DNA of 64,000 bases from Actinomycetota bacterium (GTDB lineage Bacteria > Actinomycetota > Thermoleophilia > Solirubrobacterales > Solirubrobacteraceae), in NCBI GenBank assembly GCA_005884115.1, contig VAXW01000007.1, forward strand, positions 1-64,000, read 5' to 3'. The notes below the pieces were generated by a model. It was given only the letters and a program-made list of their open reading frames with translations. It was not told the DNA's origin and made no database searches. Made by a program: the position numbers and the translations under genes. Below, piece by piece: positions 1 to 64,000 of the stretch. Position 1 is the stretch's first letter. Every line of letters begins with the position of its first letter.

Positions 1-172
1 TGAGCCCCCGCGCACCGCACGACACTCTGGTCCGCCTACCGCGACCGGATGGATGACTGGAGCGCTTCCGCCCCCGGCTGGCTTGCCGTCAACGAGCCGG
101 CAGACGACCGCCCGAGCACCGTGACCCGAACCTTGACAGGGCCCGCTCCTTCATGGATGACACATCACAAAG
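1..172. other. Left edge, no gene seen
   Basis: No ORF with coding character, RNA gene or repeat is visible here. By the orientation of the tRNA-His fragment that follows, this side would be the original chromosomal flank if the fragment is an attachment-site remnant. That reading is inference. Confidence 0.4.
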
Positions 173-216
173 GGTGAGCGAGGGGATTCGAACCCCCGAC
201 CGCCTGGACCACAACC
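173..216 (-). other. 3' half of tRNA-His (GTG), likely attachment-site remnant
   Basis: Read on the minus strand, this is the last ~44 nt of a tRNA: anticodon loop TTGTGGT (anticodon GTG, His), 3' side of the anticodon stem CCAGG, a 5-nt variable loop, a T arm with TTCGAAT, and the acceptor 3' strand CGCTCAC with discriminator C. The 5' half is missing: nothing upstream supplies CCTGG for the anticodon stem or GTGAGCG for the acceptor. Homology from the anticodon loop to the 3' end is the segment that tyrosine integrases commonly duplicate when elements insert into tRNA genes. On that model the element lies on the right (higher coordinates). No integrase and no intact tRNA-His occur in the window, so this is a remnant or the far end of an element. 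Confidence 0.7.
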
Positions 217-240
217 GCGCGGTCGCAGACTGGTCTGCAC

Positions 241-262
241 GCTCGCCTGGGCCCAGGCGAGC
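241..262. repeat. Perfect 22-bp palindrome
   Basis: The sequence is its own reverse complement over 22 bp (11-bp arms, no loop). It lies between the tRNA-His fragment and the 3' end of the broken gene at 291. It could be an intrinsic terminator for that gene (no T-run) or a recombinase or operator site. Which one cannot be told from sequence. Confidence 0.6.
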
Positions 263-290
263 CGCAGCGCGTGCTCGCCGACGAGTAGGG

Positions 291-2326
291 CTATTCCGGC
301 TCGGGGTCGACGCCCAACTGCTGCTTCATCTCGTCCGCCGCCGCCTTGTAGCACCCCTGAACCCACTGCGGCCGCATCGGACCCTCGCGCGGGTGTGCCA
401 CGCGCACCCAGTTCCTCGGGGGGAGCTCGCGGAACCGGCTCGCGTGATAGTCAGCAAGCAGACCCGATAGCGGCGAGCGGCGCTCCTCGGCGATAGCGAC
501 GAGCGGCTCATAGTCATCGAGCGTCACGATCGTCCTAGCGGCGATGCGCTCGTCGACGAACGCGCGATCGCCGAGGTGGCGCTCGACGTAACGCCACAGC
601 ACGGGGAGCTGCACGATGCCGCCGCCCGCGAGCACAAGCACCGGCCACACTCGCCGGACCGGGCCCAGATCGAGGTTCGGGTACGGCACGTGTCCGGCGA
701 GGACATCCGCGGTCGCCCTAGAGAGTTGGACGAGCTTGTCTATGATCGCCTTCCCCAAGGCATCTGAGATCCGCCGCTCGTCGGCAAGGACGCGTGCGAG
801 GCGAGGCAGCCGACCGGAGAAGACCTCGACCAAAACCAGATCCTCTCCCTCGTCGATCGCGATGTCGGGGCTGCGCTTGGCGTCTCCATCGACAACGTAT
901 TCGACATCGCCATGCACGTTCGCACGACCATCTGGCTCGTTGCCTGACAGCGCCTCGCGCGTGACACGCACCACGTACGCCTCGCTGAGGGCTCCAACGA
1001 ACCCGGTGAACGTCGTGAGCAGCGTCTTGTTGTCCACCCTGTCCGGACACGCGGGCGGGCGTTGCCTGCGTCGAGCAGTCGGTAGTACACACCCGCCGTG
1101 AACCAGCTGAAGATCATCCTGGGCGAGATCAGGAACAGGCGCCCGTCCTCAAGGCGCAAAAACGGCCGCTGTTCGAAGGGCGCCCGGTCCCAGGACACGT
1201 GCTCAGAACTCGTGCCGGCCAGCGCAAACGCGCTTCGGAGCTCATCTCGCGTCGCCGAGAATCCCGCCGTCAGCCGCTGCTCATGCGCGCCCAACGGGCC
1301 GCTCCCCAACCATCCCGGCTGAAGACCAAGCTTGCGTCCCGGCAGGCCGACGTCTGGCTCTACCGCTTTCGAGACGATCGCAGCGGCGAAGCCGGCGGCA
1401 AGCTGCTCCGACAGCCCGACGCCGTAGTCGGAGCGGATCCAGTCCTCGAGCGGGCAAGCGTCCGGATGCCCGGCGAGCTGCGAGTCGTGCGCAAGACCTC
1501 GATATAGCGCGTACGCCCGTGCGATCGCGTCCCCTAAGTCCGGCTTCTCGTAGTAGGCGCCGCCTTGCACCGCGAACGCTGTCCAATCATCGAGCTGTTC
1601 TTCCTCGGCACCCGCCGGCGGAGGTGCGTCCGGCGCCCTGCTCGTGACAATGCCCGGGATCGCGAGCAGGGCGGTGAGCAGCGTGGATGTCTGCTGGCCA
1701 GTGAGGCCATCCTCGCCACGAGTGGGCGCGGCATGCTCCACCAACAGCCGTTGCAGCACCGTCAGGTAGCGCTCGTCGAAGACCAGCATCCCCGCTTCGC
1801 TTTCGACGAACCAGCGCAATCGCGTCAAGAGCTGGGAGTCCTCGTAAAGCTCGTGCGCCAGCGCCAGTTGAAACTCGGCGTCGTCGCTGTGGTGGAACAC
1901 CTCCGCGGCAAGCGCCGAGATGTGGACCATCGCAGGCTCAAAGGGGACGGTACTCAGGTTTCGCAGCACCTGCTCATAGGTCAACGGCACGAGCCCAAGA
2001 TCGCCCGGGTCGGGCGAGGCTCGCAGAGGGTTGATCTCGATCACCACCGCGTCGCGTGTTCTCCGGCGCAGGCGCGCCGTCGCCTGCCGCGGAATCCAAA
2101 GACCTCGGCACCGCGCGCGAGCCACGTATAGGCCGGGGAAATCCATACCGATCGAGTCTCGCAGGCGGGCAGCGCCATCCCGCGGCGCGGAACCCGCACG
2201 ACCGGAGAGGGCGCCTGCGTACCCTGCTGGCGCTCCAACCTCCGGCGATCGGCGGTCCGAGCGCCGCAGGTTCGAGAATAAATTGGAACGACATTGGAAC
2301 AATGGACGCCGCGAGGGCACCAGCAT
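291..2326 (-). pseudogene. Large protein of unknown function, broken by a frameshift
   Basis: Two minus-strand reading frames carry the two parts of one protein. The upstream part (ORF 740..2326) reads well until about 1065-1090, where it ends in FTAGVYYRLLDA and then turns to Arg/Ser-rich out-of-frame sequence. The downstream part (ORF 291..1037) continues in another frame from about DNKTLLTTFTGFVGALSEAY to the stop. A single-base indel near 1040-1080 joins them. Coding quality before residue ~85 of the upstream ORF is poor, so the true start is uncertain; a GTG pair near 2042-2047 is one option. I do not recognise the family. A late segment (SPDIAIDEG...VLVEVFSGR) vaguely resembles a PD-(D/E)XK nuclease core but lacks the Lys. 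It lies beside the tRNA-His scar, so it may be element cargo. Confidence 0.55.
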
Positions 2327-2333
2327 GCCCCAA

Positions 2334-2361
2334 AGAAAACCCCGCTTGAGCGGGGCTTTTC
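2334..2361 (-). terminator. Intrinsic terminator after tRNA-fMet
   Basis: Read on the minus strand, GCCCCGC-TCAA-GCGGGG forms a GC-rich hairpin followed by TTTTC. It lies directly downstream of the minus-strand tRNA-fMet and is flanked by A/T tracts on both sides. It therefore probably ends the tRNA transcript and may also work for plus-strand read-through. Confidence 0.75.
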
Positions 2362-2365
2362 GCTA

Positions 2366-2439
<74 letters not shown>

Positions 2440-2600
2440 TCGCTCTACATGTTCTAGCAAAAAACCCCGCCACGATCGAGGTTGGAACGCGATTGGTTTC
2501 GGTCGCAAAAGAACCCGCCGGGCGGGCGCTCGCCGGGCAGCGTGGCCAGCCAGAGGATGCCCACGCAGCTCCAGTCGCTCACAGCTCTAGCATCTCGCGC

Positions 2601-3539
2601 GTGCGCGTCGCGGTGATCGATATCGGGACCAACTCGACGCGCCTCTTGATCGCCGAGATCGATCGCGCGCGTGCGAGCGTTTCCGAGCTGCTTCGCCGCT
2701 CGCGCGTGACGCGCCTCGGCGATGGACTCGAGTCCAGCGGCGCGCTCGCCGATGCCGCCGTCGGGCGCGTGCTCGAGACGCTGCGCGAATACCGGCTCGC
2801 GATGGACGAGCACGACGTCCGCTCAAATCTCGCCGTGCTGACCTCAGCGGTCCGCGACGCAGCCAACGGCGAGCAGTTCGCAGCGCGCGTGCGCAGCCAG
2901 TTCGAGCTCGACGCGCACGTCCTCACCGGCGAGGAGGAGGCGCAGCTCACCTTCCTCGGGGCGATGTCCGATCAGGCGAACAGCGGCGCGGCGCGGACCG
3001 TCGAGACCGTCGTGGTCGACGTCGGCGGGGGCTCGACCGAGTTCATCGTCGGATCCTCGCGCACCGCCACCTATCACGCCTCGCTTCCGCTCGGCGTCGT
3101 GCGCATCAGCGAGCGCCACATCCACTCCGATCCTCCGGCACGCACCGAGCTCGACGCCCTAGCCGCAGATGCGCGCGCGATTCTCGCGCAGGGCCTCTCG
3201 CCCGAGGCCAAGACGGGCGTCAGCCGCGGGATCGCCGTCGCCGGCACCGCGACCTCGGCCGCGTCCATCGACCAGGAGCTCGACGCCTATGACCCCGAGC
3301 GAGTGCACGGTTACGAGCTCGCGCTCGCGACCGTCGACGCTCTGCTCGCGCGCTTGGCCGACATGACCGAATCCGAGCGCCGCGCCGTCGCCGGCCTCAA
3401 CCCCGACCGCGCTCCGACGATCGTCGCCGGGATGGTGCTGCTGGGCGAATCGCTGCGGGCATTCGGCCTGGACCGCGTAAGAGTCTCAGAGCACGACATC
3501 CTGCACGGAGGCGCCCTGCGGCTCGCCGGCCTCGGCTGA
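2601..3539 (+). CDS. ppx: Ppx/GppA phosphatase family protein (exopolyphosphatase)
   Basis: It would hydrolyse inorganic polyphosphate or the pppGpp gamma-phosphate in the cytoplasm. The protein starts with the ASKHA phosphate-1 motif (RVAVIDIGTNSTRLL), has EEEAQLTFLGA in the middle and the phosphate-2 motif VVDVGGGSTEF near residue 140. At ~312 aa it is the short, two-domain form without a C-terminal HD domain. The ORF track extends upstream to 2031 through tRNA-fMet and the broken gene, which is not credible. GTG 2601 puts the start exactly at the conserved V-x-V-A-V-I-D-I-G strand. No strong Shine-Dalgarno is visible. Ppx and GppA cannot be separated from sequence alone. Confidence 0.88.
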   Translation: MRVAVIDIGTNSTRLLIAEIDRARASVSELLRRSRVTRLGDGLESSGALADAAVGRVLETLREYRLAMDEHDVRSNLAVLTSAVRDAANGEQFAARVRSQFELDAHVLTGEEEAQLTFLGAMSDQANSGAARTVETVVVDVGGGSTEFIVGSSRTATYHASLPLGVVRISERHIHSDPPARTELDALAADARAILAQGLSPEAKTGVSRGIAVAGTATSAASIDQELDAYDPERVHGYELALATVDALLARLADMTESERRAVAGLNPDRAPTIVAGMVLLGESLRAFGLDRVRVSEHDILHGGALRLAGLG

Positions 3540-3552
3540 GGCAGTCGCGGCG

Positions 3553-5217
3553 CTACGCGAGGTTGGCCTTGCGGGGATAGGCGACGCTCGGGTCGGTGAG
3601 CACGTTCACGAGCGCCGGCCGACCCGCCGCGAGCGCGCGTTCGAGCGCCGGGCGCAACTCATCGGGGCGGCGCACCAGCTCGCCGTGGCCGCCCAGCGCC
3701 TCGACCACCTTCTCATACCGCGTCTCCGCCCGCAGCTCTGCCGCCACCGAGTAGCCGTAGAGGAACTCCATCGGGTGCTTCTCGAGCCCCCAGATGCCGT
3801 TGTTCCCCATCACGCCCACCACGTCGACGCCGTGACGCGCGAGCGTGTCGAACTCCATGCCCGCGAAGCCGAACGCGCCGTCGCCCAGCAGCAGGACCAC
3901 CTGGCGCTGAGGATGCGCGAGCTTCGCCGCCAGCGCATATCCCGGCCCCGTCCCCAAGCAGCCGAACGGCCCCGGGTCAAGCCAGCAACCCGGCTGGTGG
4001 CTGTCGATCACCCGGCCCGCGTAGGAGACGAAGTCGCCGCCGTCGCCGATCACGATCGCGTCGCGGTCGAGAACCGCCCCGAGCTCCGCGTAGATCCGCA
4101 TCGGGTGAAGCGGCGCGCGCTCGTCCTCGCGCTCCGCGCGCTCGTCCTCGCGACGCTCGGCCTCGATGCCGCGGAGCTCCGAGATCCAGTCCGCGCTCTC
4201 GAGCGCTCCGTCGCCGGTCGCGGCCAGCAGTCCAGAGAGCGTCTCCTGCAGGCTTCCGTAGCACTCCGCCGCCACTGAGCGCGGGTGCGCGCGCTCGGTT
4301 TCGGCGCTGTCGACGACGACGATCTCCGTCTCATCGCCAAACGCGCCCCCGAAGCCGAGGCGGAAGTCCATCGGCACCCCGATCACCAGCGCCACGTCCG
4401 CGCCCTTCAACGCGTGCCCGCGCGCGCGAGAGAAGAACAACTCGTGATCAGCCGCCACGCAACCGCGCGCCAGGCCATTCAGGAACGCAGGGATCCGCAG
4501 CGCCCCTATCAGCCCCAGCAGCGCGGACTCGCCGCGACCCCAGTAGAGATCAGAGCCGGCCATCACAACCGGGCGTTCAGCGCCGCCGAGCAGCTCCGCC
4601 GCTCGCTCGATCGCTTTCTCATCCGCACGCGGCGCCTCGTGGCGCACTGCTTCGTACTCCTCAGAAGGCTCCGACTCGGCCGCCTCCATGAACACGTAGT
4701 CCAGCGGGAAGTCGACAAATGTCGGCCCTCCGTGCGACTCGAGCGCCACCGCGAAGGCCATGTCCACCAGCGGCGAGATCTCCTCGGTCGCCCCCGCCGT
4801 CGCCGCGAACTTCGTCAGGGGCCGCACAAACGGCACGTGGTCGATCTCCTGCAACGACCCCTGCCCCCAGCGAAGCGCGGGCGCGCGGCCGCCGAGCACC
4901 ACCATCGGCGAATGGTTCGCCTGCGCGGAGGCGAGGGCGCTCATCCCGTTGGTCACGCCCGGTCCAGCCGTCAGCGCACACACGCCCGCCTCGCGCGTGA
5001 CCTTCGCCCAGCCCTCAGCCGCGAAAGCCGCCGTCGACTCGTGGCGCACGTCCACGATCTCGATCCCCTCCGCGCGGCAGCCGTCATAGATGGAGAACAG
5101 ATGTCCACCCGAGAGCGTGAACAGCTTGCTCACGCCGTGCGCCTTCAAGCGCCTGGCGACGAGCCGCCCCCCGTGGAAGGTCTGCGTGTCCTGCTCGGCG
5201 TCCCGCGTGGTCGACAT
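3553..5217 (-). CDS. Thiamine diphosphate-dependent enzyme, acetolactate synthase-like
   Basis: A 554-aa protein with the three-domain layout of the acetolactate synthase superfamily: an N-terminal pyrimidine-binding domain with the cofactor-activating Glu ([13 protein letters not shown], ~residue 50), a central domain, and a C-terminal pyrophosphate domain with [15 protein letters not shown]...GNN (~residues 440-470). ATG 5217 was chosen because the longer ORF runs back through the tRNA-Leu. No small regulatory subunit (ilvN) is adjacent and ilvC is absent, so it may be a catabolic relative (oxalyl-CoA decarboxylase, 2-hydroxyacyl-CoA lyase or similar) rather than the biosynthetic enzyme. 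It is convergent with ppx, 13 nt apart. Confidence 0.8.
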
Positions 5218-5358
5218 CGACGGCGACTCTACCTGCTCCGCGCCCGCGCGTGCCTCGAATCGCGCGCCCACCGCCCGTGCGGGCGTGCAGCCATGCCGCA
5301 TGGGCGCGACTTGAGCGCACACGGCGACGTCTCTGGACACGCCCGGCACAGCAGGCGA

Positions 5359-5442
5359 TGCCCGGGGCGAGATTCGAACTCGCATGGCCTCTCGGCCCGC
5401 GGATTTTAAGTCCGCTGCGTATGCCCATTCCGCCACCCGGGC
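5359..5442 (-). tRNA. tRNA-Leu (TAA)
   Basis: Minus-strand cloverleaf with acceptor GCCCGGG/CCCGGGC, anticodon stem GCGGA/TCCGC around loop CTTAAAA (anticodon TAA), the long class II variable arm (GGGCCGAGAGGCC region) and T arm GCGAG-TTCGAAT-CTCGC. Discriminator A; no CCA encoded. It lies 140 nt upstream of the ThDP enzyme start. Confidence 0.95.
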
Positions 5443-5571
5443 CTGCGCCGGCCAGTCTACGCCGCCGCCGAGCGAGCCAATGCGCACATGTCCGCCCCCG
5501 GCGCGAGCGAAACTAGCCGGTTGCTACGGTGTCAAGGAGGGTACGGCTCCGGTACGAGGATTGGACGGCTT

Positions 5572-7227
5572 GTGGAGGCCTCCGCATTTACACACGCAAG
5601 CGCGCTGCCCGGTCTGCGGGGCCCCTCGGCTCTGCTGCGCCTGCAGTCAGACGAACGCCTGATCGCGCTCACGCGGGGCGGCAATCACGCCGCCTTCGAG
5701 ATCCTCTGCTCGCGCTACCACTCGCGGCTTCTGTCCTTCTGCCGCCACATGCTCGCCTCGCGCGAGGACGCCGAGGATGTTCTGCAGGAGGTCTTCGCCG
5801 CCGCCTTCAACGCCGTGCTCGCCGACGAGCGCGAGATCAACGTGCGGCCGTGGCTGTACCGCATCGCGCGCAACCGCTCGCTGAACCACCTGCGCCGCGC
5901 CACGGCGGTCGGCGTCGACTCGATGGACGTGCACTTCGCCGATCACGGCCTCTCCACAAGTGACCGCGCGATCCGCCGCGAGAGCTTCCGTGAGCTGCTC
6001 TCCGACGTCCACAAGCTGCCTGAGACGCAGCGCACCGCGCTGCTGCTGCGCGAGATCGACGCACTCTCCTACGAGCAGATCGCGCACGCCATGGAGACCA
6101 CCGTCCCGTCGGTCAAGTCGCTGCTCGTACGGGCCCGCATCTCGCTCGCCGAGGCCGCCGAGGCGCGCAGGCTCAGCTGCGAGGAAGTGCGCCACGAGCT
6201 GGGCGAAGCGGCCGAGGGGCTGATCAAGCTCAGCCCGCCCGCGCGCCGCCACGTGCGCGGCTGCGACCGTTGCCGCTTCTTCAAGAAGCATCTGCGCCAG
6301 AACAACCACGCGCTCGCCGCCATGCTGCCGGTTGGGCCGCTCGTGCTCGCCAAGAAACTTATCTTCGCCAAGCTCACGGCCTCGGCCAGCAGCGCGCACG
6401 TAGCCGGCGGCGCCGGCGCAAGCGTTGGAGCCGGCGCCGTGGCGAGCGCTGGGGCCGCGGGCGCGGGCAGCACCGCGGGCAGCATCTTCACGCTCGGAGC
6501 CGGAGCGCTCACGTCCAAGGCCGTAGCCGGCCTGGCAGCAGCCGCGATCGTCAGCGCGGGCGCGGTCGCCGCCGACAAGGTCGTCGTCGTCCACAATCCC
6601 CACCACGCGCGCCTCGCATCGAGCTCGGCGAGCGCAGCGGCTGAGGCGACGCGGCCGATCGTTGTCAGCCAGCGCTCGCAGCCCGTGAGCGTCGCGCGAC
6701 GCAGCGCTGCGGGCGCTCACACACAGGCCCACCGCAAGACCGAGGCCACGAGCGCCGCCGCCGTCAAGACAGAGGCCACCACTCCTGCCGCCGCGCCGGC
6801 CGCGCCGGCGCAGGCGGCTCCTCCCCCCACATCCACAGCGCCGCAACCTGCACCCACCCAGGTCACCGAGGTGACCAGTGAAACCACGCAGCTGCCAACC
6901 GCCGCGACTGCGCCAGCGCCGCCACCCGCCGAAGGCAGCGCAGCCCTGCCCGAAACGGCGCCTCCACCCGAACCGCCGTCGACGAGGCCGACCGCACCCG
7001 CGCCCGCTCCCGCCCCTAGCGGCGAAGCTGCATCGGCGCCGCCCGCCGCCCCGGCGCTCCCGCAGGAGGTGGCCAGCGCCCCCCAGCAGCAGACCAGCAC
7101 GCCGACCGCAGCGCCCGCTCACCCGCGCCACCAGCGCACTTCCGCGCGGGTGCTCAGCCGCCGGGACTCTCGCGCCGGCCTAGTGCAGGGTAAACGTCTT
7201 CAGCGGCCTCAAGAGCACACCCGCTGA
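5572..7227 (+). CDS. ECF sigma factor fused to anti-sigma-like zinc motif, membrane segment and Ala/Pro-rich tail
   Basis: Sigma region 2 occupies the first ~100 residues (ALTRGGNHAAFE...SREDAEDVLQEVF...PWLYRIARN) and region 4 follows around 140-190 (LPETQRTALLLREIDALSYEQIA). Next comes a zinc anti-sigma-like motif, CEEVR...HVRGCDRC (H-x3-C-x2-C). Then come a Gly/Ala-rich hydrophobic stretch, a probable transmembrane helix (AGLAAAAIVSAGAVAA), and ~200 residues rich in Ala, Pro and Thr. The likely reading is a membrane-tethered sigma factor that is both sigma and inhibitor. The start is uncertain: GTG 5572 gives the cleanest N-terminus, ATG 5488 is the longest option, and a strong AAGGAGG at 5534 fits neither well. 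The 3' end overlaps the convergent gene at 7180 by 48 nt. Confidence 0.8.
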   Translation: MEASAFTHASALPGLRGPSALLRLQSDERLIALTRGGNHAAFEILCSRYHSRLLSFCRHMLASREDAEDVLQEVFAAAFNAVLADEREINVRPWLYRIARNRSLNHLRRATAVGVDSMDVHFADHGLSTSDRAIRRESFRELLSDVHKLPETQRTALLLREIDALSYEQIAHAMETTVPSVKSLLVRARISLAEAAEARRLSCEEVRHELGEAAEGLIKLSPPARRHVRGCDRCRFFKKHLRQNNHALAAMLPVGPLVLAKKLIFAKLTASASSAHVAGGAGASVGAGAVASAGAAGAGSTAGSIFTLGAGALTSKAVAGLAAAAIVSAGAVAADKVVVVHNPHHARLASSSASAAAEATRPIVVSQRSQPVSVARRSAAGAHTQAHRKTEATSAAAVKTEATTPAAAPAAPAQAAPPPTSTAPQPAPTQVTEVTSETTQLPTAATAPAPPPAEGSAALPETAPPPEPPSTRPTAPAPAPAPSGEAASAPPAAPALPQEVASAPQQQTSTPTAAPAHPRHQRTSARVLSRRDSRAGLVQGKRLQRPQEHTR

Positions 7228-7848
7228 GGCCACTTCCAACGGTGAGCTGACCTGCCGGCTGGCGGTCGGTGTCGTGAGCATCGTGATCTCCACGCCCTTG
7301 CGAACATGCGGGCGCTGGGCAAGCAGGAACACGTCGCGGCCGAACATCGTCTGGCCGTCCACCGTGGCCGTGAACATCACGTTGTAGGCGGGAACCTTGT
7401 TGACGCGCGTCTTGCCCTCCGCCCGCAACACGAAGTCGCGGTAGCGTGCCGCCAGCGCGCTGATCCGGCGCGAGGCGAACACCGGTAGCTCTCCCGAGAG
7501 CCATCCTGCATAGGGCGGCAGCTGCAGCGGGGCGACGGCAAAGGAGTCCTCGAGCCTCCCGTCGCGGCCCAAGCGCTCGACCTTGACGTAACCCCCCGCG
7601 TCGGGCTGAGCCCTGAACAGGCCGCGGTAGCTGAAGCTGAACGGCGCCGCTCCACCGCGCGAGTAGTGGGCGTTCTCGAGCGTCAGCGCCAACGCCACCG
7701 CGAGCACCACGAGCCCCGCGGCCGTCGCCCTCGCGAGAACACGCCCCGTCCGCGAGGCGGCTCGCCAGCGCGATGAGAGCAGCTGACCGAGCGTCGGCCC
7801 GTACTCCCGCTTGATCGGAAGCGCCCGAATCAACGCCGGCCGAGTCAC
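7180..7848 (-). CDS. Membrane-anchored protein of unknown function
   Basis: 222 aa. A basic N-terminus precedes one transmembrane helix (residues ~35-52, AAGLVVLAVALALTL), followed by a soluble extracytoplasmic domain of ~165 residues with no motif I can name. GTG 7848 is chosen because it overlaps the stop of the upstream AsnC-domain gene (GTGA), implying translational coupling; the longer ORF would run through that gene. The partner gene suggests a sensor or effector pair, but this is inference. The 3' end overlaps the sigma factor gene on the other strand. Confidence 0.6.
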   Translation of the reverse strand: MTRPALIRALPIKREYGPTLGQLLSSRWRAASRTGRVLARATAAGLVVLAVALALTLENAHYSRGGAAPFSFSYRGLFRAQPDAGGYVKVERLGRDGRLEDSFAVAPLQLPPYAGWLSGELPVFASRRISALAARYRDFVLRAEGKTRVNKVPAYNVMFTATVDGQTMFGRDVFLLAQRPHVRKGVEITMLTTPTASRQVSSPLEVASAGVLLRPLKTFTLH

Positions 7849-8126
7849 TCGCCGATTGAGAACAGCGCTTCCAGGTCGTGGCGCGAGTACGCCTCGAATG
7901 CAACCAGCGTCTGAGTCCGTGCGACGCCCGGCAACACGACGATCGCGCCCGTCACCACATCCGCCAGCTGCTCGTGATGGGGGACGCGCACGATCGCTAC
8001 AAAGTCCCACTCGCCCGTGACCGAATATGCCTCAGCTACGCCCTCGATGCCCGCCAGCTCCCCGCCGAGCGTCGAGAGCGCGTCGCGGTCGGCCTCGATC
8101 AGCACCACTGCGTTGGTCATCGTCAT
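7845..8126 (-). CDS. Lrp/AsnC effector-binding (RAM) domain protein without HTH
   Basis: 93 aa corresponding to the ligand-binding/oligomerisation half of Lrp/AsnC regulators only: NAVVLIEADRD, GVAEAYSVTGEWDFVAIVRVPHHEQL, GVARTQTLVAFEAYS. There is no DNA-binding helix-turn-helix, so it belongs to the stand-alone RAM class that modulates other proteins or senses amino acids. ATG 8126 has GTAAGG 8 nt upstream. It overlaps the following membrane protein by 4 nt. Confidence 0.85.
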   Translation of the reverse strand: MTMTNAVVLIEADRDALSTLGGELAGIEGVAEAYSVTGEWDFVAIVRVPHHEQLADVVTGAIVVLPGVARTQTLVAFEAYSRHDLEALFSIGE

Positions 8127-8245
8127 CTCACTCGCCTTACCAGTAGCCCATTCTCACAGGTGGCTGCGCAGCCGCACGCCCGCTCGATCGACGTGCTCCT
8201 CAGAAGCAACGGGTGCAGGCGCAGATCTCTTGGATGCAGCTGCCC

Positions 8246-9049
8246 TCAGGCCAGGCGCGCGGAGGCGCGGTGCAGGCCGATTCCGAACAGGGCCCCCAGC
8301 GCCCCGCCTGTGAGCCCCGCCAGCCAGCTCACCTCCGGACGTGCGAACGGCACCGCCAGAAGCACCGCGGCCAGCGCGCCCGTGCCCAGCAGGTCGCCCT
8401 CGTAGTACTCGCCCGCTCGCGCCGCCGCCAGGTCCGGGATCGACCACGCGGCCAGCAGCGCAAGCGCCCCCGCGTTGGCTCCGCTCACGAGCGCGAACGG
8501 ATACGCCGCGAGCGCCACCAGAGCACCCGTCGCGCCGGCGCCCAGGAACAGCGCCAGCAGCACCGCCGGGCCGTGGCGCCGCTCCACCAGCCACCCGAAC
8601 AGCGCCACTACCACGAGCGCCGCAAACTCATACCAGCCGTTTTCATACGTGAACTGGCTGCTCAGAAGCTTCCACCAATCCCCGTGCAGGGGACCTTCGA
8701 TCATCATCTGATCGAGGCGCACGAATCCGCCCCGCCACGCAATCCACGCTCCGCAGCTGAGCGCGACCACGGTGATGGTCGCGAAGGGCCGCGATTCCGC
8801 ACCCAGGCGCGCCCAGGCCGGCGGCCGGCGGGGCTCTAGCAGCGTCGCTTCGCGCCGGCGCGCGGGGCGTGCCCGCAGGCGCGCGATCAGCCCCGCAGAG
8901 CCCCTCCTACCCCTGCGCGCAGTCTCGCGCGGGATCTTCGGCGCGCGCTGGCGCAGACGGTGCCCGCAGTACGGACACTCCGTTATGTAGGGGCTTACCT
9001 CTGACCCGCAGTGCTTGCAGACGACGAACAGATCCGCACCAGAGGACAT
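8246..9049 (-). CDS. Zinc-ribbon rhomboid-like membrane protein, catalytic Ser missing
   Basis: 267 aa. Residues 10-32 form a zinc ribbon (CKHCGSEVS...CPYCGHRL) and a basic linker follows. From ~90 there are about six hydrophobic segments in rhomboid arrangement, with GPLHGDWWKLLSSQF resembling the L1/TM1 region. The active-site GxSG of rhomboid proteases is replaced by GANAGA (Asn or Ala where Ser should be), while a His remains in the last helix (GIGLHRASAR). Without the nucleophile it is probably an inactive pseudo-rhomboid. Divergent from the gene at 9111 with 61 nt between. Confidence 0.78.
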   Translation of the reverse strand: MSSGADLFVVCKHCGSEVSPYITECPYCGHRLRQRAPKIPRETARRGRRGSAGLIARLRARPARRREATLLEPRRPPAWARLGAESRPFATITVVALSCGAWIAWRGGFVRLDQMMIEGPLHGDWWKLLSSQFTYENGWYEFAALVVVALFGWLVERRHGPAVLLALFLGAGATGALVALAAYPFALVSGANAGALALLAAWSIPDLAAARAGEYYEGDLLGTGALAAVLLAVPFARPEVSWLAGLTGGALGALFGIGLHRASARLA

Positions 9050-9110
9050 CGCTGATCCATTCTAAGGACCTCTGAACCCCGGCCGGTGCGCCTCTGGAAT
9101 ACTGGGGGCC

Positions 9111-10040
9111 ATGCGACCAGGCTACGACCAGAAGCTGTACGTCCTCGCCTTCGACCACCGCGGCTCCTTCCAGAAGAAGTTCTTCGGCATCGACGGCGAG
9201 CCCGACCCCGAGCAGACGGCGATCATCGCCGACGCCAAGCACCTCATCTTCGAGGGGCTCTTACAGGCGGTCGCAGCGGGCGCAGATCCAGCCGTGACAG
9301 GCGTGCTCGTCGATGAGCAGTTCGGCTCCAACGTGCCCCAGCAGGCCGCCGAGCGGGGCCTCAAGCTCGCGATGCCGGCCGAGCGCTCGGGCCAGAGCAT
9401 GTTCGACTTCCAGTACGGCGAGGACTTCGCCGCCCATATCGAAGCGCTCAATCCCGACTTCGCGAAGGTCCTCGTCCGCTACAACCCCGACAGCGACGCC
9501 GCCGGCAACCGCGAGCAGCTGGCCAAGCTGCTTCGCCTGAGCGATTGGCTCAAGCAGCACGATCCCAAGTTCCTCTTCGAGCTGCTCGTGCCAGCTGAGC
9601 AGGCGCAACTCGATAGCGTGGGGGGCGACTCCGAGCGCTACGACACTGAGCTTCGCCCCGAGCTCATGCGCCGCGCGATCGCCGAGATCCAGGACGCAGG
9701 CATCGAGGTCGATGTGTGGAAGATCGAGGGCGTCGATGCGCGTTCGGACTGCGAGATGCTCGTCTCGCAGGTCCGTTCCGGCGGGCGCGACGGGGTCGTG
9801 TGCGTCGTGCTCGGGCGCGGCGCCGATGACGCCAAGGTCGACCACTGGCTCACGCAAGCGGCCCCCGTCGAGGGCTTCGTCGGGTTCGCGATCGGGCGCT
9901 CCATCTGGTGGGACCCGTTGAAGGCCTACGTCGACGGCAAGATCGAGCGCGCGGCGGGCGCGCGCAAGATCGCCGAGAACTACCTGCGATTCGTCAACGT
10001 CTACGAGCGCGCCGAGGGCAGGGCCCGCGTGACCAGCTAG
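9111..10040 (+). CDS. DUF2090 family protein, aldolase-like
   Basis: 309 aa with the DUF2090 pattern (LYVLAFDHRGSFQKKFFG at the N-terminus, VLVDEQFG, FELLVPAE, DVWKIEGVD), the same domain that forms the C-terminal half of some IolC proteins. It is a TIM-barrel related to class I aldolases such as tagatose-bisphosphate and deoxyketogluconate-phosphate aldolases. No iol genes are nearby, so the substrate is not defined. GGGGG lies just upstream of the ATG. The next small membrane gene begins 16 nt after its stop and may be co-transcribed. Confidence 0.75.
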   Translation: MRPGYDQKLYVLAFDHRGSFQKKFFGIDGEPDPEQTAIIADAKHLIFEGLLQAVAAGADPAVTGVLVDEQFGSNVPQQAAERGLKLAMPAERSGQSMFDFQYGEDFAAHIEALNPDFAKVLVRYNPDSDAAGNREQLAKLLRLSDWLKQHDPKFLFELLVPAEQAQLDSVGGDSERYDTELRPELMRRAIAEIQDAGIEVDVWKIEGVDARSDCEMLVSQVRSGGRDGVVCVVLGRGADDAKVDHWLTQAAPVEGFVGFAIGRSIWWDPLKAYVDGKIERAAGARKIAENYLRFVNVYERAEGRARVTS

Positions 10041-10055
10041 CGGCGAGCTGACGTC

Positions 10056-10295
10056 GTGAAGATGCGGCAGAGCCTCGCTGATTGGGAGCGGGCGTTCACC
10101 AGGGAGATATCGCTCGACCGCCTGCGTCGCGACCGCCTGCGCCAGACCGTCGAGCAGCGAACGCTCAAGCGCCGGCTCCAGCGCCGCCAGAAGCGCGGCT
10201 CGATGCGTTTCGTGGCGCTCGTGCTCACGCTCGTGATGACGGCCGTCATCGTCACCGTCGTCATGTTTCGGACGCTGTATCTGCTGCTCGGCTAG
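10056..10295 (+). CDS. Small single-pass membrane protein
   Basis: 79 aa starting with GTG. The first ~50 residues are very basic and helical (RLRRDRLRQTVEQRTLKRRLQRR) and one C-terminal transmembrane helix follows (FVALVLTLVMTAVIVTVVMF). No recognisable family. Spacing of 16 nt from the DUF2090 gene suggests one transcript. Confidence 0.6.
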   Translation: MKMRQSLADWERAFTREISLDRLRRDRLRQTVEQRTLKRRLQRRQKRGSMRFVALVLTLVMTAVIVTVVMFRTLYLLLG

Positions 10296-10374
10296 GGGCG
10301 TGGAGAGCCGGCCTTGCTCACGCTAGGGAGCGGGGCGCTCCGCGCACCCGGTCGCAGGCGGCGCGTAGCGACCG

Positions 10375-10611
10375 CTAGTCCTCGCCGATCTCGCCCAATG
10401 CGTCGTTGACCTCGGCACGCTTGGCCTCGTCGAGCGCGCCATCGGCGTCTTCGCGGTGGATCTCCACGTAGATCTCCTTGCGAAACACCGGGATCTCCTG
10501 GGGAGCTTGTATGCCGATGCGGACCTTCTCCCCCATGACCGACAGCACCGACACCTCGACGTCGTCGCCGATCATGATGCTCTGGTTGGACTTGCGCGTC
10601 AGGACCAGCAT
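10375..10611 (-). CDS. csrA: CsrA carbon storage regulator
   Basis: 78 aa beginning MLVLTRKSNQSIMIGDD, with KVRIGIQAP and the VFRKEIY segment, all diagnostic of CsrA, a dimeric RNA-binding protein that recognises GGA loops in mRNA leaders. The true start is the internal ATG at 10611 (AAAGG upstream); the ORF track start at 10743 adds unrelated sequence. The C-terminal ~20 residues are acidic. In Gram-positive bacteria csrA usually accompanies flagellar genes; none are in this window. A ccccggcaccgggg hairpin lies ~70 nt upstream of the start. Confidence 0.93.
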   Translation of the reverse strand: MLVLTRKSNQSIMIGDDVEVSVLSVMGEKVRIGIQAPQEIPVFRKEIYVEIHREDADGALDEAKRAEVNDALGEIGED

Positions 10612-10827
10612 GCGGTGCACCTTTTCGTTGGCAACAGTCCGGCGCCAATCCCCGACCACCGGTGCGCCAAGCATAACCCCGGCACCGGGGGAAAGCGAAC
10701 CCCTGGGCGAGAACCCGCAACGTCCACCCATGCGATGCCGCAAACAGCGCAGAATTGTGCCGTTCTGGTGGCGCCCTCAGCCCGAGCCGCGCGCAAAGCT
10801 CAATGCGCTAGTCTCCCCGCACCCTAG

Positions 10828-11430
10828 ATGCCCCGGAAATCCCTGCGCCCGAACCTCAACCAGATCCGCGCCTGGGTACGACAAGGCCGCACCGACGCCT
10901 GGGTCGCGCATCAGCTTGAGGTCAGCGTGCGCGACATCGAGCAGTTCAAGCGCCAGAACGACCTCATGAGCGAGGAGGAGCTCGCCGAGGGGTCCTCGTC
11001 CGCCGACTACGAGGAGGAGGTCGACCTGCGGGCGGAGGACGACGCACTGATCGCCGCAGAGCTCGAGGCCGCCGAACTGGAGGCCGAGCGCGCGCGAGAG
11101 GAGGCCGAGCGCGCGCGAGAGGAGGCCGAGCGGCGCGAGGCCGATGAGCGCGCGGAGGCCGAGGGCGAGGATGTCGAGGACGCCGGCACGCGCGCGCCCC
11201 CCAGGCGCCGCCGCGGCGGGCGCGCGCGCCGGGCACTCGGCGGGCGCGCGCGCAAAGTCGGCCCGCTCGAGGGGACCTTCGACCACGGTGAGGAGGGCTA
11301 TGGCCTGTGGCTCGACCCCGCTGTGCAAGACAACCCCATCTATGCCGAGCACTGGGCTGGCCACCGGCCGATCGAGGTGACGATCGAGGAGGACCAGATC
11401 GTCATCCGCCGCGCCGGCGATGAGGACTGA
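10828..11430 (+). CDS. Conserved protein with acidic coiled coil and tandem repeat
   Basis: 200 aa. The N-terminal ~50 residues look like a small helical module (LNQIRAWVRQGRTDAWVAHQL...IEQFKRQNDL), the middle is a highly charged coiled coil with tandem EAERARE repeats, then a basic Arg-rich patch, and the C-terminal ~60 residues form a compact domain (GTFDHGEEGYGLWLDPAV...PIEVTIEEDQIVIRR). The family looks lineage-specific; function unknown. Divergent from csrA. Confidence 0.65.
   Translation: MPRKSLRPNLNQIRAWVRQGRTDAWVAHQLEVSVRDIEQFKRQNDLMSEEELAEGSSSADYEEEVDLRAEDDALIAAELEAAELEAERAREEAERAREEAERREADERAEAEGEDVEDAGTRAPPRRRRGGRARRALGGRARKVGPLEGTFDHGEEGYGLWLDPAVQDNPIYAEHWAGHRPIEVTIEEDQIVIRRAGDED
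11080..11121. repeat. Two exact 21-bp tandem repeats
   Basis: The unit gaggccgagcgcgcgcgaga plus g occurs twice back to back, followed by a degenerate third copy. It lies inside the coiled-coil part of the gene at 10828 and encodes EAERARE units, so copy number could vary without breaking the frame. Confidence 0.85.
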
Positions 11431-11437
11431 GGCCGCG

Positions 11438-11761
11438 CTAGCCTCCCGGGCCGCGGCGCCCGCCAGCGTAATCTGAGGCCTCGCGCAGGTACCTCGCGAA
11501 GGCTGCGTCGACCACCACGCCGGCGTCCCACGCCCAAGGATCCTGGGGCGCCTCGCGCATGGCCACGGCCAGGCACCAGCCTGTGCCCGCGCCGTAGAGC
11601 TCGACGAGCTCGTCTATCGAGAAGCGCCCACCGAGCCGCCTGCGCAGCTCAGCTACGAGCGCCTCGATCACTCGCTCCAGGCGCGCCGCCCGGTCCGGCG
11701 GCCCCGAGCGCAGCCGCCGCTCGCCCTGCTGCCACTGGTAGATCGCGTTGTCGAACGACAC
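11438..11761 (-). CDS. Conserved protein of unknown function
   Basis: 107 aa: a helical N-terminus (NAIYQWQQGERRL...ARLERVIEALVAELRRRLGG) and FSIDELVELYGAGTGWCLAVAMREAPQDPWAWDAGVVVDAAFARYLREA. No signal peptide or membrane segment. Family unknown to me. Convergent with the coiled-coil gene, 7 nt apart. Confidence 0.6.
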   Translation of the reverse strand: MSFDNAIYQWQQGERRLRSGPPDRAARLERVIEALVAELRRRLGGRFSIDELVELYGAGTGWCLAVAMREAPQDPWAWDAGVVVDAAFARYLREASDYAGGRRGPGG

Positions 11762-11868
11762 CGGCCGAAGTTAGCAGCGGTCTGGGGCCCCGCTACACGC
11801 ACGCTACGCTGCTTGGGGCGCGCGAGCCAGGGCGCGTCGGGCTCGCAAGCGGCGCTCGCGCCGGCTGC

Positions 11869-12279
11869 TCAGTTGGGCGGCAGACCGTTCACGACGTACT
11901 GCAGCTCGCTGCCATGCGCCATGCCCAGGCGCCTTGCCTGTCCTTCAACGGTTCCTTGGCGGCCAAGAACTTCGCGCTGGCGCTCGAGCGTCGCGTGTTC
12001 GCGCTGCATCGCAGCCACGCGCGCGTTGTCTGCGCGCGCCTGCCTCCAAGTCGAGAACGTGCGAAGCCCCGCGCTCAGATACAGGTACAGGAGCGCCACC
12101 AGCACGAACAGCATCGCCAGACGCCCGACCCGGTCCCAGCGCACGCGCGGCGCCGTGCGCTTTCCCGCCCGCGCCGGCGCAGCGCTTGAAGCGCGCACCG
12201 GCGCGACAGCACCTCCCCGCGAGGGCGGGCGCCGCTGCGAGCGCTGCCGTGGGTCGGCATAAACGGGGGCTTGCGGCAC
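11869..12279 (-). CDS. FtsB/DivIC septum formation initiator
   Basis: ~136 aa with a basic cytoplasmic N-terminus, one transmembrane helix (LAMLFVLVALLYLYLSAG), a periplasmic-side coiled coil (NARVAAMQREHATLERQREVLG) and the family's closing segment EGQARRLGMAHGSELQYVV. FtsB/DivIC bridges FtsL and FtsQ in the divisome. It lies directly downstream of eno, the classic eno-ftsB arrangement. The start is unclear: GTG 12279 gives a sensible length but no Shine-Dalgarno; the ORF track start at 12792 runs through enolase. Confidence 0.8.
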   Translation of the reverse strand: MPQAPVYADPRQRSQRRPPSRGGAVAPVRASSAAPARAGKRTAPRVRWDRVGRLAMLFVLVALLYLYLSAGLRTFSTWRQARADNARVAAMQREHATLERQREVLGRQGTVEGQARRLGMAHGSELQYVVNGLPPN

Positions 12280-12320
12280 TGTGGGAGCGCATTCGCCGCG
12301 CGGCGCCCCGCTCCTGCCCC

Positions 12321-13655
<1,335 letters not shown>

Positions 13656-14840
13656 CTATTTTTTGCTCGTGGTCGCCGGCGCGGTCGTGGTCGGGGCCGT
13701 CGTGGGCGGCGTGATCGGCGCTTTGGTGGGCGTCGTTTTGGGCGCTTTGTACTGCTTGCAATCCATCACCACGAACCCCGCCCTGCAGTCCGTTTTCGCT
13801 ATCCACTTGGTTTTGAAGCGTTTCACGAAGTTCGTCAGCGCCGACTGCTGCTGCGTGGCCGTGAGCTGCGCTTTGATCGTCGCACGCGCCTGCTGAAGCG
13901 TCTGCTGGCTGCCCGCGGTGGTGTTCTTGACACGGAAAATGTAATAGCCAAAGGCGGTCTTGACCGGACCGGAGAGCACGTTCTTCTTCGCCGAGAAGAC
14001 CGCCTGGTCGAGCGATTTCTCCTCCTGGCCTTTGACCACGCCCGGGAGCAGTCCGCCGTTGGACTTGCTCGTGGGGTCGATCGAGGAGCTCTTGGCGACG
14101 CTCGCAAAGCTCTTCCCGGATTCGACTTCTCCCTTCGCCTTCTTGGCTGCAGCTTCAGTCTTCGTGAGGATCAGTTCAAGATCGCGTTTTTCGGGAACGC
14201 TGAAGCGCTGTGGATTTTCGTGGTAGTACTTTTCGATCTGGGCCGGTGTTACTTTCGCTTTCTGTTTCGCGATCTTCTGCTGGATTTTCGATGACAGCAA
14301 GTTCAGCTTCACGCGCAGCAAAAGGTCGGAGATCGACTGACCCGAGTTGGCAAGGAATTTTTCGAATTCTGAGGCTTTCGGGAACTGCTGGTTGCGAATC
14401 TGTTCAAAGCGCTTCTTGACTTCCTTGTCAGAGACCTTCACTCCCAAAGAGCCCGCTTCACCGAGCACCCAGCTCGAGGAGATCAAAAAGCCGAGCACCT
14501 CCTGCTGAAGCGATTTGTACTGCTGTTCACACTGCGTCTTGAACTGCGCCACAGTCGGCGCCGGCTGGCCTTTGGCGGGCTTCGGGGCGGTCGCCTGAAG
14601 GTGTGCGATGCACGCCGTGTAACGCGGCGGTTCTGGGATCGCGGGCTTGCTCGCGGCCTGAGTGGTGGCGCCGCTGGCCAGTGCGGCGATACCCATCCAG
14701 TGCGTGAACGTCGTTTTCGTGATCGGCTTGCCGTCGACCGTCACGACCGCGTTCCCGGGAATGCCGCCGCATCCTGAGATCACGGCGAGCGCAAACAAAA
14801 CGGCGCCAAGCGCCGGTATGAAGCGAGAAGCTCGGGGCAC
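13656..14840 (-). CDS. Parvulin-type peptidyl-prolyl isomerase lipoprotein (PrsA/SurA-like)
   Basis: 394 aa extracytoplasmic foldase. A signal peptide ends in a lipobox (AVISGC, residues ~18-23). A SurA-N-like chaperone segment follows, then one parvulin domain (~residues 215-330: KRDLELILTKTEAAAKKAKGEVESG..FASVAKSSSIDPTSKSNGGLLPGVVKG...FGYYIFRV). The C-terminus is a Thr/Pro/Lys-rich tail. The gene is rich in Lys/Gln codons and visibly poorer in GC than its neighbours. Lies between mfd and eno, same strand. Confidence 0.87.
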   Translation of the reverse strand: MPRASRFIPALGAVLFALAVISGCGGIPGNAVVTVDGKPITKTTFTHWMGIAALASGATTQAASKPAIPEPPRYTACIAHLQATAPKPAKGQPAPTVAQFKTQCEQQYKSLQQEVLGFLISSSWVLGEAGSLGVKVSDKEVKKRFEQIRNQQFPKASEFEKFLANSGQSISDLLLRVKLNLLSSKIQQKIAKQKAKVTPAQIEKYYHENPQRFSVPEKRDLELILTKTEAAAKKAKGEVESGKSFASVAKSSSIDPTSKSNGGLLPGVVKGQEEKSLDQAVFSAKKNVLSGPVKTAFGYYIFRVKNTTAGSQQTLQQARATIKAQLTATQQQSALTNFVKRFKTKWIAKTDCRAGFVVMDCKQYKAPKTTPTKAPITPPTTAPTTTAPATTSKK

Positions 14841-14888
14841 GACGCGGGCACTCTAGCGGAAAGCACCCAGGGGCGCGCAGGCCGCGTC

Positions 14889-17800
14889 TCAGGCGGCCTC
14901 GCGCATCACCGCGAGCAGAACGTCGGCCGCCGCGACGACGCTCGGGAAGCGCTCGTGTCCCTCCTCGGGGACGCGCACCAATACCTGTGAGCGGCCCGAT
15001 TCATAGGAGGCGCCTGGGAGGCGCTCGCGCAGGCGCCGCGCACGAACCGAGTCCAGCTCGATCGGTACCACGGCCAGGCGATCGCCGCGGAAGCTCACCG
15101 TCTGCGCGCCCGCCTGGCCGAACTTGATGCGCGCGCGCTGCAGCGCGAGCAGGTTCGCAAGCGGTTCGGGGACAGGCCCGAAGCGGTCCTCGAGCTCCTC
15201 GTGCAGTTCCTCGACCTCGGCCACCTCGATTGCGCCCGCGACGCGCCTGTGCACGTCGATCTTGGCGCGCTCATAGGGGATGTAGTCGGCGGGGACATAT
15301 GCGTCGACGTTCACATCCAGGCGCACCGGCTCCGGCTCCTGCAGCTGCGGACCTCCGCCGTCGCGGGCCGCGCGCGCCCCGCTGCCCCGCTCCGCGGCCG
15401 CCACGGCCTCATCGAGCATCTGCATGTAGAGCTCGAACCCCAAGGCGGCCACGTGACCCGACTGCTCGTCGCCGAGCAGGTTCCCGGCTCCACGTATCTC
15501 CAGGTCGCGCATCGCGATCTGAAAGCCCGCGCCCAGCTCGGTGTGGTCGGAGAGGGCCGACAAGCGCTGCGCGGCCTCCTGGGTGAGCGCCCGTGCGGAG
15601 TCGTACAGCAGATAGGCATAGGCGCGCTCGCGGCTGCGCCCGACGCGCCCGCGTATCTGGTAGAGCTGGGCAAGCCCGAAGGAGTCGGCGTGCTCGACGA
15701 TCAGGGTATTCGCCTGCGGGATGTCGATGCCCGACTCGATGATCGACGTGCACACGAGCACCTCCGTGCCCCCGCGCAGGTAATCGATCATCACGGCCTC
15801 GAGCTCCCCCTCCGGCATCTGGCCGTGGGCCACGGCGAAGCGCACGCCGGGGCACAGCGCGCGCAGCCGTTCGGCCTGCTCGGCGATCGACTCGACCCGG
15901 TTGTGCAGGAAGAACGCCTGCCCGCCACGCTCGTGCTCGCGCATGATCGCGCGCTTGACGAGCTCCTCCTCGTACTCGCCCACATACGTCCGCACCGGCC
16001 GGCGGCCCTCGGGCGGCGTCTCGATGACGGAGATGTCGCGCAGCCCCGCCAGCGACATCTGCAGGGTTCGGGGGATCGGGGTGGCCGACATCGAGATCAC
16101 GTCGACGCGAAGCTTCAGCGCGCGCAACAGCTCCTTCTGCTTGACGCCGAAACGCTGCTCCTCATCGACGATCAACAGCCCGAGGTCCTTCGCGCGCACG
16201 TCTCTGGAGAGCAGCCTGTGCGTCCCGATGAGGATGTCGACCCGCCCCTCGCGGAAGCCGGTCACGGCCGCGTTCTGCTCGGCTGTGCTGCGAAAGCGCG
16301 AGACGTGCTCGACGTTGATCGGGTAGTCGGCCAAGCGCTCGCTGAACGTGCCGTAATGCTGCAGTGCGAGGATCGTCGTCGGCACGAGCATCATCACCTG
16401 CTTGCCGTCGGCGGCGGCCTTGAAGGCTCCGCGCAACGCCACCTCGGTCTTGCCGTAGCCGACATCCCCGCACACGAGCCGGTCCATGGGCAGCGGCGCC
16501 TCCATGTCGCCCTTCACGAACTCGATCGCCTCTCGCTGATCGGGCGTCTCGCTGAAGGGGAACAGCGCCTCGAACTCCCGCTGCCAGTCCGAGTCCGCGG
16601 CAAACGCGTGCCCGCTGCGCCGCCGGCGCTCTGCGTACAGCGTGAGCAGCTCGCCCGAGAGCTCCTGGGCCGCACGGCGGGCGCGCGCCTTCATCGCCTC
16701 CCAGCGCGTGCCCCCGAGCTTGCTGAGCGGCGGGTGCTCGGCGCCGGCGCCCACGTAGCGCGAGATCTTCGCCAGCTGGTCGGTGGGAGCGAACACGCGA
16801 TCGTCGCCCTGGTATTCCAGGTACAGGTAGTCGCGAGTCACCCCGGCGACGGTTCGCGTCTGAAAGCCCGCGAAGCGCGCGATCCCGTGGTCCTCGTGCA
16901 CGACGATGTCGCCGCTGCGAAGCTCGCTGAAGGAGCGCAGCGCGCCCCTGCGTGCCCCGGCGCGCCTCCCGGCCGCGCCTTCGCGCTCGCGACGCGCCGC
17001 CGCGTGGCGCAGCAGGCGGTGCTCGGGAAAGACCGCGAGCTTCAACGACGGCGCGATGAAGCCCTCGCGCAGCGAGGCGGCAGCGAGCCGCAGGCCGGGT
17101 CCGGCCACCGGACTGGCAGCGCGCTTTCCCTCGCCCCCGTCCTCGGCCTCGTCCAGCCAGCGCGCGCTGAGGCTTCCCAGGTTGTATGCCGCACGTTCGC
17201 CTTCGCCGCGGCGCGGGAACGCGATCACCGTCTCGTAGCCCGAGCGCACCAGCTTTTCGAGCTGCGGCTCGGCTTCGGCGAGCGAGCGCGCCGTGCTGTC
17301 CGCAGCCTGTGCGCGCAGCTCGTGCGGCTGGCCGCTCGAGATCGCCGACAGCCACACGTTCGCGCGGGCGCGCAGCGCAGCTTCGACGACATCCGGGCGC
17401 ACGTACAGGTGGTGGGCATCTTCATCGGCGAACGCCGCGCACACGTCGCTCCAGTGGTCGCTCAGCACCGGCGCGAGTTCCTCCTCCGCGGCCACGAGCA
17501 GGCAGGTTCGCTCGGCTACAAGCTCCAGCAGCGCCTGGAAGCGGTCGACGGGAAGCAGCTCGGCGATATCCGGTCGCGAGGCGCCGCGCTCGCCGCTGCC
17601 AGACACCCCCGAGACCCCGGCGACGCGTGCACCGTCGTCGCGCGGGCCGCCGGCAACTCCTCCCGCGAGCTCCGCCGCCGCGCGGTGCTCGCTCGCCAGC
17701 TCCGACGCGGGCGCGATCTCGACTTCATCGACCTCCCCCAGCGAGCGCTGCGTGAAGGTCGAGAACCAGCGCAGCGACTCGATCTCGATGTCGAACATAT

Positions 17801-18398
17801 CGACGCGTACAGCGCGCTCCTCGGTTGCGCCGAAGATGTCGAGCAGGCCCCCGCGCAGCGCGAACTGCCCGCGCTCCTGGACCTGGTCGGCGCGTTCGTA
17901 GCCGGCGTCCACGAGCTCGGCCGCGCACTCCTCCAGATCGAGCAGGTCGCCGACGCGCAGGCTGAACGAGCGCGGCCGCAGCGCAGGGTCTGGGACCTTC
18001 TCGGACAACGCGACCGCGCTGACGACGACGACAGCGCTGTCGTCCTTGCCCAGCAGCGCATCGAGCGCGGCCATGCGCAGTCCGACCAGGTGCGCGGGCG
18101 GAAGCAGGTGCGACTCATACGTCACTCCCCGCGACGGGTAGTAGCGCACGCGGCGGGGATACAGCCACGCGCGCAGGTCGGCGGCGAGATCGCGTGCCGC
18201 GCGATCGTCGCCCACAACCACGAGATGCGTGCTGCCGCGTGCGTCCGCGTCGTGCTCGGCGATCGCGGCGATCAGGTAGGGCTGCAGCGAGGCCGAGGCA
18301 AAGGCGCGCCCGCCGTCCCGCGCGAGCGCAGTCGCGGCCGTGTCATTTTCGATGCGGGCGAGGAGTGATCGGAGCGCCATTGACGAAGCCGTCAACAC
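14889..18398 (-). CDS. mfd: Transcription-repair coupling factor Mfd
   Basis: 1169 aa. Removes stalled RNA polymerase and recruits UvrA to damage. The N-terminal UvrB-like domain is followed by a CarD-type polymerase-interaction domain (RSGDIVVHEDHGIARF, ~residue 490), helicase motor 1 with Walker A GDVGYGKTEVALRGAF and the DEEQ box (LLIVDEEQRFGV), motor 2 (VLVCTSIIESGIDIPQ; QIRGRVGRS) and the C-terminal TRCF domain. GTG 18398 has GGAG 9 nt upstream; ATG 18380 is the alternative. Confidence 0.96.
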   Translation of the reverse strand: MLTASSMALRSLLARIENDTAATALARDGGRAFASASLQPYLIAAIAEHDADARGSTHLVVVGDDRAARDLAADLRAWLYPRRVRYYPSRGVTYESHLLPPAHLVGLRMAALDALLGKDDSAVVVVSAVALSEKVPDPALRPRSFSLRVGDLLDLEECAAELVDAGYERADQVQERGQFALRGGLLDIFGATEERAVRVDMFDIEIESLRWFSTFTQRSLGEVDEVEIAPASELASEHRAAAELAGGVAGGPRDDGARVAGVSGVSGSGERGASRPDIAELLPVDRFQALLELVAERTCLLVAAEEELAPVLSDHWSDVCAAFADEDAHHLYVRPDVVEAALRARANVWLSAISSGQPHELRAQAADSTARSLAEAEPQLEKLVRSGYETVIAFPRRGEGERAAYNLGSLSARWLDEAEDGGEGKRAASPVAGPGLRLAAASLREGFIAPSLKLAVFPEHRLLRHAAARREREGAAGRRAGARRGALRSFSELRSGDIVVHEDHGIARFAGFQTRTVAGVTRDYLYLEYQGDDRVFAPTDQLAKISRYVGAGAEHPPLSKLGGTRWEAMKARARRAAQELSGELLTLYAERRRRSGHAFAADSDWQREFEALFPFSETPDQREAIEFVKGDMEAPLPMDRLVCGDVGYGKTEVALRGAFKAAADGKQVMMLVPTTILALQHYGTFSERLADYPINVEHVSRFRSTAEQNAAVTGFREGRVDILIGTHRLLSRDVRAKDLGLLIVDEEQRFGVKQKELLRALKLRVDVISMSATPIPRTLQMSLAGLRDISVIETPPEGRRPVRTYVGEYEEELVKRAIMREHERGGQAFFLHNRVESIAEQAERLRALCPGVRFAVAHGQMPEGELEAVMIDYLRGGTEVLVCTSIIESGIDIPQANTLIVEHADSFGLAQLYQIRGRVGRSRERAYAYLLYDSARALTQEAAQRLSALSDHTELGAGFQIAMRDLEIRGAGNLLGDEQSGHVAALGFELYMQMLDEAVAAAERGSGARAARDGGGPQLQEPEPVRLDVNVDAYVPADYIPYERAKIDVHRRVAGAIEVAEVEELHEELEDRFGPVPEPLANLLALQRARIKFGQAGAQTVSFRGDRLAVVPIELDSVRARRLRERLPGASYESGRSQVLVRVPEEGHERFPSVVAAADVLLAVMREAA

Positions 18399-18435
18399 AA
18401 TAGGTCGCTCCGGCGCCCTGTCTGGCGGCAGCTGC

Positions 18436-19023
18436 TCAGTTCGCCAGCGCGGCTTCGCGCACCAGCCGCTCGACCTCGTCGCAGGAGCGCGCGATCAGCG
18501 CCTGCACCTGCTCGGGCGGCTCGCGAAAGCGACCCAGAACGTATGCGGAGACGATCTCGGGGTCGCTCGAGTCGGGGCGTCCTACTCCGACCCGCACGCG
18601 CGCGAAGTCCGCGCTGCCGAGCTCGCGCTTGACGGAGCGCAGCCCGTTGTGGCCGGCGAGGCCTCCCCCTGTCCTCGAGCGCACCTCCCCGAACGGGAGG
18701 TCGATCTCGTCGTGAACGACGAGCACGCGCCCGAGCTCCACCCTCAGTGCTCCGCGTGCCGGCCCGACCGAGCGGCCGGCCTCGTTCATGAACGTCTGCG
18801 GGCACAGGATCGCGGCGCGCGCGCGCGCCGGCACGCGAGCGCCGCCGCCCCCTAGCTCGCCGCCGACCTCAAGATCCACTTGCCCTTCGGCGATGCGGCC
18901 GCGGAAGCGCTCCTTCCAGGCGTCCAGCCTCCAGCGCTCGGCAAGCGCGAGCGCCACCCTGAAGCCGACGTTGTGGCGCGTGCTGTCGTGCTCTGGTCCT
19001 GGATTGCCGAGCCCGACGATCAG
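18436..19023 (-). CDS. pth: Peptidyl-tRNA hydrolase, probable CTG start
   Basis: Recycles tRNA from peptidyl-tRNA released by ribosomes. The ORF track starts at an internal GTG (18957), which would remove essential residues. Reading upstream in frame gives IVGLGNPGPEHDSTRHNVGFR, containing the conserved Asn (GNPG) and the catalytic His (TRHNVG); the Asp (HDEIDLP) and FMNEAG follow. Between the rplY stop (TAG 19072) and this segment there is no ATG, GTG or TTG in frame. CTG 19021-19023 falls exactly where the family has its first Met (MIVGLGNPG) and has GGGGGAG 11 nt upstream. Alternatively one missing G in the GGGGG run would bring a GTG into frame. 195 aa, normal length. Confidence 0.88.
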   Translation of the reverse strand: MIVGLGNPGPEHDSTRHNVGFRVALALAERWRLDAWKERFRGRIAEGQVDLEVGGELGGGGARVPARARAAILCPQTFMNEAGRSVGPARGALRVELGRVLVVHDEIDLPFGEVRSRTGGGLAGHNGLRSVKRELGSADFARVRVGVGRPDSSDPEIVSAYVLGRFREPPEQVQALIARSCDEVERLVREAALAN

Positions 19024-19071
19024 CCAGTCGACCGCTCCCCCACGCGCGCGAAACGGGTTGCGCAGGAGCGG

Positions 19072-19752
19072 CTACTCCTCCTCGCTCGCCGCCGCCTCGC
19101 CCTCGGGGGCGCCCTCGGCCGCGGCCTCGCCCTCCTCCTCGCCGACCAGCTCGGTCTCCTCCTCGACCTCCGGCTCCTCCTCGACCTGCAGGCGCGGCGG
19201 CGAGAGGGTCGCGAGCACCGTCTCCTCGGCGTCGTCAAGCAATGTGACGCCCTCGGGCATGACCACGACCGACAGCGAAATCGTTTCCCCGATCTGCATC
19301 TCGCCGATGTCGTGAACGATCGACTCGGGGATCGCCGTGGGCAGCGCTTCGACGTTGAGCTCGCGCGCTATCTGCTCGAGCACGCCGCCTTCCTTGACGC
19401 CGGGCGCGTCCTCGACGCCCGTCAGCTCCAGGGGCACGACGGCGTGAATCGCCTGATCGAGGCGAACGCGCAGCAGATCGACGTGTATCGTCGCGCCGCG
19501 CAGCGGGTCGCGCTGGGCTTCCTTGAGCACGACCGGTGTGGGCTTGCCACCGTCGATGCTCAGGTCGAGCACCGCGCCCGAAGAGGCCAGCGCGAGGCGC
19601 AGCTCGCGGGCGTCGGCGTCGAAACACAGCGCCTCGCCCTGGCCGCCGTAGACAACGCCTGGGACCCGGTTCGTGCGACGCAGGCGCCGGGCCGCGCGCG
19701 AGCCCTGGGCGCTGCGGCTTGAGACATCCAGCTTGGCGGTCGTGCTGGCCAT
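19072..19752 (-). CDS. rplY: 50S ribosomal protein L25 (Ctc form)
   Basis: 226 aa. An N-terminal 5S-rRNA-binding domain (RRLRRTNRVPGVVYGG, residues ~20-40) and the C-terminal TL5/CTC domain (VVPLELTGVEDAPGVKEGGVLEQIARELNVEALPTAIPESI) are both present, followed by a long Glu/Ala-rich acidic tail. Lies immediately upstream of pth, the usual rplY-pth pair. Confidence 0.95.
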   Translation of the reverse strand: MASTTAKLDVSSRSAQGSRAARRLRRTNRVPGVVYGGQGEALCFDADARELRLALASSGAVLDLSIDGGKPTPVVLKEAQRDPLRGATIHVDLLRVRLDQAIHAVVPLELTGVEDAPGVKEGGVLEQIARELNVEALPTAIPESIVHDIGEMQIGETISLSVVVMPEGVTLLDDAEETVLATLSPPRLQVEEEPEVEEETELVGEEEGEAAAEGAPEGEAAASEEE

Positions 19753-19765
19753 CGGGTTTCAGAGC

Positions 19766-20203
19766 CTAGCAATCGGCTTCGTTGGCGATCGGTGCGCTGA
19801 TCGCCAGCAGCTTCACGTCGATCCCCGAGATGACGTTGCCGCTGCGGCGAACCTGCACGCACTGAACTACGGGCAGCCGGCCGAGCACGATCCACGCGAT
19901 GCGCGTCTTTCCGCTGGCACCGCCCAGCGAGTAGGAGGTGCGCGATTTCACGGACAGAATCTTGACGTCGCCGCGCCTGCGCAGCGATACCGCGTTGGCG
20001 CGCACCGTCGCCACGCACGCGGGAGAGAGATGGCAGCCGCTCAGACGCGCGAGCATGGCGTTGACTTCGCCCCGCGCCTGCGCCTGTAGCAGCGCCGCCA
20101 GCTCGCTGCGTTCGGCGTTCTCGACCGACAGGAAGCGCGCCAGCAGGATGCTGATGGCGACGAACACCAGCACGCATAGAGAGATGATGGCGAAGCGTTT
20201 CAG
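19766..20203 (-). CDS. Signal-anchored extracytoplasmic protein, probable CTG start
   Basis: A membrane-anchored protein with one N-terminal helix (RFAIISLCVLVFVAISILLARFL) followed by a ~120-residue extracytoplasmic part containing two Cys close together (SGCHLSPAC). No family recognised. The ORF track begins at 20455 inside the divergent RCC1 gene, and in frame there is no ATG, GTG or TTG after that. CTG 20201-20203 would give (M)KRFAIISLC..., a textbook signal-anchor N-terminus; no clear Shine-Dalgarno. 145 aa from that start. Ends 13 nt upstream of rplY on the same strand. Confidence 0.55.
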   Translation of the reverse strand: MKRFAIISLCVLVFVAISILLARFLSVENAERSELAALLQAQARGEVNAMLARLSGCHLSPACVATVRANAVSLRRRGDVKILSVKSRTSYSLGGASGKTRIAWIVLGRLPVVQCVQVRRSGNVISGIDVKLLAISAPIANEADC

Positions 20204-20331
20204 AGAGCGGCTCGCGTCCGGGAAATACCCCTGCGGTCGAACCGTCAGGCCATCGCCGCTGTGGGTCGCGCTGGTGTCTAGAGCATCGCCAACTGCAGTT
20301 GCGAGCTCGCCGAAGAGCTTATTCTCAAGCG

Positions 20332-22215
20332 ATGCGGACGAGGACGCTCTCCGCCGTGACGGCTGCAGCTTCGATCGCCCTCGCAGCCTGCGTGTGGGCG
20401 GCGGCAGATGCGGGCCAGCCGCCCGTGTCAACCCACCGGGCCCGGGCGGGCGCAACGTCCTCGGCCGTCCGAGACCACGCTGCTCTCAAGCGCAGAGCCC
20501 GCTGCCGCCCTGGCCACGTTGAACTTGCGCTCCGCGGCCCTCGCGTGGTCGCGCCGCAGCACTCGACGCTCTACATCGTCTCGGTACGCGCCTGCACGAG
20601 CAGGCCAGGGGCGACCATCAAAAGCATCCGCCTCTCGCTGCGCGGCCCGCAAAGGGTCTCTTGGAGGATCAGGCGCCTGCGAGCGGGCTCCGTGGCGCGG
20701 AAGCGAGCCAAGCTGACGTTCAGGCGCCCGCCCGCCAACCTGGCCTCGAAGCCCGTCGTTTTGATCATCCAGGCACGCTCCCGTCGTGGCAGGCTGCTGG
20801 GCCGCGAGCGCGTGCTGATCCACTTCCGCCCGGAGGTCGGGTCGAGCCGGCCTCTGGAAGGCGACACCACCATCGGGTGGGGCATCAATGCCTCGGGCGA
20901 GGTGGGCGCGGGGTTCAGAAGCCCCCCGCTCCCGAGCCCGGTTCGGGGGCCGCTTCGCGGTGTCCGTCAGGTGGTGGCGGCGTACAAATCCGGCTTCGCG
21001 CTGCTCGACGACGGGACCGTTCGCGCGTGGGGCGGCAACGGCAGCGGACAGCTGGGCGATGGCACCCACTTTGAAAAAATCAACCCGGTCCAGGTCCTGG
21101 GGCTGAGCCATATCGTGCAGATCGCCGCCGCGGGCACGCACGCGGTGGCGCTTCGGGACGACGGGGCCGTCTGGACATGGGGAGAAGACCACTACGGCCA
21201 GTTGGGAAACGGCACGCGCGACGCCACGGAAGGGATGGCCCATCCGGTCCCGGCCCAGGTTCCGGGGCTGGGCGGCGTCGTGGCAATCAACACCGGCGGA
21301 CCAGACGACGTAGCCGTGCTCGCCGACGGAACGGTCCGCGACTGGGGCGAAAACAGGTACGGGCAGCTTGGCGACGGCACCAAAGAAATGAAACTGGCTC
21401 CGACCCCAGTCAAGAACCTCGCCGGCGTACGGATGGTCGCGATGGGAGGAGTGGGTCCGAACAGCGTGCACATGCTCGCGCTGCTAGGCAATGGGACCGT
21501 GATGGTCGCGGGGCACAACGACCACGGCCAGCTGGGGCTCGGCGACACGACGAACCGGCTCGTGCCCGTGCCGCTACCCGGGCTCAGCGGTGTGCGCGCG
21601 ATCTCCGCCAGCGGCAGTCACAGCCTCGCCCTTCTATCGGATGGCAGCGTCTTCTCCTGGGGCACGGGCGCCGAGGGCGAGCTCGGATACCCAGCGCCGG
21701 AAATGTGCGGCACGGTTCCCTGCAGCACGAGGCCGCGACCCGTCAACCTCGCCGGGGTGAGCGCCGTGTCGGCGGGATGGAGGTTCAGCGTCGCCATCAG
21801 CAACGAACAGGTGCTGAGCTGGGGGCGCAACGAAGGCGGTGAGCTGGGCAACGGCACGCTGGCGAACCACACCGCACCACAGCTCGTGCCCGGCATCGCC
21901 GGCATCCACTCGATCTGGGCAAGCGAAAAATTCACCCTGGCCACGACCGAAAATGGTCCCTCGCCGAACTTCTCCGTTCGACCTGTGGCCGGCGGGCTCC
22001 TGGCTCAGTGGGCGCCGGCGCCCGGCACAGAACCGTGGGCACTGAGCTGGCGTCCGTTCAGCAAGCCGCGCGTCGAATGGCCGCGACCGGTCATCCTGCC
22101 AGCGTCAACTCGCAGCTACGCGATCACGGGACTTGCGCCGGTGCTCTATGAAGTTCGCCTCAAAAGACTCAGCAGCACCTTTGGCTTCGAGATCGCCTAC
22201 GGGGTGGCGGGGTAG
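20332..22215 (+). CDS. Secreted RCC1-repeat beta-propeller protein
   Basis: 627 aa. The N-terminal signal sequence (AASIALAACVWAAA) contains a possible lipobox Cys. An Arg-rich domain (~residues 50-170) precedes about six RCC1 repeats, recognisable by alternating VRAWGGNGSGQLGDGT, VWTWGEDHYGQLGNGT, VRDWGENRYGQLGDGT, VFSWGTGAEGELG and VLSWGRNEGGELGNGT. A short fibronectin-like C-terminal domain follows. Bacterial RCC1 proteins are extracellular binding propellers; the ligand is unknown. ATG 20332 is preferred over the ORF track start because the signal peptide begins there. Confidence 0.85.
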   Translation: MRTRTLSAVTAAASIALAACVWAAADAGQPPVSTHRARAGATSSAVRDHAALKRRARCRPGHVELALRGPRVVAPQHSTLYIVSVRACTSRPGATIKSIRLSLRGPQRVSWRIRRLRAGSVARKRAKLTFRRPPANLASKPVVLIIQARSRRGRLLGRERVLIHFRPEVGSSRPLEGDTTIGWGINASGEVGAGFRSPPLPSPVRGPLRGVRQVVAAYKSGFALLDDGTVRAWGGNGSGQLGDGTHFEKINPVQVLGLSHIVQIAAAGTHAVALRDDGAVWTWGEDHYGQLGNGTRDATEGMAHPVPAQVPGLGGVVAINTGGPDDVAVLADGTVRDWGENRYGQLGDGTKEMKLAPTPVKNLAGVRMVAMGGVGPNSVHMLALLGNGTVMVAGHNDHGQLGLGDTTNRLVPVPLPGLSGVRAISASGSHSLALLSDGSVFSWGTGAEGELGYPAPEMCGTVPCSTRPRPVNLAGVSAVSAGWRFSVAISNEQVLSWGRNEGGELGNGTLANHTAPQLVPGIAGIHSIWASEKFTLATTENGPSPNFSVRPVAGGLLAQWAPAPGTEPWALSWRPFSKPRVEWPRPVILPASTRSYAITGLAPVLYEVRLKRLSSTFGFEIAYGVAG

Positions 22216-22260
22216 AGGCAGGCAACCACAGAACATGCGAAGCCCTGGAAAAAGCCTACA

Positions 22261-22891
22261 TTGAGCGGAGGGGCAAAGTGGCTTAACCCGCGCAAGGCCT
22301 ACCGCAAATCCCTCTGGAAGGCCAAGCTCCGGCGGGCGGCGCTGCGACGCCGCAAGCGCCGGCGGGAACTGATTGCGTTGCTGCCCAAGAACGGCGTCGG
22401 CGTCGAGGTTGGCGTCTGGAAAGGCGACTTCAGCGCAAGGCTTCCTGAGGGGAGCCAAGCCCCGCAAGCTGTATCTCATCGATCCGTGGCAGCACTCCTC
22501 GCACAGCGGGGCGTGGTACGCCGAGAAGGATGAAGAGGAGATGGCGGATATCCGAGAAGAAGTCGTCGCGCGGTTCGCGCGGCAGATTCAGCGCGAGCGC
22601 GTCGTGGTCATCGCCAATCAGTCACAGGATGCCGTTAGGCAGCTCACCTCGGCACACCGCTCGGACCTGTTCGACTGGGCGTATCTGGACGGCGACCACA
22701 CCTACGAGGCAGTGCTGGCCTATCTGAGAGCCTTCTGGACCTTGATCCGTGACGGGGGGTGTCTGGCCGGTGACGATTACGGGATCAAGGGCTGGTGGAA
22801 CGACGGTGTGACCCAAGCCGTAGACCAGTTCGTCGCCTCAGTCGATCGAAGCCCCGTGATTCTGGGCTCCCAGTTCTTGATCCGCAAGTAG
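22261..22891 (+). pseudogene. Class I SAM-dependent methyltransferase, frameshifted
   Basis: Two overlapping frames make one protein. The first (from TTG 22261) encodes a basic N-terminus and motif I, GVGVEVGVWKGDFSA; the second (ORF 22373..22891) continues with FLRGAKPRKLYLIDPW, FDWAYLDGDHTYEAVLAYLRAFW and GGCLAGDDYGIKGWW. Together they match the Methyltransf_24-type family (~205 aa). The switch lies near 22437-22447, where a one-base change restores the frame. Either a real pseudogene or a sequence error; the rest of the protein is intact, with the acidic SAM-binding and GDHTY motifs kept. Convergent with the WxL operon. Confidence 0.75.
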
Positions 22892-22940
22892 AGGCTGCTT
22901 CCCCTGCTCGCCGGCGCGCTCCCTCGCCCCTCGCGGCCAA

Positions 22941-24230
22941 TCACGGGCCGCTGTTGAGCGTCCACAGCAGGTCGACTCGGTAGACCTCGCTTTCACGCAG
23001 CACGAGCAGCGTGGTGGGCGTGGAGAGCGCCAGGCTGGTCGCGCTGAAGCCGCTCGTTTTCCACGGTCCCCGTCCGGCCCCGCTCGCCGTCGATACGATC
23101 TTCGCCGCGCTGGAGGCGTCGAGCGGGCACGCGGTCGAGTTGCACTGGAACACGGGCGCGCTGCCTGATCCGCCGGTGGTGCTCCACGACGCGCTCGCGG
23201 TGTTGAGCGTGAGAGAGCCGGCGGGAAGCGTCGCGCCCCCGCTGATGTAGCCCGGCCCCGTGTCGCTCCCGCAAGTCGCGTTGGGGCAGTACTGCTTGAA
23301 CACGGCGCTGTTTCCAGCGCTCGCGTTTCCGGCGACGGTGACGTTCCACCCCGACCCCGAAGTCGTGTCATCGACGGCGAAGTTGCTCATCGTCGCATTG
23401 GTGGTCTGGGTCTGCCCGTTGAGCGTGACGTTGGGCAGCGCGGGGGTAGCTGGCGCCGCATCGAAGCTCAGGGCCCCCGTGCCTGGCTTCAGCGCGATCG
23501 TGATCGCCCCCCAGGGAATGCTCGCGGAGGTCGTAAAGGTCTTGGTGCCGGTGGCGCCGGCGGTCGCTTGCGTCAAGTCCTGCGCCTGAGTGCCCAGGAC
23601 GCTCCCGCTGCCCGACGTGAAGACGCTCGCGCGTTTGGTCGTCGATCCCGGCGGGGTGATCGTGAAGGAGCCGAGCGAGTCGTTGGCGGCGAAGTCCAGG
23701 AGCACCTTCGTGTTGTTGACCGTCGTGGTGATGCTGGCAGCGGCGTCGCTGGTGCCGCTGCTCGCTCCCGCGGTGGTTGAGGTGACCTCGATCGGCGCGG
23801 GATCGACGCCCACGTAGGAGAGGATTTTCCCGGTGGCCTTGCGCGTGGTCCCCAGCCCCCAGCTGTAGGACGCCGGCTCGCTGGACCCCGCGACGTGGAA
23901 ATACACGCCGCTGAAGCCGAAGAACGCCGTGCCGGAGAACAGGCCCGTCGAGGACCAGCCACTCGGGACCGTGAAGCTGCCGCTGCCCTCGGCGTCGATC
24001 GACGCGATCATCACGTCGCCGGCGACCACGCCGGCCGGACGGTTGACCGCGATCGACGTTGCGCCGCTACCGGTCTGCGCGGTTTCGGCGCTGCGGAAGT
24101 AGGTCGTCGCCCCGGCCTGTGCGGGTGCGAGCAGGGGCACGAGCAGGGCTGCGATCGCCAGCGCGTACACGCCGCCCTCGCGGAGCATCGCGGCCAGCTC
24201 AACGAGGTTGAGGGCGCGCCCCGCACGCAT
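22941..24230 (-). CDS. WxL-domain surface protein with extra N-terminal domain
   Basis: 429 aa. Signal peptide (VYALAIAALLVPLLAPAQAGA, ends ~residue 41), then a ~200-residue beta-rich Ser/Thr/Gly-rich domain (TTYFRSAETAQTGSGATSI...WGAITIALKPG), then a WxL domain (~240-429). The WxL domain has the internal GSGWNVTVAG and the C-terminal YRVDLLWTLNSGP with the W-x-L motif. WxL domains bind peptidoglycan non-covalently in Gram-positive bacteria. The domain is clearly paralogous to the protein at 25721. Third gene of a three-gene operon, 10 nt after the DUF916 gene. Confidence 0.82.
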   Translation of the reverse strand: MRAGRALNLVELAAMLREGGVYALAIAALLVPLLAPAQAGATTYFRSAETAQTGSGATSIAVNRPAGVVAGDVMIASIDAEGSGSFTVPSGWSSTGLFSGTAFFGFSGVYFHVAGSSEPASYSWGLGTTRKATGKILSYVGVDPAPIEVTSTTAGASSGTSDAAASITTTVNNTKVLLDFAANDSLGSFTITPPGSTTKRASVFTSGSGSVLGTQAQDLTQATAGATGTKTFTTSASIPWGAITIALKPGTGALSFDAAPATPALPNVTLNGQTQTTNATMSNFAVDDTTSGSGWNVTVAGNASAGNSAVFKQYCPNATCGSDTGPGYISGGATLPAGSLTLNTASASWSTTGGSGSAPVFQCNSTACPLDASSAAKIVSTASGAGRGPWKTSGFSATSLALSTPTTLLVLRESEVYRVDLLWTLNSGP

Positions 24231-24239
24231 GCTGCCCGC

Positions 24240-25676
24240 TCAGCCTGTCGATCTAGGCGCGCGCATCGGATGCGGCGCGGTGCGGATGCGCTGCAGAAGC
24301 TCGGGCCCGGTCGAGTTGGGGTCGGCCTCGTGCACCGCAACCTCCACATCGGCCGTCACGCCCTCGGCGCGCTCGGCATGGCGCCGCAGATCGGAGGCGA
24401 GCGTCTCAGCCGTTTGCAGATCGGTGTCGGGCGCCACCACGAGGAACCGCAGAGCGTCGAGCCGGCACAGGCGATCCGAGTGGCGAATGCGCGAGCGCAG
24501 GACCGGCGCGAGCCTCTGTGGCGAAGCTCCGTTGGCGGTCAGCGACACGCTGATGAGACTTACGGGCGCGCCGCTCCGTTGAGCAGCCTGGAGCGCCGCG
24601 TCGATGGTTCGGGCGGGCGAGCGCCCGCCTGCCCTGCGCCGGCGCACCAGCAGAGCGGCCGCGATTGAGAGTAGGCCTGCACCGAGCACGCTGAGCAGTG
24701 CCACGAGCCAGCCGGGAAGGCCGGAGGAGGCACCGGCCTTGGGTCCGCCGTAGAGCTGCTGGCGCAGCGCAGCGGCTCGCCCGAAGCGCACGAGCGTGTC
24801 AAGCCTCGCGATCCCGCCCACGTAACGCAGGTAGGCGCGCACGCGATACGCGGTGCCCTGCGGCGGCCGCTCGCGGGGCGCGAGGATCGGGTAGGCGATC
24901 GAGGTCCCTGTCACAAACGTGCCCGGCCCGAGCGCGACCCGCGCCACGACTCGGGACCCCCTGGTCACCAGCGCGCGGCCTGCGACGTTCTGCAGGATCA
25001 CGTTGCCCGGGTTGCGTGCCTCCAGCAGGAACGCGAGCCCGGCGGGCTGGCGTTCCAGGCGAGCGCCTGTGAATCGGATCAGCGGGTGGCGCGGGCCGGG
25101 GACCGAGGCCTCGACGCCGATCGCGTAGCGCACGACGCTGGCGACCGAGACGCCCCGTCGCGCGGTGCTTTGCGCTCGCTGGCCGAGCTGTTCGACGGCG
25201 ATGCCGGCGAGGTAATCACCCGGCCGCGCATCGCGCGGCGCGAGGACCGAGACGGGCACGACAGCGGTTGCGCCCGCCGCGAGCGTGATCCTCCGCCGGC
25301 CGAGACGCACCCAGCTCGCGGGCTCGCGAGCGCCCGAGCCTCTGAGTCCATACGTGGATCCGAGCGTGTCGATCGTCCGTCCGGCCACGGGGTCGAGCGC
25401 GACACGCAGCGGCCGGCCAGTTGGGTTGCGCACCCCGATCGTTCCTGCCTGCCCCAGATGCCCGTGTCTGATCGAGAGCTTGAAGTAGCTCAACGATCCC
25501 GACGCCGGATTGGGAATGACGATCAGAGACGGCGCTGCCGCGTAGCTCGCGGGTGCCACCCCGCACAGCCCGGCGGCGAGCGCCGCGGCCGCCAGCGCCC
25601 ACGTTCGACGGCGCTTCCAAGCGCTTCTGCGTAGGCGCGCGCACGGCGGGCCGGAGCGTCTCATGGTCTTGACCAT
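24240..25676 (-). CDS. WxL-interacting (DUF916-like) membrane protein with cytoplasmic degenerate GGDEF domain
   Basis: 478 aa. Signal peptide (TWALAAAALAAGLCGVAPASYAA), then a DUF916-type extracellular domain (~50-190: PSLIVIPNPASGSLSYFKLSIRHGH...GTIGVRNPTGRPLRV) and a second beta domain to ~310, as in WxL-interacting proteins. One transmembrane helix (LVALLSVLGAGLLSIAAALLV, ~325-346) is followed by a cytoplasmic domain of ~120 residues. That domain aligns with diguanylate cyclase folds (VSLISVSL...LRSRIRHSDRLCRLDALRFLVVAPDTDLQTAETLASDLRRHAE), but the GGDEF site is replaced by LDALRF. It probably cannot make c-di-GMP. Flanked on both sides by WxL genes. Confidence 0.72.
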   Translation of the reverse strand: MVKTMRRSGPPCARLRRSAWKRRRTWALAAAALAAGLCGVAPASYAAAPSLIVIPNPASGSLSYFKLSIRHGHLGQAGTIGVRNPTGRPLRVALDPVAGRTIDTLGSTYGLRGSGAREPASWVRLGRRRITLAAGATAVVPVSVLAPRDARPGDYLAGIAVEQLGQRAQSTARRGVSVASVVRYAIGVEASVPGPRHPLIRFTGARLERQPAGLAFLLEARNPGNVILQNVAGRALVTRGSRVVARVALGPGTFVTGTSIAYPILAPRERPPQGTAYRVRAYLRYVGGIARLDTLVRFGRAAALRQQLYGGPKAGASSGLPGWLVALLSVLGAGLLSIAAALLVRRRRAGGRSPARTIDAALQAAQRSGAPVSLISVSLTANGASPQRLAPVLRSRIRHSDRLCRLDALRFLVVAPDTDLQTAETLASDLRRHAERAEGVTADVEVAVHEADPNSTGPELLQRIRTAPHPMRAPRSTG

Positions 25677-25720
25677 TCGGCGATCCTGCCTCGCTTTCCT
25701 GCTGTCTTAGCTGCGAGCGG

Positions 25721-26395
25721 CTAGGGCCCCGTGCTGAGGGTCCACAGGAGGTTCACGCGATAGACCTCGCCGTTGGAGAGCACCTTCAGCGTCGATGGCG
25801 TGGCGAGCGCGAGGCTCGTCGCGGAGAAGCCGGTCGTGAGCCAGGTGCCCATGCCCGCTTTTTCGGCGGCCGAAGCGATCTTCACAGCGGTGGCGCTGTC
25901 AACGTTGCAGGAGGCCGAGCACTGAAGCGTGGGCGCCGTTCCTGTCGAGCCGCTCTGTGCCGAGAAGCTCGCGCCGGTGCTGTTCAGGGTGAGCGAGTTG
26001 GCGGGAAGCGTGGCGCCGCCGGCGACATAGCCTTTGGTGTCGGTCCCGCACGTCGTGGTTGGGCAGTATTGGGCAAACACCGCGCTTTTTTCGGTGCCCG
26101 ACTGCCCAGCGACGGTCGTGTTCCAGCCCGAGCCGCTGCCGGTGGCGTCCTGGACACCGAAGTTCGTCATGGTCGTGTTCGTCGTCTGCGACCCGCCGCT
26201 CAGCGTGACTTCTTTCAACGTCGGCATCGCCGGGGCAGTCGAAAACGTCAGCGCTCCGGCTTTCACCGAGAATTCGGCTTTGTCTTCCTGAGTGGCGCCG
26301 AGCGCGGCCGTCGACACGAGCGCTGCAGCGACGCAGCCAAGCACTACCGATGAGAACGCTTGCTTGGTGAACGCTGCAGGTGGACGTTGGCCCAT
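25721..26395 (-). CDS. WxL-domain surface protein
   Basis: 224 aa: signal peptide (FSSVVLGCVAAALVSTAALGA, residues ~14-34) followed by one WxL domain that fills the rest of the protein. It aligns throughout with the C-terminal half of the protein at 22941 (shared QTTNxTMxNF, GSGWN.TVAG, AVFxQYCP, TGFSATSLAL, EVYRVxLLWTL). AAGGAG lies 6 nt before the ATG. First gene of the operon, preceded by a sigma-28-like promoter. Confidence 0.85.
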   Translation of the reverse strand: MGQRPPAAFTKQAFSSVVLGCVAAALVSTAALGATQEDKAEFSVKAGALTFSTAPAMPTLKEVTLSGGSQTTNTTMTNFGVQDATGSGSGWNTTVAGQSGTEKSAVFAQYCPTTTCGTDTKGYVAGGATLPANSLTLNSTGASFSAQSGSTGTAPTLQCSASCNVDSATAVKIASAAEKAGMGTWLTTGFSATSLALATPSTLKVLSNGEVYRVNLLWTLSTGP

Positions 26396-26449
26396 TTCGA
26401 GCTCCTTCGCGGTGGAGCGCCGCGGCGGCGGCGCGAAGTTGACGGGGTC

Positions 26450-26477
26450 CTATCGGCACCCGGCCACCACCCCTTGA
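26450..26477 (-). promoter_or_regulatory. Candidate sigma-28 (FliA/WhiG-type) promoter of the WxL operon
   Basis: On the minus strand TCAA, 16 nt, then GCCGATAG: close to the sigma-28 consensus TAAA-N15-GCCGATAA. It lies 55 nt upstream of the first WxL start, leaving a short leader with a good Shine-Dalgarno. By eye I found no other GCCGATA in an intergenic region of the window. The match is one mismatch in each box, so it is a candidate only. Confidence 0.5.
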
Positions 26478-26677
26478 GCGCGCCATCGAGCAGCCAGGTC
26501 GACCAATGGGGTGAGCTAGGAGTTTCGCCTCTCAAGCCCGCCGCGCCGAGGCGGCTAGACGGATGTAGCACTCGCCCAGGCGACCGACGATGGGGCTACG
26601 TTCTTCCGCCGTGCGACGATCCGGCGAGATGCCCACTCGACCGCACCGATAACAGCTCGAAGACCCGCCCCTGGCGG

Positions 26678-27708
<1,031 letters not shown>

Positions 27709-27712
<4 letters not shown>

Positions 27713-29097
27713 TTCTCCTCGGAGTGTAAAGGCCGCTGCCGGCGCTCCGCGAACCCCTCGATGTTCTGCTGCTTGGCGCGCGCTATGGCGAGCGCGCCCG
27801 GCGGGACGTCCTCGGTTACCACCGACCCGGCGGCGGTGTAGGCCTTGTCACCGACCGTGACTGGCGCAACGAAGGCGGTGTCGACGCCGCCGCGCACGTG
27901 CTTGCCGATCGTAGTGCGGTGCTTTTCGCGCCCGTCGTAGTTGGCGGTGATCGTCCCCGCGCCAAGATTCGTCTGCTCGCCGACGTCAGCGTCGCCTATG
28001 TAGGAGAGGTGTGGGATTTTGGCGGCCGGCCCAACATCGGAGTTCTTGACCTCCACGAACGTGCCCACCTTGGCGCCCGCGCGCAGCACGCTTCCCGGCC
28101 GCAGGTAGGCGAACGGTCCCACGCTCGCGCCGTCCTCGAGCACGCAGTCGAGCAGGTAGGAGTGCCGTACCAAGCAACCTGCGCCGATCTTCGTGCGTCC
28201 CTTGATCGTGCTGAAGGGCTCGATCACGGTGTCGGGACCGATCTCGACGTCGACGTCGATGACGGTCGCGTCGGGATCGACGATCTCGACGCCCGCACGC
28301 ATATGGCGGCGGTGAATCTGCTGCTGGGCGAGCTTGCGCACACGAGCGAGTTGCTCGCGGTCGTTGACGCCGCAGCTGATCGCGGGGTCATCGAGGCGCT
28401 GCGCGCGCACCATGGCCCCCTCTTCGCGCAGGACGCCGAGCGCGTCGGGTAGGTAGAGCTCTCCCTGCTCGTTCTCGGGCCGAAGGCGCGGGAGCACGTC
28501 CTCGAGCGCGTCGGCGTCGAAGATGTAGAGGCCGGCGTTGACCTCCTTGATGTTGCGCTCCTCGGGGGAGGAGTCGCCGTCAAGCTTGGTCTCGACGACG
28601 CGCTCGAAGTCGCCGCTGGCGCCGCGCACGATCCGCCCGTACCCGCGAGGATCCTCCAGCAGGCTCGTCACCAGGGTCGCGGCCGCGCCGCCGTTCCCGT
28701 GCACGTCGATGAGGGCCGCGATCGTCTCTGGCCCGACGAGGGGAACGTCGCCGCTGAGCACGACGACCGCCTGCCTCCTCGCGCCGGCCTTCGCGTCGGC
28801 CCCCCGCCCGTTTGCTGCGGGCGTGGCGCGCAGATGCGAGATCGCCGCCAGGACAGCGCCCGCGGTGCCGCTGGGCTCGGTTTGCACTGCGAGCTCGACG
28901 CCCTCGGGGAGCACCTCGCGCAGCGCCTCCGCCGGCGAGTCGACGACCACGATCCGTCCGGCTCCGGCCTCCAGCGCCGCGCGAACCGGCCACAGCACCA
29001 TCGGCAATCCGCACACGCCGTGCAGCATCTTCGGCGTGCTCGATCGCATGCGCGTGCCCTGCCCGGCGGCAAGGATCACAATGGTCGGTGCGGCCAT
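27709..29097 (-). CDS. glmU: Bifunctional UDP-GlcNAc pyrophosphorylase / GlcN-1-P acetyltransferase
   Basis: 462 aa. Catalyses the last two steps to UDP-GlcNAc, the precursor of peptidoglycan. N-terminal nucleotidyltransferase domain: LAAGQGTRMRS (residues 9-19), QTEPSGTAGAV, LSGDVPL, NAGLY. C-terminal left-handed beta-helix with hexapeptide repeats (IGPDTVIEPFSTIKGRTKIGAG), the acetyltransferase His/Asn region (RPGSVLRAGAKVGTFVEVKNS) and NLGAGTITANYDG. Coupled to prs by a 4-nt overlap. Confidence 0.97.
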
Positions 29098-29149
29098 GCC
29101 AGAGATGCTATTCCCTCCCCGGGCAGGTGGTCTCGGCGCACGCGCTCAG

Positions 29150-29220
29150 CTGGGGGGCAGGGATTCGAACCCCGATTCTCAGGACCAAAACCTGATGTCC
29201 TGCCATTGGACGACCCCCCA
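29150..29220 (-). tRNA. tRNA-Gln (TTG)
   Basis: Minus-strand cloverleaf: acceptor TGGGGGG/CCCCCCA, anticodon stem TCAGG/CCTGA around loop TTTTGGT (anticodon TTG), T arm CGGGG-TTCGAAT-CCCTG, discriminator G. No CCA encoded. Lies 53 nt upstream of glmU. Confidence 0.95.
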
Positions 29221-29317
29221 CAGTCCTCGCCCGTAGCATAGGTCCAAGGAGCCCAGAAATCCTCCCGTCGTGGGCTCGGCTTGCGGGCGAGGCGAGCCCG
29301 TGCTCGGCGCTTATGCA

Positions 29318-30130
29318 ATGATCCGCCGCCTGCTTTGGGGAGTCCCAAGAGCAAGGAAGCACCTCAGCGGGCTCTGGGCGCTGCTGCTCGCCACATGCGC
29401 GAGTGCAGGCCTAACGTCGGCTGCGGTGGCCAGCTCGACCGCGACGTCGGGGTCCGATGCGAGCGCCACCTCAGGCTCGGGGGCCAGCGCCTCTTCGGGA
29501 TCGAGCGCGAGCGCCACCTCGGGGTCCGGAGCGAGCGCGTCGGCGGGTTCGGGCGCGAGCGCGACAGCCGGCTCCGGGGCGACGTCCAGCGCCACCTCGA
29601 CGGCGACCTCGACCGCGAGATCGAAATCGAGGTCGAGGAGGAAGCACGCGAGAAGGCACTGCGGGCACACGCACATGACGCCCGCCAGGGGCAGGGCCGC
29701 GGTCATCGACCGGGCGACGCTGTGCCTGATCAACCACATCCGCATCCGTCACGGGCTGCGCCGGGTGCACCACAGCCGCGCGCTCGGCGGCGTTGCCATC
29801 GGCCAGGCCCACGACATGGTGCGAGGCGACTACTTCGCCGACCACAGCCTGCTCGGCCAGCCGCCCTCGGCACGCATCATGGTGGCGCTGCACCGGGCCG
29901 GCCCGGCCGGCTTCAGCGTCTCGACGGCCCAGAACATCGGCTGGGGCGCTGGCCGCGCCGCAACTCCGGCGGGGATTGTCAGAGCCTGGATGCACTCGCC
30001 GCCACACCGGCGCATCATGCTCTCACCCGCCTTCCGCAAGGCAGGTGTGGGCGTCGCGCCGGCGCTTCCCCGCGCGCTGGGGCGCGGCTCCGCCGGCGCG
30101 ACCTACGCCGTCGAGTTCGCGGCTGGCTAG
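29318..30130 (+). CDS. Secreted CAP (SCP-like) domain protein with Ser/Ala/Gly repeat linker
   Basis: 270 aa. Signal peptide at the N-terminus (LSGLWALLLATCASAGLTSAAVA), then ~75 residues of low-complexity repeats of the type SGSGASAS, a basic patch (SRSRRKHARRHCG), and a C-terminal CAP domain (~135-270). The CAP domain has LINHIRIRHGLRRVHHSRALGGVAIGQAHDMV, YFADHS, TAQNIGWGAG and IVRAWMHSPPHRRIML, keeping the paired His and Glu-like positions of the family only in part. Probable extracellular or wall-associated protein. ATG 29318 places the signal peptide at the start. Confidence 0.82.
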   Translation: MIRRLLWGVPRARKHLSGLWALLLATCASAGLTSAAVASSTATSGSDASATSGSGASASSGSSASATSGSGASASAGSGASATAGSGATSSATSTATSTARSKSRSRRKHARRHCGHTHMTPARGRAAVIDRATLCLINHIRIRHGLRRVHHSRALGGVAIGQAHDMVRGDYFADHSLLGQPPSARIMVALHRAGPAGFSVSTAQNIGWGAGRAATPAGIVRAWMHSPPHRRIMLSPAFRKAGVGVAPALPRALGRGSAGATYAVEFAAG

Positions 30131-30136
30131 GCCGGG

Positions 30137-31351
30137 CTAGGCTCCGCGCCCGGATCGACGCGGGACGCGCCCGCCCTCTGCGCCCACCTCCGAGGCGGGG
30201 CCGCCGGCGAACGGGATGCCCAGCACGCGCATGGCCTTCAGGCCGAGGCTCAGCTTCTCGCGCCCGTCGCTGGAGCCGACGTCGTGCCCCGAGAGCTCGC
30301 GTATGCGCTCGAGACGGTAGTAGATCGTGTGCCGGTGCGTGAACAGGCGCTGGGCTGTGCCGGCGACGTTGCCGTCGGCCTCCAGGAATGCGTCGAGCGT
30401 GCGCACGAGCTCGGTCTCGTACTGTTCGTCATACGCGACTAGGGGCTCGACGGTCTCGGCGTAGAAGCGCTGCAGCTCCGCTGGGTTCTCGCTCATCGCG
30501 GACAGCAGCAGGCGGTAGGCGCCGGTCTGCTCGAAGGCGAGCGCCACGCCGTCGCCTCCCCCCTGCGCGACGTTGGCGGCGAGCAGCGCCTCGCTGGCCG
30601 CGCGCGGGAGGTGCGCGGGGTCCTCGGCGATGCGGCTGCGGCCGAGCGCGAACGTGTACCCCGGCAAGCTCGCCTGCATCTCGCGCAGAACGCCGTCGGC
30701 TGCTTTAGCTGCCACCGCCTCGTCGCCGCCGGGCACGAGCACCAGCACCTCGGCGGCGAGAACGCCCTCGCGTTCTGAGAGAGCGGCGATCGAGCGGTTC
30801 ATCGATGCGCGAGCGCCGCGCTCGGCGACGGCGCGCACCCGTCCGCGCCAGCCGTCGTCTGTGAGTGCCTGCGGATGGGCGCGCGCGACGATCATGCTCG
30901 CGCCACCTTCGACCTCGAGCGAAAGCTCCTTGGCCCGCGCGAGCAGCGCTTCGCGGTCTGAGAGCTCGCGGCCGAGCACCGCCCGCAGGAAGTCGGCAGC
31001 GGCGGATTCGGAGACCCGCTCGGGCGCCCTGATCCGCTCGACCTCGGAGGCGATCATCGTCGCCAGGAGCCTGCGCATCGAGGCTCCGGGTTGGCGCCTC
31101 GATCTGATGTGAAGCGCCCCGACGACCGTATCGGCGACGCGCAGCGGCACGCTCGAGACGCCTTCGCCGCCGGAGAGCAGCGTGCGCTCCTCGGCTGGCG
31201 AGCGGGCTGCGACTGCCAGCGTCGCCCCCCAGGCATCGCTGACAGCGAGGCTGGCCTCGAGCGTCTTGGCGGCAGCCCGCACGACCTCGGGGAGCCCGGC
31301 TCCCGACTCGATCGCGGCCGTCACCGCATCGAGGTCCGAAAAGTCGGACAC
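30137..31351 (-). CDS. PucR/CdaR-family transcriptional regulator
   Basis: 404 aa. N-terminal GAF-like sensor (~30-115), a middle GGDEF-like CdaR domain (MIVARAHPQALTDDGWRGRVR...VLVLVPGGDEAVA), and the C-terminal PucR helix-turn-helix (LDAFLEADGNVAGTAQRLFTHRHTIYYRLERI). Regulators of this type usually control purine, sugar-acid or amino-acid catabolism; the target cannot be read from the neighbours. A Thr/Ser/Arg-rich tail follows the HTH. Confidence 0.85.
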   Translation of the reverse strand: MSDFSDLDAVTAAIESGAGLPEVVRAAAKTLEASLAVSDAWGATLAVAARSPAEERTLLSGGEGVSSVPLRVADTVVGALHIRSRRQPGASMRRLLATMIASEVERIRAPERVSESAAADFLRAVLGRELSDREALLARAKELSLEVEGGASMIVARAHPQALTDDGWRGRVRAVAERGARASMNRSIAALSEREGVLAAEVLVLVPGGDEAVAAKAADGVLREMQASLPGYTFALGRSRIAEDPAHLPRAASEALLAANVAQGGGDGVALAFEQTGAYRLLLSAMSENPAELQRFYAETVEPLVAYDEQYETELVRTLDAFLEADGNVAGTAQRLFTHRHTIYYRLERIRELSGHDVGSSDGREKLSLGLKAMRVLGIPFAGGPASEVGAEGGRVPRRSGRGA

Positions 31352-31358
31352 GGGCGCC

Positions 31359-31583
31359 TCAGCCCCAGAAGTAGACGGCTGCCAGCGCTCCAGCGACTCC
31401 GACGCCGACGAGCACGGCCAGCACGTAGAGCGTCAGGACCGCGGCCGCAAGCCGCTCCCACAGGCGCGCGTAGGAGGCCCACGCCGGCGCGAGGATCAGA
31501 CCGGCGTATAGCGCGAGCGTGAACACGGCGGCACACACCCCCACCAGCACGTTCGTCGGGCTCCAGATCGCGCTCCAGATCAT
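31359..31583 (-). CDS. Small two-helix membrane protein
   Basis: 74 aa with two transmembrane helices (VLVGVCAAVFTLALYAGLIL and LTLYVLAVLVGVGVAGALAAV) joined by a short loop. ATG 31583 gives this unit; the ORF track extends it through ispE in another frame. Family unknown. Lies between ispE and the PucR regulator, same strand. Confidence 0.6.
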   Translation of the reverse strand: MIWSAIWSPTNVLVGVCAAVFTLALYAGLILAPAWASYARLWERLAAAVLTLYVLAVLVGVGVAGALAAVYFWG

Positions 31584-31662
31584 CGGGCGTCCTTCGAGGA
31601 GATTGCAGGATTGTTGCGCACGTCGATGTCGGCCGCGCGCGGGCGCGCTCTCGCAGGACGCC

Positions 31663-32535
31663 TCAGAGCGCGCGCGGGCGCGCGAAGGAGGAGTCGACGC
31701 TCGTGCATGCGATTGCGCCCTCGAAGGAGGCGCCGCCGGGCGCCATGACGGTCGGCCCCGAGCCTGAGACGACCGCCCGCTCGGCCCCGCGCCGCTCGAG
31801 CTGCGAGAGGGCATCGGCGATGGGCGGGCACAGCGAGATGGCGGCGGGCTGCAGGTCGTTGGCGAGCAGCTCGTCGCGCGCGGGCAGCGGCTCGCCGTGA
31901 GCAAGGGCATCGCGCAGCGCGCAGCGCAGGGACTCCAGCTCGCCAGGCGTGCGCAGCGGACCGAGCGCGTCCGCGCGCTCGTACACCTCGGCGGTCGACA
32001 GCGCTGCTCCGACGCCGAGCAGCAGGAGCGCGAGCGGGGGTTCGGGGTCCGGGAGGCGCTCGAGGCGCTCGCCGGCGCCGGTGGCGAGCCAGCGCCCGGG
32101 CGATACCTGGGCGGGAACGTCGGCGCCGAGCCGGGCAGCGAGCTCGAGCAGGAGCGCCTCATCGCCGCGCCCCGAGGCGAGCCTTGCCAGGCGCAGAGCT
32201 GCGGCCGCGTCGGCTGAGCCGCCGCCGAGCCCGGCCGCTACGGGTATTCGCTTGCGGATGATCAGGCGAAGCGGGGGTCCCCGCCATCCGGTGGCCGCGC
32301 GGAAGGCGCGGAGCGCGCGCAGGGCGAGGTTCTCCTGCGGCGCAGCGCCGACGCCCGGGCAGACGATCTCATCCTGATCGGCGCCCGCGTGCGCCGGTGC
32401 CAGCGTGAGCTCGTCGGCGAGCGAGATCGACTGCATCACGCTCACCAGCTCGTGGCGGCCGTCGCCATCTCGCCGCGCGCCCACGAACAGTCCCAGGTTG
32501 ACCTTGGCGGGCGCCAGCGCGCGATAGGCGCTCAT
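31663..32535 (-). CDS. ispE: 4-diphosphocytidyl-2-C-methyl-D-erythritol kinase
   Basis: 290 aa GHMP kinase of the MEP isoprenoid pathway. N-terminal APAKVNLGLFVGARRDGDGRHEL, the ATP-binding glycine-rich loop IPVAAGLGGGSADAAAAL (~residues 95-112), and the C-terminal GSGPTVMA. ATG 32535 overlaps the rsmA stop by 4 nt, so translation is probably coupled; the longer ORF track entry reads through rsmA out of frame. Confidence 0.95.
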   Translation of the reverse strand: MSAYRALAPAKVNLGLFVGARRDGDGRHELVSVMQSISLADELTLAPAHAGADQDEIVCPGVGAAPQENLALRALRAFRAATGWRGPPLRLIIRKRIPVAAGLGGGSADAAAALRLARLASGRGDEALLLELAARLGADVPAQVSPGRWLATGAGERLERLPDPEPPLALLLLGVGAALSTAEVYERADALGPLRTPGELESLRCALRDALAHGEPLPARDELLANDLQPAAISLCPPIADALSQLERRGAERAVVSGSGPTVMAPGGASFEGAIACTSVDSSFARPRAL

Positions 32536-33383
32536 CGCGCGAGGGCGCGCTCGAGCGCGGCGAAGTCGAGCGGCGAGAGGCGCTCGGCGCGGACGTCTGC
32601 GGGCTTGCCGATGCGCTCGAGCGCATCCTGCAGCTGCTCGCGCGAGTACGCGGGCGGGCTCGCCGACAGCGCGAGCGAGCGCACAAGCGTCTTTCGCCTG
32701 TGCGCGAAGCCAGCGGCGACCAGCGCGCGCAGCTCGGGCGAGAAGTGCGCTGTCGCACCCTCGCGGCGGCGGCGCATGTGTAGGAGCACCGAGTCGACGT
32801 TGGGCACGGGATGGAAGACCGAGCGCGGGATCGCCCGTGCGACGCGCACCTCGCATGCCAGCTGGGCGATGACGGAAGGCGCACCGTACTCGCGGCTGCC
32901 AGGCGCGGCGGCGAGACGCTCGCCGACCTCGCGCTGCACCATCGCCACCCAGCAGTGCACGGCGGCGAGGTCTTCGATCGTGCGCAGCAACACTGAGGCG
33001 GCGATCCCGTAGGGCAGGTTTGCGACCACCTTGGTGGGCGCCGGGCGCAGGCGCTGGAGATCGGCGCGCATGGCGTCCTCCCAGTGCAGCGTCACGTTGG
33101 CGAAGCGCTCGGTGGCGTCGCGCAGCGCTTCGGCGAGGCGCGTGTCGACCTCGATCACGTGCAGGTGTGCGCAGCGCTCGGCGAGGTGCTCGGAGAGCAC
33201 GCCGAGGCCGCCGCCGATCTCGAGCACGACGTCCTCTGCGCTGAGCTCGGCGGTGTGCTCGATCACACCGAGGATGTTGGAATCGATGAGGAAGTTCTGA
33301 CCGAGGTCGCGGTCTGGGCGCACATCGAAGCGCCGCATGCGGCGCAGGGAGGGCTGGTGCGGGATGCGCGCCACGCGCATCAC
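32532..33383 (-). CDS. rsmA: 16S rRNA dimethyladenosine transferase RsmA/KsgA
   Basis: 283 aa. Dimethylates two adjacent adenines of the 3'-terminal 16S rRNA hairpin. Motifs: DLGQNFLID, motif I EIGGGLGVLSEHLAER, IEVDTRLA, and the catalytic NLPYGIAA. The C-terminal helical domain contains FAHRRKTLVRSL. Four-nt overlaps with tatD upstream and ispE downstream. Confidence 0.96.
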   Translation of the reverse strand: MMRVARIPHQPSLRRMRRFDVRPDRDLGQNFLIDSNILGVIEHTAELSAEDVVLEIGGGLGVLSEHLAERCAHLHVIEVDTRLAEALRDATERFANVTLHWEDAMRADLQRLRPAPTKVVANLPYGIAASVLLRTIEDLAAVHCWVAMVQREVGERLAAAPGSREYGAPSVIAQLACEVRVARAIPRSVFHPVPNVDSVLLHMRRRREGATAHFSPELRALVAAGFAHRRKTLVRSLALSASPPAYSREQLQDALERIGKPADVRAERLSPLDFAALERALAR

Positions 33384-34129
33384 CAGCCGAAGACGCGCGC
33401 CGCGTTCGCCTCCACCGCGGCGGCGAGCTCGCCCGGCGAGACGCCGCGCAGCTCGGCCAGGTAGCTGAGCGTGTGGCTGACGAACGCGGGCTGGTTTTCA
33501 TGCTTGCGGACGGGCTGCGGGCTCAGGTACGGGGCGTCGGTCTCCACGAGCAGATGATCCTCGGGCACGTGCGCGGCGGCGCTGCGCAGTGCGGCGGCGC
33601 TCGGGTAGGTGACATTGCCGGCGAAGGAGATCTCGTATCCGCGCTCCAGGCACGCGGCCAGCTGGTCGGGCATCGAGAAGCAGTGCAGCACCACGCGCAC
33701 GCCCGAGGCCTCGGAGGCCAGCTGGGCGAGCGTCTCATCCTCGGCTGCGCGCGAGTGGATCACGAGCGGCTTGCTGGTCTCGCGCGCGAGCTCGATCTGG
33801 GCGGCGAAGGCCCGCTGCTGGTCTGCTCGCGGCGCGCGGTCGCGATAGAAGTCGAGCCCCGTCTCGCCGATCGCCACGCAGCGCTCGTGCGCGGCGAGCG
33901 CGCGCAGCTCGGCGAGGTCGGCATCATCGAAGCCGCGTGCGGCGTTGGGGTGGCGCCCGACGGCGGCGTAGACCTGCGGAAACGCCTCAGCGGCGGCGAG
34001 CGCCGCGCGGCAGGAGGCGCCGTCGATGCCGACCGTGAGCATGCGCGTGACCCCCGCTGCCTCGGCAGCGGAGACGAGCTCGGAGTCGGGCGGCTCGCAG
34101 AGGTCGAGATGCGTGTGAGAGTCAATCAC
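33380..34129 (-). CDS. tatD: TatD family metal-dependent hydrolase (DNase)
   Basis: 249 aa. Metal-binding motifs IDSHTHLD at the N-terminus, [12 protein letters not shown] (~85), [12 protein letters not shown] (~120) and [10 protein letters not shown] (~200). TatD enzymes are 3'-5' exonucleases or deoxyribonucleases. GTG 34129 overlaps the metG stop (GTGA); the ORF track's longer start would lie inside metG. Confidence 0.93.
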
Positions 34130-35658
34130 CCGCGCCCGTCCGCGGGCTCCTTGGGGAACAGCGGCTCGAGCGGGGACACGTGCGTGATCCCGCCCGCTCC
34201 GGGCTGAGCACCGGCGATCGAGATGTCGGAGACTCCGAGCGCGGCGAGCAGGCGCTCGCAGCTGGCGGGCATGTATGGCCACAAGAGGACGGCCACGCTG
34301 CGCAGGCCCTCGGCGAGCGTCCGCAGCACCCGGTCGAGCTCCTCGGCGCGAGCCTCGTCCTTGGCCAGCTGCCAGGGCGAGCGCTCCTCGACGTAGCGGT
34401 TCAGCCGCCGCACGCGCTGCCAGATCTCATCGAGGGCGAGCGTCAGCTCCGCCCGGTCGACGTGCTCGCAGACTCGCTCGCCCAGCGCATCGAAATCTGC
34501 GACGAGCTCCGCGTCGAGCTCGCCCGCGCTCAAGGCTCCGTTGCGGTAGCGGCCGATCATCGAGGTGGTGCGGCTGGCGAGGTTGCCGAGCTCGTTGGCG
34601 AGCTCGCTCTCGTAGCGCTGCTCGAAGGAGGCGCTGGAGACGGAGCCGTCCTGGCCGAAGGGCACCTCGCGCAGGACGTAGAAGCGCAGCGCGTCGGCAC
34701 CGTAGCGATCGATTGCGGCAAACGGGTCGAGCACGTTGCCGAGCGACTTGCTCATCTTCTCGCCTTCCATGAGCAGGTAGCCGTGCACGAACAGGTGCTG
34801 GGGAAGCTCGAGCGCGGCAGCCATCAGCAGCGCGGGCCAGTAGACAGCGTGGAAGCGCAGGATGTCCTTGGCGATCACGTGGTAACTCGCGGGCCAGAAC
34901 GTCGCAACGAGATCGTTTTCCGGCGCGGCGCCGTCGGGCGCGGGCGCGTATGAGAGTGCCGTGTAGTAGTTGAGCAGCGCGTCGAACCACACGTAGAAGA
35001 CGTGCTCGGAGTCCCACGGCACGGGCACGCCCCAGGTGAGCTTGTGACGGGTGAGGGGTACGTCGTGCAGGCCGGAGCGCACGAACGACAGCGCCTCGTT
35101 GTAGCGCGTGCGCGGCGTGACGAAGTCGGGACGCTGCTCATACAGCTCTTGCAGGCGCTCCTGGAACGCGGACAGCGCGAAGAAGTAAGAGTCCTCCTGC
35201 TCACGCGTGAGCTCTATGTGGTGAATCGGGCAGCGATTCCCGGGGTCGATGTCGCTCTCTGACTTGAAGTCGGCGCAGCGCGGGCAGTACCAGCCCTCGT
35301 ACGTTCCTTCGTAGACATAGCCGTTGTCGCGCACGCGCGAGAGCACCTCTTGCACCTTTGCCATGTGCTTCGGGTCGGTGGTGCGGATGAAGAAATCGTT
35401 GCTCGCGCCGATCAGCGGAGCGAGCGCCTTGAAGCGCGCGGCGTTTTCGTCGGCGAGCTGCTGTGGTGTGACTCCTTTTGCGTGCGCGGCGTCGGCGACG
35501 GGCTCGCCATGCTCGTCGGTGCCCGTTAGGAAGAACACGCTCTCGCCGCGCTGGCGGTGATGGCGGGCCATGACATCGGCGGCGATGGTCGTGTACGCGT
35601 GCCCGAGGTGCGGGGCGGCGTTGACGTAGTAAATGGGGGTCGTGACGTAGAAGGACAT
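34126..35658 (-). CDS. metG: Methionyl-tRNA synthetase
   Basis: 510 aa class I synthetase: [19 protein letters not shown] (HIGH region), a zinc-knuckle region CPRC...[14 protein letters not shown], and KMSKSLGN. The C-terminal anticodon-binding helical domain is present, but there is no EMAP/tRNA-binding extension, the short form. First gene of metG-tatD-rsmA-ispE, all overlapping by 4 nt. Confidence 0.96.
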
Positions 35659-35671
35659 GCCTGCCTGCAGG

Positions 35672-36520
35672 CTACTGTCCCTCGTTCGTCAGCCCTCGAT
35701 AGAGATCGTTTGCGTTCACGCCGGCGAGCTTCGCGAGCGCTGCCGCGGCGGGACGCGCGCGTGCCCCCGCCTGCACGAGCGCACGCAGCGCCGCAAGCGC
35801 CTCCTCCCGCTTGACGCCGGCTGCGGCGCCGGCGCTTGCCGCGGGCGGGCCCACGACCAGCACGATCTCTCCGCGTGCGGGCTGATCGCGGTAGTGCTCG
35901 GCGAGCTCGGCGGCGCTTCCGCGACGCACCTCCTCGTGCAGCTTGCTCAGCTCGCGGCACACGGCAACCGCACGGGCGGGGTCGCGCTTGGCGAGCACGG
36001 CCAGCGACTGCGCGAGCCGGCGTGGGGACTCGAACGCGACGAGCGTGTCGGCGGCGCCGTCGAACAGCCTCTCGAGCTCGGCGCGCCGACGGGGCAGGAA
36101 GCCGGCGAAGGACCAGCGCCTGAGCGGCAACCCAGAGGCGACAAGCCCGGTGATGACGGCGCTCGGCCCGGGCAGAACCTCGACGGCGAGCCCCTGTTCG
36201 AGACACTGCCGCATCAGCGAAAAGCCGGGGTCGGAGACGAGCGGCGTTCCCGAGTCGCTGACGAGCGCGACGCGCTCGCCGGCGTGCAGGCGCGCGACGA
36301 GCGCGCGCGCTCGCTCGCGTTCGTTGTGCTCGTGCAGGCTGAGCAGAGAGGCGCGCAGCCCATGGCGCTCCAGCAGCTTCCTCGTGCGCCGAGTGTCCTC
36401 GCAGGCGACCACGTCGGCCTCGGACAGGGCTTTGAGCACCCGCAGAGTCACGTCTTCGAGGTTGCCGATCGGCGTCGGGCACACCACCAGCCGGCCAACC
36501 CCACCCTGCGCGGGAGTCAT
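35672..36520 (-). CDS. rsmI: 16S rRNA (cytidine-1402 2'-O)-methyltransferase
   Basis: 282 aa tetrapyrrole-methylase fold: [19 protein letters not shown] (residues 10-28), [41 protein letters not shown] and FAGFLPRR. Modifies C1402 of 16S rRNA. 13 nt upstream of metG, same strand; likely in the same transcript. Confidence 0.95.
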
Positions 36521-36543
36521 GCGGCAAATATAGGGTCCCGCGG

Positions 36544-37647
36544 ATGGCGCCCGAGCAGGAGGAGCCGCCCCAGTACACGCGCTACCGCGCGCGGCGCCAC
36601 CTGTTGCGCCGAGGCGAGGCTGCGCCGCTCATCCCTGGTCGCCGCCGGGCGGCCGGCGGGATCGCTGGGAGGCGCGCGCTGGAGCTGCACACCTGGGCGG
36701 CGTGGCGGCGGCTGCTCCTCCGCAGGGTGCTCCCCGGCCTTTTGGCGTTCGTGCTGGGATGGCTGCTGCTGTCGCTGGTCCTGTTCCTGATCAGCTCGCA
36801 CTTCGAGCGCACTTCCCCTCCGTCGAACCTCGCGCGCGTGCTCGATCCGGCGGGCTACCCCGTGACCGCGGCGAACAACATCCTCGTGCTGGGCTCGGAT
36901 CGCCGCCAGAAGAACAGCAAGGAACCGCACGCCAACATCAGCGGCCCGAGCCGCTCTGACTCGATCATGCTGATCAGAACGGGTGGCGGCCACGCGGCTC
37001 GCCTGTCGATTCCGCGCGACACCGTGGTCGAAATCCCGGGGCATGGGAGGCGGAAGATCAACGCCGCCTACGCGTTCGGCGGACCGGCGCTGTCGGTGAG
37101 CGTGATCAAGCGCTACCTGGGCATCCCGATCAACCACGTGGTGGAAGTCAACTTCGAAGACTTCCCGCAGCTGGTGGACGCGATGGGCGGCGTCGATTAC
37201 ACCGGTCCTTGCATCGTCTCGCGCATCAGCGGCGGCTTTCGCAATGGCGGGTACACCCTGCGCCTGCGCTCGGGCACGCATCACCTCGACGGCAAGCAGG
37301 CGCTGGCGCTGGCGCGCACGCGCGAGAACCTCTGTCGCCCCTCCGAGACGGACCTTCAGCGCGAGGAACACCAGCAGGCGTTGTTCACGGACATGAAGAG
37401 CCGCCTGCTGTCGTTCTCGAGCTTCGTGCGCCTGCCGCTGATCGCCTGGAACGCGCCGCCCGCGATCATCTCCGACATGAGCGGCCCGGCGCTGCTTGGC
37501 CTGTTCAGCGCCCTCGCGATCGCACCTACGCCGAGGACGAAGATCTTAAAGCCGTCTGGCAGCGTGACGCTGCCTGACGGCGAGGTGGGGCTCCAGGTCT
37601 CCGAAGGCGAGCGCCGTGCGGCGGCGGCGCGCTTCATGAGCGGCTGA
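36544..37647 (+). CDS. LytR-CpsA-Psr family wall-polymer transferase
   Basis: 367 aa. A cytoplasmic basic N-terminus, one transmembrane helix (GLLAFVLGWLLLSLVLFLISSHF, ~60-83) and an extracytoplasmic LCP domain (~110-290: NNILVLGSDRRQK, SRSDSIMLIRTG, LSIPRDTVVEIPGHGRRKINAAYAFGG, YLGIPINHVVEVNFEDFPQLVDAMGGVDY, ALALARTREN). LCP enzymes attach secondary polymers to peptidoglycan. Divergent from rsmI, 23 nt apart. Confidence 0.92.
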   Translation: MAPEQEEPPQYTRYRARRHLLRRGEAAPLIPGRRRAAGGIAGRRALELHTWAAWRRLLLRRVLPGLLAFVLGWLLLSLVLFLISSHFERTSPPSNLARVLDPAGYPVTAANNILVLGSDRRQKNSKEPHANISGPSRSDSIMLIRTGGGHAARLSIPRDTVVEIPGHGRRKINAAYAFGGPALSVSVIKRYLGIPINHVVEVNFEDFPQLVDAMGGVDYTGPCIVSRISGGFRNGGYTLRLRSGTHHLDGKQALALARTRENLCRPSETDLQREEHQQALFTDMKSRLLSFSSFVRLPLIAWNAPPAIISDMSGPALLGLFSALAIAPTPRTKILKPSGSVTLPDGEVGLQVSEGERRAAAARFMSG

Positions 37648-37693
37648 GATGGGCGGACCCCCGGACGGCCGTCCGAGGCCACGCCCTCGCGCG

Positions 37694-38059
37694 CTAGCTG
37701 CCGTCCGCCTTCTTGGCGGGGCGCTTCCCGGCCTCAGAGCCGCCCGAGGACTTGCCGGCAGCCTCGCCGGAGGACGGCTTGCCCGACTCGCGCTCACCTG
37801 AGCGGCCCTCGGCGGAGGCTCCACCGGATGAGTCGGCCGAGGAGGAGCCTTCGGCGGCCGCGGCGGTCTCGCGCTGGCGCTTGCGGGTACCGTAGTCGGT
37901 GCTGTAGAAGCCTTTGCCCTTGAAATGCACGGCGGGCGGATGCAGGACCCGTTCCACGGGCACCCCGGTCTCGGGGTCGACGCGCAGCGGCTCATCGCTG
38001 AAGGACTGCTGGATCTCGAACGTCGTCCCGTCGGGACGTCTGTACTCGTAGATCGGCAT
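37694..38059 (-). CDS. FmdB-like protein that has lost its zinc-binding cysteines
   Basis: 121 aa. The first ~60 residues match the FmdB regulator family (MPIYEYRRPDGTTFEI...VERVLHPPAVHFKGKGFYSTDYG), but the four Cys of the zinc ribbon are gone (RPDG and DPETG where the family has CPDG and CxxC). The C-terminal half is a low-complexity Ser/Gly/Glu/Lys tail. Probably a divergent, metal-free subfamily. ATG 38059 is preferred to the longer ORF. Confidence 0.8.
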   Translation of the reverse strand: MPIYEYRRPDGTTFEIQQSFSDEPLRVDPETGVPVERVLHPPAVHFKGKGFYSTDYGTRKRQRETAAAAEGSSSADSSGGASAEGRSGERESGKPSSGEAAGKSSGGSEAGKRPAKKADGS

Positions 38060-38072
38060 TGCGCGGCGGCGG

Positions 38073-38711
38073 CTAGTCGGTGAGAAGAGCCCGCGCGCAG
38101 GCGATGCCGGCGCGGATCGCAGCGGAGAAGTCCCGCTCGGGCTCGGCCAGCATCCGCAGCGCGAGCCCGTCGGCGAGCGAGAAAAGCGTCTCGGCAACGG
38201 CTTCGGGCTCCGCGTGCAGGTGCACGACGCCCTCGCGCTGCGCGGCGTCGAGCATTCCGGCGAGGTGATGACGCGTGCCGCGCAGCAGCGCGGCGAACTC
38301 CGCGGCGATGTCCTCGTTGCGCCGCGAAAGCGTGAACAGCTCGAAGACAAGCGTCACGAAGTCGGGGTCCTTTCGCACCGTCTCGCGCAGGTTCTCGGCC
38401 ATCAGCTCGATGAAGTCGTCGGCCGTTTGGGCGTTCGCGAGCTGGCGCTCGAGCAGCTCGAGTCGCAGCTCGCACTCTCGGCGAACTGCCTGCACGAGCA
38501 GCTGCTCCTTGGTCCCGAAGTAGTAGTGGAGCAGGCCGCGCGAGACGCCGGCCTCGCGCGAGATCTTCTCGAAGGTCGAGCCGGCGGTGCCACGACGCGC
38601 GACGCTCACCCTCATCGCCTCGACGATGCGCTGAGCCTTCTCTGAAGACAGCGAACGCGCCCCCGCCGGAGTCCTGTGTCGAGATCTCGGGCGCCGGCTG
38701 GGGCGCGTCAT
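38073..38711 (-). CDS. TetR family transcriptional regulator
   Basis: ~212 aa from ATG 38711 (ORF track start 38762 also possible). The N-terminal HTH (~25-70: RIVEAMRVSVARRGTAGSTFEKISREAGVSRGLLHYYFGTKEQLLVQAV) is typical TetR; the rest is the helical ligand-binding domain. An Arg-rich N-terminal extension precedes the HTH. Lies 13 nt upstream of the FmdB-like gene on the same strand. Confidence 0.88.
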   Translation of the reverse strand: MTRPSRRPRSRHRTPAGARSLSSEKAQRIVEAMRVSVARRGTAGSTFEKISREAGVSRGLLHYYFGTKEQLLVQAVRRECELRLELLERQLANAQTADDFIELMAENLRETVRKDPDFVTLVFELFTLSRRNEDIAAEFAALLRGTRHHLAGMLDAAQREGVVHLHAEPEAVAETLFSLADGLALRMLAEPERDFSAAIRAGIACARALLTD

Positions 38712-38781
38712 CCTGCCCGTGTCGGTGTCCGCCTGCGCTAAGGCATCGACAACGGCTCGCATGCTCTGGGTCGGGCTGAGG

Positions 38782-39243
38782 CTAAGCCGCTGCGCCTGCC
38801 GGCGAGGGCTCGGAGGAGGCGCTGGTCGAGCTGTTGGCGCTGTAGTCGAACTCCTCCTCGGCGCCGAACAGCAGGTCGAGCACTTTCGAGCGCAGGCTCT
38901 CGCTGAGAGCCATTGCGAGCAAACCCGCGACTGCGATCAGCAGCAGCGAGCGCCCGATCCCACCCCTGCGGCGGCGCCGGGCGGGCTCGCGCAGCGAGCT
39001 CGACGCGTCACGGATCGCGTTGGCGGCTTCTTTCAGCTCGCGCTGCAGCTTGCGATCCTCGAACAGGGCTTGCGTAGCGGGCTTGCCGTTGGACATGCGC
39101 CCGTACGCGCTGCGCGCCGCTCCCCATGCGGTGAGCAGGGTGCCGCGCAGATCCTCGTCCTCGAGCAGGCGCTGGACATAGCGGTTGCGCTGCGCTGCGC
39201 GGGCCGCTTCTGAAGCCTTGGTGAACCTTTCCTTCGCTGCCAT
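38782..39243 (-). CDS. Membrane protein of unknown function
   Basis: 153 aa. Basic helical N-terminus (KERFTKASEAARAAQRNRYVQRLLEDEDLRGTLLTAW), then a transmembrane helix (SLLLIAVAGLLAMALSESL) and a Ser/Ala-rich tail. ATG 39243 chosen because the longer ORF has no coding character upstream. No family identified; likely lineage-specific. Confidence 0.6.
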   Translation of the reverse strand: MAAKERFTKASEAARAAQRNRYVQRLLEDEDLRGTLLTAWGAARSAYGRMSNGKPATQALFEDRKLQRELKEAANAIRDASSSLREPARRRRRGGIGRSLLLIAVAGLLAMALSESLRSKVLDLLFGAEEEFDYSANSSTSASSEPSPAGAAA

Positions 39244-39429
39244 CTCGCAACCTCGTCTCTGGCGGGAGTTTGCAGGTTTCGCAGCCCAATATACCTGCCG
39301 CGCGCCCGCGGGCCGACCGCGAAAGCGGCTGCCAAGTAACAGTTCTGCGCTAGGGCCATCTCGGGACAGCGCTGCGGGCACGGCCGGGTGAGACGGACAA
39401 ACCTCATGCCCCGCGCGGCGGGCAGCAAG

Positions 39430-39663
39430 CTAGACGTGCAGGGCAGCCTGTTCCTCGGCTGAGGGGAACGCCCATGTGGCGCACGAGCGGCGCTCGTCGC
39501 GGAAGATCAGCCGTAGCTGCTGCGGCGGCTTCAGCTGCGCCTCGTTGGGACGGAACGTCGAGCACGGCTCAGCGAGGCTGAGCGCACAGAGCAGGTTACA
39601 GCGAAAGTAGCACTGCTCGCAGCTGACTTTTGGCGTGGATCGTCTGCGCGTCTGTGATGACAC
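39430..39663 (-). CDS. Small cysteine-rich protein
   Basis: 77 aa from GTG 39663. Contains CEQCYFRCNLLCALSLAEPC (four closely spaced Cys plus a later one), then TFRPNEAQLKPPQQLRLIFRDERR and a WAFPSAEEQAA tail. The Cys pattern suggests a metal or Fe-S site; no known family recognised by me. The ORF track starts it further upstream in non-coding-looking sequence. Divergently overlaps the untranslated region of the epimerase gene. Confidence 0.5.
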   Translation of the reverse strand: MSSQTRRRSTPKVSCEQCYFRCNLLCALSLAEPCSTFRPNEAQLKPPQQLRLIFRDERRSCATWAFPSAEEQAALHV

Positions 39664-39808
39664 CTGTGCCCCCCAACGGCGAAGAACTACTGAAGCTGGA
39701 GGCATCAAAGCACTGCGCGAGTGCGCGTACAAGAGACAATCGGCACCCACCTCGCAAATCGCAGAGAAAAGCGCGCTCGGCTCGAGTCCTCGTCATCATG
39801 TGGTGCAG

Positions 39809-40738
39809 ATGCGCATCCTCGTGACTGGGGCCAGCGGCTTCGCTGGCGCGCTGATCGTGCCGCGGCTGATGGCCGAAGGGCACACGGTACGGGCGCTGGC
39901 GCGCAATGCCGGCGCGCTGTCCGGCCCGGCGGAGGCGGTTGGCGGTGACGCGCTGACCGGCTCGGGCCTCCAGCGGGCGCTGGATGGAGTCGAGGTCGCC
40001 TACTACCTGATCCACTCGATGGAGCGCGCGCCCCAGCAGGCGCGCTTCGACGAGCGCGAGCGCGTGGCCGCCGAGAACTTCGCGGACGCCGCCTCGCGCG
40101 CGGGCGTCGCGCGCATCGTCTACTTGGGTGGCATGCTGCCGGCGAACAGCACCGCCGCGGCGCAACCGCCTCTCTCGCGCCACCTCGCAAGCCGTGCCCA
40201 GGTAGAGCGCATCTTGCTCGCCGCGGTGCCGGACTCGGTGGCGCTGCGCGCCTCGATCGTGATCGGCGCACGCTCGCGCTCCTTCCGCCTGCTCGTCCAT
40301 CTGGTCGAGCGGCTGCCTGTTCTGCCGCTGCCGGCCTGGCGGCGTTTTCGCACGCAGCCGATCGACGCACGCGACATCGCCGAGATGCTGATCGCCGCCG
40401 CAACCGCGCCGCTGGGCGGGCGCTCGCTGGATGCGCCGGGACCGGACGTGCTGAGCTACGGGGAAATCGTGCGCAGGATCGCGGAGCTGATGCTCGTGGG
40501 CCGCCCCGCGCTCGGGCTGGGCCTCAGCGCCACCCCCCTCACCGCTCGTGTGGCGGCGGCGATCGCGGGTGAGGACCCGGCGCTTGTTATCGGCCTGATG
40601 GCCAGCCTGCAGATGGACCTCCTGGCGCGTGATCACGCCGCCGCGGAGTTGCTGGGGGTAGCACTGCACTCGTTTGACGCCGCCGTCGAGCATGCGCTCG
40701 GCGAGTGGGAGCAAGCCGAGCCGTTGGCAGCGCGATGA
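39809..40738 (+). CDS. NAD(P)-dependent epimerase/dehydratase-like protein (atypical SDR)
   Basis: 309 aa Rossmann-fold protein beginning MRILVTGASGFAGALIVPRLMAEGH with the TGxxGxxG motif. The middle segment YYLIHSMERAPQQARFDERERVAAENFADAASRAGVARIVYLGGM is typical of the atypical SDR class related to NmrA and DUF2867-type proteins; the catalytic YxxxK is absent. Substrate unknown. ATG 39809 is preferred to the 58-codon longer ORF. Confidence 0.78.
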   Translation: MRILVTGASGFAGALIVPRLMAEGHTVRALARNAGALSGPAEAVGGDALTGSGLQRALDGVEVAYYLIHSMERAPQQARFDERERVAAENFADAASRAGVARIVYLGGMLPANSTAAAQPPLSRHLASRAQVERILLAAVPDSVALRASIVIGARSRSFRLLVHLVERLPVLPLPAWRRFRTQPIDARDIAEMLIAAATAPLGGRSLDAPGPDVLSYGEIVRRIAELMLVGRPALGLGLSATPLTARVAAAIAGEDPALVIGLMASLQMDLLARDHAAAELLGVALHSFDAAVEHALGEWEQAEPLAAR

Positions 40739-40829
40739 GTGAAGCACACCCCCTAGCGGGCCGGCGAAGCCGGCATCGGGTAACGATGGTTTTACCTCTC
40801 TGCCGTTCAGACGAGCCTGGACACGTGAG

Positions 40830-41291
40830 ATGAGCATCGTCACGGCCAGCGCGCTCATATCAGCACCGCCGGAGATGGTGTGGGCGATGGTGATGGACCC
40901 GGAGCAGCTGCACACCTGGGTCACGGTGCATCGCAAGCTGATACGAGCCGATGAGGGACCGCCACGAGTGGGATTCCAGATGGATCAGCGGATTCACCTG
41001 CGCGGCGTCAACCTGGACGTTCACTGGAAGCTGATCGACTGCCGCCGCCCGGCGCTTGCGGTGTGGGAGGGTCGCGGGCCTGCGCGCTCGCGTGCGCGGA
41101 CCGAATACGCGCTTTCCGCCGAGAACGGGGGAACGCGGTTTGATTATCGCAACGAGTTCCGCGCTCCGCTTGGACCGCTTGGCGCAATAGTGAGTCGCGC
41201 GTTGGTAGGGGGAATGCCTGACCGCGAGGCCAAACGCACGCTCGAGCGTCTATGCGCTCGCGCGCAACGAGGGGCTGAACGAGAGAATTAG
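40830..41291 (+). CDS. SRPBCC (START-like) family protein
   Basis: 153 aa with the polyketide-cyclase/START-like fold pattern: ALISAPPEMVWAMVMDPEQLHTWV at the N-terminus and TRFDYRNEFRAPLGPLGAIVSRALV at the C-terminal helix. Probably binds a hydrophobic ligand. Follows the SDR-like gene with a ~90-nt gap containing a small gccggc hairpin. Confidence 0.72.
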   Translation: MSIVTASALISAPPEMVWAMVMDPEQLHTWVTVHRKLIRADEGPPRVGFQMDQRIHLRGVNLDVHWKLIDCRRPALAVWEGRGPARSRARTEYALSAENGGTRFDYRNEFRAPLGPLGAIVSRALVGGMPDREAKRTLERLCARAQRGAEREN

Positions 41292-41344
41292 TGTAAGGTG
41301 ACGAAACCCTCGCATCCCAACCACACTAGTGAAGAGGACAGAAC

Positions 41345-41815
41345 GTGAACGACTTCCTTGACGAGAAGCGCCGCGAGATCAGCGACCGACTTAAAAAACT
41401 TCAGCCCGCCGTGGACGAGTACCGTCGCCTCGAGGCAGCTGCGTCGGCCCTGGCCGGCGTCCGCAGCTCGGCGCGTGCCGGCGTCGCCTCCGCGGTTTCC
41501 GGCCGCCGCGGCCCTGGGCGTCCCCGCGGTTCGGGTAAAAAACGTGCTGCCGCCGCCGCGAGGACGACGACCGCGGCAAAACCCAAACGCAAAGCGACCC
41601 GCACGACAGGACGCCGCCGCGCGGGACGTCGTAAAGGGAGCGGGACGCGGGCAGTCGAAGCGCTCGCCCTCGTGAAGGGGCAGCCGGGCATCACGATCCC
41701 GGAGCTGGCCGCCAAGATGGGGATCAAGCAGAACTACCTCTACCGCGTTCTTCCGGGCCTGGAAGGCGAAGGCAAGGTCAGCAAGCGCGGGCGCGGCTGG
41801 CACCCGAAGTCGTAG
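41345..41815 (+). CDS. AT-hook/winged-helix DNA-binding protein, nucleoid-associated-like
   Basis: 156 aa from GTG 41345 (AGAGGA 6 nt upstream). A coiled N-terminus (LDEKRREISDRLKKLQPAVDEYRRLEAAASAL), a basic Ala/Arg/Lys-rich linker with AT-hook cores (RRGPGRPRGSGKK), and a winged-helix C-terminus (~100-156: GTRAVEALALVKGQPGITIPELAAKMGIKQNYLYRVLPGL). The layout resembles actinobacterial nucleoid proteins. A hairpin terminator follows 16 nt downstream. Confidence 0.75.
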   Translation: MNDFLDEKRREISDRLKKLQPAVDEYRRLEAAASALAGVRSSARAGVASAVSGRRGPGRPRGSGKKRAAAAARTTTAAKPKRKATRTTGRRRAGRRKGSGTRAVEALALVKGQPGITIPELAAKMGIKQNYLYRVLPGLEGEGKVSKRGRGWHPKS

Positions 41816-41830
41816 CGATTTGCGCTCGAG

Positions 41831-41859
41831 ATGAAGGGCGCGCGGGTCGCGCCCTTCAT
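41831..41859. terminator. Bidirectional hairpin between convergent genes
   Basis: Perfect 12-bp stem (atgaagggcgcg/cgcgcccttcat) with a 5-nt loop, midway between the convergent stops of the AT-hook gene and mdh. It lacks a T-run on either side, as is common for terminators in high-GC actinobacteria. Confidence 0.75.
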
Positions 41860-41869
41860 CCGGCGCCTT

Positions 41870-42853
41870 CTAGATAAGGCCCAACTGCTTGACGGCGTCG
41901 CGCTCGTCGATCAACTCGGCGACCGAGCGCTCGATCATCGTGCGCGAGAACTCGTCGAGCTCTAGCCCCGTCACGATCGACCAGTCACCGCTCGCGCAAG
42001 TGCACGGAAAGCCGCTGATGAGGCCCTCGGGGACCCCATAGGAGCCGTCCGAGGGCACTCCCATTGAGACCCATTCCCCGTCGCTGCCAGCGATCCAGTC
42101 GTGCACGTGATCGACCGCCGCGCTGGCGGCTGATGCGGCGCTGGACGCGCCGCGCGCCTCGATGATGGCTGCGCCGCGCTTGCCCACGTCAGGGAGGAAC
42201 GAGCTCTCGATCCACACCTGGTCGTCGACCCGCACTGATGCCTGTTCGCGGCCGACCTGCGCGTGAAAGAGGTTTGGATACATGGTCGGCGAGTGGTTGC
42301 CCCAGACACCCATCTTTGAGATCTCGCTCACCGGAACAGCCAGCTTGGCTGCGAGCTGAGCGATCGCGCGATTGTGGTCGAGTCGCATCATCGAGGTGAA
42401 GCGCTCGCGAGGGACATCGGGCGCGTTGCTCATCGCGATCAGGCAGTTGGTGTTGGCAGGGTTGCCCACGACGAGCACCTTCACATCGCTGGCGGCGCGC
42501 TCTGAGAGCGTCTTCCCCTGCAGGGTGAAGATCTTTCCGTTCTCGCTCAGCAGCTCGGAGCGCTCCATGCCCTTGGTACGCGGACGCGATCCGACCAGGA
42601 GCGCGAGGTTCGCGCCGTCGAAGGCTTTGTCGGCGTCATCGTAGAGATCGATGCCGGCAAGCAGCGGGAAGGCGCAGTCGACCAGCTCCATCGCCACTCC
42701 CTCGAGCGCTCCCATGGCCTGCGGGATCTCGAGCAGGCGCAGATCGAGCGGTCGATCCTGGCCGAGCATCTGCCCGCTGGCAATGCGGAACACGAGGCTG
42801 TAGCCGATCTGACCGGCGGCTCCGGTGACGGTGACGCGAGTGGGATTGCTCAA
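41870..42853 (-). CDS. mdh: Malate dehydrogenase
   Basis: 327 aa, type 2 (cytosolic-like) [24 protein letters not shown] carries the NAD-binding GxxGxx[14 protein letters not shown], the catalytic region with [14 protein letters not shown] and [10 protein letters not shown] are all present. Oxidises malate to oxaloacetate in the TCA cycle. Same strand as icd, which lies upstream with ~57 nt between them. Confidence 0.96.
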
Positions 42854-42909
42854 GGGTTACTCTCCTGTCGTGCTAGCGGGGGCCTCGATGCGCTGCGCGC
42901 GCCGGCGAC

Positions 42910-44124
42910 TCAGACCATCGCCTCGCCGAGATTCTCGTCGATCGCCGCGAGGAACTCCTGCGTCGTCTGCCACGGCTGCTCGGGACCGACGAGGATTGCG
43001 AGATCTTTTGTCATCTTGCCGCTCTCGACCGTCTGCACGCACACTCGCTCGAGCATCTCGGCAAACTGCGACACCGCCGGCGTGTCGTCCATTCGCCCGC
43101 GCGCGAGCAGCGCGCGCGTCCAGGCGAAGATCGAGGCGATCGGATTTGTTGAAGTGGGCTTGCCCTGCTGGTGAAGGCGGTAGTGGCGCGTGACGGTGCC
43201 GTGCGCAGCCTCGGCCTCGACCGTCTTGCCGTCTGCGGTCATCAGCACGCTGGTCATCAACCCCAGCGAGCCAAAGCCCTGCGCGACGGTATCCGACTGC
43301 ACATCGCCGTCGTAGTTCTTGCAGGCCCACACGTACCCGCCTTCCCACTTCAGCGCGGCGGCGACCATGTCGTCGATCAGGCGGTGTTCATAGGTGAGGC
43401 CGGCCTGCTCGAACTCGGCTTTGAACTCAGCGTCGTACACCTGCTGAAAGATGTCCTTGAAGCGACCGTCATAGCGCTTGAGGATCGTGTTCTTGGTCGA
43501 GAGGTACACGGGCAGCGCGTGCTGCAGGCCGTATCGCAGCGATGCTCGAGCAAAGTCAGCGATCGAAGCGTCGACGTTGTACATCGTCAGCGCCACGCCC
43601 GGCCCGGGGAACTCGTACACATCGAGCTCGATCTGCTCGCCGGCGCCGTTGGGCGTAAAGGTGAGCGTGAGCTTCCCGCTGCCCGGAATGAGAACGTCGG
43701 TCGCGCTGTATTGATCCCCGAAGGCATGACGACCGATCACGATCGGCTTGGTCCATCCGGGCACGACGCGGGGAACGTTGGAGATCACGATCGGCTCGCG
43801 GAAGATGACACCGCCGAGGATGTTGCGGATGGTGCCGTTGGGCGAGCGATACATCTCTTTGAGCCCGAACTCCTTGACGCGCGCGTCGTCGGGCGTGATC
43901 GTGGCGCACTTCACACCCACGCCGTGCTCTTTGATCGCGTGCGCGGCTTCGACGGTCACCGCATCACCGCTGGCGTCGCGGCTCTGGATGGAGAGGTCGT
44001 AGTAGCGCACGTCGATGTCGAGATACGGGAGGATGAGCTGCCGCTTGATGAACGACCAGATGATGCGAGTCATCTCGTCGCCGTCGAGCTCGACGATCGG
44101 ATTCTGGACCTTGATCTTTGCCAT
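42910..44124 (-). CDS. icd: Isocitrate dehydrogenase (NADP)
   Basis: 404 aa, eukaryotic-like homodimeric [22 protein letters not shown] at the N-terminus, [39 protein letters not shown] (substrate loop SPNGTIRN), [21 protein letters not shown] (Asp metal ligands) and [13 protein letters not shown]-cycle step from isocitrate to 2-oxoglutarate. Confidence 0.96.
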
Positions 44125-44331
44125 GGCTCAAGCTAGGTCGGGGTCTCGGCGCGAGCGAGCCCGGACGCGCGTACGGGCAGCGGCGGTCGATGCTATCCAT
44201 CTCCGCCGGCTCCGGTCGGCGCGCAGACGGCGGGCGCCCAGCCTCGCGCAAGCCGGTGACACATCGCGACTTCGGCTCGACGCGGCGCGCGCAGCGGTCC
44301 CGCGCTGGCGCATTCTGCTTCACTTCCACCC

Positions 44332-46029
44332 ATGGCCGTAGCCGATTCCGAGCGCGCAGCGCCATGGCGCACGCACGCGGTCTTCAACCAGCCGCCGCCG
44401 CTCGAGGGAGTGGACGTGTTCTCCAGCAACGTGCCGCTCGTCGAAGGCGTCGAGCGCGAGGGAGCGGGCTGGGTGCGCGAGCGCGCGGCCGAGCTCGGGC
44501 GCTTGATCGGCGGCGAGCCGCAGCAGTCGTGGGGGCGGCTCGCGAACGAGAACAGGCCCGTCCTGCGCACGCACGACCGCTACGGGAACCGCATCGACGA
44601 GGTCGAGTTTCACCCGGCTTGGCACAAGCTGATGAAGATGGGCGTTGAGCACGAGCTGCACTCGCTGCCGTGGACGAGCACGCGGCCGTGCGCGCATGCG
44701 GCGCGCGCCGGCCTTTACATGACGGCGATGCAGGCCGAGGCTGGCTTCTGCTGTCCGATAACGATGACCTTCGCGGTCGTCCCGGCGCTGCACGCGCAGC
44801 CGGAGCTCGCGGCCGAGTGGGAGCCGCTGGTGACGGCCACAAGCTATGACCCGCGGCTGATCCCGGCGAGCGAGAAGGGCTGCGCGATTGCCGGGATGGC
44901 GATGACCGAGAAGCAGGGCGGCTCGGACGTGCGCGCCAACACGACCACCGCGCGGGCCCTGGATGGCGGCGGGCCGGGCGCTGACTACGAGATCACGGGG
45001 CACAAGTGGTTTTGCTCGGCTCCGATGTCTGACTTCTTTCTGGTGCTCGCACAGGCCGATGAGGGTCTGTCGTGCTTCCTTCTGCCGCGCGTGCTTCCCG
45101 ACGGCAGCCGTAACGCGTTTCACATTCAGCGGCTGAAGGACAAGCTCGGCAACCACTCCAACGCCTCGTCGGAGATCGAGCTGCACGGGGCGTGGGCGCG
45201 CATGCTCGGCGAGCCGGGCCGCGGCGTGCCGGCGATCATCGAGATGGTCAGCCACACGCGCCTTGACTGCGTGATCGGGACGGCGGCGGGCATGCGTGTG
45301 GGCGTCGTGAACGCGACCCATCACGCGGCTCACCGCCAGGCGTTTGGGAAGACCTTGATCGACCAGCCGCTGATGCGAAACGTGCTGGCTGACCTGTGCT
45401 TGGAGTCCGAGGCAACGACCGCGCTGGCGATGCGCCTCGCGCGCGCGCACGACGAGGCGCACGCCGACGCTGACGCGGGCGAGGATCAAACCGACGCGCA
45501 GCTGTTCAAGCGCCTGGCCACGGCGGTGGGCAAGTACTGGACCTGCAAGCGCGCCCCGAACCACGCCTTCGAGTCGCTCGAGTGCCTGGGCGGGAACGGC
45601 TACGTCGAGGAGTCGGGGATGCCGCGCCTGTACCGCGAGGCGCCGCTGGCGTCCATCTGGGAGGGGTCGGGCAACGTCATGAGCCTCGACGTCCTGCGCG
45701 CGCTGACGCGCACGCCGCGCTCGCTGGAGGTCTTCTTCGACGAGCTGCACCTCGCCGACGGCGCCGACTCGCGCCTGGATGCGCGCGTGCTCGAGCTGCG
45801 GCGTGAATTCGCCGAGCCGGAGACGCTCGAGACCCGCGCACGTCGGGTCGTCGAAGGCATGGCGCTGTGCCTGCAGGGCTCGCTGCTCGTGCGCTTCGCC
45901 CCCGCGCCGGTCGCCGACGCGTTCTGCGCCTCGCGCCTGCACCGCGACGGCGGCCTCGAGTACGGGACGCTGCCGGCGGGCAGCGACTTCGAGGGCATCA
46001 TCGCGCGCGGTCGGCCGGTCTCCGCCTGA
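44332..46029 (+). CDS. Acyl-CoA dehydrogenase family protein, AidB-like
   Basis: 565 aa flavoprotein. The N-terminal FNQPPPLEGVDVFSSNVPLVEGV and the FAD/substrate motifs GMAMTEKQGGSDVRANTTTA and ITGHKWFCSAPMSDFFLVLAQ are characteristic of the AidB subgroup, as is the length (classic acyl-CoA dehydrogenases are ~380 aa). AidB proteins are linked to the alkylation response and bind DNA; the true substrate is uncertain. The ORF track's minus-strand 576-aa entry is its antisense shadow. Confidence 0.88.
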   Translation: MAVADSERAAPWRTHAVFNQPPPLEGVDVFSSNVPLVEGVEREGAGWVRERAAELGRLIGGEPQQSWGRLANENRPVLRTHDRYGNRIDEVEFHPAWHKLMKMGVEHELHSLPWTSTRPCAHAARAGLYMTAMQAEAGFCCPITMTFAVVPALHAQPELAAEWEPLVTATSYDPRLIPASEKGCAIAGMAMTEKQGGSDVRANTTTARALDGGGPGADYEITGHKWFCSAPMSDFFLVLAQADEGLSCFLLPRVLPDGSRNAFHIQRLKDKLGNHSNASSEIELHGAWARMLGEPGRGVPAIIEMVSHTRLDCVIGTAAGMRVGVVNATHHAAHRQAFGKTLIDQPLMRNVLADLCLESEATTALAMRLARAHDEAHADADAGEDQTDAQLFKRLATAVGKYWTCKRAPNHAFESLECLGGNGYVEESGMPRLYREAPLASIWEGSGNVMSLDVLRALTRTPRSLEVFFDELHLADGADSRLDARVLELRREFAEPETLETRARRVVEGMALCLQGSLLVRFAPAPVADAFCASRLHRDGGLEYGTLPAGSDFEGIIARGRPVSA

Positions 46030-46091
46030 CGCAGCCGCAGGCCTCGTCAACGGACGGCGGCGGGGGGCCGGGCGCGCGAGCGCCGCCTACC

Positions 46092-47246
46092 ATGGCAGGT
46101 ATGCCACCGCGCAGGAACTTCCAGCTCGCACGCATCTTCGGGATCAGGATCGGTGTGGGGATCAGCTGGTTCATCGTGCTGTTCTTCTTCATCTTCGCGG
46201 TCACCGAGCCGTTCCACAAAATGCTCGGCGGCTCGCGCACGACGGCGTACCTGGTCGCGGTGGCCTCGGTGCTCTCGTTCTTCATCTCGATCGTCATGCA
46301 CGAGCTCGGTCACGCGCTGGTTGCGCGCAAGAGCGGCCTGAGCGTGGCGGGTATTGACCTGTGGGCGTTCGGAGGCATGACGCGGACGAGCGAGTCCACG
46401 AGCCCGGGCGTCGAGTTTCGCGTCGCGATCGCGGGCCCGCTGGTCACGCTCGGAGTAATCGCCACGTGCATCATCGCCGGCCGTCTGCTGGCCGGCCAGG
46501 GCGACTTCTTCGATGTCGCCGTGGCACGGGGCGGCGTTCGCGCGACACCGGCGCTGGTGTGGCTGAGCTGGGTGGCCACGATCAACACGCTGGTGCTGAT
46601 CTTCAACCTGATTCCCGCCTTCCCGCTCGACGGGGGAAGGATCGCCCACGCGGCGATCTGGAGGGCGACGGGGAACCGCAACCGCGCCACCGTGGCGACA
46701 GGGCGAGCCGGGCAGGTGTTCGCGCTGGGCCTCGGTGCGCTCGGACTGTGGGGGCTGGCCGGCGGCGACTCGTTCGGCCCGCTGACCGTGCTGCTCGCCT
46801 TCTTCCTGTACCAGGCGGCCGGCGCGGCCGTGGTCCAGGGCTCGATCGGCCAGCGCATCAAGAACCTGACGGTGGCCGATGTCATGGACCGCGAGCCGGT
46901 GACGGTGCCGGCCGAGCTGACGTTGCTCGACGCTCATGATCAGTACTTCTCGCGCTACCGCTGGCCCTGGTTCGCGGTCGTGGACCCCTCGCGCCGCTTC
47001 CTGGGTGTCCTGCGCGAGGGGCGTGTGAACGACGAGATCTCGGCTGGGCGTCCGGCGCTTGCGGTCGTGGACGTGCTGGAGGAGAACATGCCCGTGCGCA
47101 TCGACGAGCACGATTCGCTCGAGTCGCTGCTCGGCTCCGAGGGCCTCGGCCGCCTCGGTGCGATGGTGGCGGTCGACGCCGACGGCGTGCTGCAGGGCGT
47201 CGTCACGCTGGCGCGGGTGCGCCGAGCGCTGGGGGCGGCAGCGTGA
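46092..47246 (+). CDS. Site-2 protease (M50) with CBS pair
   Basis: 384 aa intramembrane zinc metalloprotease: HELGHALVARKSG (HExxH, ~residue 70), the second metal-ligand motif NLIPAFPLDGGR (~175), about six hydrophobic segments, and a C-terminal CBS pair (~250-375: VADVMDREPVTVPAELTLLDAHDQYF...). Members activate membrane-bound anti-sigma or regulatory proteins. Possible functional relation to the membrane-tethered sigma at 5.6 kb is speculation. ATG 46092 is used. Confidence 0.9.
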   Translation: MAGMPPRRNFQLARIFGIRIGVGISWFIVLFFFIFAVTEPFHKMLGGSRTTAYLVAVASVLSFFISIVMHELGHALVARKSGLSVAGIDLWAFGGMTRTSESTSPGVEFRVAIAGPLVTLGVIATCIIAGRLLAGQGDFFDVAVARGGVRATPALVWLSWVATINTLVLIFNLIPAFPLDGGRIAHAAIWRATGNRNRATVATGRAGQVFALGLGALGLWGLAGGDSFGPLTVLLAFFLYQAAGAAVVQGSIGQRIKNLTVADVMDREPVTVPAELTLLDAHDQYFSRYRWPWFAVVDPSRRFLGVLREGRVNDEISAGRPALAVVDVLEENMPVRIDEHDSLESLLGSEGLGRLGAMVAVDADGVLQGVVTLARVRRALGAAA

Positions 47247-47349
47247 GCGGTGCGGCGGCGCAGCCAAGAGCTCGAGCGCAGGGCCCGCCAGGCGCGTTAT
47301 AGAGTCCTCCGCGCATCGCCCCTCCGAGCAGCTGAGTTCAGAACGACCG

Positions 47350-49044
47350 ATGCCCGCACACGACGTCTTGATCATCGGCGCCGGCCTCGCCGGCCAGCGC
47401 GCCGCCCTCGCTGCGGCCCGCGCGGGCGCGAGCGTCGCGATCATGAGCAAGGTTCATCCGGTGCGCTCGCACTCGGTGGCCGCGGCCGGAGGCATCAACG
47501 CGGCGATCAGCGTCGACGACGACTGGCGCTCGCACGCCTACGACACGGTCAAGGGCTCCGACTACCTGGGTGACCAGGACGCGATCGAAATCATGTGCTC
47601 CGAGGCTCCGGCCGAGGTCATGCACCTCGAGCACATGGGCGTCACCTTCCACCGCAACGACAAGGGCGAACTGGACCTGCGCGCGTTTGGGGGTGCCTCG
47701 ATGAAGCGCACCGCATACGTCGCCGACATCACCGGCCAGGCGCTGCTGCACGTGCTCTACGAGCAGTTGATGAAGCACCACGAGACGGTCGAGCTCCTCG
47801 AGGAGTGGTTCACGCTGTCGCTGTTGACCGACGGCGACGGGCGCTGCTGTGGCGTGGTGGCTCGGGACGTGCGCAGCGGGCGCATCGAGGCGTTCATGGC
47901 CAAGAACGTGATCCTCGCTTGCGGGGGGGCGGGGCAGGTGTACAAGCCCACCACCAACGGACTGATCGTGACTGGCGACGGCATCGCTCTCGCCTACCGT
48001 GCGGGCGCCCCGCTGATGGACATGGAGATGGTCCAGTACCACCCCACCTGCCTGGTGGAGACGGGCATCCTGATCACGGAGGGCGCCCGCGGAGAGGGCG
48101 CCCACCTGCTCAACGCCAAGGGCGAGCGCTTCATGGCCTCCTCCGCTCCGAACAAGATGGAGCTGGCCTCCCGCGACGTGGTCTCGCGCGCGGAGCAGAT
48201 CGAGATCAACGAGGGCCGCGGCGTCGGGCCGGGCGGCCTTGGCATCCACCTCGACGTGACGGTCGTCCCACGCAAGCGCACGCTGGAGGCGCTGCGGGAG
48301 ATCGTGAACCTGGGCAGGGACTTCGCCGGCGTTGACATCACTCGGGAACCGATCACGATCCGCCCCGGCCAGCACTACATCATGGGCGGAGTGAAGACCG
48401 ACGTCGAAGGACGGACCCCGATCGAGGGGCTGTATGCGGCCGGCGAGGTCGCCTGCGTGTCCGTGCACGGTGGCAACCGCCTGGGCGCGAATTCGCTGCT
48501 CGACACGCTGATCTTCGGCCGCCGCGCCGGCGAGCACGCCGCCGCGCGCGCGGCGGCGGTCGCGATGCCGCAGCTCGACGCGCTCCCGCAGCTGCGGCGC
48601 GACGCGGCCGAGATCGAGCAGATCATCGCCCGCCCGCGCGAGGGCAGGCGGGTGTCTGAGATCAAGGACGAGCTGGGCGAGGTGATGAACCGCCACGTGG
48701 CCGTGTTCCGCGACGAACGGGGCCTTCAGACGGCGGCGGAGACGGTCGCGCGTCTGAAAGAGGAGGCGGCGCGAGCGTGGATCGACGACCGCGGAACGGT
48801 CTTCAACCAGGATGTGCTGGGCGCGATCGAGCTCGGCTTCATGCTCGACTGCGCCGAGGCGACCGTGGCCGCGGCGATCGAGCGCAAGGAGTCGCGCGGG
48901 GCTCAGTTCCGCACCGACTTCCCCGAGCGCGACGATCAGGAGTGGCTGAAGCACATCGACATCTCCTTGAACGGAGACGTGCCGCAGGTGGGCTACTCGC
49001 CCGTCACCTTCACCCAGTGGCAACCCGAGGAGCGCCGGTACTGA
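47350..49044 (+). CDS. sdhA: Succinate dehydrogenase flavoprotein subunit
   Basis: 564 aa. FAD-binding HDVLIIGAGLAGQRAAL at the N-terminus, the FAD-linking His in RSHSVAAAGGINAA (~residue 43), MEMVQYHPTCL, GEGAHLLNAKGERFM, HYIMGGVKTD and VHGGNRLGANSLLD. Oxidises succinate to fumarate. Stop overlaps the sdhB start by 1 nt (TGATG). Confidence 0.95.
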   Translation: MPAHDVLIIGAGLAGQRAALAAARAGASVAIMSKVHPVRSHSVAAAGGINAAISVDDDWRSHAYDTVKGSDYLGDQDAIEIMCSEAPAEVMHLEHMGVTFHRNDKGELDLRAFGGASMKRTAYVADITGQALLHVLYEQLMKHHETVELLEEWFTLSLLTDGDGRCCGVVARDVRSGRIEAFMAKNVILACGGAGQVYKPTTNGLIVTGDGIALAYRAGAPLMDMEMVQYHPTCLVETGILITEGARGEGAHLLNAKGERFMASSAPNKMELASRDVVSRAEQIEINEGRGVGPGGLGIHLDVTVVPRKRTLEALREIVNLGRDFAGVDITREPITIRPGQHYIMGGVKTDVEGRTPIEGLYAAGEVACVSVHGGNRLGANSLLDTLIFGRRAGEHAAARAAAVAMPQLDALPQLRRDAAEIEQIIARPREGRRVSEIKDELGEVMNRHVAVFRDERGLQTAAETVARLKEEAARAWIDDRGTVFNQDVLGAIELGFMLDCAEATVAAAIERKESRGAQFRTDFPERDDQEWLKHIDISLNGDVPQVGYSPVTFTQWQPEERRY

Positions 49045-50216
49045 TGAGCGTCGAGCAGTTCAAGCTGAGGATGCGCCGCTACAACCCGGAGTCGGGCGAC
49101 GCTCCCTACTGGGATGAGCACACGGTCGAGCTCGAGCCGCACCGCTCTGTGCTGGAGGGGATCCTGCAGGCGCGCGACCGCTTCGACGGCTCGATCGGGA
49201 TCCGCTGCTCGTGCCGCCAGGCGATCTGCGGCTCCTGCGGCGTGCGCATAAACGGTGAGCCGGCGCTGGCCTGCCACACGCACCTGGAGGCGGCCGTGCG
49301 CGGGGCACGCGAGGGAGCCATAGAGATCGAGCCGATGGGAAACATGCCGGTGATCAAGGATCTGATCGTGGACATGGACGCGGTGCACTGGACGAAGGTG
49401 CGCCGCGTCACGCCATGGCTCATCAACAAGCAGCCTGTACCCGAGCGCGAGTACCTCGTCGATCACGACAGCATGGTGGACGTCACCCAGACGATGGCCT
49501 GCATCCAGTGCGGAGCGTGCGTGTCGGATTGCCTGGCGATGGAGGTGGACCCCGGCTTCATCGGGCCCGCGGCGCTGGCAAAGGCGTACCGCTTCGTGGG
49601 CGACCCTCGCGACGACCGCCAGTTCGAGCGGCTCAACGACCTCGCGCAGGACCCGCAGGGCATCTTCGACTGCACGCACTGTTTCCGCTGCGTGGAGGCC
49701 TGTCCCAAGGACGTCGACCCGATGGGCCAGATCATGCGCCTGCGCAGGATCGCGACATCCGACTACCAGATCGTCGACCGCAACAACGGCAGGCGCCACG
49801 AGGCGGCCTTCACCACGCTGGTGCGCGACTACGGCCTCAACCACGAGGCCGAGTTGCTGCCGCGCTCCTACGGCGGCAACTCCTGGTTTGGCAAGTTCGC
49901 GCCCGCAGCCGGAAAGGAGCTCCTGTCGTCGCTGCCGGTGATCGTCAAGGGCCTGCTTCGCGGCAAGTTCAACCCCAAAACGGCGATCTTCGGGCACAAG
50001 CTGCGCAAGCAGGACCTCGACGCGGTGCGCGCCATCTACGAGAAGGTCGAGGGTCGCGAGCGCCGGTACGAGCTGAACCTGTACGTGACGGGCAGCGACG
50101 AGGACGCCGAAGCGCCGGATGCCAAGAGCGAGACCGGCACGCCGAGCGAGCCGGGCGCGACAAACGAGCAGGTGCCGATCGCCTCGGGCGGCGCCGAGGA
50201 GAGTGCGGGCGCATGA
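49044..50216 (+). CDS. sdhB: Succinate dehydrogenase iron-sulfur subunit, C-terminally extended
   Basis: 390 aa, about 150 longer than ordinary SdhB. The N-terminal [2Fe-2S] ferredoxin domain has [12 protein letters not shown]...CHTH, and the C-terminal ferredoxin fold has [11 protein letters not shown] and [12 protein letters not shown]. The extension (~250-390) is helical and ends in a Glu/Ser/Gly-rich tail. Overlaps sdhA by 1 nt and the CCG subunit by 4 nt (ATGA). Confidence 0.93.
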
Positions 50217-51115
50217 AGGTCGCCTACTGGCCCGGCTGCGTGAGCCGCGGCTTCACGCCCGAGCTGCACGGCTCGATGGCGAAGGTCGCGCCGCTGCTCG
50301 ACATCGAGCTGGTCGAGCTCGACCGCGCCTGCTGCACGGGCGCGGGCGTGATCGCCGAGCACAACCAGGAGCTCGCCGACACGCTCAACGCGCGCACCTT
50401 CGCCCTCGCGCAACAGGTCGAGGACGCGGAGCTGATGATGAACATCTGCTCGACCTGCCAGGGCGCGCAGAGCGAGTGCCAGGAGCGCCTGGACGCGAGC
50501 GCGTCCTACCGCGAGCACATCAACCAGACGCTGGCCAGCGAGGGGCTCAGCTACGAGCGCGGGCTGACGAACAAGAACTTCTTGTGGCTGTTGGTCGAGG
50601 AGATCGGGCTGGCCGAGCTGCGCTCGCGCGTGGTTCGTCCGCTGAGCGGCCTGCGGGTCGGCCCCTTCTACGGCTGCTACATCGTGCGCCCGCGCAGGCG
50701 CCTGGGGATCGACGAGGCGCACCCCCGTGATGAGTACCTGCACCGGGTGATCGAGGCGCTCGGCGGCACGGTGATCGAGTACGCCGGGATGCGCAAGTGC
50801 TGTGGCTTTCCGATCATCACGATGAACAAGGAGGCCTCACTGCGGCAGGCTGGGCTGCACCTGGGAGACGCGCTCGACGCGCAGGCGGACTGCCTGGTCA
50901 CGCCGTGCCCGCTGTGCCACTTGAACCTCGACCTCCAGCAGCCGCTCGCCGAGCGCGTGGTCGGGCGCGAGCTCCAGATGCCCGTGCTGCACCTGCCTCA
51001 GCTCGTGGGCCTCGCCCTGGGGCTCGAGCCGAAGGAGCTCGGGATGGGCCGCCACATCGTGCGTCCAACCTCGGTGATCGACTGGTCCACCTCGGTGGTT
51101 GGAGCCGCAGCCTGA
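50213..51115 (+). CDS. CCG-domain subunit of a non-classical succinate dehydrogenase (SdhE/HdrB-like)
   Basis: 300 aa with two CCG cysteine-rich domains: WPGC...ACCTGAGV...CSTC in the first half and GCYIVRP...KCCGFP...TPCPLC in the second. The same domain is found in heterodisulfide reductase HdrB, glycolate oxidase GlcF and the SdhE/SdhC subunit of archaeal-type complex II. It replaces the usual membrane cytochrome b subunits; no sdhC or sdhD is adjacent. Coupled to sdhB (ATGA) and to wecB (CTGA). Confidence 0.88.
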
Positions 51116-52176
51116 GAATCCTCACTGTCGTTGGCAACCGGCCCCAGTTCATCAAGGCCGCGGCCATATCCGGACTCCTGCGCGAGCAGCACGAGGAGAT
51201 CCTCGTGCATACCGGCCAGCACCACGAGGACCGGCTCTCGGGCGTGTTCTTCGCCGAGCTCGGCCTGCCTCGCCCGGACCGCGAGCTGGGGATCGCCGGC
51301 GGGACCAACACCTCGCAGCTCGCTCGCATGCTGGCAGCGCTCGAGCCGCTGCCGAAAGAGCTCGCGCCCGACGCGGCGCTGGTCTACGGGGACACCAACT
51401 CGACGCTCGCTGGAGCGCTGGCGGCCGCGCAGGCTCACGTCGCGCTGGTGCACGTGGAGGCCGGGATGCGCTCGTTCGACCGCGCGATGCCCGAGGAGCT
51501 CAATCGCGTGCTCACCGACAGGCTCGCGAGCCTGCTGCTGTGCGCGTCGGACACCGCCGCGAGCAACCTGCGCCGTGAGTCGCTCCCTGGAGAGATCGTC
51601 GTCGTCGGCGACGTGATGGTGGACGTGGCCCTGCGCCTGCAGCGTGCAGCGCGCGCGAACGTGCCAGCCGTGCGCGCCCACGGCCTGGAGCCGGGAGCCT
51701 ACCTGCTGCTGACGGCGCACCGGGCGGGGAACGTCGACGATCCCCAGCGCCTGCGTGCGCTCGTCGAGCTGATCGAGTCGCTGCCACGGCCGGTGATGTT
51801 CCCCGTACACCCGCGGACGCGCGCGCGCCTGACCGAGGCGGGGCTCGAGCAGGAGCTCGAGCAGCGCAAGGGCATCACGCTCGCGCGGCCTCTCGGCTAC
51901 GGCGAGTTCGCAGCGCTGTTGTGCAACGCGCGCGCCGTGCTCACCGACTCGGGAGGCGTCCAGAAGGAGGCGTACCTTGCCGGAGTCCCGTGCGTCACCC
52001 TGCGATCGAGCACCGAGTGGGTGGAGACCGTCGCGAGCGGCTGGAACGCGCTCGTCGACCTCGACTCCTCCGCCGCTCTCGAGGCGCTCGAGCGGACGCC
52101 CCCGAGCGAGCGACCCCCGCTGTACGGCGACGGCCGTGCGGCCGAGCGCTGCGTGGAGGCGATCGGCGCGATGTGA
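51112..52176 (+). CDS. wecB: UDP-GlcNAc 2-epimerase, probable CTG start overlapping the upstream stop
   Basis: 354 aa, non-hydrolysing epimerase making UDP-ManNAc for wall or capsule polymers. [17 protein letters not shown] at the N-terminus, [50 protein letters not shown], and the signature [20 protein letters not shown]. No ATG, GTG or TTG lies near the conserved N-terminus in frame; CTG 51112 sits exactly where the family has Met and overlaps the previous stop as CTGA, mirroring the ATGA overlaps in the same operon. Confidence 0.92.
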
Positions 52177-52237
52177 GCGCGACCATGGCTGCGCCCGTGC
52201 GGCTCGGGGTCGTGGGCTCGGCTACCGGAGCCTTGGG

Positions 52238-52438
52238 CTATGCGGCGATGCTCGGGTCGCGCCGGCTCGCGCGGCGGCGGCGCACGGTGCGGCGGTCGAT
52301 GCGCAGGACGGGACCCACCCAGCGCCCGACCACACGCAGTATGTAGGCGTCGCGCAGCCGGCAGAACCTGAACAGCGGCGCTAGGACGATGAGCCAGCGA
52401 TGCGACAGGTAGCGCCGTCTCCGAGGTATGGTGCGCAA
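52238..52438 (-). CDS. Small basic protein with TTG start
   Basis: 66 aa. TTG 52438 has a strong GGGAGGG 5 nt upstream. Sequence RRRRYLSHRWLIVLAPLFRFCRLRDAYILRVVGRWVGPVLR is basic with hydrophobic stretches; short, possibly membrane-associated. No family recognised. Convergent with wecB (61 nt apart) and on the strand of lysC. Confidence 0.55.
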   Translation of the reverse strand: MRTIPRRRRYLSHRWLIVLAPLFRFCRLRDAYILRVVGRWVGPVLRIDRRTVRRRRASRRDPSIAA

Positions 52439-52558
52439 AGGATCCCTCCCAAATTGCGGCTAAGAATGCGCAGTTTCGCACATTGTGCGCGCCCGGTGCA
52501 GCGCGCGAACCTGGCGCGTCCGGCGAGCGGCGCGCGGTTTTGGGTGCCCCCAAGGGCC

Positions 52559-53818
52559 TCAGGCCGTGAAGGGCTGCTCCTCGCTGATCGAGTCGGGGCC
52601 TGAGAGCTCGAAGGCGCCGTGCAGCGCCTGAACCGCCCGCTCGACGCGATCGCGCGCGATCACGCAGGAGATCTTGATCGGCGAGGTCGCGATCATCTCG
52701 ATGTTGACGCCCTCCTCGGCCAGCACCGTGAAGACCTTCGCGGCCACGCCGGGGTGCGAGCGCATACCCGCGCCGACGATCGAAACCTTGCCCATCTCCT
52801 CGGACCTGGACATCTCGGTGAAAGACTCGCCGGCGAGCGGCTCGAGCGCCGCGCTCGCCGTACGCAGATCCTCGCGCGGAACCGTGAACGAGATCTCAGC
52901 GCGGCCTCCGGCTGAGGCGGGCTCGTTCTGCACGATCATGTCGACGTTCACGTTGACCTGCGCGAGCGCCTGGAAGATCCGCGCGGCGGCGCCCGGTTCG
53001 TCGGGAACTCCCACCAGGGTCAGGCGTGCCTCGGCGACGGAATGCGTTACGGCGGTGATCAGCGGCTGCTCCATGGGGTCTCCTTCTGCGAGCACAACGG
53101 TACCTGCGGTGTCCTCGAAGGAGGAGCGGCAGTGGATCTGCACGCCGTGGTTGCGTGCGTACTCGACCGAGCGCAGCTGCAGCACCCCCGCTCCTGATGC
53201 GGCCATCTCGAGCATCTCCTCGAAGGAGATGCTCGGCAGCTTGCGAGCGTCGGGCACGATGCGGGGGTCGGCGGTGTAGACGCCGCGCACGTCGGTATAG
53301 ATCTCGCACACCTCCGCGCCGAGCGCGGCCGCGACCGCTACCGCGGTCGTGTCAGAGCCACCGCGTCCGAGCGTGGTGACGTTGCGAGCCGTGCTTGAGA
53401 CGCCCTGAAATCCGGCGACGAGCACGATGCGATCCTCGTCGAGCGCGCGCGTGATGCGGTCTGCGCGCACGTCGATGATGCGGGCCTTCGTGTGCGACTC
53501 GTCGGTGACGATGCCGGCCTGGGAGCCGGTGAGCGAGATCGCCCGGTGGCCAAGGTCGTGGATCGCCATCGCGCACAGGGCGCAGGAGATGCGCTCGCCG
53601 GTGGACAGCAGCATGTCCATCTCGCGCGGGTCAGGCACGGCCGAGACCTCCTCGGCCATCGCGATCAGCTCATCGGTGGTCGTGCCGCGAGCGGAGAGCA
53701 CGGCGACGACCCTGTTGCCGCGTTCGCGGGTCTCGACGATGCGCCGTGCCGCGTGCTTTATGCGCTGCGCGTCGGCCACCGACGTGCCGCCGAACTTCAT
53801 GACGATCACGGGCTCCAT
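52559..53818 (-). CDS. lysC: Aspartate kinase
   Basis: 419 aa. KFGGTSVAD at the N-terminus, [35 protein letters not shown] in the middle and two C-terminal ACT domains (~260-410) for Lys/Thr feedback. First step of the Asp family pathway. No asd follows in the window. Starts 18 nt downstream of recR on the same strand. Confidence 0.96.
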
Positions 53819-53835
53819 CGACAGGGGGTCTCGCC

Positions 53836-54513
53836 TTACACCGAGCGACGGCCGGCGAAGGCCTTGCCAAGCGTGACCTCGTCCGCGTACTCCAGGTCCG
53901 ACCCGACCGGGAGCCCGCTTGCCAGGCGCGTGACGGCTACCTGCGGCGCGCGCTCGCGTAGCTGTTCTGCGATGTACAGCGCCGTCGCCTCTCCGGTGGT
54001 GGTGGGGTTGGTCGCGAGCACGATCTCGCTGACCGCACCCTCGCGCGCCTCGCCACGGGCAGCGCCGCCGCCTGCGTGAGCGGGGTCCGTCAGCTCGCTC
54101 GTCCCGTCGGCGGTCACACGCGCGATCAGCTCGGCTATGCGCAGGTCATCGGGGTCGATGCCCTCGATCGGCGAGAGCGCGCCGCCGAGCACGTGATAGA
54201 CGCCGCGGTACTCGTGCATTCGCTCCATGGGAATCACGTCGCTGGGCTCCTCCACGACGCAGATCACGCCGTGGTCACGCCGCGTGTCGGTGCAGATTCG
54301 GCAGCGTGGCTCGTCTGTGAGGTTGAAGCACACCTCGCACAGGCCGATCTTCTCCTTCACCTCGCGAATGGCCTCCGCGAGCGCCGAGGAATCCTCAGCC
54401 GATGCGCGCAATATGTGGAAAGCCAAGCGCTGGGCCGTGCGGCTGCCCACGCCGGGCAGCTTCGAGAGCTCCGTGATCAGCCGCTGGACCGGCGGCGCGT
54501 AGGACGTGCTCAC
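53836..54513 (-). CDS. recR: Recombination protein RecR
   Basis: 225 aa: [29 protein letters not shown] (HhH), zinc finger [22 protein letters not shown], and a Toprim domain ([16 protein letters not shown]...[21 protein letters not shown]). Works with RecFO in gap repair. GTG 54513 overlaps the ybaB stop (GTGA). Confidence 0.95.
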
Positions 54514-54860
54514 AGTCCCGGCAGGCCGAGGCCGCCGAGGTCGCCGAGGTCCATGCCCCCGGTCGCTCCGCCGAGGCTGCTCTCGGCCAGCTCTCGCGCC
54601 TTGCGCATACCCTCGTTGAAAGCCGCCTGCACCATGTCGGCCAGCAGCTGAACATCGTCGGGGTCGACGGCGGCAGGGTCTATGTGAACCGACTTCACCT
54701 CAAAGTCGCCCGTGATCCTGACGGTGACCATGCCCCCGCCGGCTGAGGCCTCCACGACTTCCTCCTTGAGTCGCTCCTGCGCGGCCTGCAGCTCCTTCTG
54801 CATCTTCTGCACCTGCTTGAGCATCTGCTGCATGTCGCCCGCGCGCGGCTGCCGTGACAT
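54510..54860 (-). CDS. ybaB: YbaB/EbfC nucleoid-associated protein
   Basis: 116 aa small DNA-binding protein: MQQMLKQVQKMQKELQAAQERLKEEVVEASAGGGMVTV and FEVKSVHIDPAAVDPDDVQLLADMVQAAFNEG are hallmark. Coupled to recR by a 4-nt overlap and 2 nt after the dnaX stop: the classical dnaX-ybaB-recR cluster. The Gly/Leu-rich tail is longer than usual. Confidence 0.93.
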   Translation of the reverse strand: MSRQPRAGDMQQMLKQVQKMQKELQAAQERLKEEVVEASAGGGMVTVRITGDFEVKSVHIDPAAVDPDDVQLLADMVQAAFNEGMRKARELAESSLGGATGGMDLGDLGGLGLPGL

Positions 54861-54862
54861 CC

Positions 54863-56704
54863 TCAGCCCTCCTCGACGCTCTCGCCTGAGGTTGCGGGCT
54901 GTCCGGCCGAGAGATGCATGGGAACCTCCTCGGCGTCGAACTCCTCCATGAAGCGCCTGACCCACTCCTGCTCCGTGCGCCGGCCGGGCTGCGAGCGGCG
55001 CGCGTCGAGCTCGGAGCGAAGCTCGTAGTGAAGGCGCCAGCGCCCTCCGGCAAGCTCGCGCAGGGCATCGGCGACGGCGGTGCGGTTGGCGGCGACCTCC
55101 GCCTTCTTCATCAGGAACACGTCGCTTGCGCCAAACGCCACCGTGAGCTGCTCGTCCTGCACCGCGACCGGCTCAGCGTCCTGGATCACCGCTCCGAGCA
55201 TCGCGTTGACGCCGCGTACGGCCTCGACCACGGCGGGCCACACCGCGCGCACCGAGTCGAGGTCCCGGATCCCCGTTCCCTGCGCTGCCTGCGCCGGCGC
55301 ACTCGACGCGCTCGCCCCAACATCGTCCGCCTCCCGCGGCCCCTCACCGGCTGAGGAACGCGGCCGCTCCAGCGCCAACTCCGGCGACCCCTCGTCGGCC
55401 TCCGCGCGCGGCCCCTGATGGGAGGCTTCGCCTCCGCCTCGCGGCTCGGCTGCATCGTCGCGGTCAGGCTCGGCTGCATGGTCGCGGTCAGGCTCGAGCT
55501 GCTCGAGCTGGACCGTGGGGCGCTCTGCGCCTGAGCCGGCCAGCGAGCTCTCCAAGCGCTCGAGGCGTGCGAGCAGCGCACGAGCGGAGGGGTCGACTTC
55601 GGGTGTGGCGGCCTTCACGAGCGCCAGCTCGAGGCGCGTACGTGGATCGGCCCCGGCGCGCACTGCCTCCAGCGCCGCTCCCAGCCCCTCGAGCAGCCGC
55701 ACGATCACCTGCGCAGCTACGCGCTCGGCCTGCGCCTTCAGGCCGGCGTCCGCGTCCGGGGTCAGCGCGAGCTCGGCAGGCACCTCACCGAGCGTCTGGA
55801 CGACGAGCAGCTCGCGGCAGCGCACCTCGAGGTCTCGCGCGAAAGAGCTTGGATCGCGCCCCTGCTCGACGTAGTCTGCGAGCGCCTTCAGCGCTGCGCG
55901 CGCGTCCTCGGCCGCGACGGCGTCGACCGTCTGGCGCAAGAGCTCGGAGTCGGCGACGCCGAGCACGGCGAGCACGTCGGCGAGAGCGATCTCGTTGCCG
56001 CTGTAGGTGAGCAGCTGCTCGAGCGTCCCGAGCGCGTCGCGAAAGCTGCCGGTCGCCGCGCGCGCGAGCGCAGCGACCGCCTCGGGCGGAATCGCGATCC
56101 CCTCTGCCTTCGCTGTGCGGTCGACGACGGCGGCGATCTGCTCGACCGTCGGGCGGTGAAAGTCGAAGCGGTGGCAGCGGTCGATGACCGTAGGGGGAAC
56201 CTTCTGCGCCTCGGTGGTTGCGAGCACGAACACGGTATTCGCGGGCGGCTCCTCGAGGGTCTTTAGGAACGCATTCCAGGCAGCCGTCGAGAGCATGTGC
56301 GCCTCGTCGAGGATGTAGACCTTGCGCCGGCCGCTGACTGGTGCGTACGCCACGCTCTCGCGCAGTTCGCGGATGTCATCGACCGAGTTGTTTGAGGCGG
56401 CGTCCATCTCGATCACGTCGAGCGAGCTCGCGCGGGCGATCGACTGGCACGAGTCGCACTGTCCGCAGGGTTGCGTGGTGGGTCCCTGCTCGCAGTTCAG
56501 GCACGCGGCAAGGATCTTCGCCATCGAGGTCTTGCCCGTGCCTCGCGAGCCGACGAACAGATAGGCGTGGTGGACCTTCTCGCGCTCGACCGCGTTGCGC
56601 AGCGTGCGCACAACCGGCTCCTGGCCGACCACGTCCTCGAAGGTGCGCGGGCGGTGCCTGCGGTACAGCGAGAGCTCCTGCGGCTGTGGCGGCTTCACGG
56701 ACAC
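54863..56704 (-). CDS. dnaX: DNA polymerase III tau/gamma subunit
   Basis: 613 aa. AAA+ clamp-loader: Walker A FVGSRGTGKTSMAK (~residue 50), zinc-binding CLNCEQG...CGQCDSC, DEAH box VYILDEAHML, and sensor VLATTEAQKVPPTV. Domain III follows to ~400, then a low-complexity acidic linker with short tandem repeats and a C-terminal tau-like domain. No obvious slippery site was seen, so a shorter gamma by frameshift is not suggested. Confidence 0.95.
   Translation of the reverse strand: MSVKPPQPQELSLYRRHRPRTFEDVVGQEPVVRTLRNAVEREKVHHAYLFVGSRGTGKTSMAKILAACLNCEQGPTTQPCGQCDSCQSIARASSLDVIEMDAASNNSVDDIRELRESVAYAPVSGRRKVYILDEAHMLSTAAWNAFLKTLEEPPANTVFVLATTEAQKVPPTVIDRCHRFDFHRPTVEQIAAVVDRTAKAEGIAIPPEAVAALARAATGSFRDALGTLEQLLTYSGNEIALADVLAVLGVADSELLRQTVDAVAAEDARAALKALADYVEQGRDPSSFARDLEVRCRELLVVQTLGEVPAELALTPDADAGLKAQAERVAAQVIVRLLEGLGAALEAVRAGADPRTRLELALVKAATPEVDPSARALLARLERLESSLAGSGAERPTVQLEQLEPDRDHAAEPDRDDAAEPRGGGEASHQGPRAEADEGSPELALERPRSSAGEGPREADDVGASASSAPAQAAQGTGIRDLDSVRAVWPAVVEAVRGVNAMLGAVIQDAEPVAVQDEQLTVAFGASDVFLMKKAEVAANRTAVADALRELAGGRWRLHYELRSELDARRSQPGRRTEQEWVRRFMEEFDAEEVPMHLSAGQPATSGESVEEG
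55443..55490. repeat. Two tandem 24-bp repeats in the dnaX linker
   Basis: ggctcggctgcatNgtcgcggtca occurs twice back to back with a single difference, encoding an AAEPDRD-type repeat in the low-complexity tau linker. In-frame, so length variation would be tolerated. Confidence 0.8.
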
Positions 56705-56783
56705 CTGCGGGTGAGTCTATCCCGGCTCGCGCCGTCCAACGCCGTCCCCCGCAGGGGCGCGTGAGCGGGTAGCGTGCGCGCTC

Positions 56784-58289
56784 GTGGCGGGGCGGATCAA
56801 GCTCCCGACCGGCCGTGCCGGAGCGCTGCTCGCGATCATCGGCGGGGCCGTGCTGCTGCGCCTGATTGGGGGCGTGGGCTTTGCCAACTACGACACCCTG
56901 TACGCGCTCGGCTGGGGTGGGCAGCTCGCGCGGGCCCAGGCGCCGGCCTACGAAATACCGGTCGCCCCTACGCCCCATCCGCTGGTTGAGGCGCTGGGAG
57001 CGCTGCTCGAGCCGCTCGGCCCGCGCGCGGCCGCCGGGGTAACGGTTTGGCTCGGCCTGCTGGCTCTGTCGGCGTGCGCGTGGGTCGTCTACGCGCTCGG
57101 CAGCGAGTGGTTCGGGAGGCCTGCCGGCGCGCTCGCCGGCCTTTTGATCTTGACCCGCGTGCCCGTCCTCTCCTACGGCGTGCGCGCATACGTCGACGTC
57201 CCCTACCTGCTGCTCGTGCTGAGTGCCGTGCTGGTCGAGACGCGAAGGCCGCGGGCGGGGGCGCCGGTGCTGATGCTGCTGGCGCTCGCGGGCCTCCTGC
57301 GGCCCGAGGCATGGGTCTTCTCCGCGCTCTACTGGCTGTACCTCCTGCCCGGCTGGAAAACGACGCCCCGCCCGAGCGCTACCACCGGCGAGGGCGCGCG
57401 TCCGGGCACGCCGCCGGCATCGGCCACAGCAGCCTGGCAGGGCGAGCTACTGAAGCTCGCCCTGCTCGCGCTCTCGGCGCCGCTCGTGTGGCTCCTCAGC
57501 GACCTCGCCGTGACCGGCGATCCGCTGTGGTCGCTCACGAACACCCGCCACACAGCTCAGGCGCTGGGCCGCGTGAGGGGCATCGCCAACGTGCCCGAGT
57601 ACATCCCGCGGCGCATCGGCGAGATCCTGCGGCCTAGCGTGCTCGCTGGAGGCGCGCTGGGGGCAGCACTCTCGCTGCTGTGGCTGCGCCGCGCCGCGCT
57701 CTCCGCGCTCGCCGTCGCCGCTGTGGCGCTGGTCGTGTTCGCCGTGCTGGCCGCCGCGGGACTTCCGATCAACACGCGCTATGCGTTCCTGCTGGCGGCC
57801 ATCGGGTGCATCCTCTGCGGCGCCGGCGCTCTGGGCTGGACGCGCCTGCGAGATGATCCCGCGCGCAAGCGCTGGTGGATGTTGGGCGGAGCGATCGTGG
57901 TTGTGGCGCTGCTCGCCGCCACTCCGGGGCAGTATCGCGCGGCAGATCGCGAGCTCAGCAAACTCGCCCGCCAGCAGCACATCGAAGGCGATCTCGTGGC
58001 GCTGGTCAAAGACGGCGCCATCAGCCTCCGCTGCGGCAAGGTCGGAGTCTCCAATCACGCTCCCATACCGCTGCTCGCCCTCTACCTGAAGACGAGCCCG
58101 CGCAACATCGTCAACGCGCAACTCGGCCGCGTGCAGGGCCGCGGCGTGTACGTCGACCCCGCGAGCAGGGAGGTGGAACGAGACTATGTGCTCGACCCCC
58201 ACGACCCGGTCGTGCCCGTCAGCGTCCCGCCGGGGTTCCGCGAGGCGGGCACAAACCGCTCGTGGCTGATCTTCAGGCGCTGCGCGTGA
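56784..58289 (+). CDS. Multi-pass membrane glycosyltransferase-like protein (GT-C/ArnT-type)
   Basis: 501 aa, GTG start. About ten hydrophobic segments. The early loop has FANYDTLYALGWGGQLARAQAPAYEIPVAPTPHPLVEALGAL, resembling the first periplasmic loop of lipid-linked GT-C transferases (YD/ED motif). The C-terminal ~130 residues form a soluble extracytoplasmic domain. Substrate unknown. Divergent from dnaX, convergent with the SRP RNA. Confidence 0.7.
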   Translation: MAGRIKLPTGRAGALLAIIGGAVLLRLIGGVGFANYDTLYALGWGGQLARAQAPAYEIPVAPTPHPLVEALGALLEPLGPRAAAGVTVWLGLLALSACAWVVYALGSEWFGRPAGALAGLLILTRVPVLSYGVRAYVDVPYLLLVLSAVLVETRRPRAGAPVLMLLALAGLLRPEAWVFSALYWLYLLPGWKTTPRPSATTGEGARPGTPPASATAAWQGELLKLALLALSAPLVWLLSDLAVTGDPLWSLTNTRHTAQALGRVRGIANVPEYIPRRIGEILRPSVLAGGALGAALSLLWLRRAALSALAVAAVALVVFAVLAAAGLPINTRYAFLLAAIGCILCGAGALGWTRLRDDPARKRWWMLGGAIVVVALLAATPGQYRAADRELSKLARQQHIEGDLVALVKDGAISLRCGKVGVSNHAPIPLLALYLKTSPRNIVNAQLGRVQGRGVYVDPASREVERDYVLDPHDPVVPVSVPPGFREAGTNRSWLIFRRCA

Positions 58290-58400
58290 GCCAGGGCGCC
58301 GGCATGCGGCGCGGCGGCGGCGTGCCGCGAGAGAGCGGACCGTGCACCCCTCGTCGAGCCTCCCGCCACGGGCGCCTGATCGCCGCTCGCGACTCCGGCC

Positions 58401-58490
58401 GGGAGCTCCCGCTGCGCCTATCGGGCATCGCTTAAGGCTGCTTCCTTCCGGACCTGACCTGATTCACGAGCCGACACCGCGCGGGACCCG
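58401..58490 (-). ncRNA. ffs: Signal recognition particle RNA (small bacterial type)
   Basis: The minus strand contains the universal SRP apical hairpin CAGGTCAGGTCCGGAAGGAAGCAGCC, with the GGAA tetraloop and asymmetric loop. Flanking arms (GGGTCCCGC near 58485 and GCGGGAGC near 58405) can pair to close a ~90-nt hairpin without Alu domain. Ends are approximate. Position upstream of dnaX is the usual one. Confidence 0.88.
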
Positions 58491-58677
58491 TGCCATCGAC
58501 GCCGCGAGCGACGAAGCGACCGGAGCGGAGCCCCTCGGAGAGGAGTTCAGCCCCGCTAGAGCGGATTGCGGGTACAGGGCACCGCTACCTCCCCGCCTAG
58601 CACGGTCCGCTTGCGATCCTAGCTCGATCCCACGCGGCTGGTACACGCGTCAGCCAAGTCCGTTAGGCTGCGCGACC
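58491..58677. other. Intergenic region between SRP RNA and the FKBP gene
   Basis: No ORF of coding character. It must contain the minus-strand SRP RNA promoter and the plus-strand promoter for the FKBP gene; I see no confident -35/-10 pair. The plus-strand ORF from 58342 runs through the SRP RNA and is rejected upstream of 58678. Confidence 0.4.
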
Positions 58678-59265
58678 GTGGCAATCGGCCCTGAGCACTC
58701 ACCGCGCACCACGAGCCTGAGCCGCGGGGCTTCGGCGCTAGCGCTGCTTGCGGGCACCGCGGCCCTGATCGCGGGCTGCGGCTCGAGCGGCTCGAGCAGC
58801 ACGATCACGGTTGGCAACGAGAACAAGGCGGATAACGCCCTTATCAAGTCCGGCAGTCCGAGCTCGACGACGCCCAAGACTCCGACGAGCGGACCGCTCT
58901 CCAAAGCACCGGCGGTCACTCCACCGCCTGGCGCGGCGCCGACCAAGCTGGCGATCAAAGACCTCATCGCCGGGACTGGCCCCGAAGCGAAAGCGGGGCA
59001 GTCGGTGACGGTCAACTACGTGGGCGTGCTGTTCCACGGCGGCAAGGAGTTCGATGCGTCGTGGAAGCGCAACGAACCGTTCACGTTCACGCTCGGACAG
59101 GGCCAGGTCATCAAGGGCTGGGACCAGGGCGTCCCCGGCATGAAGGTCGGCGGGCGGCGAGAGCTCGTGATCCCCGCCGCGCTCGCGTACGGCGCGAAAG
59201 GCTCGCCCCCGGCGATCCCGCCCAACGCGCCGCTCGTGTTCGTGATCGACCTGCTCGGCACCTAG
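58678..59265 (+). CDS. FKBP-type peptidyl-prolyl isomerase lipoprotein
   Basis: 195 aa from GTG 58678. Signal peptide with a lipobox (ALIAGCGSS), a Ser/Thr/Pro-rich spacer (~35-80), then one FKBP domain (~85-195) with VTVNYVGVLFHGGKEFDASW, FTLGQGQVIKGWDQGVPGMKVGGRRELVIP and LAYG...IPPNAPLVFVIDLL. Extracytoplasmic foldase, possibly complementing the parvulin lipoprotein at 13.7 kb. Confidence 0.92.
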   Translation: MAIGPEHSPRTTSLSRGASALALLAGTAALIAGCGSSGSSSTITVGNENKADNALIKSGSPSSTTPKTPTSGPLSKAPAVTPPPGAAPTKLAIKDLIAGTGPEAKAGQSVTVNYVGVLFHGGKEFDASWKRNEPFTFTLGQGQVIKGWDQGVPGMKVGGRRELVIPAALAYGAKGSPPAIPPNAPLVFVIDLLGT

Positions 59266-59358
59266 TCCACGCGCACCTCGCCCACAGCCATCCGGGGCGC
59301 GGCGCTGCTCCTGCTGTGCGGCGCGGCGGGCCTCGCCGGCTGCGGCGGCGGGCGGGCG

Positions 59359-59952
59359 GTGAGCGCGGGTGAACTGCGCCTGCAGCGCGAAGATCTGCTC
59401 GCCGCCGGCGGGGCCTTGCGGCAGGCCGAAGCGGGCGTCTCGGCGGAGCTCGCCGCGAGCAAGCGCGCGTGGCGGCTGATCGCCGACGGCCTCCCGCGCG
59501 AGCGGGCCGGGCTCGCAAGTGCCAGGCCTGCGGTCGAAGCGGCGGCGCGCAGCGCCAGCGAGGTCAGGGTGCCCGAGCCCTTCAAGGAAGACCAGCTGCG
59601 CAGCCTTACCGGCCCGGCCTCGGCGCTCGGCGGGCTGTTCCACTCCTACGCGGTGCTGGCGCAGCGCGGCTGGAGCCTGGTCGCCTACTCGATGCGCCAG
59701 ATCCAAAGCGGCCCCCCCGCGGCGGCTCGGTTCGCACGCGAGAACGTCGTCCTGTACATCGAGAGCGTCTACGACGCCCACTTCGCGCTGGCGCAGATCG
59801 GCAAGAAGCTGCACGACGGCTACCGCCACCTCGGAGGGGCGGACGCGTTCGGCACCTCGCTTCCTCCGGGCGAGGTCGAGCGCCTCGCGCACGCCTACTC
59901 CGAAGAGCGCGGTCGCCTGCATCCGCATGTCGGCGTGCGGCTCGGCTCCTGA
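59359..59952 (+). CDS. Lipoprotein of unknown function; true start lies upstream
   Basis: 197 aa from GTG 59359. Helical protein (GALRQAEAGVSAELAASKRAW..., YAVLAQRGWSLVAYSMRQI, LHDGYRHLGG), no family recognised. In frame upstream is a clear signal peptide with lipobox (ALLLLCGAAGLAGCGGG), so translation must start before 59359. Between the FKBP stop (59265) and this signal there is no ATG, GTG or TTG in frame; ACG 59269 would give (M)RTSPTAIRGAALLLLC. Either a rare start or a sequence change. Confidence 0.55.
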   Translation: MSAGELRLQREDLLAAGGALRQAEAGVSAELAASKRAWRLIADGLPRERAGLASARPAVEAAARSASEVRVPEPFKEDQLRSLTGPASALGGLFHSYAVLAQRGWSLVAYSMRQIQSGPPAAARFARENVVLYIESVYDAHFALAQIGKKLHDGYRHLGGADAFGTSLPPGEVERLAHAYSEERGRLHPHVGVRLGS

Positions 59953-60003
59953 GGTGCAGATACCTCCTCGCTTGCGCGCATTTGGCTATCGTCCGCGGCC
60001 ACC

Positions 60004-60729
60004 ATGACCGCGGCAGAGCGCCTCGAGGTGCCAACAGCCGACGGCTCGTCGCTGCGGGCCGATTTCTTCGCTGCCGAGGGCCCGGGGCCACATCCAGGAG
60101 TTGTCGTCCTGCACGAGTCCTTCGGCCTCAACGACGACATCCGGCGCATTGCCGCGCGCTTCGCCGAGGCGGGTTACTGCGCGCTGGCGCCCGACCTGTA
60201 CTCGCACGGCACGCGTATCGCGTGCCTGAGCCGCGTGCTGCTCGACATGATGAGCGGGCGCATGGCGCGCGAGATCGCCGACATCCACGCCGCGCGCGAG
60301 GCGCTTGCCGCACGCGAGGAGCTCGATTCAGGGCGCATCGCGATCGCCGGCTTCTGCCAGGGCGGCGGCTTCGCCTTGATCGCCGGCGCTCGCCCGGGCT
60401 TCTCGGCGGCGGCGGTCAACTACGGCATGGTCCCTTCGGAGCGCTCGGTGCTCGAGGGGATGTGCCCGGTGGTGGCCAGCTACGGCGGGCGCGACCGCAT
60501 CGTCGGGCGCAAGATGGCCGAGCGGCTCGAGCGCCACCTCAACGAGCTCGGCGTCGCGCACGAGATCAAGACCTATGAGGGCGCCGGGCACTCGTTCTTC
60601 TCCAAGGTCGACGGCTGGCAGGGCTGGCTCGCGCGCGTGCCCACCGGAATGGCCGTCGGCTACGACGAGCAGGCCGCGGAGGACGGGTGGAAGCGGATGC
60701 TCGCGTTCTTCGAGCGGCACGTCCGCTGA
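60004..60729 (+). CDS. Dienelactone hydrolase family protein
   Basis: 241 aa alpha/beta hydrolase. Nucleophile elbow GFCQGGGFAL carries Cys instead of Ser, the hallmark of the dienelactone hydrolase family; VVVLHESFGLNDDIRRIAARFAEAGYCALAPDL and the C-terminal Asp/His (SYGGRDRIVG, GHSFFSK) complete the triad. Substrate not evident. Confidence 0.9.
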   Translation: MTAAERLEVPTADGSSLRADFFAAEGPGPHPGVVVLHESFGLNDDIRRIAARFAEAGYCALAPDLYSHGTRIACLSRVLLDMMSGRMAREIADIHAAREALAAREELDSGRIAIAGFCQGGGFALIAGARPGFSAAAVNYGMVPSERSVLEGMCPVVASYGGRDRIVGRKMAERLERHLNELGVAHEIKTYEGAGHSFFSKVDGWQGWLARVPTGMAVGYDEQAAEDGWKRMLAFFERHVR

Positions 60730-60826
60730 GCGCCGCAGGCCTAGCTGGCCACGTGAGCGCGTCGAGGGGCACGCCGCCGCGCCCGGCCAAAGCCGCGGCG
60801 ATCATGCCGGCGCCCGTCGCGAGCCC

Positions 60827-61819
60827 TCAGCGAACGAGGACCGGTGCGCTGTAGCCAGACACGTGGCTGGGATCGCTCGTCTTGACGAGTGCGCGGAAGA
60901 GGCCGTGATGGCGGATGTGGATCACGCGGCTGAAGCGGGCGACGGTCGGTGTGCCAGGGACCACGGCCGTGCCACCTTCGTTCACGGAGTGGTGGCCCGG
61001 CTTCAAGCGCTGAAAGCCGACGAGGGAGCCCACCTCCGCTGGAGCGACGGTTCCTGACATGCGCACGTAACCCCGGCGACGGGTGTGGCGTATGTGAAAC
61101 GCGACCCTGACGGCGACCGACTCGACCAGCACTGGACTCGAGATCGCGGGTTTGCCCACCGCGAACACACGCAGTTGCGTGTTCAGCGCAAGGCCCGGCA
61201 CGAAGAACGAGAAGGTGCCGGTCGGGCTCGTGACCTGCCGATTGGCGAGCGGCTTGAACCCCCCGGTGTAGGGGAAGGGATTGGCCTTGAGCACGACCGC
61301 ACGTCCACCCGCGCCGGTGCCTGACAGCGTTCCCTCGAGCAGGAACGCCGCACCGAAAGTCACGGGGTTCGGCACGCCGGCGATTGCGAGCGATAGCGGC
61401 ACCTTCGATGTTTTGAATGTGCGATCCCTACCCGTCGCCGTTGCGATGCCGAACGCCACCAGACGGTAGTGGTACGTCGTGTTAGGCCGAAGCCCCTTGA
61501 CGGCTTCGCTGACCTTCACGCTCGTCGTGCCGCTTCCGGCTGCGGCGAGCGGGGTCTGAAATTCGTAGCGCCGGCTGGTCCCGTACTGGAAGGCGAAGTT
61601 GGTTGCTGCGCCGCCGGGATTGACCGAGCCATGAAGGACGGCCGAGGAGAACGTAACGTTCGAGGCGCCGCCCGTGCTCGCGCTGGGCGCACTCGCGGCG
61701 TTTGCGCCGGCGGGGGACAGCGCACAGCAGACGAGTGCCGTCGCCAGCAGGCCACCGCCCGGCATTCCAACGGGTGTGGGCACCGCAGCGCTAGAAGCTC
61801 GCTCAACCTGCGCGCTCAT
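60827..61819 (-). CDS. Secreted fibronectin type III-like repeat protein
   Basis: 330 aa. N-terminal signal peptide (ATALVCCALSPAGANA; M19 is an alternative start). One Fn3-like module (ATNFAFQYGTSRRYEFQT...GLRPNTTYHYRLVAFGIATATGRDRTFKT, ~65-140), then Ig-like beta domains resembling bacterial surface repeats. Common as a surface protein type in Solirubrobacterales-like genomes; function unknown. Confidence 0.72.
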   Translation of the reverse strand: MSAQVERASSAAVPTPVGMPGGGLLATALVCCALSPAGANAASAPSASTGGASNVTFSSAVLHGSVNPGGAATNFAFQYGTSRRYEFQTPLAAAGSGTTSVKVSEAVKGLRPNTTYHYRLVAFGIATATGRDRTFKTSKVPLSLAIAGVPNPVTFGAAFLLEGTLSGTGAGGRAVVLKANPFPYTGGFKPLANRQVTSPTGTFSFFVPGLALNTQLRVFAVGKPAISSPVLVESVAVRVAFHIRHTRRRGYVRMSGTVAPAEVGSLVGFQRLKPGHHSVNEGGTAVVPGTPTVARFSRVIHIRHHGLFRALVKTSDPSHVSGYSAPVLVR

Positions 61820-61935
61820 CTGCAGGTCAGCCTACCCGCAGCGACGCTCGTCACTCCTCGGGAGCGCGCACGGGGCCCGTGGGCGTCGCCGAGAAAGACG
61901 CAACGAGCGGTAACGATTGGCGACCCGCTTGCGGC

Positions 61936-62778
61936 TCAGCGCGAGAGCTCAAGCTCTTCCCAGTCGGCGAAGCGCTGGAAGCCGACGGCGGCGTAGATCT
62001 TGTTCGATGTCGGATTGGCGAGGTCGGTGAAGAGCATGCACTGGTATGCGCCCTCGGCAAGAGCGTGGACGCAAGCAGTCGCGACGGCTGCGCTCGCATA
62101 GCCCCGGCGGCGGTGCTCCGGCGGCGTGTACACGGGGCCGATCCTGACCGTGCCGGCGATCGCTGGCGAGACTGCGAGCGTGCTCACGGGAGCTCCGTCC
62201 TGCCAGATGAACTGCGAGCCCGAGTCGAGCCGGCGCGCGATCGTGCGCTCGGCCTCGTCCGCGGCGTCCGGGGTGATGCCCGAGTCCAGCACGAACGCGC
62301 GCTCCCAACTGGTGAGCAGAGCACGATCCTCCTGCTGCGCCTGGCGCAGCGCGCCCGCGGGCCACGCCGAGGGCTCGATCACCTCCCGCAGCAGGTGCAT
62401 GGCCTCGCGCATGCGCGAGCGCACCTCCCCTTCGGTGCGCTTCTGCCACGCCCGCGCCACCGCGCGCGCGGTGGCGGGCGCGCCGCTCACCCCCGGTACG
62501 TCGGGGTCCTCGGCCAGCCAGCTCTCCACGAGCGCCTCGGCCTGGTCATCCTCGAGCTCGCTCACGAGCAGCGGCCAGGGCGGAATGCGCATGGCGAAGA
62601 ACAGCAGCCCGTCGTGCTCGTCCGTGCTCCATGCAAACAGCGGCTTCTGGCCGGCCATGCGGCCTGCTCGTGCATGCACGAGCAGCGACGCCTGCACGTT
62701 CCGCTCGACCCGCTCCGCGAGGAAGCCATCCACCTTGGGATGAAGCTCGGCAAGGCTGCTGGTGAGCACCACGCGCAC
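61936..62778 (-). CDS. GNAT family N-acetyltransferase
   Basis: 280 aa from GTG 62778. The acetyl-CoA binding motif A is in the C-terminal half: RIGPVYTPPEHRRRGYASAAVATACVHAL (R/Q-x-x-G-x-G/A), followed by MLFTDLANPTSNKIYAAVGFQRFADWEEL. The N-terminal ~140 residues form a second, degenerate GNAT-like half. Substrate unknown. Confidence 0.85.
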   Translation of the reverse strand: MRVVLTSSLAELHPKVDGFLAERVERNVQASLLVHARAGRMAGQKPLFAWSTDEHDGLLFFAMRIPPWPLLVSELEDDQAEALVESWLAEDPDVPGVSGAPATARAVARAWQKRTEGEVRSRMREAMHLLREVIEPSAWPAGALRQAQQEDRALLTSWERAFVLDSGITPDAADEAERTIARRLDSGSQFIWQDGAPVSTLAVSPAIAGTVRIGPVYTPPEHRRRGYASAAVATACVHALAEGAYQCMLFTDLANPTSNKIYAAVGFQRFADWEELELSR

Positions 62779-62817
62779 CTGTCCATCATGATGGGATTCC
62801 CCGAGCCGGCGCCGCGA

Positions 62818-64000
62818 TCAGACGACCAGGCCGTGGCGCAGCGTGTTCTCGGTCACCACGCGCCCCTCGACGAACTGCAGTAGATAGTCGGGCCCACCCG
62901 CTTTTGCGCCGCTTCCGGAGAGCCGGTTTCCGCCGAACGGCTGGCGGCCGACCATCGCTCCGGTGATGTGGCGGTTGACGTACAGGTTGCCGACCGGCGA
63001 GCGCGCGGCGACGCTCTGCACGGTCTGCGGGTTGCGGCAGAAGAGCCCTCCCGTGAGCGCAAACGGCAGCGCTTCGACGCGATCCAGCGCGTCCTCGACG
63101 TCTCTGACCCGCTCGATGGCCAGCAGCGGCCCGAAGATCTCATCGCGGAGGATCGCCGAGTCCGCGGGCAGGCCCGTCACGACGGAGGCGGGGCAGAACC
63201 AGCCGCGCCCGTCGACCTCCGGCTCGCGCGCGGCGACGATCACCCCCTCGTCGGCCGCGAGTTTCGTGTAGCGCAGCACCCGCCGCTGTGCCTCCTCGTC
63301 GATGAGCGGTCCGACATCGGTGCCGAAGACGTCGGCCTGGCCGATCTGAAGCGTGGCGACGGCACCGGCGACGCGCTCTAGCAGCGCGTCTGCGATCCCC
63401 TCGTGCACGAGCACCCGCGCCGCGGCCGAGCACTTCTGGCCCGCGTAGACGAACGCCGAGCGCACGATCGCCGGTATGGCCTCATCGAGATCTGCATCGG
63501 AGTCGACGATCACGCAGTTCTTCCCGCCCATCTCGGCGATCACTCGCTTGATGTGGCTCTGGTCGCCGCGCACCCGGGCGGCGGCGGCGATGATCTCCGC
63601 TCCGACGCTCGCGCTGCCGGTGAACGCGATCGTGTGCACGCGCGGGTCGCGCACGAGCGCAGCCCCCGCATCGCCCGCGCCGGGCAGCAGCGCGACCGCG
63701 TCGGGCGGCACCCCGCCGGCGCGCAGTGCCTCAACGACCATCGCGCCACACGCCGGCGACTGCTCGGCGGGCTTGAGCACGCCGGCGTTTCCGGTCGCGA
63801 GCGCGGCTGCCAGCATGCCGGTCGGGATCGCCAGCGGGAAGTTCCACGGCGCGATCACCGCACAGACGCCGCGCGCCGCGTAGCGCATGTGATTGCGCTC
63901 TCCCGGCACCTGCAGCACGCTCGCGCCGCGATCGAGGGCGAGTGCGCCCCGCGCGTAGTACTCGAGGAAGTCGATCGCCTCCGCGACATCCGCGTCCGCC
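62818..64000 (-). CDS. L-glutamate gamma-semialdehyde (P5C) dehydrogenase-like, 5' end cut by window
   Basis: Partial; the reading frame is open to the window end (AEAIDFLEYYARGALAL just inside it), so the ORF track start at 63918 is internal. Aldehyde dehydrogenase signatures: APWNFPLAIPTGM, IAFTGSASVGAEII, VIAEMGGKNCVIVDSDADLDEA, and the catalytic Cys in AFVYAGQKCSAAARVLV. The MGGKN and FLEYYAR features point to the PutA/RocA group that oxidises glutamate semialdehyde in proline catabolism. C-terminal GAMVGRQPFGGNRLSGSGAKAGG is complete. Confidence 0.85.
   Translation of the reverse strand, partial: ADADVAEAIDFLEYYARGALALDRGASVLQVPGERNHMRYAARGVCAVIAPWNFPLAIPTGMLAAALATGNAGVLKPAEQSPACGAMVVEALRAGGVPPDAVALLPGAGDAGAALVRDPRVHTIAFTGSASVGAEIIAAAARVRGDQSHIKRVIAEMGGKNCVIVDSDADLDEAIPAIVRSAFVYAGQKCSAAARVLVHEGIADALLERVAGAVATLQIGQADVFGTDVGPLIDEEAQRRVLRYTKLAADEGVIVAAREPEVDGRGWFCPASVVTGLPADSAILRDEIFGPLLAIERVRDVEDALDRVEALPFALTGGLFCRNPQTVQSVAARSPVGNLYVNRHITGAMVGRQPFGGNRLSGSGAKAGGPDYLLQFVEGRVVTENTLRHGLVV

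What the first reader, a model, noticed from the sequence alone, without database searches (positions are those of the whole stretch)
173..290. tRNA-His 3' fragment next to a perfect palindrome: likely integration scar
A 44-nt segment from the anticodon loop to the acceptor end of tRNA-His, with no 5' half, is the classic duplicated att core of tRNA-targeting elements. A 22-bp perfect palindrome lies 25 nt away and a broken unknown gene follows. No integrase is visible, so this may be the far end of a larger element or a decayed one.
Basis: partly seen in the sequence, partly recalled or inferred. Interest (0 to 1): 0.5.

Follow-up and report, generated by a model that had tools for sequence, protein, structure and literature searches.

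The report
Mobile elements stacked at tRNA ends
A leftover piece of a histidine tRNA gene in this bacterium is a real docking-site scar, and the short repeat glued to it led to a group of jumping genes (a branch of the IS481 family) that land just behind tRNA genes at an almost base-exact spot without breaking them, a landing habit of which I found no published description.

Summary
Window 172-216 (minus strand) is identical to the 3' part of the genome's only intact tRNA-His (C7:950893-950966). Relatives use tRNA-His as an integrase attachment site and keep fragments with similar breakpoints, in one case with an integrase beside the fragment. So 'att scar' is the best reading. The palindrome (241-262) is probably a terminator.

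Bases 159-169 (GACACATCACA) are a terminal repeat of an IS481-family insertion sequence. A scan for 'tRNA T-loop, then this repeat' hit 50 stretches of public genomes; 49 have a T-loop-to-IS distance of 15-17 nt although 12-24 was allowed. Retrieved by transposase instead, 15 of 20 copies abut a tRNA 3' end or tRNA 3' fragment, always in one orientation; complete copies carry about 15-bp duplications that restore the tRNA end. Two of the five exceptions are 41%-identical relatives; the others are decayed, tandem or IS110-interrupted. In the window the IS481 end is broken by an IS110-family element (1-158), whose other junctions in this genome also lie in IS481 ends. IS481 and its 15-bp duplications are known; I found no report of tRNA-end targeting, but ISfinder could not be searched.

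The parts
1..158 (+). One end (probably the right end, with the 3' noncoding region) of an IS110-family element; the transposase would lie left of base 1, beyond the contig end
   Evidence: Identical to the end of C8; relatives of this stretch lie just 3' of IS110 transposases (NF033542); C3 and C10 break in the opposite end
159..169 (-). Terminal repeat TGTGATGTGTC of an IS481-family insertion sequence
   Evidence: Same word 15-16 nt after five tRNA T-loops in this genome and at tRNA ends in public genomes
170..184 (-). 15-bp stretch that the IS481 element would duplicate on insertion (last 12 nt of tRNA-His plus 3)
   Evidence: Register as in complete copies elsewhere; the second copy was not found here
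172..216 (-). tRNA-His 3' fragment, probable attachment core of a tyrosine-recombinase element
   Evidence: Identity with intact tRNA-His on C7; like fragments, one with an integrase beside it, in relatives
185..192 (-). T-loop DNA TTCGAATC, proposed reference point of IS481 insertion
   Evidence: Constant distance to the IS end
241..262 (.). Perfect 22-bp palindrome, probably the terminator of the neighbouring gene
   Evidence: lies 28 nt past the stop codon of the 291-1037 frame
291..2326 (-). Unknown gene split over two frames (291-1037 and 740-2326)
   Evidence: no family; no relatives found
2366..2439 (-). Intact tRNA-Met, edge of a hypervariable island
   Evidence: gene order kept but downstream sequence different in relatives

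Best explanation
Three kinds of mobile DNA are stacked at one tRNA 3' end. (1) Window 172-216 is the 3' attachment core of tRNA-His left by a tyrosine-recombinase element. (2) Directly beyond it is the end of an IS481-family insertion sequence from a lineage that inserts at a fixed register in tRNA genes: the IS end lies 15-16 nt after the T-loop (TTCGAATC), always in one orientation, and about 15 bp (the last 12 nt of the tRNA plus about 3) are duplicated, so the tRNA stays intact. The register, orientation, and use of many isoacceptors and of 3' fragments suggest (inferred) that the transposase or a partner reads T-arm DNA rather than the folded tRNA. (3) An IS110-family element has inserted inside the IS481 end and probably (inferred) finds it with its own guide RNA.
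For: Scar: identity with the intact tRNA-His and like fragments in relatives, one with an integrase beside it. IS481 placement: five sites in this genome at 15-16 nt from the T-loop; 49 of 50 public stretches at 15-17 nt although 12-24 was allowed; retrieved by protein without tRNA bias, 15 of 20 copies end 15-16 nt before a T-loop, all in one orientation; exact 15-bp repeats in L165, L216, L229 and L249; transposase is IS481 family. IS110: shared end with C8, opposite ends on C3 and C10, junctions in IS481 ends.
Against: The 15-bp repeat of the window's own IS481 copy was not found, because an IS3-type element cut the other end. The join of C3 to the window is by elimination, not read. Two relatives at 41% identity are not at tRNA genes, and tRNA-linked copies are not one clean clade. 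No experiment. The presence of a tRNA-His core beside tRNA-Met is unexplained.
Confidence: 0.78

Rival explanations
1. The IS481 elements insert anywhere, and only copies in the harmless space just behind tRNA genes survive selection.
For: tRNA 3' flanks are known safe sites for many elements (PMC11406308).
Against: Selection would not fix the register to one or two bases or the orientation to one of two; 15 of 15 tRNA-linked protein-retrieved copies share both, and copies also sit at non-functional tRNA fragments, one of them on a plasmid.
Confidence: 0.08
2. The tRNA-His piece is a whole tRNA gene that lost its 5' half by deletion, or a fragment carried along by the insertion sequences, and not an integrase attachment core.
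For: No integrase is on C6 and the sequence beside it is full of IS ends.
Against: IS481 duplicates only about 15 bp, not 45; relatives carry fragments with the same kind of breakpoint downstream of intact tRNA-His genes, one with an integrase beside it.
Confidence: 0.15
3. The tRNA-end elements are Tn7-like or CAST transposons that reach tRNA genes with TniQ or guide RNAs.
For: Such elements use tRNA genes and share TGT/ACA ends with IS481 (PMC11406308).
Against: Complete copies are 1.27-1.34 kb and one IS481 transposase frame fills most of them; the repeats are about 15 bp.
Confidence: 0.04

Closest known systems
IS481 family insertion sequences (NF033577)
   Same: One rve-type DDE transposase, TGT/ACA ends, length about 1.3 kb, about 15-bp target duplications, which are known for some members.
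   Different: Most family members make 6-bp duplications (PMC10045372); fixed placement at tRNA 3' ends is not mentioned in the papers found.
Tn7-like and CRISPR-associated transposons at tRNA genes
   Same: Transposons with TGT/ACA ends that use tRNA genes as harmless sites (PMC11406308).
   Different: Those have several proteins or guides; here only one transposase gene is in the element, and many isoacceptors are used by one lineage.
Tyrosine-recombinase islands at tRNA 3' ends
   Same: The 45-nt tRNA-His core and its relatives fit this class.
   Different: No integrase is seen at this copy, and the core lies in a tRNA-Met island.
IS1111/IS110 elements with seekRNA
   Same: IS110-family transposase in relatives, inverted words near both ends, noncoding stretch downstream of the transposase, one precise target.
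   Different: The target here is the end of another insertion sequence; no guide was identified.

Membership tests
IS481 family | Transposase matches the IS481 family model | tested here: met
   L165 transposase 239.8 bits, cut-off 224; this genome's C3 copy is incomplete and scores 148.1, below the cut-off
IS481 family | TGT/ACA ends and target duplication | tested here: met
   Complete copies in other genomes; the window shows one end only
tRNA-targeting IS481 lineage (proposed here) | IS end 15-16 nt after a tRNA T-loop, transposase pointing at the tRNA | tested here: met
   Distance 15 nt in the window; orientation there rests on the inferred join to C3
tRNA-targeting IS481 lineage (proposed here) | About 15-bp duplication of the tRNA end at the window copy | tested here: inconclusive
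   Second copy not found on C3, where an IS3-type element interrupts the IS481 copy
Tyrosine-recombinase integrative element | tRNA 3' fragment identical to an intact tRNA of the genome | tested here: met
Tyrosine-recombinase integrative element | Integrase gene next to the fragment or the intact tRNA | tested here: not met
   None on C6; nearest match about 86 kb from the C7 tRNA-His; present beside the fragment in relative G013
Tn7-like or CAST transposon | Partner genes (TnsC, TniQ or CRISPR) inside the element | tested here: not met
   Complete copies are 1.27-1.34 kb with one transposase frame filling most of them; partners elsewhere were not sought
IS1111-type IS110 element | IS110-family transposase | tested here: inconclusive
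   Relatives carry one; in this genome only its first residues are readable, on C10
IS1111-type IS110 element | Guide (seek) RNA matching the target | not tested
   No guide was searched for systematically

The most novel reading that the evidence does not exclude
A branch of one-gene IS481 elements recognises T-arm DNA common to tRNA genes without any accessory factor, so a single small transposase can use many tRNA genes as safe harbours in at least Actinomycetota and Chloroflexota, and IS110 elements have tuned their guide RNA to parasitise the ends of these elements.
Probability: 0.5. Interest if true: 0.8.

Novelty: new variant of a known kind. Interest (0 to 1): 0.66.

Why it matters
Tyrosine recombinases and Tn7-like systems reach tRNA genes with dedicated recombinases or several proteins or guides. 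A one-gene DDE element that finds the 3' end of many tRNA genes at a fixed register would be a simple, testable model of safe-harbour targeting and would explain part of why tRNA ends are crowded with mobile DNA. It also warns that a repeat beside a tRNA fragment need not belong to the integrase element that made the fragment.

Tried and rejected
Palindrome as part of the att site: no support. Window 1-158: I first took it for an integrase or transposase end, then for the left end of IS110; searches point to the right end. Unknown gene: no family and no relatives. IMG/VR relatives of the transposase: only 26-42% identical pieces, not informative. The search for the 15-bp duplicate on C3 failed. 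Literature: nine searches for insertion sequences or IS481 at tRNA genes gave nothing on the point. Transposase tree: tRNA-linked copies are grouped but not one clean clade. A possible guide match in the IS110 end was only eyeballed and is not used as evidence.

Full report
Setting. The window is bases 1-64000 of contig C6 (74,439 bp) of an unnamed draft genome of 3.14 Mb in 10 contigs, about 88% complete. The contig begins at window base 1, so the finding lies at a contig end.

The observation. Window 172-216, minus strand, equals the 3' part of the single intact tRNA-His at C7:950893-950966, from the anticodon stem to the 3' end. A perfect 22-bp palindrome is at 241-262; the window has four such palindromes, against a mean of 0.1 in simple shuffles. 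The adjacent minus-strand gene is split over two frames and has no known family; its longer frame has no match in 60 relatives or in the plasmid collection. The palindrome lies 28 nt past its stop codon and is most simply its terminator (inferred).

Layer 1, the attachment core. In relatives from genus to order, tRNA-His 3' fragments starting at tRNA position about 26-35 are common; in G003, G013, G022 and G026 they lie 3 to 27 kb downstream of the intact tRNA in the same direction. In G013 an integrase 50% identical to one of this genome's own lies about 170 nt from the fragment, and the intact tRNA-His is 12.3 kb away. In this genome no PF00589 integrase is on C6, and the nearest to the C7 tRNA-His is about 86 kb away. 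The fragment lies 2.1 kb from an intact tRNA-Met that is itself an island edge: its neighbourhood with a ppx-like gene is kept in relatives, but what follows the tRNA-Met differs in every genome read, several show paired repeats like integrase arm sites, and this genome has a tRNA-Met 3' fragment at C1:448038-448079. How the tRNA-His core came to lie here is open.

Layer 2, the IS481 end. Bases 159-169 read TGTGATGTGTC on the tRNA strand. The word occurs 8 times in the genome and its reversed control 0 times. Five copies lie 15-16 nt after a tRNA T-loop: the window fragment, intact tRNA-His, tRNA-Leu(CAA), and fragments of two tRNA-Ser genes. A scan of public genomes for T-loop, 12-24 nt, then this word gave 50 stretches. 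Distances are 15 (25 times), 16 (21), 17 (3) and 24 (1). Most hosts are Actinomycetota and Chloroflexota, and most matches follow an ARAGORN-called tRNA with a gap of 0-4 nt. Several stretches carry a complete IS481-type element with the transposase pointing at the tRNA.

Test without tRNA bias. The L165 transposase (IS481 family, NF033577 239.8 bits, cut-off 224; rve domains) was searched in 397 genomes of the phylum. Of 20 copies at E <= 1e-60, 15 end 15-16 nt before a T-loop motif, all in one orientation, at tRNA genes or tRNA 3' fragments. The five others are two 41%-identical copies in one genome (L227, L231), a decayed copy (L228), the outer member of a tandem pair whose inner member abuts tRNA-Leu (L232), and this genome's C3 copy, whose end is interrupted by IS110 (L226). 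Complete copies are 1.27-1.34 kb; exact 15-bp repeats were read in L165, L216, L229 and the Arthrobacter plasmid copy L249, and 13-17 bp in others where the edge is uncertain. The repeat begins just after the T-loop and takes in the last 12 nt of the tRNA and about 3 beyond, so the tRNA is rebuilt. In the transposase tree the tRNA-linked copies, with the C3 copy among them, are grouped but not as one clean clade.

Small forms. Behind the intact tRNA-His on C7 and behind a Solirubrobacterales tRNA-Ser (L203) lie 33 bp, TGTGATGTGTC-N11-GACACATCACA, then a hairpin and a repeat of the tRNA end. They look like miniature derivatives (inferred).

Layer 3, the IS110 end. Window 1-158 is identical to the end of C8, and relatives of this stretch lie just 3' of IS110-family transposases. 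C3 and C10 break in the opposite end of such an element. All visible junctions lie in IS481 ends: right end then GACACATCACA at the window, C8 and C7:863193; left end after GATGTC(C/T)TGA at C10 and C3. C10 and C8 share the tRNA-Ser repeat CCTCCCCTTCCGCTT, so they flank one copy; by elimination C3, whose IS481 transposase reads towards its end, joins the window (inferred). An IS3-type element has cut the 5' part of that IS481 copy, which may be why its second repeat was not found. IS1111-type elements carry their guide-RNA region downstream of the transposase (PMC11187229), which fits, but no guide was shown.

Shown and inferred. Shown: identities, registers, orientations, duplications. Inferred: that the register reflects target recognition; that T-arm DNA is the signal; that no accessory factor is needed; the order of events; the C3 join.

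Literature. IS481 elements with about 15-bp repeats are known, and the paper that surveys them does not mention tRNA (PMC10045372). Tn7-like and CAST elements use tRNA genes through TniQ/TnsD or CRISPR guides and share TGT/ACA ends with IS481 (PMC11406308). Nine searches of the open-access library found no account of IS481 targeting tRNA genes. ISfinder and subscription papers were not searchable, so priority is not settled.

Verdict. The scar is real and of a common kind. The part worth following is its neighbour: a lineage of one-gene IS481 elements placed very precisely at tRNA 3' ends, and itself a target of IS110 elements in this genome.

Noticed in passing
window 2282-2305; relatives L115, L120, L121, L129, L130, L131: Paired repeats such as TTGGAACGACATTGGAAC or TGGTACCC..GTGGTACCC lie just downstream of tRNA-Met in several genomes, like integrase arm sites; the stretch beyond is different in every relative read.
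   Followed up: partly
G000:C1:448038-448079 (L256 8038-8079): tRNA-Met 3' fragment in the same genome, with a full-length integrase about 14-16 kb further on the same contig; probably the other edge of the tRNA-Met island.
   Followed up: partly
G000:C10:199-280 and 379-1593 (L013): tRNA-Ser(TGA) 3' fragment with a 404-aa integrase gene ending about 100 nt away, a clear attachment site with its integrase.
   Followed up: partly
G000:C7:319048-319117 (L068): tRNA-Ser(CGA) 3' fragment directly followed by an IS481 end and a decayed transposase.
   Followed up: partly
G257:C161 (L217, L232): Two copies of the IS481 element in tandem behind one tRNA-Leu, so the same tRNA end seems to have been used twice.
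   Followed up: no
NZ_CP104273.1, NZ_CP061722.1, NZ_CP064357.1: Three actinobacterial plasmids hold unannotated stretches 82-89% identical over 47-56 bp to the tRNA-His fragment region.
   Followed up: no
G017:C9 (L264), behind tRNA-His: A different repeat, TGTCATGAGTCGGGACAT, follows tRNA-His in a relative of the same genus; perhaps the end of another element of this kind.
   Followed up: no
window 58340-58605: Bacterial large signal recognition particle RNA, a strong Rfam match of 150.5 bits.
   Followed up: no
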